A stretch of 25,776 nt of DNA, from positions 1 through 25,776 of the IMG/VR virus record IMGVR_UViG_3300013126_000213; one strand, 5' to 3'. Position 1 is the first letter of the stretch, and each line of letters opens with the position of its first letter. Position numbers and translations under genes: made by a program. The stretch comes from a virus. The notes beneath the pieces are model-generated. The model saw only the letters and a program-made list of their open reading frames with translations. It had not been told where the DNA came from and did not search any database. Positions 1-25,776 of the stretch are shown in pieces.

Positions 1-2487
1 AATAGCGATGCTCTTGAACTTGCCTCGTTTTGTTTTCAGATAGAACACTTTGATTTTCATTCCTGATGTAATCGGCAGGCTTTCTTTGTCGTTATATTCT
101 TGTAACATCAGGTTCCAGTGGATCGCAGCAGCCACATGACCAGGAATGCGTGTCTCCTCCCCATAGATGTTATAATCTTTGGTGTATTCTTCAACACCAT
201 TACACCCCTTTGGAAGACCAATGTCCATGACATTTTCTGCGTTCTTCAACTCATCTTTGTAATCCACGATAGATTGCGAGATTGTTGTCCAGTCTTCACC
301 CTTTAACAACCGTTCAATGAATGTTTCCAAGCGGTCTGATACATGCCGTGGAATGGTCGTCTTCTTGATGGACAATCCCATCACCTTCATCTTATCAACA
401 GCCTTGCCTTCAACATCAACCAAGTGAAGGATGTACAGCTTCTTGCCAACAAAGATGCCACGGTCACTGACGATTTCTCGACCACACTTGATGATGTCAT
501 CAAACCCAGGATTGCACAGGAATGTTCTTTGCATGAACTCCTGGTATGATGCATTCACTTTATCGGCAATTGCGTCAGCAATCTGAATCGCCTCTTCTTT
601 GTTTTCAGCACCAGTTGCAAAATAACACGAGTCGGTGTCACCGTAGACCACGCTTGGTGATTGGAATTGACCCTTGAACTTTGGACCATGCAAGGCAACA
701 TCAGGGCTGTGTCCCGCCTCCTCTGCTTCTTTCACCGTCAGGTACATTGGAATGTCAAAATCGTAGTTACCGTCCAACAACTCACCAACCTTGCGGCACT
801 GGTGCTTCAAGATCATCCGCCCAGTGCCCGTTGTGGATTCACCCATCCGCAAGTCATAGAAACGGAAGTATAGGTTCGTCAGAGCACCGTATAACGAGTT
901 CAGCTTGATCTTATACACATATTGCAGACGGTCGTAGTAATCAGCTTGATCACCAGTAGATTCTTTCTTCAACTTCTGGAACTTTTTGCGTTGAGCGTAC
1001 CAGTCGGCAAGGATTGTTGGGATAATGCCTTGTTTATTTTGGTCAAACACAGTACCATAGCCTGACACAGCCCACTTCCTGTCCTTCAACCACACACGGA
1101 AGTCAGCCCCACTCATTGTGATCTCTTCGCCATTCTCCAATCGCAAGGTGATGTCCTTGAACCCACCTTCAGCAATCTGTTCAGCATCCTTTACATCATT
1201 GATAAATTGACCACGCAATGTCTCTGGGGAGATATTGATTGAGCGAATAGCAGATGGATACAGAGAGTTGATGTCAATTGACCCAACATACTCATGCATG
1301 CCAGCCTGAGGTAACAACACCAACGCGCCTTCAATAGACTTGTCAATTTCGGGCTCAGTAACGTTTTTCACCACACGCTTCAACTCATGATGACAATAAT
1401 TGACAATCGCCAACTCGGCGAGTTTCAGTGTGCCCAACACATGCTGGAATAATCCACACGACATATGGTACATCTGGTTTGCTAGTTCAACATACGCCAA
1501 CTTCTGCTCAAATCCATTCAGGATCTCACAATCTCGTATGTTATACCGCACAAAAAACGCAAAGTCGTTCTTATATAAATCAGCCAAGCTGCCTTCATAG
1601 TGCAACTTGGGCAGCCCCAAACCAACTTCTTGTTCGATAGACTCCAACTTGTATGAGGGCTTTTCGGACATCTCATACTTCCTATATAACTGCATGTAGT
1701 CAGCAAGCATACGGCCTGACGTATTCAACTTCAATGCAGGACCATATGCAGTTTCAATTTCTTCAAACTTTGCAATTTCCGCGCCTGGGAATGATAGGTA
1801 TCGTAGCGACTTCTCGCCAAGAACCTTCTCAAACCGCTTTGCAATGTATGGGAAGTCAAATGTCTCGCTGTTCCAACCACACAACAGGTCACTATCTTGG
1901 ATCTCATGAATAATGTGCAACAGCAGATCCTTCTCATTATCCACAAGAATGTAATCCGTTTTGAATGTTGCTGGGACCTCACAAATCTCATCACACGCTC
2001 GAGACAACAATTCAGGTGTCCAAGGAATACCATCATTGGGAGGAACAGCAACCACAACCATTCGGTTCTGGTGAGTGTGAAACAGCGAAATTGAGTTGAT
2101 TGGAGCGTACGGATTGCGTGTAGAACTGAACCCTACGTCAGGGTCATAGTCAACTTCTATGTCACACATAGTTACGTTTAAACGCGGTGCTTTGACTCCA
2201 TAGTAGTGATTTGACAATACGCGAATTTCAGGCTGAATGTCACTTTCCCATAAGCGGATATGACGCTCTTCCATTTCTTTGCGTTTTTGGTAATGTTCAC
2301 GCCCAGTTTTACTTTCCATCTTGGACACACGATCCCCGTAAATCGTTTGATACTTACCTTTGGGGTCGTCGTAATAGAAGTAATATGGAGCGTCATAAAT
2401 CTGTTCCACTCTATTGCCTTGTTCATCTCGTTCCCAAACGATTACGGCATCTCTGCGTCTGTCAGTAATTGCTGATATGTAACTCAT
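1..2487 (-). CDS. 43: Family B DNA polymerase, T4 gp43 type (3' end outside window)
   Basis: This is the phage replicative DNA polymerase with 3'-5' proofreading. I translated 829 residues from the ATG at 2487; T4 gp43 has 898, so roughly the last 70 residues lie beyond base 1. Exonuclease motifs are visible: DIEVDY (D109, E111), CGWNSETFDFPYI (D211) and YNIRDCEI (D319). Polymerase motifs are DINSLYPS (motif A, D405), KIKLNSLYGAL (motif B) and VYGDTDSCY (motif C, D617 and D619), followed by KKLYIL. Spacing matches T4 closely. The ATG overlaps the stop of the upstream HNH gene as ATGA, and its own Shine-Dalgarno sequence is weak, so translation is probably coupled or depends on a promoter inside the HNH gene. 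The first 17 codons are duplicated upstream of that HNH gene (3258-3323). The identification is secure from the motifs. Confidence 0.97.
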   Translation of the reverse strand, partial: MSYISAITDRRRDAVIVWERDEQGNRVEQIYDAPYYFYYDDPKGKYQTIYGDRVSKMESKTGREHYQKRKEMEERHIRLWESDIQPEIRVLSNHYYGVKAPRLNVTMCDIEVDYDPDVGFSSTRNPYAPINSISLFHTHQNRMVVVAVPPNDGIPWTPELLSRACDEICEVPATFKTDYILVDNEKDLLLHIIHEIQDSDLLCGWNSETFDFPYIAKRFEKVLGEKSLRYLSFPGAEIAKFEEIETAYGPALKLNTSGRMLADYMQLYRKYEMSEKPSYKLESIEQEVGLGLPKLHYEGSLADLYKNDFAFFVRYNIRDCEILNGFEQKLAYVELANQMYHMSCGLFQHVLGTLKLAELAIVNYCHHELKRVVKNVTEPEIDKSIEGALVLLPQAGMHEYVGSIDINSLYPSAIRSINISPETLRGQFINDVKDAEQIAEGGFKDITLRLENGEEITMSGADFRVWLKDRKWAVSGYGTVFDQNKQGIIPTILADWYAQRKKFQKLKKESTGDQADYYDRLQYVYKIKLNSLYGALTNLYFRFYDLRMGESTTGTGRMILKHQCRKVGELLDGNYDFDIPMYLTVKEAEEAGHSPDVALHGPKFKGQFQSPSVVYGDTDSCYFATGAENKEEAIQIADAIADKVNASYQEFMQRTFLCNPGFDDIIKCGREIVSDRGIFVGKKLYILHLVDVEGKAVDKMKVMGLSIKKTTIPRHVSDRLETFIERLLKGEDWTTISQSIVDYKDELKNAENVMDIGLPKGCNGVEEYTKDYNIYGEETRIPGHVAAAIHWNLMLQEYNDKESLPITSGMKIKVFYLKTKRGKFKSIAI

Positions 2488-3197
2488 TTTGTCTTTGTGT
2501 ATCGGTTGATGGTATTATAGCGTTGAATATATTGTACACGATTTCCATTAGCAAGTAAACCGTTTTGTGTGCGTATAGCAAATTTCACACTGTCATACGA
2601 TTTGCCTGTTATGGATCTCACGTCGTCATACGACCAAAATTCTTGTGTTGACCCATCAGGTCTCGTTAGCAACAACAAAGACCCTTTTCCTCTTTTGATA
2701 GCATCTTTTCTCTTTTCCTGATCACAATTGTGAACAGCTTTCATTCGTTGGTGCATCTCGTCAGCAGACATCTGTGACAATGTGGATTTTAACGACAAAC
2801 TGACTTTTGTATAATCATACTTGTATAAGCCTGCAGCATGATTTCCCCTAAATCGTTCTTTTCTTGCTTCGTCTTTATTCGGGTTAAGTTCACTGAACGC
2901 AAGTCTCGCTGTTTCATATGCTCTGCTGGATATTTTTCGTTGTTCCACCAGTGTTTTGCTTAAAAACCACATCGCGTATACCATCTTTTTGTGAGCTTCA
3001 CCGCCAACCGGTTTGTAAATCTTAACAAGCAATCTGTGCGCAACATAATGTTCTCTTGCTGTCAAGTGTACCAGATTGTCTTTTTTGTTTGATCCACCCA
3101 GACTTTTTGGTATGATGTGATGGCGTTCTGTATATCCAACAAGCTGTCTGTTTTGTGCCTTGTGTATTAAGTTGTCGTAAATTGTTTGGTAGTTCAT
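2484..3197 (-). CDS. HNH homing endonuclease inserted at the 5' end of the DNA polymerase gene
   Basis: This is a free-standing HNH endonuclease of about 237 residues. The HNH core lies near the N-terminus (ERHHIIPKSLGG, then NLVHLTAREHYVAHRLLVKIY). The C-terminal part (RPDGSTQEFWSYDDVRSITG) resembles the NUMOD1-type helix-turn-helix that helps such enzymes bind their target. I chose the ATG at 3197 over one at 3233 because it follows AAAGGAG by 6 bases; the longer start would read through the late promoter. Its stop overlaps the polymerase ATG (ATGA). A recoded copy of the polymerase start precedes it, so it appears to have invaded polymerase around codon 17-18 and rebuilt the start behind itself. 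The family is clear; the cleavage site is inferred from the duplication. Confidence 0.9.
   Translation of the reverse strand: MNYQTIYDNLIHKAQNRQLVGYTERHHIIPKSLGGSNKKDNLVHLTAREHYVAHRLLVKIYKPVGGEAHKKMVYAMWFLSKTLVEQRKISSRAYETARLAFSELNPNKDEARKERFRGNHAAGLYKYDYTKVSLSLKSTLSQMSADEMHQRMKAVHNCDQEKRKDAIKRGKGSLLLLTRPDGSTQEFWSYDDVRSITGKSYDSVKFAIRTQNGLLANGNRVQYIQRYNTINRYTKTK
2531..2559 (-). promoter_or_regulatory. Possible sigma70-type promoter for DNA polymerase
   Basis: On the minus strand, TTTACT and TACAAT are separated by exactly 17 bases within the 3' end of the HNH endonuclease gene. Transcription would begin just upstream of the polymerase start. This could supply polymerase mRNA independently of the endonuclease. 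Two positions of the -35 differ from consensus, so chance is possible. Confidence 0.35.
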
Positions 3198-3228
3198 ATA
3201 CTTCTCCTTTCGTATAGAAGTATTTATG
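3198..3228 (-). promoter_or_regulatory. T4-type late promoter with a hairpin over the ribosome binding site
   Basis: CATAAATA (minus strand, 3228-3221) is the late promoter. Its last bases begin the 8-base arm ATACTTCT (3223-3216), which pairs perfectly with AGAAGTAT (3205-3198) beside the start codon, with AAAGG in the loop. A late transcript starting about six bases after the promoter would lack the first arm and leave the binding site free. A read-through transcript would fold and hide it. Confidence 0.75.
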
Positions 3229-3257
3229 AGCACTACCTCAATATCCAGAAAAATATA

Positions 3258-3323
3258 TTAAAAACAATGAGTTACAATGACAGCGTCTCTGCGACGATCG
3301 GTAATAGCGGAAATATAACTCAT
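3258..3323 (-). pseudogene. Fossil copy of the DNA polymerase start (17 codons)
   Basis: The minus-strand ATG at 3323 opens a 21-codon frame beginning MSYISAITDRRRDAVIV, identical in all 17 residues to the start of the working polymerase at 2487. It then diverges (THCF, stop). Twelve of these 17 codons differ between the copies, all synonymously (for example TAT/TAC, CGT/AGA, GTC/GTA). It lies directly behind a strong sigma70 promoter. I read it as the original polymerase start, cut off when the HNH gene arrived with a recoded replacement from a divergent relative. It may still be translated as a minicistron. Confidence 0.85.
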
Positions 3324-3329
3324 AGAGAT

Positions 3330-3358
3330 ATTTTACACAATTGTGTGCAAAATGTCAA
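3330..3358 (-). promoter_or_regulatory. Strong sigma70-type early promoter (original polymerase promoter)
   Basis: The minus strand shows TTGACA, a 17-base spacer and TAAAAT. Only six bases separate the -10 from the ATG of the fossil polymerase start, so the expected transcription start falls on that ATG and the transcript would be leaderless. It now reads through the fossil, the HNH gene and the working polymerase. Confidence 0.75.
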
Positions 3359-3362
3359 CAAT

Positions 3363-3391
3363 AAAAAAGCCCCTTTAAAGGGGCTTTTTTT
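3363..3391. terminator. Bidirectional rho-independent terminator after ahpC
   Basis: A near-perfect palindrome: A-tract, GCCCC, TTTAAA, GGGGC, T-tract. On the minus strand it ends ahpC transcription just before the polymerase promoter. Its flank (ACAATAAAAAAGCC) matches the two terminators at 4104 and 5824. Confidence 0.9.
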
Positions 3392-3392
3392 A

Positions 3393-3956
3393 TTAAATCT
3401 TGCCTACTAAATCTAAACTTGGTGTAATTGTTGCACCACCTTCTTTCCACTTAGCAGGGCAAACCTGTCCATCATGAGTTGCAACATATTGTGCTGCCTT
3501 TAGTTTACGCAATGTTTCGCTGATATCACGCGCAATTGCATTATCGTGAATTTCGGCAGTCTTAATAACACCTTCTGGGTTAATAACAAATGTGCCGCGC
3601 AGTGCTAAGCCTTCTTCTGGAATATGAACACCAAACGCATTGGTTAATACATGAGCAGGGTCACCCACCAGCGGGAATTGTGCCTTTCCTACTGCTGGAC
3701 TTGTTTCATGCCACACCTTGTGGGAGAAGTGAGTGTCGGTAGTCACGATGTAGACTTCGGCGCCCAGCTTCTGGAATTCAGCGTAGTTGTCAGCAGCATC
3801 TTCCACTTCGGTCGGGCAGTTGAAGGTGAAGGCGGCCGGCATGAAGATCACCACGGACCACTTGCCTGTCCAATCCTTCTCTGTTACTTCAATAAACTTA
3901 CCGTTATGGAATGCTTGTGTCTTGAATGATTGTACTTGTGTATTAATTAAACTCAT
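3393..3956 (-). CDS. ahpC: Alkyl hydroperoxide reductase C, typical 2-Cys peroxiredoxin
   Basis: The protein reduces hydrogen peroxide and organic peroxides. At 187 residues it has the full length of cellular AhpC and keeps the active-site pattern PAAFTFNCPTE (peroxidatic Cys47), the resolving Cys in GQVCPAKW, the arginine in LALRGTF and the C-terminal SLDLVGKI. The start at 3956 follows AAGGAGA. No ahpF reductase is visible, so it would need host reductant. It resembles Burkholderiales AhpC far more than typical phage genes, which implies capture from the host. Base composition is uneven: 3781-3840, near the active-site codons, is about 62% GC, while 3481-3540 is about 43%. The gene stands alone between its own promoter region and a terminator, as expected for a moron. 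A role in protecting the infected cell from oxidative stress is inferred. Confidence 0.96.
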   Translation of the reverse strand: MSLINTQVQSFKTQAFHNGKFIEVTEKDWTGKWSVVIFMPAAFTFNCPTEVEDAADNYAEFQKLGAEVYIVTTDTHFSHKVWHETSPAVGKAQFPLVGDPAHVLTNAFGVHIPEEGLALRGTFVINPEGVIKTAEIHDNAIARDISETLRKLKAAQYVATHDGQVCPAKWKEGGATITPSLDLVGKI

Positions 3957-4008
3957 AATGTTTCTCCTTTGTTAGTTGATTTGTATCAGTGTTGTCAAAC
4001 ACATCAAT

Positions 4009-4038
4009 ATTATATATCAATTTGGAAAGTAAAAACAA
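4009..4038 (-). promoter_or_regulatory. Possible sigma70-type promoter for ahpC
   Basis: On the minus strand a consensus TATAAT (4014-4009) lies 18 bases after TTGTTT (4038-4033), about 50 bases upstream of the ahpC start. The -35 is poor. The remaining intergenic DNA (3957-4103) also has a short CGCAT/ATGCG inverted repeat near 4048 and nothing else I can identify. Confidence 0.4.
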
Positions 4039-4099
4039 CATGAAAAACGCATAAAATGCGATTGTATGTTCCAATCGTAGTGATAGATTAAATTTATTG

Positions 4100-4130
4100 G
4101 ACAATAAAAAAGCCACCCAAAGGTGGCTTT
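4100..4130. repeat. 31-base direct repeat, copy 1 (terminator of the LamG gene)
   Basis: This stretch is identical to 5820-5850 and covers the whole terminator with its A-rich flank. The two copies bracket the LamG gene and its late promoter, as expected for a gene acquired or duplicated as a unit by recombination between terminators. Confidence 0.9.
4104..4130 (-). terminator. Rho-independent terminator after the LamG gene
   Basis: Minus strand: AAAGCCACC, a short loop, GGTGGCTTTTTT. It starts a few bases past the LamG stop codon at 4134. Confidence 0.9.
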
Positions 4131-4133
4131 CAA

Positions 4134-5783
4134 TTACGCGTTATCCGCAAATGCACGTGAAGGTGGGGTGAAGTTTGTGATATACCGTGCTACTCCCTTT
4201 GTCACACGGAAATCATCAATGTAACACCCGCTAGGTAAACCGCGGCCAGCACTCCAATATCCACCCAATGTGCATCTATTGTAGTTGTATGTTTGAGTGT
4301 CAGTAAATGTATATACCTGAACGCCATTAACAAAACCTCGCACTGCACTACCGTTTCTGGATGTTGCTATGTGTATCCACTGTCCTGTTGGTACAACATA
4401 TGTTGATGCATTCTGATTGCTCAACCATCCAAACATTAGCACTTGGTCAGCAGCTCTAATTGTTGCACCAATTGAGTGTCCACCTCTGAAATCATTGTTT
4501 AGAGCAAAACAAAATATACTTGTAGATGTCCCAGATGCGGGCGCATTATTGTAAAACCAAAATTCAATGGTGTAATCTCCTGTACCAAAATTATAACCTG
4601 TTGCATTTGCTGCTGTCACATACGTAGAGGGCCCTGTTGCACTCGCGCTCTGTAGACCAAATTTGGCAGTTGAAGTTGATAGTGTTGATCCGTGGGATGT
4701 GATTGTTGACGATCCTGTGGTATCAGTCCAAGTACCTCCCTCCATGTGCATCAACAAAGCGACATTATTGAAGAATGGATCAACATTCTCATTCTTCAGG
4801 TCAGAAAATGCAGCATCTGGCACTGTGAAGTTACTTGTGTAGCGAGCAACTCCTTTGGTGATTCGCAGATCGTCAATATACCCAAAGAAGTAACTGTTCG
4901 CCCAGGTCCCCATACCAATTTTTAGTGAATTGTCGGTAAAGTCTCTTGTGCATGTTACAGCCCCTGTATACACACCGTTAATGTAAACTGTGAGTGTGGT
5001 ACCGTTTCTTACAATAGCCAGGTGCGACCATGTATCAAGTGCCAAAGCTGTATTGGAATTAACCCACGTGCCATCAGATACTGGCGATATGATGCCATCA
5101 GGCTTCATCTGGATTGACAGACCAGATGCACTATTGTGTGCATTGCGCGTTTCAATTATAGCACAGTATGATGGGTTGTATGATGTTGGGTATACAAAAC
5201 ATTCAATTGTAAAATTGCCTGCCCCAAGCGAGAAATCGTTGTGCGTTGAGTAAATGTAATCACCGGACCCGTCAAAATATGCTGATGTTGTCCCATGAGC
5301 AACCCTCGTAGCACTATGAATAACACTACCAACTGGTGTCATTGTGTGACCCTTTGCATCAACAAACGTTGATGTGCCCACTGTCCCATCCATATTCATC
5401 AACAACACAACGTTGTCATAATACATATCACCAGACACTGGTGTTAGACTTGTGTCATTAACAGTTAAGCTAACATTGGTGCTATTGAACTGGCTGCCCA
5501 GTGACAACGTTAATGTTTCTTGTCCTTCTGTTGTCAAGTCAGCAGCAATATTCAACGTCTTTGTTGCTGTTCCGCCATGAACGACGAAATTACCTGTCAG
5601 TGCCTCACCAATATCATCTGATGTGATACCGACCCCGGAGATTGTGTATGGAATGTTTTGGCCATTTTGAATGCCGGTTGTTGTTAGTGTGACAACTGAT
5701 GAACTGCCTTCGTTGACGGGGTTGACAGAGGTGGCTAGTTGCACAGTAGCGGAATTGGAAATTGTTGAAAAACGGATTGACAT
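4134..5783 (-). CDS. Two-LamG-domain virion or adhesin protein
   Basis: A 549-residue protein probably exposed on the virion. Residues about 1-115 look like a Calx-beta/Ig-like strand domain (VNEGSSSVVTL, LTTEGQETLTLSLG). Two concanavalin A/LamG-like domains follow: about 120-330, with FSLGAGNFTIECFVYP, WSHLAIVRNG and GYIDDLRITKGVARYTSNFT, and about 335-549, with GTGDYTIEFWFY, WIHIATSRNG and YIDDFRVTKGVARYITNFT. The repeated ending shows the domains arose by duplication. LamG folds often bind carbohydrate, so a fibre, decoration or receptor-binding role is plausible but unproven. I chose the ATG at 5783 (after GGAG) instead of the longer frame from 5840, which would run through the late promoter. 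The gene is alone between identical terminators. Confidence 0.8.
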   Translation of the reverse strand: MSIRFSTISNSATVQLATSVNPVNEGSSSVVTLTTTGIQNGQNIPYTISGVGITSDDIGEALTGNFVVHGGTATKTLNIAADLTTEGQETLTLSLGSQFNSTNVSLTVNDTSLTPVSGDMYYDNVVLLMNMDGTVGTSTFVDAKGHTMTPVGSVIHSATRVAHGTTSAYFDGSGDYIYSTHNDFSLGAGNFTIECFVYPTSYNPSYCAIIETRNAHNSASGLSIQMKPDGIISPVSDGTWVNSNTALALDTWSHLAIVRNGTTLTVYINGVYTGAVTCTRDFTDNSLKIGMGTWANSYFFGYIDDLRITKGVARYTSNFTVPDAAFSDLKNENVDPFFNNVALLMHMEGGTWTDTTGSSTITSHGSTLSTSTAKFGLQSASATGPSTYVTAANATGYNFGTGDYTIEFWFYNNAPASGTSTSIFCFALNNDFRGGHSIGATIRAADQVLMFGWLSNQNASTYVVPTGQWIHIATSRNGSAVRGFVNGVQVYTFTDTQTYNYNRCTLGGYWSAGRGLPSGCYIDDFRVTKGVARYITNFTPPSRAFADNA

Positions 5784-5808
5784 AATGAGCTCCAAAAAAA
5801 TATAGATG

Positions 5809-5816
5809 TATTTATG
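5809..5816 (-). promoter_or_regulatory. T4-type late promoter for the LamG gene
   Basis: Minus-strand CATAAATA lies 26 bases before the start codon, with GGAG between. No repeat hiding the binding site is evident here, unlike at several other late promoters in the window. Late expression fits a virion protein. Confidence 0.75.
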
Positions 5817-5819
5817 ATA

Positions 5820-5850
5820 GACAATAAAAAAGCCACCCAAAGGTGGCTTT
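5820..5850. repeat. 31-base direct repeat, copy 2 (terminator of the dsbA-like gene)
   Basis: Identical to 4100-4130. It begins just upstream of the LamG late promoter and serves as terminator for the preceding minus-strand gene. Confidence 0.9.
5824..5850 (-). terminator. Rho-independent terminator after the dsbA-like gene
   Basis: AAAGCCACC, a short loop and GGTGGCTTTTTT on the minus strand, 17 bases past the stop codon. Identical in sequence to the terminator at 4104. Confidence 0.9.
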
Positions 5851-5867
5851 GTGTTTATCAGGGTTGG

Positions 5868-6215
5868 TTATTCTTCTTCACCAGACCCAGATCCATCGTC
5901 GTCCAGTGGATCATTTGCATCACTGAGCTTACCGTTGACCAGAGTTTCGTACAGAGCCTGGAAGTGGTTCATCTCATCAACAACATCAGTGTAGTTGTGC
6001 TTGTACATCGTTGTTGCCAGCTTGCGAATGATCTTCTTGTCGAGACCGTACATTGAGGACAACTCGCCGTACTGCTCCTTGATACTTTCACGGCGGTCAT
6101 CTATCATTTGGAGCTCGTGGGTAATGGCTGCTAAAGCAGACTTAAACTTCTTGCGTTCCTCCGGATCATTGAGGATATTCTTGCCCTTATCGGCATCCAA
6201 ATCTTTCTTTGCCAT
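5868..6215 (-). CDS. dsbA: DsbA-like double-stranded DNA-binding protein
   Basis: A 115-residue, highly charged, helical protein. Its centre (YGLDKKIIRKLATTMYKHNYTDV, continuing to FQALYETLVNGKL) matches the pattern I recall for T4 DsbA (VDGKMFNRLLALYHKDN, then VVELYDTVF). T4 DsbA is an 89-residue protein that binds DNA near late promoters. The protein here is longer mainly through an acidic tail (DPLDDDGSGSGEEE). The start at 6215 follows AAGGAG. It is a single-gene unit with its own terminator. The assignment rests on a remembered alignment and is moderate. A role in late transcription would fit the many late promoters in this window. Confidence 0.6.
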   Translation of the reverse strand: MAKKDLDADKGKNILNDPEERKKFKSALAAITHELQMIDDRRESIKEQYGELSSMYGLDKKIIRKLATTMYKHNYTDVVDEMNHFQALYETLVNGKLSDANDPLDDDGSGSGEEE

Positions 6216-6258
6216 ACATATTCTCCTTAATTTTTTTGTACACTAATTATGCCAAACG

Positions 6259-6335
6259 CATAAATAATAGTATACAGATATTTTTTCTGTATGACAACAA
6301 GAAGTGTGGTTCACGAGATTGCCGTCTCCAACCAC
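6259..6335 (+). promoter_or_regulatory. Late promoter and two-hairpin leader of GIY-YIG endonuclease 1
   Basis: CATAAATA at 6259-6266 predicts a transcript start near 6272. The first hairpin, ATACAGA/TCTGTAT (6272-6278 with 6286-6292), therefore sits at the very 5' end of the RNA. After GACAACAA comes a second hairpin, GTGGTT/AACCAC (6306-6311 with 6330-6335), with an inner GAGA/TCTC stem. The layout is shared with the leader at 7775, although the stem sequences differ. Confidence 0.7.
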
Positions 6336-6360
6336 TCTAACGCTTACAAGGAGCATCAGC

Positions 6361-7029
6361 ATGACTATTTATACATCCGAAAAGGTGATGCCATATGTGT
6401 ATATGTGCATTCACAAGCAAACAGGTCAGTTTTATATTGGGTCAAGATATACAAAAACCCAACGACTTCCCTCTCACTTAGACTTTCCTCAATATCGCAC
6501 ATCCAGCAAACGCGTAAAGCCAATATTTGATGAGTTTGATTGGTTTATTGTGGCTGAATTTTTTGACAAAGCTGCAGCATACGAAACCGAACAGCAGCTA
6601 ATATATGAAAATTGGAATAACCCAAACTTATTAAATGGGGTATGTCGCCACGCCAACAACAAAATGTTTGCTCCAGAAAAATCTACAATGTCCGAGGATC
6701 GTCGTCAAAAATTAATAGAATTCAACAAAACTCGCAAAGGAACTAAAGCATCACCCGCAACACGCGCCAAAATGTCAGCTACCAGAAAGGGTAAACAATG
6801 GAATACCATGACTGACGAAGTTAAAAATAAAATATCTCAAGCTAATAAAGGCAAACAATTAACTGAAGAGCAGCGGCAAAAACACAAAGAAGCTACCGCC
6901 GCAGCAAACAGGGCCAGATGTGTTGGTAAAAAACGAGATCCAGAAGTGGCACGGAAAGCGTGGGAAACTCGCCGTGCCAAACAGCTTACTGTCAACGATA
7001 AAATCTGTGCCCACCGATCTCAACAGTAA
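6361..7029 (+). CDS. GIY-YIG homing endonuclease 1 (Seg-like)
   Basis: A 222-residue free-standing endonuclease. The GIY-YIG module is N-terminal (YVYMCIHKQTGQFYIGSR, with the catalytic-type Glu in YETEQQLIYENW). NUMOD3-like DNA-binding repeats follow (PATRAKMSATRKGKQW, LTEEQRQKHKEAT). I chose the ATG at 6361, nine bases after AAGGAG, over an ATG at 6304 inside the leader hairpin. It is a paralogue of the gene at 7872. It lies on the opposite strand to its neighbours, and its last 38 bases overlap the 3' end of the SleB-type gene, convergently. Confidence 0.92.
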   Translation: MTIYTSEKVMPYVYMCIHKQTGQFYIGSRYTKTQRLPSHLDFPQYRTSSKRVKPIFDEFDWFIVAEFFDKAAAYETEQQLIYENWNNPNLLNGVCRHANNKMFAPEKSTMSEDRRQKLIEFNKTRKGTKASPATRAKMSATRKGKQWNTMTDEVKNKISQANKGKQLTEEQRQKHKEATAAANRARCVGKKRDPEVARKAWETRRAKQLTVNDKICAHRSQQ

Positions 7030-7633
7030 ATCTGTTACTGGTTGCCCACGATGGTTTCACAGTTTCGTTATGAAAGAACAGCGCCCCGTTTGTAATATCT
7101 TGCTTCCGCCCAGCCAGAACAGCAATCGCTATCCTCTTGCTCTCATTCCAAGCCTGGCTACCAAACTTGACTGCTTTATCCATCCCATCACACGCCCAAC
7201 TGAACTGACAACCCGGACGGTCATCGTGTGCCCCTTCATACACCACCCCACACGCTGTTTTTGGGAACCGTGGATCCTTCATGCGATTGACCACAACATT
7301 AGCAACTGCAAGTTTACCGTCAACAGGCTCTCTTCCAGCCTCAAAATAAATGTTTTTGGCTAAACACTCGGTTTCTCTAGACGCGGCAATAGCGGCCATT
7401 TTCTTTTGAGTGGCAACTTTTTGTAACTTGTCTTTCTCTTCAATTGTGTCGTGTAACTGGTTGTTGATATTCAACATTTGGTATGTTACAGCAACATATG
7501 CGTTTTTGTATGTGTTGACATCAGTCAACATTTTCAAGTTTAGTGCGATACTAGCGAATGCAACAAACGCGAGTACTACTGTTGATAATTTGAAAGCATA
7601 ATGCGCCTTCTTGCTTACCACGATAACAGACAT
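6992..7633 (-). CDS. SleB/CwlJ-type cell wall hydrolase with N-terminal membrane anchor
   Basis: A 213-residue protein with a hydrophobic segment near residues 15-35 (STVVLAFVAFASIALNL), a stretch that looks coiled-coil, and a C-terminal hydrolase_2 domain (PF07486 type): ECLAKNIYFEAGREP, VANVVVNRM, CQFSWACDG, ALFFHN. The Glu in YFEAGRE is the likely catalytic residue. The family cleaves peptidoglycan, so this could be the endolysin, with the anchor acting as a signal-anchor sequence, or a virion-associated lysin. The start at 7633 follows AAGGAGAG; a longer start at 7675 would lie inside a perfect inverted repeat. Its 3' end overlaps the GIY-YIG gene on the other strand. No holin or spanin is obvious next to it. 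Confidence 0.85.
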   Translation of the reverse strand: MSVIVVSKKAHYAFKLSTVVLAFVAFASIALNLKMLTDVNTYKNAYVAVTYQMLNINNQLHDTIEEKDKLQKVATQKKMAAIAASRETECLAKNIYFEAGREPVDGKLAVANVVVNRMKDPRFPKTACGVVYEGAHDDRPGCQFSWACDGMDKAVKFGSQAWNESKRIAIAVLAGRKQDITNGALFFHNETVKPSWATSNRFTVEIGGHRFYR

Positions 7634-7660
7634 AGTTGTCTCTCCTTTCTGGTAGAACAC

Positions 7661-7685
7661 TCTAGTGTAGACCATCTACACTAGA
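7661..7685. repeat. Perfect 11-base inverted repeat in the SleB gene leader
   Basis: TCTAGTGTAGA (7661-7671) and its exact complement TCTACACTAGA (7675-7685) are separated by CCA. It lies about 20 bases upstream of the ribosome binding site of the hydrolase. In RNA it would be a very stable hairpin; in DNA it could be a dimeric protein site. No T-tract follows on the minus strand, so it is not a simple terminator. The rest of 7686-7774 holds a short CACTT/AAGTG repeat and a GGGGAATT/AATTTCCC hairpin. Confidence 0.85.
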
Positions 7686-7774
7686 TTTCACACTTCAAAA
7701 GTGCTTACAAACCAATGCTTTATGTTTAGCAGCGGCTTCTTAATGGGGAATTTGCAGAATTTCCCTGTATGGAG

Positions 7775-7846
7775 TATAAATAATTATACATGAAAAAAAT
7801 TCATGACAACAAATATGTCTGTCGCGATGGTGGAACATCCACAGAC
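7775..7846 (+). promoter_or_regulatory. Late promoter and two-hairpin leader of GIY-YIG endonuclease 2
   Basis: TATAAATA at 7775-7782 is the exact T4 late consensus, with an expected start near 7788. Hairpin 1 is CATGAA/TTCATG (7789-7794 with 7800-7805), followed by GACAACAA. Hairpin 2 is GTCTGT/ACAGAC (7817-7822 with 7841-7846), with an alternative inner GTGGA/TCCAC. Downstream ACTCTAACGCTTA and GGAGCATCAGCATG match the leader of the gene at 6361. Confidence 0.75.
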
Positions 7847-7871
7847 TCTAACGCTTATGAGGAGCATCAGC

Positions 7872-8522
7872 ATGTATATTTATACTTCTTTGTGTCAATC
7901 AGACAAACCGATGCCATATGTTTATATGTGTATCCATAAACAAACGGGACATTTTTATATCGGGTCAAGAGCACGAAAAACCTTAAAATATCCTTCAAAT
8001 GTTGATCTGCCATTGTATAAAACATCCAGTAAAGTAGTAAAACCCAACTTTGATAATTATGCTTGGGTTATTTTAGCAGAATTTTTTGATCCAAATGATG
8101 CGTGGGATTTTGAACAACAAACCATACATGAACATTGGGGTAATCCTTTACTCATAAATCAGACGTGCATGTGGCAAAACAAACGGCGATTCACCACAAT
8201 AGACAGAACATACACACATAGTGCCAGCACCAAAGAAAAAATTGCTGCTTCTAAACGCGGCAAAAAACGGTCATCAGAAGCAATTAAAGCTATGTCAGAA
8301 AGCAGACTCGGTAAAAAGCGTGGTCCATTATCCGACGAGGTTAAGACAAAAATGCGCCACGCAGCTGCCAATAGACCTCCTGTAACAAGCGAAACTCGTG
8401 CTAAACTATCCGCTGCTGCCAAAAAACGTTGTCAAAATAATCCCGCGCGTGCCTCGCAAACCGCAGAAATTATGCGCCTCGCAAAACAGCTTCACAACAA
8501 GCCAGAAAACCAGAATGTGTAA
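7872..8522 (+). CDS. GIY-YIG homing endonuclease 2 (Seg-like)
   Basis: A 216-residue paralogue of the endonuclease at 6361. Both share PYVYMCIHKQTG, FYIGSR, a KTSSK/RTSSK segment and a glutamate region (here WDFEQQTIHEHWGNP). NUMOD3-like repeats fill the C-terminal half (ASTKEKIAASKRGKKRSSEA, SETRAKLSAAAKKR). The ATG at 7872 follows GAGGAG and sits at the same place as in the paralogue. Its last 31 bases overlap the 3' end of the 2OG oxygenase gene, convergently, mirroring how endonuclease 1 overlaps the SleB gene. Confidence 0.92.
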   Translation: MYIYTSLCQSDKPMPYVYMCIHKQTGHFYIGSRARKTLKYPSNVDLPLYKTSSKVVKPNFDNYAWVILAEFFDPNDAWDFEQQTIHEHWGNPLLINQTCMWQNKRRFTTIDRTYTHSASTKEKIAASKRGKKRSSEAIKAMSESRLGKKRGPLSDEVKTKMRHAAANRPPVTSETRAKLSAAAKKRCQNNPARASQTAEIMRLAKQLHNKPENQNV

Positions 8523-9118
8523 TTCCCCGGGAACTGTCTGGGGTCGTATATGTAGGGTGTTTGAGCGGCCATCTGTATCCGTGCCTGGTACAAATCACCA
8601 ACCAAAATCCTACTTGTTATGTTTATAAAATGCGGGTCACTTGGAAACACAACCAGCGTTCCTCGTGTTGGGTTGAAACTGAACTTGTGTTGTGGAAACT
8701 CTAACTTGCCACCATACACTTCAAACTCTTGCTCAAACTGCTCTTGCTCTTGGTAGTCACATAGGAACAAAACAGCGGTTAAATCTCGTTGCTTGGTGCG
8801 TAACCATTTGCCACGAAGGTAATTGCTGTTCTCAGCGTGGGCTTCGTTTTGGCTCATTGGTGGGAACCATTCAAACACCACACGCTCCATTCCTTTATAC
8901 GTAATCCCATAATACTCTTCAAGTTGCGGGATCAACTGTAACAACCGCTCATACACCACCTGCTCAGCAATCTCGCTAGTCTTCATTGTAACAATTTCAT
9001 CACCATCCTTATCAAGGTCGGGAACAGTAAAGTTGACATCATCAACTAAATCCTCACACATTAACGGGGAGATAAAATCTTGGACGACAAAGAAAGGCGA
9101 CTTGGTTTGAACAGTCAT
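8492..9118 (-). CDS. 2-oxoglutarate/Fe(II)-dependent oxygenase-like protein
   Basis: A 208-residue protein with the jelly-roll pattern of phage 2OG-Fe(II) oxygenases: EAHAENSNYLR (His94, Glu96), RDLTAVLFLCDY, YGGKLEFP, GTLVVFPSDPHFINIT (distal His163) and ARIQM (Arg180, the likely 2-oxoglutarate contact). The iron-binding triad reads HxE...H instead of the usual HxD...H. A glutamate can in principle replace the aspartate, but activity cannot be assumed. The start at 9118 follows AAGGAT. The substrate is unknown. Its 3' end overlaps GIY-YIG gene 2. Confidence 0.75.
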   Translation of the reverse strand: MTVQTKSPFFVVQDFISPLMCEDLVDDVNFTVPDLDKDGDEIVTMKTSEIAEQVVYERLLQLIPQLEEYYGITYKGMERVVFEWFPPMSQNEAHAENSNYLRGKWLRTKQRDLTAVLFLCDYQEQEQFEQEFEVYGGKLEFPQHKFSFNPTRGTLVVFPSDPHFINITSRILVGDLYQARIQMAAQTPYIYDPRQFPGNYTFWFSGLL

Positions 9119-9141
9119 CTGGGTATATCCTTATGTTTATA

Positions 9142-9729
9142 TTATGCTTGTATTTTTTGAACAGCTTCTGTCTGGATATATCTCATAATCTCAGCCAGGG
9201 TTACATTTGAACTGCGAAGCACTTCAATAGCTTCTCTAATTCTTTCACGGTTGTCAACGGGTTGTTGGTCACCAATGCTCATATCAGGAGACTCCTCACC
9301 GCCCAGGTTAACATCAACAACAAAGTTACCAGCCTTGAGCACATTTTGTCCCAACAAAATTTCACTATCCATATTGCTACGATCGTTGAGATTGAATTCA
9401 ACAGCCTGTAACTGGACACCATCAATCTCGATGTCAAGCTTCACCAGTGGACGAGTATTGCCGCCACCATCAGCTGAGTGAACTTCGTGCGAACCAGCCA
9501 GATCCACTGTGATAGCATTTTGGGAGATTGATGGGGATACAAACGACACCTTGCCACCATTGGTTTGAATGTTGGTTGCGTGTAGAGAACTTGTGTCAGC
9601 ACCGGTATCAACCTTAGCTTCAACGCCGCGGTTGAATTGTGTAAAGTTGACGGTTACAGTATCACCCAGCGTGTGCTTTTCGCCTGATTGCTCCCCGTCT
9701 GAATTGTATCCTTTGATGTTGTTATCCAT
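9142..9729 (-). CDS. Retropepsin-like aspartic protease domain protein (RimK-associated 'Zn protease' family)
   Basis: A 195-residue protein. Residues about 20-145 match the retropepsin-like family often labelled ATP-dependent Zn protease (PF05618 type): the active-site motif AKVDTGADTSSLHA (Asp41), then VKLDIEIDG, and LNDRSNMDSEILLGQNVL, which corresponds to the family's RxxMxxPILLG flap region. Only one DTG motif is present, so a homodimer would be needed, as in retropepsins. The C-terminal part is an unrelated helical segment (RERIREAIEVLRSSNVTLAEI). The start at 9729 follows GGAG, and a late promoter lies upstream. A role in processing a virion or host protein is inferred only from the fold and late expression. 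Confidence 0.7.
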   Translation of the reverse strand: MDNNIKGYNSDGEQSGEKHTLGDTVTVNFTQFNRGVEAKVDTGADTSSLHATNIQTNGGKVSFVSPSISQNAITVDLAGSHEVHSADGGGNTRPLVKLDIEIDGVQLQAVEFNLNDRSNMDSEILLGQNVLKAGNFVVDVNLGGEESPDMSIGDQQPVDNRERIREAIEVLRSSNVTLAEIMRYIQTEAVQKIQA

Positions 9730-10398
9730 TTACTTCTCCAAAGATTTGTAATAGGTATTTATGCGTTCAATTAACGGCTCAATCCAATTCTCCACCTTAT
9801 CGTGGAACACCAGCGGAACAATGCCTTTTTCGCTGCTCATAATGATAACCAAGTCATCGATCTGGATATCATACATCTCTTGAAAAGCAAGCGCATAATA
9901 TGTGGTTTGTAACCAATAATCTTCGATCATTGAGTTCTTTTTATCACCATTCGATGTCTTGAAGTCAATAACAGCTAACTTTCCATCAAACTCACCAATA
10001 CAATCTACACGCCCAGCAATTTTGAGTGTATCACTAAACAGAGCAATCTCTTGTGTGTAAATGTTGTCAATCTTGTTGAGCTTCAACCGAACCTGGTTAA
10101 ACTCGCGAATGTGCTCAGGTAAATAACCTGCTGTTGGGTTCTCTTTGTTGTTGAGATAATTTTCAATCATCTCATGAACAGCCGTCCCTCTGTCAGCAGC
10201 ACGCTTCATTTCTTTGTCAGCTTTTTCACCACCGAGCATATTGCGCCATTCTTTCAAGTGAGGCTTTTCTTTTGCCCCCAGCATTGTCGTAATTGACGGA
10301 TACTTATTGCCTGTAACAGGGGAGACGTAAAAACGGCCTTTTGGGCCGTTTATTACTTGAATTTCCTGTGGTTTTATAATGTCTAAATGATTGAACAA
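9730..10398 (-). CDS. PD-(D/E)XK exonuclease of the RecB/Cas4 type, TTG start
   Basis: A 222-residue nuclease. Motifs in order are RGTAVHEMIE (His75), a glutamate near 117, GRVDCIGEFDGKLAVIDFKTS (Asp132, Asp145, Lys147) and YWLQTTYYALAF (Gln164), the RecB-family pattern. It probably degrades or processes DNA ends during replication or recombination. The only start consistent with the full motif set is TTG at 10398, preceded by AAGGA about eight bases upstream; the next in-frame ATG is near residue 39. The gene ends one base before the next one starts. The family is fairly certain; the exact role is not known. Confidence 0.82.
   Translation of the reverse strand: MFNHLDIIKPQEIQVINGPKGRFYVSPVTGNKYPSITTMLGAKEKPHLKEWRNMLGGEKADKEMKRAADRGTAVHEMIENYLNNKENPTAGYLPEHIREFNQVRLKLNKIDNIYTQEIALFSDTLKIAGRVDCIGEFDGKLAVIDFKTSNGDKKNSMIEDYWLQTTYYALAFQEMYDIQIDDLVIIMSSEKGIVPLVFHDKVENWIEPLIERINTYYKSLEK
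9756..9763 (-). promoter_or_regulatory. T4-type late promoter for the retropepsin-like gene
   Basis: Minus-strand CATAAATA inside the last codons of the nuclease gene, 27 bases before the start at 9729. It would separate late expression of the retropepsin-like gene from the nuclease gene upstream. Confidence 0.65.
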
Positions 10399-10409
10399 AT
10401 TATATTCCT

Positions 10410-10688
10410 TTACACTCCCGGCGTTCCAGCACCAGGCTGGGTTGCGCCTGCACTACCAGGGGTTGTCAGCGTGCTTTGTTTCATTTTCGCAGCTTGTGCT
10501 TTGCCTTCAGCTTCCGCTTGCTTCTGCTTCTGTGCTAGCAGTGTTTGAAGCTGTTGTAGCTGACGTTGCAAAGGTTGTGTTGCTTGACTGATTTTTGCCT
10601 GCAACTGAGAAATCTTTGTCTGAAGGGCCATCACTTCGGTGCTAGCATCCTCATTAATAATACTTAAATAATCCCGAAAAGTCAACAT
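10410..10688 (-). CDS. Small coiled-coil protein of unknown function
   Basis: A 92-residue protein. After MLTFRDYLSIINED comes a Gln/Leu-rich coiled coil (about 20-60: LQTKISQLQAKISQ, QRQLQQLQTLLAQKQKQ) and a Gly/Pro/Thr-rich tail. It starts with TAATG overlap on the stop of the gene upstream, behind GGAGAA, so the two are probably translated together. I do not recognise a family. A structural or scaffold-like partner of the upstream protein is possible but not supported by a motif. Confidence 0.7.
   Translation of the reverse strand: MLTFRDYLSIINEDASTEVMALQTKISQLQAKISQATQPLQRQLQQLQTLLAQKQKQAEAEGKAQAAKMKQSTLTTPGSAGATQPGAGTPGV
10657..10685 (-). promoter_or_regulatory. Possible sigma70-type promoter inside the coiled-coil gene
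   Basis: Minus-strand TTGACT, 17 bases, TATTAT, located in the first codons of the gene at 10688. It would serve the nuclease downstream. It could be a coincidence of coding sequence, but the spacing equals that of the other early promoters here. Confidence 0.4.
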
Positions 10689-11788
10689 TATTTCATTCTC
10701 CCTAGAACAGTGCGAGCTAAATCGCTTGGTAACATCTTGCCAATACGGCGCTGAACGCTACGAGCAATCTCCTCTTCCTCATAACCGCCTACTGGGCCCT
10801 CTTGTGCTGGTAGTCCCATATCTGGACCATCATCCATTGTAGCATCAGTATTGCCTTCACCACCCATCTCGTGTTTCCACTTTGCCAGCTGGGCTAAACG
10901 CTTGGCTTCCTTTTCTTGGGCCTTTTGCTTTTTCTCGTAGTCTTCCATGTCCAGGAATTGTTCTTCTTGTTTGATCTTTGCGAGAGCTGTTTTGGCACCA
11001 AGCTCCTGTTCACGAGCTTTAGCATCAGCAATTCGTGCTTCGGCATCAGCCTTGCGCGCTTGAGCATCAGCCTTCATCATGTCAATGACTTGGGTGAGCA
11101 GACCTTTGACCTCTTCATCACCACCCATATCACCACCTTCAAGGTTGCCTAGATCACCCATTTCGCCTTCGCCGCCTTCCATGCCCATCCCACCTTCGGC
11201 ACCGGGCATTCCTTGCTCTTCACCGAACTCGGGCTGGGCTTCTTCTTCGTCTTCCTCAATCTCAGGCCACTGAACATCAACGATGTCAAAATGGTCCTTC
11301 AACTCGTATAGAACTTCGGCGATCTCAGTCTTGCTGTTTTCGTCTTCGTTCATTTCTGCCATTACGGCCTGTAAAGCCTTTTCAAACTCTTCGGATTGCT
11401 CGCTACGAACGGATACGCGAACCACTTGACCGTTATCGTCCTCAATGCCAAATGTCACAGTATCACGAGCATCCACTTTTTCGCGATTTTCCAAACTCTT
11501 TAGACGAGAGATCACTTCTGCTTGATCAAACTGCTCCTCGCCGCCCTCAGATAGTGAAGCAAATGCTTCTTTCAGCCCAAGTCCTGAGCTCTTTGCTGGT
11601 TTTTTCTTGCTATCGGGCTTTTTGTTGTAGTCTTGTGTGAAGTCAGCTGTGAAGCGCTTGATCATTGAATCAGGCGCATTGAATATTAGTCCACGGGATC
11701 CAGCAACGTCGCCAGCGGAAGTGGCTGCGTCTTCACGGACAACGCGAAGACCTGTTTGTTGCTTAGAAAAAGATTTGAGTAGGTTCAT
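10688..11788 (-). CDS. Acidic protein with Gly/Met-rich and Ala-rich coiled-coil regions, unknown function
   Basis: A 366-residue protein I cannot assign. Residues about 1-180 are mixed and acidic. A low-complexity Gly/Met/Glu stretch follows (EEQGMPGAEGGMGMEGGEGE), then a long charged alanine-rich helix (DAQARKADAEARIADAKARE) and a basic C-terminus (SVQRRIGKMLPSDLARTVLG). Such composition is seen in scaffolding or prohead core proteins, but that is only an analogy. Late expression is supported by a CATAAATA promoter. The start at 11788 follows GAGGAAATG and lies inside one arm of a 14-base inverted repeat. It overlaps the next gene as TAATG. Confidence 0.75.
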   Translation of the reverse strand: MNLLKSFSKQQTGLRVVREDAATSAGDVAGSRGLIFNAPDSMIKRFTADFTQDYNKKPDSKKKPAKSSGLGLKEAFASLSEGGEEQFDQAEVISRLKSLENREKVDARDTVTFGIEDDNGQVVRVSVRSEQSEEFEKALQAVMAEMNEDENSKTEIAEVLYELKDHFDIVDVQWPEIEEDEEEAQPEFGEEQGMPGAEGGMGMEGGEGEMGDLGNLEGGDMGGDEEVKGLLTQVIDMMKADAQARKADAEARIADAKAREQELGAKTALAKIKQEEQFLDMEDYEKKQKAQEKEAKRLAQLAKWKHEMGGEGNTDATMDDGPDMGLPAQEGPVGGYEEEEIARSVQRRIGKMLPSDLARTVLGRMK

Positions 11789-11835
11789 AACACATTTCCT
11801 CGGTTTAGAGTTATAATGTATTTATGAACCTACTC
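11777..11835 (-). promoter_or_regulatory. Late promoter within a 14-base perfect inverted repeat covering the start codon
   Basis: GAGTAGGTTCATAA at 11777-11790 (plus strand) is the exact complement of TTATGAACCTACTC at 11822-11835. On the minus strand the first arm contains part of the late promoter CATAAATA (11826-11819), and the second contains the start codon at 11788. A late transcript starting near 11813 lacks the first arm. A read-through transcript would bury the ATG in a 14-base stem. Confidence 0.8.
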
Positions 11836-11851
11836 GGCAAGTTTGACGATA

Positions 11852-12154
11852 TTACTTTACTTCTAGGATATTAGACAACTTAAAAGACCGCCACTTTGGG
11901 GTAATAATTTTACCCTTGGACTGCTCGACCCATGCCTCAAACCCAAAAGCACGGCTCATGTAGTCCTCGTAGTAGTTTTTGTACTCACGCAACAGCTCAA
12001 CCATCTCTTCGGCTTCTGATAGCGGCAAATCTGCCACATCAAATGCCTTCACCACATGTTGTGAGAAAGTTGGAACAATAGTGCGTTCTTCGGGTCCACC
12101 GCCATCTTTTTGGTAGATGATGGTGTTAATTTGAGCTTCTTTTAAATGTGCCAT
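11852..12154 (-). CDS. Conserved T4-like hypothetical protein
   Basis: A 100-residue protein starting at 12154, six bases after AAGGGG; an ATG two codons upstream touches that site and is less likely. The sequence includes RTIVPTFSQHVVKAFDVADL, LREYKNYYEDYMSRAFGFEAW and TPKWRSFKLSNI. I recall similar short proteins in T4-like cyanophages (RTIxPT...VKALDV...PKWRxFK), so it seems conserved, but I cannot name a function. It follows the gene at 12443 by ten bases and probably shares its early promoter. Confidence 0.75.
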   Translation of the reverse strand: MAHLKEAQINTIIYQKDGGGPEERTIVPTFSQHVVKAFDVADLPLSEAEEMVELLREYKNYYEDYMSRAFGFEAWVEQSKGKIITPKWRSFKLSNILEVK

Positions 12155-12164
12155 ATTCATCCCC

Positions 12165-12443
12165 TTAGGCTGCTGGTGTCTCAGCCTGGGTATCACCTCC
12201 ATTTTCACCAGCCACACCACCTTCAGCAGGTGGGTTCAGTTCAGCGTTGATGTTGCTTAGAATGGTGTTCTGAATGTCGCGAATAGCGGCACGAACCATC
12301 AGCAACTCGCTGGTTAGGTCAGCGTCCTTCTGACGCCACTCGTCCATCAGAGTGATCATTTGCTTGATGTTGTCACCAAATTGTGCAACATCGTAGCTGC
12401 TGTTATCAATATTGACGGTTACGGTTTCTTGGATCTTAGCCAT
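12165..12443 (-). CDS. Small acidic hypothetical protein
   Basis: A 92-residue protein (starts MAKIQETVTVNIDNSSYDV) with a helical middle (NIKQMITLMDEWRQKDADLT) and a disordered Pro/Gly/Glu tail (NPPAEGGVAGENGGDTQAE). The start at 12443 follows AAGGAGAG. A strong early promoter lies just upstream, overlapping the stop of the helicase gene. No family recognised; it may work with the protein encoded next to it. Confidence 0.75.
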   Translation of the reverse strand: MAKIQETVTVNIDNSSYDVAQFGDNIKQMITLMDEWRQKDADLTSELLMVRAAIRDIQNTILSNINAELNPPAEGGVAGENGGDTQAETPAA

Positions 12444-12484
12444 TTACTTCTCTCCTTATGTAAGATGTTGTTGACATCATTATC

Positions 12485-12513
12485 ATTATAATCCACTTCA
12501 CAAAATAAGTCAA
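12485..12513 (-). promoter_or_regulatory. Strong sigma70-type early promoter
   Basis: Minus strand: TTGACT, exactly 17 bases, TATAAT. It abuts the stop codon of the helicase gene and gives a leader of about 35 bases with an AAGGAGAG binding site. Confidence 0.8.
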
Positions 12514-13815
12514 CTAGATTTCCATTAAATCTGTTAAAGATCTTTTCTTTTTGCCTGGTTTGCTTTGTGCTATCTTGGTGGAGATGGTGTCTTCTTCATC
12601 CTCCTTTTTGGGATTTAGAATGCGAAGACTGTTGTTATCCCAGTCGAGGTAAATCGTTTTGCCTACGCCATCGGATGAACGAGTTTTCAGGAACGTGAAC
12701 CCAATCTCACCTGATGCCTTCATGGATGGTGTTAGAATGACTGAGCAATAAATGTCCACGGTGTTAACCTTTGATATACCACCGGCGATGTGACCTTGGT
12801 GTAACTCATTTGCTTCAATAGCAGAACGGTTTTGTTGGGACGCTGAAGCAATGAACATATTGTAATCAAACCCAATATCCCGCAATTGTTCAGCAGCGCG
12901 CTTGTCTTTCTCGAACACATTGTCAGCAGACACGTGTTCGTTTGCCCCCATAATGTCCAAATAGTCAACAATTAGTAAATCGGGGACATATCCATTCTTC
13001 AACTCAAATTCTTTGAGGTATCCCCGGATCTTGTTGCAATTGGTTCCAGACTCCATCCGCTTGATTGTGAGTTTACCCATATGGGGTGCAACTGTATTCA
13101 GCGCATATGCGATTTCTCGTGCATTCTCCTTCCATGCAACTGTTGGAATGCCGGTGAACATCATATCAAACCGTTGAGCAACCATCTTCTCAGATAGTTC
13201 TAGTGACAGATATAACACATTCAGACCCTGAGACACAAAGTTCAATGCTAGATTAGCAAGACCGATGGATTTACCACCACCGGAGTTTGCTGAGAACAAT
13301 AGCATTTCGGTCCGTGCCAACCCGCCACCAATCATCTCATCAAACAGTGGCCATTTGGTGGATGTTCTCGGTGGTTCCAACATCATTCGCTCCAATCGAG
13401 CTGTCGGGTCTGCAAAGTAATCCACGCCAAGGTCGGTATTCAGAGATATGGATATAGCATCGCGGATGATGTGCTCAACCTGACCGTAATCCCCTTTGTC
13501 AATCAGAGCAGGGGATGATAGGATCGCCTTTTCTATTGCTTTACGGCGACAGAAGGTTTCAATTTCTTCTGAGCAATACTTGATCTCATCGCGTGTCACC
13601 TGACGAGTATTGACCTCAACGCCCGTCTCTGCTTCAATCTGATCGGGTTTTGGGGTTGAGTTGTATTTGTCGTAGTATTCGTGAATAAACTCTAGTGTTT
13701 TGCGGTATTCCGGGTCAAAATACTCAGCCTTAGCGATTGCCTTACACAACGCAAAGGTGTCTGGTGAGTTTACAAGGTATTCAATTAGTAATTGTTGTTT
13801 AGATATTTTTGCCAT
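12514..13815 (-). CDS. 41: Replicative DNA helicase, T4 gp41/DnaB type
   Basis: A 433-residue hexameric helicase that unwinds DNA at the fork with the primase and polymerase. The N-terminal part (1-150) is helical. The RecA-like core has Walker A FSANSGGGKSIG (about 174-184), a DnaB-type LNVLYLSLELSEKMVAQR segment, Walker B DLLIVDYLDIMG, the SASQQNR sensor region and GGISKVNTVD. T4 gp41 is 475 residues, so length fits. No Shine-Dalgarno sequence precedes the ATG at 13815, and a promoter just upstream places the transcript start at or next to the ATG, suggesting a leaderless message. Confidence 0.95.
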   Translation of the reverse strand: MAKISKQQLLIEYLVNSPDTFALCKAIAKAEYFDPEYRKTLEFIHEYYDKYNSTPKPDQIEAETGVEVNTRQVTRDEIKYCSEEIETFCRRKAIEKAILSSPALIDKGDYGQVEHIIRDAISISLNTDLGVDYFADPTARLERMMLEPPRTSTKWPLFDEMIGGGLARTEMLLFSANSGGGKSIGLANLALNFVSQGLNVLYLSLELSEKMVAQRFDMMFTGIPTVAWKENAREIAYALNTVAPHMGKLTIKRMESGTNCNKIRGYLKEFELKNGYVPDLLIVDYLDIMGANEHVSADNVFEKDKRAAEQLRDIGFDYNMFIASASQQNRSAIEANELHQGHIAGGISKVNTVDIYCSVILTPSMKASGEIGFTFLKTRSSDGVGKTIYLDWDNNSLRILNPKKEDEEDTISTKIAQSKPGKKKRSLTDLMEI

Positions 13816-13822
13816 AGCAATA

Positions 13823-13852
13823 ACTATACACGAATGGTATATAGTTAGTCAA
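13823..13852 (-). promoter_or_regulatory. Sigma70-type early promoter for the helicase (probably leaderless)
   Basis: Minus strand: TTGACT, 18 bases, TATAGT. Only seven bases separate the -10 from the helicase ATG, so the normal start point coincides with the initiation codon to within a base. The promoter overlaps the end of the gene upstream. Confidence 0.65.
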
Positions 13853-15011
13853 CTGTGTATATTAAGGGGTAAACTGATTTGATGGCGGATTGTGATACAT
13901 AAATCTCGCCAGTGTTGTAGTATATTTCAGGGTTGAATCTGTTAAGTGTTGCAATATCAACAAACTTGTCATATATTCTATCAACAGTTGAGAATGGGGA
14001 TGTGCCCAATAGTATTAGATTCTCATGAATGTTTGAGCTGAGTCCTTCAAATGTAAACTTGGCCATCCGTGGGTCAACGCTGCCCGACGCCACAATTCCT
14101 GGGGTTGGAGGCGTCTGCGCCAAATTGAAACTCCGTACAGTATACGTTCTGCCATTTACAAAAACATGCCCAACGCCTACCCATGGTGATGCAATAGATG
14201 TAGTATTATCCACGCCATAAAATGTAGCAACAATACCCTCTGTCACAACAGCGCTTTTGAAGTTGACTGTAACATTTATGTTTGGACTTGGGTTGAGAGT
14301 TGCTATTGTTATCTCTCCATTGTTTGACAACTTGAATGGTGTAGATGTGTCAACAACTTTATCAATGATGGGATTGGATGTATTTTGTGAAGCAAGTGCA
14401 ACGCATTGCAAAATACCAGATTGAGGAACACCGAATGTGACTTCTACTGTGTTTGAGTCAATTATTGCAACATGATCGGGCTCAACAAGCGACATATACT
14501 CAAATATTCCATTACCCATGGAACCAACAGGGATCGTGTTCTCAGGCATCACCCACGATGTGCCATTATATGTGTACAACCCCGCCGCCGTCGGAGCATA
14601 CGGATTGTTTTCATCATAACCGCTAGTTGATTTGTGCCACATAGCACCAGCGGTTGCCGTCAACGTATAAGTTGCACTCGACTCAGTCTGTCTCGACACA
14701 AATGCGTACACGAGAGGGTTGTTGGCTAGATTGTGTTTGATTGTCCACCTTTTTGCTTTGACGGGTTGTGTATGGGTATACACAACCCTGCGTTGGAACC
14801 AATCTTGAACCCCAGCCACCTCGGTTGGGAATGCAGGTGTTGAGTTCACTTCCTTTGCATCTTTCAAACGGAGAAGTTTACCACGGCAGCCGTGGGTGAT
14901 AGTGCATCGTTGAACGACATCAATGCCTTCGCGTGATGTCAGCATGCGAATTTTACGCATACAGGTATCACACTTATAAACAGACTCCCCTTTGATAAGA
15001 ATTTGTGCCAT
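13845..15011 (-). CDS. Probable virion protein with N-terminal zinc-binding motif
   Basis: A 388-residue protein. The N-terminus has four cysteines in a zinc-ribbon-like layout (Cys14, Cys17, Cys36, Cys42: YKCDTCMRKIRML, then VQRCTITHGCRGKLL). The rest is rich in Thr, Ser, Asn and beta-prone residues (for example WTIKHNLANNPLVYAFVSR, GVGHVFVNGRTYTVRSF), typical of tail or baseplate proteins. No specific T4 counterpart recognised. It starts with a one-base TAATG overlap on the stop of the LSm-like gene, so the two are translationally linked. Confidence 0.65.
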   Translation of the reverse strand: MAQILIKGESVYKCDTCMRKIRMLTSREGIDVVQRCTITHGCRGKLLRLKDAKEVNSTPAFPTEVAGVQDWFQRRVVYTHTQPVKAKRWTIKHNLANNPLVYAFVSRQTESSATYTLTATAGAMWHKSTSGYDENNPYAPTAAGLYTYNGTSWVMPENTIPVGSMGNGIFEYMSLVEPDHVAIIDSNTVEVTFGVPQSGILQCVALASQNTSNPIIDKVVDTSTPFKLSNNGEITIATLNPSPNINVTVNFKSAVVTEGIVATFYGVDNTTSIASPWVGVGHVFVNGRTYTVRSFNLAQTPPTPGIVASGSVDPRMAKFTFEGLSSNIHENLILLGTSPFSTVDRIYDKFVDIATLNRFNPEIYYNTGEIYVSQSAIKSVYPLIYTVD

Positions 15012-15328
15012 TATCTGCCTAGATTAGCAAATGCATCAACTGCTGATGCAATTTCGATTCCTGTTGTTCGTTGAACGTATGCTTTGACCAATCCTTCTGG
15101 AACTTCAACGCTTTCGGATACAATTTTGTCCTTGAAAATGAGTTGCTCGCCCTCTGGATTAGATGGACTATATGGGAACAACTGCAACCCATACTGTTCA
15201 TTCCCTTGTGGAACAACATGCAAAGCAATTGGTTTCTTTGCCTTGTACACATTCACTGCGTCTTCAATTACCTCAAAAATTACTTCTTCGCTTGTAACTA
15301 GACGAACTAGCTTTACGTTGGTGCTCAT
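15011..15328 (-). CDS. LSm-like domain protein
   Basis: A 105-residue protein with the strand pattern of phage Sm-like proteins: VKLVRLVTSEEVIFEVIED, then KAKKPIALHVVP, YGLQLFPYSP, FKDKIVSESVEVPEGLVKAY. T4-like cyanophages encode related short proteins (VKLVRLVSGDEVIG type, as I recall). LSm folds usually form rings that bind RNA, but whether this one does is unknown. The start at 15328 follows AAGGAGAT. A late-like AATAAATA lies upstream. Confidence 0.65.
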   Translation of the reverse strand: MSTNVKLVRLVTSEEVIFEVIEDAVNVYKAKKPIALHVVPQGNEQYGLQLFPYSPSNPEGEQLIFKDKIVSESVEVPEGLVKAYVQRTTGIEIASAVDAFANLGR

Positions 15329-15343
15329 ACAATCTCCTTATGG

Positions 15344-15907
15344 TTATCTATTTATTAGTTTGTTATAACTATCAATAGCACTCACACGCACTGCATAAAA
15401 GTGAGGAATGCCGTAAAAAATAATTTCAGAATCGGATGTTATGCCCTCGACCAAATTCTTTTTTGTGTATGTATATTTGATGAGATCTGTGGTGATATCG
15501 AACGCATCATCAACATTTCTGTTTAGTGTTTCAAATACCTGTCTAAAATTTATGTTTGAGTTTTGCACCCCTTTACTGTAAATGAATTTGTATCCATCAA
15601 TAGGGAAAACATAAAATGGTTCAGTCTCGGCACTGCGTTTCATCATCACAGATTGGGTAAAAATTCCTCTCGGGACAATATTGTGTGTCTCGTTTTGGAA
15701 TGCTGTGTTGAATGCTTCTGACACAGAATCGTACCGCTTCTGGTGCCGCACTTTCACACGCTGGAAATCATCGTATGCTCTTGGCAGGGCGCGGAATACA
15801 GGAAGCCCAGCAGATTCATTTAGAAACTGGGAGCATTCATTCTTAATTGTGTAGATGGCACCAGAATTGGTTGGTGTGATGGTGCCTAGAATGTCGTCAA
15901 CGAGCAT
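15344..15907 (-). CDS. Conserved hypothetical, probably structural, phage protein
   Basis: A 187-residue protein with no recognised domain. Distinctive stretches are FLNESAGLPVFRALPRAYDD, FQRVKVRHQKR and FYVFPIDGYKFIYSKGVQ. I remember similar LPLMRALP...VKVRKRKR segments in T4-like phage proteins of unknown role. The ATG at 15907 follows GGAGG, and the site lies in a hairpin overlapping a late promoter, so it is expected to be made late. Confidence 0.7.
   Translation of the reverse strand: MLVDDILGTITPTNSGAIYTIKNECSQFLNESAGLPVFRALPRAYDDFQRVKVRHQKRYDSVSEAFNTAFQNETHNIVPRGIFTQSVMMKRSAETEPFYVFPIDGYKFIYSKGVQNSNINFRQVFETLNRNVDDAFDITTDLIKYTYTKKNLVEGITSDSEIIFYGIPHFYAVRVSAIDSYNKLINR
15352..15359 (-). 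promoter_or_regulatory. Weak late-promoter-like element before the LSm-like gene
   Basis: Minus-strand AATAAATA, one base from the late consensus, 24 bases before the start codon at 15328 and inside the last codons of the gene upstream. Confidence 0.4.
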
Positions 15908-15910
15908 TGT

Positions 15911-15933
15911 ATCCTCCGTAGAGAATATTTATG
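15911..15933 (-). promoter_or_regulatory. Late promoter plus UACG-capped hairpin hiding the ribosome binding site
   Basis: CATAAATA (15933-15926) is followed by TTCTC, TACG, GAGGAT. The stem ATTCTC/GAGGAT (one G-U pair) closes a TACG loop of the very stable UNCG class and covers GGAGG. The expected late start near 15920 is in the loop, so late RNA lacks the first arm. Confidence 0.7.
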
Positions 15934-15953
15934 CCCGTTGACGCTAGTGCAAA

Positions 15954-16235
15954 TTACTGCTTTTCCTGCCTTGCAACTTCACCGATCACGTAATCGATGT
16001 ACTCGTTGCAATCTGCGATGTTCTTTTGCAGAACACCACGTGAGCCTTGCATAACCTCATTGAGGCGGTATGCAAACTCGGTTTGGAAACGGTAAGCCAG
16101 ATTTGACTCACCACTCTTGGTGGAACGGAACGGGCGTTCCAGCTTTGACGTGGCGTTGTTAAACGTCGTCGTCAGATAGCGCACGATGCTATCAATGTCG
16201 CGCTCTTTGCGCTCAGCATTTGGCTGTTGGGCCAT
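15954..16235 (-). CDS. Small helical hypothetical protein
   Basis: A 93-residue, charged, helical protein (MAQQPNAERKERDIDSIVRY at the start, YRFQTEFAYRLNEVMQ in the middle, DCNEYIDYVIGEVARQEKQ at the end). No family recognised. The start at 16235 follows GGAGACTATA. It is the first gene of the leftward cluster, driven by the promoter at 16320-16348, with a GGTGG/CCACC hairpin in its leader near 16265-16282. Confidence 0.65.
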   Translation of the reverse strand: MAQQPNAERKERDIDSIVRYLTTTFNNATSKLERPFRSTKSGESNLAYRFQTEFAYRLNEVMQGSRGVLQKNIADCNEYIDYVIGEVARQEKQ

Positions 16236-16319
16236 TATAGTCTCCTATATGCTGTTGTTGAAATGGTGGACTGAATACCACCGCTTGGGTCATCCGTTTG
16301 TTGTCAGATGATGTAGTAC

Positions 16320-16348
16320 ACTTTACCCAACATTTATAAAAAAGTCAA
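16320..16348 (-). promoter_or_regulatory. Sigma70-type early promoter of the leftward cluster
   Basis: Minus strand: TTGACT, 17 bases, TAAAGT. The spacer contains TATAAATG, one base from the late consensus, so the site may work both early and late. Confidence 0.65.
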
Positions 16349-16364
16349 CAGGGTTAGTTTATTG

Positions 16365-16406
16365 TTGATTTATAATGATAAAAATGGGATACTATAAACT
16401 TATAGT
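16365..16406 (+). promoter_or_regulatory. Possible promoter and operator-like repeat of the nucleotide operon
   Basis: TTGATT (16365-16370), 17 bases, GATACT (16388-16393) is a moderate sigma70-type match. Overlapping its downstream end is ACTATAA/TTATAGT (16391-16397 with 16400-16406), a perfect 7-base inverted repeat that could bind a regulator. The Shine-Dalgarno sequence of the first gene is weak (AAGAA). Confidence 0.4.
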
Positions 16407-16432
16407 AAATATCTACCCCTCTATAAGAACAT

Positions 16433-16954
16433 ATGACAAAAAACCATAAAACATACCATAAACTGTGGATGGATGTAGCCACCCGAGTTTCCGCGGAATC
16501 CAAATGTATCCGCAAAAAAGTGGGCGCTATAGCCGTCAAAGAAGATAGAATTATCAGCATTGGATGGAACGGAACAGCGCCAGGACACGACAATTGCTGC
16601 GAGGAAAAACTCCTGGCATCTGGTGGTGGATGGCTTGACCCTGATGAGATTTTTGAGCGATACCCCTATGTGGATGAGAACAACAATCGATATGGGTTGC
16701 GAACCAAACCTGATGTCATTCACGCTGAAAGCAATATGATTGGAAAACTGGCAGGAAGCCACGAGAGCGCCAAAGATGCAACGATATATGTGACATGTGC
16801 ACCATGTTTGGATTGTGCTAAGCAATTAGTGGTAGCCAAAGTCAAGGAAGTGATATATAATGAAGAGTATCGAGGCACCGAAGGGATTGAGTATTTGCAG
16901 AAGTGCAGCATCCCTGTAACCAAATTAGAAGATAACAACGAGGTAGAATCATAA
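16433..16954 (+). CDS. cd: Deoxycytidylate (dCMP) deaminase
   Basis: Converts dCMP to dUMP, feeding thymidylate synthesis. The 173-residue protein has VGAIAVKEDRIISIGWNGTAPG, the zinc and catalytic motif HAESN (His97, Glu99) and TCAPCLDCAK (zinc ligands Cys125 and Cys128), as in T4 Cd and its cellular relatives. It is the first gene of the rightward operon. Its stop overlaps the nrdA start by one base (TAATG), placing deamination and ribonucleotide reduction under shared control. Confidence 0.95.
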   Translation: MTKNHKTYHKLWMDVATRVSAESKCIRKKVGAIAVKEDRIISIGWNGTAPGHDNCCEEKLLASGGGWLDPDEIFERYPYVDENNNRYGLRTKPDVIHAESNMIGKLAGSHESAKDATIYVTCAPCLDCAKQLVVAKVKEVIYNEEYRGTEGIEYLQKCSIPVTKLEDNNEVES

Positions 16955-18795
16955 TGAAACAACAATATCTAGGTCTTGAAATTGACCTATCACGCGATGC
17001 CTTTTTCAGTCAAGCAGGGCTATCGCGTCTAAAAGAAGGTTATATGCTTGAAGACGAAACATCCCCCCAACACAGATTTGCCTACGTATCAAAGGCGTTC
17101 AGTTCAAATCCTGAACACGCACAACGTCTTTATGAATATGCTAGCAAGATGTGGTTATCCTACGCAACACCAGTCCTGAGTTATGGTAAAACCAAGCGCT
17201 CCCTACCTATCTCTTGTTTTGCCACCAGACTGGGCGACTCAATGGAATCCATTCTTTCTACATCGTCAGAAACACGTATGTTAGCTGTGGTTGGTGGGGG
17301 TGTTGGTCTTCATGTGGGACTGCGTCCAGGCGATAAGAAGTCATCAGGGATTATTCCTCACCTAAAGACATATGATGTGGATACACTAGCATTCAAGCAA
17401 GGTACCACTCGCCGCGGCGCGACAGCAGCATATCTTGACATCAACCACCCAGAAATTATTGACTTCTTGGAAATGCGCAAACCTACTGGCGGTGACCCAA
17501 ATCGCAAGTGTTTGAATCTGCACCATGGGGTCAATGTTACTGATGACTTTATGCATCGCGTTGAACAGTTGTCCATCAATCCAGACCTGACCAAAGAGGA
17601 GAAAGAAGAACTAGACAAGTTCCCCCTCGTCAACCCTCACACAAAGGAAATTGTCGAATACGCCTCCGTAAAAGAGTTGTGGGAACGTATTCTGACCATC
17701 CGTATGGAAACCGGTGAGCCATATTTGTGGTTCATTGATGAAGCCAACCGCAAGCTGCCTGAATTCCAAAAGAAGATGGGTCTCCGCAATAATGGGTCAA
17801 ACCTTTGCTCCGAAATCAGTCTTGTAACGTCAGCAGCAAATGGACTACCAGCTCGCACGTTCGTGTGCTGTCTATCTTCTGTCAACCTTGAAAAGTATGA
17901 TGAGTGGAAGGATGACCCTTTATTCATTGCTGACATCGTTGAGATGTTAGATAATGTTATCGAAGTATTCCTTGAGAAATCAGTACAATATCCAGAACTG
18001 TCAGCCGCTACGTATTCCGCAATGCGTGAGCGCTCAATCGGCATCGGAGCAATGGGGTGGCACGCATTGTTACAGAAGCGCATGGTTCCATTTGAATCTG
18101 CACTAGCGGTTGGACTAAATAAGCAAATATGGAGTAAAATGAATGCTCAAGCAAAAGCCAAAACAATCGCTCTCGCCCAAGAACGTGGCCCATGTCCTGA
18201 TTCAGTTGATTCTGATCAGCCCGTACGTAATGCTCATTTGTTTGCTGTCGCTCCCAATGCTTCTAGCTCTATTCTCTTGGATACATCACCTTCTATAGAA
18301 CCATATCGTGCAAACGTATACTTAGAGAAAGGCGTTAACGGCACTCATGTTCACAAAAACAAATATCTTGAAGCGCTTTTGGAAAAGAAAGGCTGTAACA
18401 CACAAGAAACCTGGTCTAATATCATCGCTAATGATGGGTCTGTTGCTGATCTGGATTGCCTTGATGATTATGAAAAAGATATCTTCAAGACGTCAATGGA
18501 ACTAGACCAAACGTGGTTGATCCAACATGCTGCAGATCGTCAAGAATACATCTGTCAAGCACAATCCTTGAACCTGTTCTTCAGCCCAACATCAGACATC
18601 CAGTACGTTCATTTGGTTCACCTGATGGCCTGGCAACAGAAGCTCAAGTCGCTTTACTACTGCCGTTCTGATGCTATGCGCAAAGCCGACAAGGTTGGCA
18701 AGAAGGTTGAGCGCGAACGCATCGAAGATTTGAAGGAAATGGCAGCTCGGATTGCATCCGGTGATGAATCCACGTGTTTAGCCTGCGAGGGTTGA
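16954..18795 (+). CDS. nrdA: Ribonucleotide reductase large subunit, class I, short form
   Basis: Reduces ribonucleoside diphosphates with NrdB. At 613 residues it is well short of E. coli NrdA (761) and lacks the N-terminal ATP-cone, so dATP inhibition at that site is not expected. Catalytic residues are present: SCFATR (Cys88), SNLCSEI (Asn283, Cys285, Glu287), CCLSSVNL (Cys306 as redox partner), the radical-transfer pair in SLYYCRSD, and a C-terminal CLAC. The nucleotide-binding loop GTTRRGATAAYLDINHPEI is clear. The start is coupled to cd. nrdB follows after an inserted endonuclease gene. Confidence 0.95.
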   Translation: MKQQYLGLEIDLSRDAFFSQAGLSRLKEGYMLEDETSPQHRFAYVSKAFSSNPEHAQRLYEYASKMWLSYATPVLSYGKTKRSLPISCFATRLGDSMESILSTSSETRMLAVVGGGVGLHVGLRPGDKKSSGIIPHLKTYDVDTLAFKQGTTRRGATAAYLDINHPEIIDFLEMRKPTGGDPNRKCLNLHHGVNVTDDFMHRVEQLSINPDLTKEEKEELDKFPLVNPHTKEIVEYASVKELWERILTIRMETGEPYLWFIDEANRKLPEFQKKMGLRNNGSNLCSEISLVTSAANGLPARTFVCCLSSVNLEKYDEWKDDPLFIADIVEMLDNVIEVFLEKSVQYPELSAATYSAMRERSIGIGAMGWHALLQKRMVPFESALAVGLNKQIWSKMNAQAKAKTIALAQERGPCPDSVDSDQPVRNAHLFAVAPNASSSILLDTSPSIEPYRANVYLEKGVNGTHVHKNKYLEALLEKKGCNTQETWSNIIANDGSVADLDCLDDYEKDIFKTSMELDQTWLIQHAADRQEYICQAQSLNLFFSPTSDIQYVHLVHLMAWQQKLKSLYYCRSDAMRKADKVGKKVERERIEDLKEMAARIASGDESTCLACEG

Positions 18796-18817
18796 TGGGT
18801 TAGAATTCAACCCTTAG

Positions 18818-18845
18818 CATAAATACTTCCATGAAAGGAGACTAT
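18818..18845 (+). promoter_or_regulatory. T4-type late promoter with imperfect hairpin over the ribosome binding site
   Basis: CATAAATA (18818-18825) lies 21 bases before the GIY-YIG start. ATA-C-TTCC (18823-18830) can pair with GGAG-AC-TAT (18837-18845) around GGAG, with an internal loop. A late transcript starting near 18831 would lack the first arm. The stem is weaker than at 3198 or 15911. Confidence 0.6.
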
Positions 18846-18846
18846 T

Positions 18847-19299
18847 ATGGAAGATACTTTTTACGTTTATGCTCACTATGAAGACGATATATTGGTTTAT
18901 ATTGGAAAAGGACAGGGCGGTCGAGTGCTATCAACCAATGCAAGGTTAAATAAGCCTCATCGGCAGTTTATGATGTCTCAGATTCACAATGGTAACATAG
19001 CATTTGCTAAAATATTAAAGACGGGATTGCATGAACAGGAAGCGTTGAGTGTGGAACGGGCGATGATAAAAGAACACCAGCCTAAATTCAACAGACGTTA
19101 TACCGAAAAACAGGCAGTAAAAGCCAAAGAAATAGCAATGAATGCATCTCGCGCTTCAATGAAACCTGTGCAAACACCTGCAGGTGTATTTGAATCAGCC
19201 AGGGCCGCAGCAAGATATTATGGGGTGACATCGGGTGCCATATGGCACAGAATCAAGGATAACCCTGACGAATATTATTATATAAAGGATAAAACATGA
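18847..19299 (+). CDS. GIY-YIG homing endonuclease between nrdA and nrdB
   Basis: A 150-residue endonuclease. The GIY-YIG core is N-terminal (FYVYAHYEDDILVYIGKGQGGR, with Glu in SVERAMIKEHQPKFNRRY). The C-terminus is a NUMOD1-like helix-turn-helix (TPAGVFESARAAARYYGVTS, then AIWHRI). It differs from the two GIY-YIG genes at 6361 and 7872, which carry NUMOD3-like repeats. The start follows AAAGGAG. Its stop overlaps the nrdB ATG as ATGA, the same coupling seen between the HNH gene and polymerase. No duplicate of the nrdB start is visible upstream. Confidence 0.92.
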   Translation: MEDTFYVYAHYEDDILVYIGKGQGGRVLSTNARLNKPHRQFMMSQIHNGNIAFAKILKTGLHEQEALSVERAMIKEHQPKFNRRYTEKQAVKAKEIAMNASRASMKPVQTPAGVFESARAAARYYGVTSGAIWHRIKDNPDEYYYIKDKT

Positions 19300-20264
19300 G
19301 TAAAAAAAGTCTATTTGAACCAAGAGCATATTATAAACCATTCGAGTTTCCGGAAGCATATCGGCTTTACGAAACCCACGAAAAAATGCATTGGCTCCCG
19401 GATGAGGTCCCGCTACACCAGGATGTGCTCGACTGGAAAAACAAATTGACGAAGGCGGAAAAGCACTTTCTGACGCAGATCTTCCGGTTATTCACTCAAT
19501 CGGATGTTGATGTGGCTGGTGCATATGCAAACAAGTACATTCCTCTGTTCCCAAAGCCTGAAATTCGCATGATGCTCTTATCATTTGCGGCACGGGAGGC
19601 GGTACATATTCAAGCATACAGCCATCTCATTGATACTATTGGCATGCCCGAATCCACGTACAAACAGTTCATGGAATATGAGGCGATGAAGGAAAAGCAT
19701 GACTTCATTGAGAAGTTCATGGGGACCGATCGCGATCAGCTTGTTCAACAGATTGCTTGTTTCTCGGCATTTACTGAAGGCATGCAACTATTCTCGTCTT
19801 TTATCATGCTCTTGAACTTCACTCGATTCAATAAGATGAATGGAATGGGACAAATCATTGCATGGTCTATTAAGGATGAGTCCGTCCACGTTGAAGGGAT
19901 GACGTGGCTATTCAAGGAGTTCATCAAAGAGCATCGCGACATTTGGACAGATGACCTCAAGTCACAACTATACAGCATTGCTGAAAAGATGGTCGAGCTC
20001 GAAGATAAGTTCATTGACCTTGCTTTTGAAACAGGCGGTGTTGAAGGATTGACCATTGAAGAAGTGAAACAGTATATTCGCTACATTGCTGATCGTCGTT
20101 TGATTGGTCTTGGAATGAAGGGCATTTTCAAAGTCAAGAACAATCCACTACCGTGGGTTGAGGAGATCCTCAATGCGCCAGAGCATGCAAACTTCTTTGA
20201 ACAGCGTGCAACTGCGTACTCTAAGGGTTCACTGACTGGCTCTTGGGGTAAAGTTTGGGTATAA
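19296..20264 (+). CDS. nrdB: Ribonucleotide reductase small subunit, class I
   Basis: Carries the diiron centre and tyrosyl radical for NrdA. The 322-residue protein has all metal ligands: Asp70 (FTQSD), Glu101 and His104 (REAVH), Glu161 (FTEGMQ), Glu195 and His198 (KDESVH), with the radical tyrosine at Tyr108 (seven residues after Glu101, as in E. coli). It is therefore a standard tyrosyl-radical enzyme. Translation is probably coupled to the preceding endonuclease through ATGA. A terminator follows the stop. Confidence 0.96.
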   Translation: MSKKSLFEPRAYYKPFEFPEAYRLYETHEKMHWLPDEVPLHQDVLDWKNKLTKAEKHFLTQIFRLFTQSDVDVAGAYANKYIPLFPKPEIRMMLLSFAAREAVHIQAYSHLIDTIGMPESTYKQFMEYEAMKEKHDFIEKFMGTDRDQLVQQIACFSAFTEGMQLFSSFIMLLNFTRFNKMNGMGQIIAWSIKDESVHVEGMTWLFKEFIKEHRDIWTDDLKSQLYSIAEKMVELEDKFIDLAFETGGVEGLTIEEVKQYIRYIADRRLIGLGMKGIFKVKNNPLPWVEEILNAPEHANFFEQRATAYSKGSLTGSWGKVWV

Positions 20265-20275
20265 TAAAATAACTG

Positions 20276-20320
20276 TTGACCCTAAATACAAAAAGGCCTA
20301 TAATGTCATAGGCCTTTTTT
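20276..20320 (+). promoter_or_regulatory. Promoter embedded in a terminator between nrdB and the next gene
   Basis: TTGACC (20276-20281), 17 bases, TATAAT (20299-20304) forms a strong sigma70-type promoter. The same bases build a terminator: GGCCTAT (20295-20301), a six-base loop, ATAGGCC (20308-20314), then six T. RNA from upstream would form the hairpin, while RNA started near 20311 would lack it. One sequence thus ends nrdB transcription and restarts it for the next two genes. Confidence 0.75.
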
Positions 20321-20335
20321 ATTGGAGAATAAAAT

Positions 20336-20527
20336 ATGATATATCCAACCTGTCTGAGATGTGGCTTTCCATGCACATCAAGTTTAGCAGGACCTTTAGG
20401 ACTTCGGTGTCAGTGCATTAATCCAATCCTGGAACCTGAACAACCAACAACATCTTTTGTTGAAGAGCCAGTACCTGAAGTCAAACCAGCAGCAAAGAAA
20501 ACAACAAAACGAAAGTCTAAGAAATGA
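20336..20527 (+). CDS. Small cysteine-rich protein with lysine-rich tail
   Basis: A 63-residue protein. The N-terminus has a possible zinc-binding group (CLRCGFPC, then LRCQC). A Pro/Glu-rich linker and a basic tail (KPAAKKTTKRKSKK) follow. The start lies nine bases after GGAG. Its stop overlaps the next gene as ATGA, so the two are co-translated. No family recognised; nucleic-acid binding is a guess from the composition. Confidence 0.7.
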   Translation: MIYPTCLRCGFPCTSSLAGPLGLRCQCINPILEPEQPTTSFVEEPVPEVKPAAKKTTKRKSKK

Positions 20528-21051
20528 AATTAATGGAAATAATTGAAGAAAAACAATATATTATTGCATGTGATATGGATGGCGTGCTTGTTGATTTTGT
20601 GAGCACCGCAAACGAAATCACAGGAATGAATGTCAAAGAAGGCGACCTTGATGCTGCTGACAAAGGATTCAAGAACGAGTTCTGGAAGCGAATTATCGAT
20701 CACGTCCGTGCAGGTAACCGGTTCTTTGGTGCAATGAAACCACTGCCTGACGCTATGGAACTATGGCGTTACATCAGCAAACACCCACATTTCATTTTGA
20801 CCGCAGCTGGGGCTCGCATTCCTCACGCCGAGGAAGAAAAACGAGCATGGGCCCGCAAGCATTTTGGAACAGGTGTTCGTGTTGAGGTTGTGGAATCAGC
20901 AAAAGCAAAGTCTCGCTTTGCTGCTCCAAACGTTATTTTGATTGACGACCGCGCAAAGGCGATTGATCCATGGGTTGCAGCAGGTGGGATTGGTATTTTA
21001 CATACGAGTGCTGCAAAAACAATAGCGGAGCTTCAAAAGCTGGGGTTGTAA
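20524..21051 (+). CDS. HAD-family 5'(3')-deoxyribonucleotidase-like phosphatase
   Basis: A 175-residue HAD phosphatase. Motif I is ACDMDGVLVDF (nucleophile Asp17 and Asp19), motif II FILTAAG, and motif III PNVILIDDRAKAID. These match the 5'-nucleotidase C group, which dephosphorylates deoxynucleoside monophosphates. Its place at the end of the cd-nrdA-nrdB operon suggests balancing of nucleotide pools, although the substrate is inferred. A terminator follows at 21056. Confidence 0.8.
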   Translation: MKLMEIIEEKQYIIACDMDGVLVDFVSTANEITGMNVKEGDLDAADKGFKNEFWKRIIDHVRAGNRFFGAMKPLPDAMELWRYISKHPHFILTAAGARIPHAEEEKRAWARKHFGTGVRVEVVESAKAKSRFAAPNVILIDDRAKAIDPWVAAGGIGILHTSAAKTIAELQKLGL

Positions 21052-21055
21052 GAGA

Positions 21056-21082
21056 AGCCTGCCTAGCAGGCTTTTTCTTTTT
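21056..21082 (+). terminator. Terminator at the convergence of the two gene clusters
   Basis: AGCCTGC (21056-21062), loop CTA, GCAGGCT (21066-21072), then a T-rich run. It ends the rightward operon. The loop CTA is also the stop codon of the minus-strand Sel1-like gene, so the hairpin overlaps that gene's last codons. Confidence 0.85.
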
Positions 21083-21317
21083 GGTGTTCAGCCAGCAGTG
21101 CAGCAGCTTGCAAGTGTCCTTGGTCGGTGGCTTTGTTAAGCCACCTCAGTGCCTCATCCAAATCAGGCTCTGTTCCTACCCCGTACAGATACGCATACCC
21201 GAGACTATATTGAGCATCCGCCACGCTAAACGCAGCAAATTTGCGAAAATAATCAAGAGCCATTGCGTCATCGTAAGCCGTTCTCCGCGAAGCTAGTTTA
21301 ATATTCGTAGTCGTCAT
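21063..21317 (-). CDS. Small Sel1-like (TPR-related) repeat protein
   Basis: An 84-residue protein built of about two Sel1-like repeats: ADAQYSLGYAYLYGVGTEPD, continuing DEALRWLNKATDQGHLQAAALLAEHQ. Such helical repeats mediate protein contacts. I prefer the ATG at 21317, ten bases after GGAGGT, over two upstream ATGs that would extend deep into the next gene; it still overlaps that gene by 20 bases. Function unknown. It is the last gene of the leftward-reading cluster. Confidence 0.7.
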   Translation of the reverse strand: MTTTNIKLASRRTAYDDAMALDYFRKFAAFSVADAQYSLGYAYLYGVGTEPDLDEALRWLNKATDQGHLQAAALLAEHQKEKAC

Positions 21318-21519
21318 ATGCGTATCTACCTCCAACCTTTTGGAAGCTGCCATACAAATCATCATCTTCTTGTGATTCCGTGTATGTTTTCCATGCAGCT
21401 AGCGTTGTAAACATTTTGTCTTCTACAGGGTCGTATACTTCACCACTATCACGCAACTCAACCCCGTATAAATCATATAACTCATCACGTGATAACTTGA
21501 ACACATCAATAGACTTCAT
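21298..21519 (-). CDS. Small acidic hypothetical protein
   Basis: A 73-residue protein rich in Asp, Glu and Tyr (LSRDELYDLYGVELRDSGEV, ending AYDDYEY). No Shine-Dalgarno sequence is evident before 21519. It lies one base after the stop of the next upstream gene, so coupling is likely. No family recognised. Confidence 0.6.
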   Translation of the reverse strand: MKSIDVFKLSRDELYDLYGVELRDSGEVYDPVEDKMFTTLAAWKTYTESQEDDDLYGSFQKVGGRYAYDDYEY

Positions 21520-21520
21520 A

Positions 21521-21766
21521 TTAGATTACTTTGGATACAATCCCTGCTAGTTGAGATAATTGTTGGTATGCTTGAACAACGGTTTGCCTCAGTTCCAGAT
21601 CGTCAAGGGATTGCTCAATGTTCTCGAGTGTTAGAACATCTTTACAGAGTTCCTTACACTCTTCTTCAGTGATTTCACCAGCATCCCTCATGGCAATCAG
21701 TTCTTGTACCTTTTCGGCAGTAGTTCTAACTGCTTCATTTGTATGGTTTAGTAGATCATCAAACAT
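21521..21766 (-). CDS. Small helical hypothetical protein
   Basis: An 81-residue, mostly helical acidic protein (TTAEKVQELIAMRDAGEITE, then CKELCKDVLTLENIEQ). The start at 21766 follows AGGAGAT and overlaps the 3' end of the lipoprotein gene by eight bases. The AGEITEEE...LLEDL-like pattern recalls short conserved proteins of T4-like phages, but I cannot name it. Confidence 0.65.
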   Translation of the reverse strand: MFDDLLNHTNEAVRTTAEKVQELIAMRDAGEITEEECKELCKDVLTLENIEQSLDDLELRQTVVQAYQQLSQLAGIVSKVI

Positions 21767-22148
21767 TTTTATCTCCTACGGTCTTCACTACACTACTAAC
21801 GCCCTTCACGATGATGTCCATCTTGGTGCTACAATAGCCGGCGGAAGGCTTTTGTGGTTTGCTGTATGCAATAATCACATCATCAACCATTGAACCGATC
21901 GCAGCAACAGCGGTTTGAACCTCATCGTCTGAGTTGGTGTTCTTTGTATAGATTTCAACAACATCTGACTGGTTGCGCAGTGCAACAGCATACCGCATGA
22001 AGGTGTCTGGATTTGTGCATTCTTTGCGCGTGGTTTCAGCAATCTGTTGAAGCTTGACCAGGTTGTAATATTGAACATTGTCAAACTTTGTGGGCATCAG
22101 CCCACAAGATGCTAGCACAATACTGCTCACAATAATAAGTTTTTTCAT
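21759..22148 (-). CDS. Predicted lipoprotein
   Basis: A 129-residue protein with a signal peptide II: KK, a hydrophobic stretch and the lipobox LASC with Cys15. Gly at the next position predicts the outer membrane. The mature part has two further cysteines (RKECTNPD, AGYCSTK). Phage lipoproteins include outer-membrane spanins and superinfection exclusion proteins; nothing here decides between them, and no inner-membrane spanin partner is visible. The start overlaps the stop of the preceding gene as ATGA. Confidence 0.8.
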   Translation of the reverse strand: MKKLIIVSSIVLASCGLMPTKFDNVQYYNLVKLQQIAETTRKECTNPDTFMRYAVALRNQSDVVEIYTKNTNSDDEVQTAVAAIGSMVDDVIIAYSKPQKPSAGYCSTKMDIIVKGVSSVVKTVGDKNV

Positions 22149-22432
22149 TCTTCGTCCTCAATGGAAGGCTCGCGAACCAATGCTAACCACTGCTTCACTG
22201 CCTGTTGTTCATTATCACGCCATACCTTTGCCATTGCCTGATATTCATCCACGATATCATCACCCAACTCACTTCTAACCAATGCGTTGATGATGAAATC
22301 TTTTGGCAACTTTCCGACAACACCAAAAGGTGTGTGTGTCATCCTGAGATATTTATTCCTCAAATCTCTGGTGTCGTGTTGAGTGTAATAGAAGATGCGT
22401 TGAGACACATCACTCCATGCGAGATCAGACAT
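22145..22432 (-). CDS. Hypothetical protein next to topoisomerase
   Basis: A 95-residue protein (LAWSDVSQRIFYYTQHDTRD, then LPKDFIINALVRSELGDDIV) with no recognised domain. The start at 22432 overlaps the topoisomerase stop by eight bases, and its own stop overlaps the lipoprotein start, so it belongs to one tightly packed transcription unit. Confidence 0.7.
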   Translation of the reverse strand: MSDLAWSDVSQRIFYYTQHDTRDLRNKYLRMTHTPFGVVGKLPKDFIINALVRSELGDDIVDEYQAMAKVWRDNEQQAVKQWLALVREPSIEDEE

Positions 22433-23759
22433 ATTGACCCTTTTTGTGTTTTGTTAGGATTTCGTTCAGTTCTTTTATATAAACCATAACACGCTTTTCA
22501 GGATGAGACAACAGGTCTTCGTATTCAGCAAGTTGGGCCTCAGCTTCTTTGATCCGCTCTTCATTCTTCAAACGTTCCTCTTCTGTGAAGCGATACACAG
22601 GCAGATCGGCAATATAATCGATATACACGATGCCAAATGCTTCCAACAGGTCTTTCAGCTCAGATCTGTTTTGGACCTTGCGAGCGGCCCCACCAACGTT
22701 GTTCTTGATGGCCGTTCTGATATCGTAGTAGCGTTGCAGGTCAATCTTCAACAGATCGCGCAACCGCTCATACCGTTTGACATACCAAGCCAAACGCCAG
22801 TCAGTAAATTTTGTAATCAAATCAAAGGGTTCAGCGCTCCACACCCCTTGACCTGTAAAATCCAGGACATTCAGATTTTCGTTGTGCTTGATGGATAAAC
22901 CGAGTTGTTTCAGCGTGTCTTTTTCTGTCTGACCGCTGAGAATACCCTTCTTGAACTTGACCTCAATATTGACCTTGTCCTTGGACCTATCGGTGTAATC
23001 AACCACGGTGCCTTTGTCGATCAGATCATCCAGTTTGGCGACAACCTTTTCGTGAAGCAGACCATATGGCAGGTCAGTGATACGGATCGTGGTAGCATTG
23101 ATTTCTTCATACTTCCCGTTGAAGAAATACGCCCACCCTTTGTCTGTTTTTTCTGCAGAAACAGCGGCATTGTTCAATGGGGTAAAGACGGGCAGCAGAT
23201 CGTTGTTGATCTTTTTCTTGGATAGATGAGCCACCTGAACTGAGATGATGTCTTCAAGACTTCGTGGTAGAATGCTGGACGCAAAACCAACCGCAATGCC
23301 TTCGCTTGGGTTCAACAACACGACAGGAACTAGTGGTAGAAAATGCACAGGCTCTTCTAGTGTATCGTCGTAGTTTGGCATCATTGGGATGATCTCGATG
23401 TCCTTGAACATCACATCCTCGGTAAACTTACTGACCGCAACACTGGTATAACGAGCAGCACCATAGGCAGTTGGGTCCAACATCGTGCCAAAAGCACCAT
23501 AGCCCTTGAACAACGGGATGTTGTTGCCGTATGGCGCCGCCAGTGTGTTGATTGAACCTTCTGGACTAGCGTGTGGATGCAATGGCATTGTTGCACCAGC
23601 CAGTGTTGCTGTCTTATACTTTTCACCATTACGGGCTGTCCAGAGTACCCGCCGACCAGCCGCCTTCAACCCATCTGTGACAGATGAAATGGCTCGGTTT
23701 TGCATCACATACAAGCTGTAAATGCGGCGTTCTTCTTCAATATATTTGCTTGATTTCAT
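22425..23759 (-). CDS. 52: Type II DNA topoisomerase medium subunit, T4 gp52 (GyrA-like)
   Basis: DNA cleavage and religation subunit, 444 residues, against 442 for T4 gp52. Features are VTDGLKAAGRRVLWTA (about 28-43), the HPHASPEGSINTLAAPYGNN segment, and the active site TAYGAARYTS with catalytic Tyr104 next to Arg103. The C-terminal coiled coil (EERLKNEERIKEAEAQLAEY) is typical. I chose the ATG at 23759, which overlaps the upstream stop by one base (TAATG); a longer in-frame start at 23798 would cut into the preceding gene. The ATPase subunit (gp39/gp60) is not in the window. Confidence 0.95.
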   Translation of the reverse strand: MKSSKYIEEERRIYSLYVMQNRAISSVTDGLKAAGRRVLWTARNGEKYKTATLAGATMPLHPHASPEGSINTLAAPYGNNIPLFKGYGAFGTMLDPTAYGAARYTSVAVSKFTEDVMFKDIEIIPMMPNYDDTLEEPVHFLPLVPVVLLNPSEGIAVGFASSILPRSLEDIISVQVAHLSKKKINNDLLPVFTPLNNAAVSAEKTDKGWAYFFNGKYEEINATTIRITDLPYGLLHEKVVAKLDDLIDKGTVVDYTDRSKDKVNIEVKFKKGILSGQTEKDTLKQLGLSIKHNENLNVLDFTGQGVWSAEPFDLITKFTDWRLAWYVKRYERLRDLLKIDLQRYYDIRTAIKNNVGGAARKVQNRSELKDLLEAFGIVYIDYIADLPVYRFTEEERLKNEERIKEAEAQLAEYEDLLSHPEKRVMVYIKELNEILTKHKKGQYV

Positions 23760-24040
23760 TATTTGTAATCGTCCTTGATCCATCCAATCAGAGACCATTG
23801 CACCACACTCTGCAGTCCTGGTATCTTACGGATATAACTAGCATTTGCATCATCCTCAATCATCAGAGGATTTGATGCATCATCCAATCGCACCCCGTGA
23901 CTCTTGAGAAACTCAAAAAATTCATCTCGATCATAAAATACTTTATGATTGTGTTTTGATTTGGGGGTGAGAGTTATGTCTGGATGAAAATCAAAATCTC
24001 TACGCCACATCCCTATATCCCTGGGATAAAAAGTAATCAA
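23759..24040 (-). CDS. Hypothetical protein with probable TTG start
   Basis: About 93 residues (ITFYPRDIGMWRRDFDFHPD, then YDRDEFFEFLKSHGVRLDD). An ATG at 24148 would overlap the membrane-protein gene by over 100 bases. A TTG at 24040 overlaps that gene's TGA as TTGA and has GGAG about nine bases upstream, so I prefer it; an ATG at 24010 is the alternative. Its stop overlaps the topoisomerase start. No family recognised. Confidence 0.55.
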   Translation of the reverse strand: MITFYPRDIGMWRRDFDFHPDITLTPKSKHNHKVFYDRDEFFEFLKSHGVRLDDASNPLMIEDDANASYIRKIPGLQSVVQWSLIGWIKDDYK

Positions 24041-24222
24041 GGCAGTATTCTCCAACTCAAAATGGCAAGGGATATCATACAGCAGGCAAGACCAACATAC
24101 AAGCAAAAAATGCCCACATGGTCCATCCAGTGGTCTTTTGTACTCCAATCAGCGTTTGGTGACCACTTGCCAACAAACAGCCACCCGAGGATGATCAACC
24201 CTACTCCAAAACTAAAAATCAT
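24037..24222 (-). CDS. Small membrane protein with two predicted transmembrane segments
   Basis: A 61-residue protein with hydrophobic segments at about 1-17 (MIFSFGVGLIILGWLFV) and 36-58 (VGIFCLYVGLACCMISLAIL), joined by a polar loop rich in Trp and Asp. The ATG at 24222 follows AAAGGAG by six bases; a longer in-frame start lies inside the upstream gene. Size and topology would fit a holin or an inner-membrane accessory protein, but the genetic context does not favour one. Confidence 0.7.
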   Translation of the reverse strand: MIFSFGVGLIILGWLFVGKWSPNADWSTKDHWMDHVGIFCLYVGLACCMISLAILSWRILP

Positions 24223-24223
24223 G

Positions 24224-24804
24224 TCAATCTCCTTTTCCATGGTGATCTAGCGCTCTCAACTCACGCCTTCCAATTTTTTGGATCACCTCTTGCAGACTGA
24301 TGGGACGCATACCGTGGCAATCCATCCCAACATCCATGGATCGTGTTCCATCATCAGGCATCGTTCCGTGGCTGTGTCCAAATAAATGCAGTGAACCGTG
24401 GTGGCTCTTATTCCACACCTTCATTGCATAGTGACACATGATAATCTTGACCCCCTTACCGCCCCCATCCGGTTTGAAGTCTCGTTCAAGCAGTTCATGC
24501 TCTTCATCGAAATAAGCACGCAGCGGAATGCTGTTACGGATCACCTTATCGTGGTTACCGTAGATCAAGATCTTGATGCCGTTCAACCTAGACAGAATGC
24601 TGTTTGTTGTCTTTTCATCAGCGAATGAGATATCTCCCAAAATATAGATGTGGTCGTATTGTTGAACTGTATTGTTCCAGTTCGTAATGATAGCCTCATT
24701 CATTTCCTCTACTGAGGCAAATGGACGGTTGCAGTACTTGATAATGTTTGCGTGCCCAAAGTGGATCCTCGCTAGATGTCCGAGGTAAAATATACCCCGG
24801 ACAC
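24224..24804 (-). CDS. Calcineurin-like metallophosphoesterase, frame interrupted by an 11-base insertion
   Basis: A GTG at 24804, about six bases after AAAGGA, reads MSGVYFTSDI and then meets TAG (24774-24772). Skipping eight bases from the ATC codon before the stop to a second ATC (24766-24764) continues HFGHANIIKYCNRPF and the rest. The joined product is about 189 residues with all five family motifs: SDIHFGH, LGDISF, GNHD, CHYAM and GHSHG. Without the skip, translation could begin only at ATG 24703 (159 residues), losing the first metal-binding motif and probably activity. A -1 frameshift would instead insert LAR between the motif's Asp and His. The gene follows an HNH endonuclease gene with one base between. 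It is either a bypassed gene or a recent pseudogene; the otherwise well-kept frame and binding site favour use. Substrate unknown. Confidence 0.75.
24764..24785 (-). other. Candidate translational bypass element (hairpin, stop and matched codons)
   Basis: On the minus strand, CCTCG (24785-24781), loop GACATCTAG, CGAGG (24771-24767), then ATC CAC. The loop holds the possible take-off codon ATC followed at once by TAG. The possible landing codon ATC comes directly after the hairpin, and GAGG next to it resembles a Shine-Dalgarno sequence. T4 gene 60 bypassing likewise uses matched take-off and landing codons, a UAG after take-off and a hairpin holding both. Whether ribosomes skip here is untested. 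Confidence 0.55.
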
Positions 24805-24805
24805 C

Positions 24806-25630
24806 TTATTTCCTTTCATATCTCTTTCCATTTTCGTATTCCTTTATTCGTTGTAACACGATCTCGTGCTCACACCACTCCTTGTTGTATCGTCGTATCG
24901 CCTCAAACAACTCATCCAGAGTGTGACCGTCATCATCCACATAACGCTCTTTTTTCTTTGCAACGTTTTCGCTGTGCAATAGTATCTGACAGTTTGCAGG
25001 ATGTCTCATTATTTCCGGAAAAACCCCGTTGTAAAAACCAGATTTTCTTCCGTATATGTGGTCTCTAACAACTCCTTTTGTGTTTGTTTTTGCATTGAAT
25101 ACGCCATACTCTAATAGTATTTGTCTAGGGTCGTCAATAATATCAAACATTCGGCTAATCCAGTTTGCCTCTTTCTGATATACTTCCCAATCACTTTTCA
25201 GTTCAAGCGGTATCCAAACACCTTTCTCTTCTCGTATTCTTCTATTACGCTGTTTATATTCATCGGTCCATTTGGCCGACGATTTTTGTCCAATAATCCG
25301 TCTTGTTTCATCATTAGGGTAATGCTGATAACTTTCACGCGTCCGGTGAGCATGCATTTTTTGTATCCGGTCTTCGCTGAACTTTTTGCCCCTATTTGTT
25401 TTACCACACGCATGTGCCTTATCAGGGTTCTCTGCAAAAAACTTTCGTTTTTCCTCACCTGCCTGCTTCCGCTGTTCCTCTGTCCATTTGTTGCCGTAGT
25501 TTGGGTTATTCTCGCCTATGTTGCCTATGGCCAAACAAGCCTTGCTACAAAAATGTCTTGGTTTTTCATCATAGATGTATCGGTCAAACTGTTTATTGCA
25601 AATACAACATTGTAAAGTTGCTTTTGGCAT
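24806..25630 (-). CDS. HNH homing endonuclease inserted at the 5' end of the metallophosphoesterase gene
   Basis: A 274-residue endonuclease. The N-terminus has a zinc-finger-like CCICNKQF...FCSKAC. NUMOD3-like segments follow (NPNYGNKWTEEQRKQAGEEK, GKKFSEDRIQKMHAHR, SSAKWTDEYKQRN). The HNH-type core is C-terminal: VVRDHIYGRKSGFYNGVFPE, then HPANCQILLHSENVAKK. It is unlike the HNH gene at 2484. The start at 25630 follows AGGAG. Like that gene, it sits between a fossil of the target gene start (25676-25708) and a rebuilt start (24804). The insertion in the rebuilt copy may protect it from cleavage, as proposed for T4 MobA and gene 60. Confidence 0.9.
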   Translation of the reverse strand: MPKATLQCCICNKQFDRYIYDEKPRHFCSKACLAIGNIGENNPNYGNKWTEEQRKQAGEEKRKFFAENPDKAHACGKTNRGKKFSEDRIQKMHAHRTRESYQHYPNDETRRIIGQKSSAKWTDEYKQRNRRIREEKGVWIPLELKSDWEVYQKEANWISRMFDIIDDPRQILLEYGVFNAKTNTKGVVRDHIYGRKSGFYNGVFPEIMRHPANCQILLHSENVAKKKERYVDDDGHTLDELFEAIRRYNKEWCEHEIVLQRIKEYENGKRYERK

Positions 25631-25640
25631 AATAATCTCC

Positions 25641-25673
25641 TATCGGTACAAGTATTTATGGTTGTTACCGATA
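25641..25673 (-). promoter_or_regulatory. Late promoter within an inverted repeat beside the ribosome binding site
   Basis: TATCGGTA (minus strand, 25673-25666) and TACCGATA (25648-25641) are exact complements flanking CATAAATA (25660-25653). The second arm touches AGGAG, and G-U pairs could extend the stem over it. Late RNA starting near 25647 lacks the first arm. Confidence 0.7.
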
Positions 25674-25675
25674 AA

Positions 25676-25708
25676 GTGACCAAAGTGTAGGTCACTTATA
25701 AATATTAT
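25676..25708 (-). pseudogene. Fossil of the metallophosphoesterase N-terminus
   Basis: Minus-strand codons read IIFISDLHFGH, the first metal-binding motif of the metallophosphoesterase family, without the 11-base insertion seen in the copy at 24804. The frame then runs into unrelated sequence (FIGNNHKYLYR, stop). No ATG, GTG or TTG start precedes it in frame after a TAA at 25720. I read it as the ancestral gene start left behind by insertion of the HNH gene. Confidence 0.75.
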
Positions 25709-25732
25709 ATCACATTCTTACCCAAAAGACAA
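25704..25732 (-). promoter_or_regulatory. Sigma70-type promoter, probably the ancestral metallophosphoesterase promoter
   Basis: Minus strand: TTGTCT, 17 bases, TATAAT. It overlaps the fossil, so transcription would start inside it and read on into the HNH gene and the rebuilt metallophosphoesterase. Confidence 0.55.
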
Positions 25733-25734
25733 CA

Positions 25735-25776
25735 TCATTCCACTTCAGCCGTCAACCACTTTTTTCTAGCATCCGC
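25735..25776 (-). CDS. C-terminal end of an upstream gene (partial)
   Basis: The only minus-strand frame open to the window edge reads ADARKKWLTAEVE and stops with TGA at 25735. It is too short to identify. Its position suggests it is the gene that preceded the metallophosphoesterase before the HNH insertion. Confidence 0.4.
   Translation of the reverse strand, partial: ADARKKWLTAEVE

Follow-up and report, generated by a model that had tools for sequence, protein, structure and literature searches.

How could a phage metallophosphoesterase (MPE) gene remain in use when its reading frame is broken inside a catalytic motif? The question is raised by the window, i.e., the whole 25,776-nt stretch of viral DNA analyzed here. 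On its minus strand, a GTG at 24804 opens a frame that reads MSGVYFTSDI and then UAG, and HFGHANIIKY resumes after 11 nt. This first open frame covers 24772..24804; an ATG at 24819 is an alternative start in the same frame, and AAGGA (24815-24811) lies 6 nt before the GTG (24804-24802). The last sense codon, AUC for Ile (24775..24777), is the take-off codon, and the UAG stop (24772..24774) follows it directly. The skipped 11-nt stretch, UAGCGAGGAUC (24764..24774), has as its last triplet the landing codon, a second AUC (24766-24764), and removal of TAGCGAGGATC (24774-24764) fuses SDI with HFGH. The second open frame (24224..24763; 179 codons plus stop) starts with the CAC of HFGH at 24763, contains no stop until TGA at 24226-24224, and represents the MPE body with its HFGH, GD, GNHD, H, and GHSH motifs. 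It matches the phrog_547 phosphoesterase (E 2.8e-51) and retains 20 of 21 highly conserved positions; the solved relative 1XM7 opens with a comparable motif, SDTHFYHENII. This anatomy is shown. A first-pass annotation, made from sequence alone, had claimed the GTG with a binding site, the two frames, and the restoration of SDIHFGH upon removal of 11 bases, all of which held on reading the sequence; the identical ATC borders, the UAG after the first of them, a 5-bp hairpin, and a GAGG at the second ATC, which it had also claimed, are all present.

We consider it likely that the window contains a short programmed translational bypass that lets the MPE gene survive an insertion tied to the neighboring homing endonuclease. 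This reading rests on no protein, ribosome-profiling, or reporter data, and translation across the gap is inferred. The first-pass annotation had likewise inferred a miniature bypass element, similar to that of T4 gene 60, beside a homing endonuclease. Comparative evidence supports this inference because the arrangement recurs, take-off and landing codons match, a stop follows take-off, 5' stem-loops are present, the downstream genes are intact, and one locus, L031, carries a T4 hairpin.

The neighboring gene (24806..25630, minus strand; 274 aa) encodes a putative HNH-type, NUMOD3-containing endonuclease, as assigned by a family profile and conserved residues, and its TAA stop (24808-24806) lies just before the GTG at 24804. 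NUMOD3 was found in 14 of 15 family members, and the window member scores below the curated cut-off (E 0.0026). The residues invariant in the family, D190-H191, N213, and N222, fall on a predicted strand-strand-helix, and residues 156-251 give only weak alignments (Z 2-3.2) with many HNH nuclease domains. The HNH model had no confident Foldseek match, and neither fold comparison nor Pfam gave a confident nuclease hit. With the family profile, 15 further lineages were identified in IMG/VR, in each of which the HNH gene is directly upstream of an MPE gene; the family, thus, adjoins an MPE gene in 16/16 lineages, window included. The collection of bacterial and archaeal genomes searched contained no HNH relatives. 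In isolate phages only remote relatives were detected, and the single one examined, in Serratia phage BF, is not beside an MPE gene. No description of an HNH-MPE family was found in the literature searched, which was restricted to open-access papers. The HNH gene of L038 is itself broken, and that of L035 (3001-3957) has a tandem duplication of the nuclease segment, in which KLGVFNKDTNSKGVVRDHSYSRWDGFKVGVFPEIL occurs twice.

Several lines of evidence connect the interruption to this endonuclease. First, the closest relative, L002 (66% identical MPE), lacks the 11-nt stretch, has an uninterrupted motif, and has no HNH gene at that place; its MPE gene sits right after a topoisomerase large-subunit gene. 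Second, in 10 of the 16 HNH-family lineages, window included, the MPE gene is interrupted inside SDxHFGH by differing inserts, while six HNH-adjacent MPE genes are continuous at the junction (L034, L035, L036, L038, L053, and L054). Third, among 78 MPE loci without this HNH gene, 76 are continuous and only two are disrupted. The association between disruption and the HNH gene is significant (Fisher 1e-7), also once controls are clustered at 60% identity (1.5e-6). Because the L002 motif is continuous without the HNH gene and other lineages show the same layout, the arrangement in the window is more than chance. Both the recurrence and the HNH association are shown. The comparison of relatives with and without the 11 bases, which the first-pass annotation had proposed as a check, gave a closest relative without the insert and other HNH-linked lineages with different inserts, and the disruptions lie inside the same motif as in the window rather than at unrelated sites.

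The two exceptions among the HNH-free loci, L116 and L121, are additional cases of the same kind. In L121, HNH genes are found nearby, and the MPE gene of L116 is beside a LAGLIDADG gene (PF14528, E 8e-7). In the latter locus (696-2007), the LAGLIDADG gene is directly upstream of an MPE gene bearing the same kind of hop element, and different nuclease families may possibly have reached the same solution. None of the 80 closest relatives of L049, a disrupted locus, was disrupted (0/80, all continuous), and neither was any of 120 listed isolate hits (0/120), which comprised 60 distributed across 1,724 records and the 60 top hits of a different query and in which continuity was judged by the alignment beginning before the motif. 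In a third isolate listing, three Rheinheimera hits begin late; in the one that was inspected, the gene contains an in-frame insert at a different place. In this phage, Barba16S (L220:442-1911), an intein-like, in-frame insert of ~300 residues starting CIAEDTEVLTSDGW is located inside the GNHD catalytic motif; the Barba21A gene is uninterrupted. The control sets were the 80 best-scoring loci and not random ones, and the broad MPE alignment was too diverse for use as a search query. Moreover, the lineages are not fully independent. L037 and L056 have an identical insert and may not be independent of each other.

All interrupted examples are uncultivated contigs, and an assembly or sequencing artefact must be considered. 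In its favor, the window comes from a metagenomic contig, and near records were outside the search. An exact search, which did not cover the window's own and very near records, found its junction in no other viral contig. Against it, a similar lesion is present in 12 lineages, three lesions recur base for base in two or three separate assemblies each (L043/L044, L049-L051, and L056/L058), and the rest of the window's genes are intact. We regard this explanation as all but excluded.

How is the frame restored? In eight loci, a hop would suffice. Giving the take-off codon, then the skipped nucleotides with the landing triplet last, and their number in parentheses, these are the window with ATC, TAGCGAGG-ATC (11); L030 with TCA, TGA-TCG (6); L031 with GGT, TAGCCTTCGGGCTAATTTATGAA-GGA (26); L032 with CAT, TGAC-CAC (7); L037 with TCC, TA-GCT (5); L056 with ACG, TA-GCT (5); L116 with CAT, TAGTT-AAC (8); and L121 with CAT, TG-AAT (5). 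In all eight, a stop is immediately 3' of the take-off codon and the skip of 5-26 nt regains D-x-H-x-x-H. The match between landing and take-off codons exceeds that of random triplets from the same loci (p 1.5e-5), and the middle base is the same in 8/8 cases. The match is complete in the window (AUC/AUC); in L037, L056, L116, and L121, the landing triplet pairs only partly with the take-off tRNA, and in four homologues just one or two positions agree. The remaining four interrupted loci, L033, L043, L048, and L049, each have a single base added at the Phe codon (UUU-C or UUU-U), and a one-base slip at UUU-Y would restore the motif in all four. These loci could undergo programmed +1 frameshifting at the motif.

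Other routes to an MPE product from the window would be a -1 frameshift on UAU UUU A, readthrough of UAG, or translation of the second frame from an internal start. The second frame is indeed open upstream as far as the HNH stop, and it contains an ATG at 24703. However, the -1 shift yields ...YLGHLARIHFGH and loses the metal-binding Asp, readthrough remains in the wrong frame, a start at ATG 24703 loses the entire first motif, and none of the three suits the other seven hop cases. Hence, these routes are close to ruled out.

The hop cases also share a structure. In the window, a 5' stem-loop with a 13-bp stem (two G-U pairs) and a 5-nt loop is predicted at 24775..24805 (minus strand), with GGTGTCCGGGGTA and TACCTCGGACATC as arms and a predicted energy of -21.4 kcal/mol (z -6.0 versus dinucleotide shuffles). 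The take-off codon terminates its 3' arm, and the GTG start is within its 5' arm. The 5-bp CCTCG/CGAGG hairpin, which holds ATC-UAG in its loop and which the first-pass annotation had counted among the parts of its bypass element, reaches -7.1 kcal/mol taken alone. The two structures use the same CCTCG and are mutually exclusive. The 5-bp hairpin was, therefore, rejected in favor of the far stronger stem, and this part of the earlier claim probably needs correcting. The GAGG held only in part: it touches the landing codon without a spacer, unlike in T4, and is not common to the other cases.

When the 57-nt segment whose last codon is the one following Asp was folded and compared with shuffles, the z-scores were -6.0 for the window, -4.8 for L037, -4.0 for L030, -3.8 for L056, and -3.7 for L032, whereas continuous loci had no such folding excess in this test (-1.9 to +0.5). 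We also scored the best helix whose 3' arm finishes near the take-off codon. It has 13 bp in the window, 8 in L030, 7 in L031, 13 in L032, 10 in L037, 9 in L056, 8 in L116, and 9 in L121, whereas control helices are mostly 3-6 bp (Mann-Whitney 4e-6); a score of ≥7 was reached by 8/8 hop cases but only 5/70 controls (Fisher 5e-8). Where the codons for S-D are altered (TCG GAC versus GCT/TCT GAC), the 5' arms are altered to match (GTCCG versus GTCAG). The +1 class has no strong stems; in the helix scoring, the anchor of L033 was misplaced by one base, without effect on the conclusions. Altogether, we find it likely that the functional hairpin is the 13-bp stem, which lies 5' of the take-off codon and includes it; the stem is predicted, and its re-forming behind the ribosome is inferred.

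Alternatively, the inverted repeat might act on DNA or on initiation, as an endonuclease binding site, as a cruciform, or by shutting off the MPE start, with the frame break being incidental. The GTG in the 5' arm fits this explanation since the stem could hold initiation down or link it to translation of the HNH gene. By contrast, the 3' arm follows the take-off codon even though take-off occurs after D-x, D-x-H, or D-x-H-x-G depending on the locus, and, among the loci folded, the HNH-adjacent continuous MPE genes have no such stem. As a replacement for bypassing, we hold this explanation to be very unlikely. As an addition to it, the inverted repeat may possibly also matter at the DNA level. 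Similarly, because the start codon is inside the 5' arm, MPE initiation might be coupled to HNH translation and depend on ribosomes completing the HNH gene, a possibility that is inference only.

Bypassing in T4 gene 60, which is beside the HNH gene mobA, is driven by a 5' stem-loop, an adjacent stop, and matched codons (PMC5009743; PMC11194080), and the stem geometry of the MPE hop cases is that proposed for the T4 5' stem-loop motor (PMC5009743; PMC11194080). The window shares with T4 a stop directly 3' of take-off, a matched landing codon, and a 5' stem-loop potentially acting as a motor. In both, an HNH endonuclease gene is nearby and the insert is missing in relatives without the endonuclease. 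Three other T4 features are missing in the window. First, there is no UUCG take-off hairpin. Second, because only about 9-13 codons precede take-off, a T4-type nascent-peptide signal of the KKYK type, 25-30 residues back, is impossible. Third, the GAGG abuts AUC, whereas the Shine-Dalgarno-like GAG in T4 is ~6 nt 5' of landing. The window stem, unlike that of T4, also extends into the take-off codon; the gap is 50 nt in T4 versus 5-26 nt in the MPE hop cases; the interrupted gene is a topoisomerase gene in T4 and an MPE gene here; and mobA is annotated as defective, whereas the window endonuclease gene is intact. With three T4 features met and three failed, the window element likely works like T4 gene 60 but as a variant rather than a member of that type; laboratory proof is missing.

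L031 comes closer. Its gap starts with the first 14 gap nucleotides of T4 gene 60, TAGCCTTCGGGCTA (14/14 identical), including the UUCG take-off hairpin; the T4 gap reads TAGCCTTCGGGCTATCTATAG... after take-off GGA, and the L031 gap reads TAGCCTTCGGGCTAATTTATGAAGGA after GGT. Among 219 loci compared, the 14-mer was present only in L031 (and its duplicate records L042 and L070) and T4. The T4-like hairpin (L031:3880-3960), with GGT take-off and GGA landing, lies within a phosphoesterase gene on a viral contig of 194 kb. L031 is, in all likelihood, close to a true relative of the T4 gene 60 element.

The main alternative, already named in the first-pass annotation, is a loss-of-function scar. 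In this view, small inserts remained after error-prone repair of endonuclease cuts in the motif, and these phages no longer have a working MPE. In support, the lesions vary in length and sequence (1-26 nt), every lesion is at one presumed target site beside an endonuclease, and no protein product has been shown. Several observations argue against it. First, all 12 interrupted genes are open to the normal stop (to the contig end in L037) and preserve 18-21 of 21 highly conserved positions, catalytic residues among them, which is comparable to uninterrupted HNH-adjacent MPE genes (17-21/21); this conservation is shown. Second, L049 evolves no faster than its intact kin (median pN 0.154, inside the intact range of 0.118-0.170); dN/dS for pairs of interrupted genes was uninformative since synonymous sites are saturated. 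Third, stops, landing codons, and stems are positioned as bypassing requires, the T4 take-off hairpin is present in L031, and all +1 lesions are at a UUU-Y slip site. The scar is, therefore, unlikely, i.e., weakened but not excluded. In L037 (4460-4776), where the MPE frame continues to the contig end, base composition seems to shift, and this end is perhaps chimeric.

In trees, the hop class is not a single clade. The +1 loci L043, L048, and L049 group on the HNH tree (97/95), while the L049 MPE is nearer to intact MPEs than to that of L048, a pattern that fits transfer of endonuclease and lesion as a unit, which we suggest only as a possibility.

In the bypass reading that we prefer, the insertion would have been made or selected in connection with the adjacent homing endonuclease. 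By analogy with what is proposed for the T4 gene 60 insert, SDxHFGH would be the endonuclease target and the lesion would prevent re-cutting; cleavage of the motif, homing, and immunity through the insert are all inferred. The ribosome would decode MSGVYFTSDI and pause when AUC occupies the P site and UAG the A site. Unwound by this ribosome, the stem (24805-24775) could re-pair only once its 3' arm exits the ribosome, and its re-pairing would draw the mRNA back relative to the ribosome. The peptidyl-tRNA-Ile would release the first AUC, shift 11 nt, and re-pair with the second, and decoding would resume at CAC, giving a product that recovers the Asp and His of the metal-binding D-x-H.

Other recoding systems resemble the MPE cases in part. 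In Magnusiomyces capitatus mitochondria, short non-coding blocks are skipped, frames are rescued, and landing codons are sometimes imperfectly matched; however, the 81 inserts in this yeast reportedly appear independent of mRNA context (PMC5009743), whereas the MPE cases are in phage genes, have a strong stem, and affect each gene at a single site. Synthetic stop-hops in E. coli, in which matched codons flank a stop, are likewise very short P-site tRNA hops over a stop, but these constructs are artificial, and the MPE cases are natural, recurrent, and stem associated. Programmed +1 frameshifting at UUU, e.g., in a rhizobial integrative element, resembles the one-base slips of L033, L043, L048, and L049; it would be a sister solution at the same site and not the mechanism of the window.

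T4 gene 60 bypassing has been considered unique among T4-related phages (PMC3014915), and the existence of shorter-gap counterparts was assumed long ago (PMC5009743). The balance of evidence tips slightly toward a bolder reading, in which widespread homing-endonuclease cassettes in phages couple a nuclease with a recoding signal that hides the target-site lesion in a conserved enzyme motif. These signals would be hops of 5-26 nt driven by a stem, hops with a T4-type hairpin, or +1 slips. In its simplest version, such a signal would consist of a stop and a stem adjoining the take-off codon and would function without a nascent-peptide signal. If so, T4 gene 60 would be one member of a larger phenomenon and not a unique oddity. 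If bypassing is confirmed, the eight natural candidates (gaps of 5 to 26 nt) would allow comparison where only a single case existed, would reveal which signal parts are needed, and would show how selfish endonucleases can occupy catalytic motifs while the gene survives. Such interrupted genes will be cut short or overlooked by gene callers.

The window, a 25.8-kb fragment of a T4-like phage, contains five likely mobile endonuclease genes (2484-3233 (-), 6304-7029 (+), 7803-8522 (+), 18847-19299 (+), and 24806-25630 (-)). They comprise an HNH gene at the DNA polymerase gene, two phrog_314 homing endonucleases, a GIY-YIG-like gene between nrdA-like and nrdB-like genes, and the HNH/NUMOD3 gene beside the MPE gene. 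The polymerase and reductase frames near those endonuclease genes appear intact.
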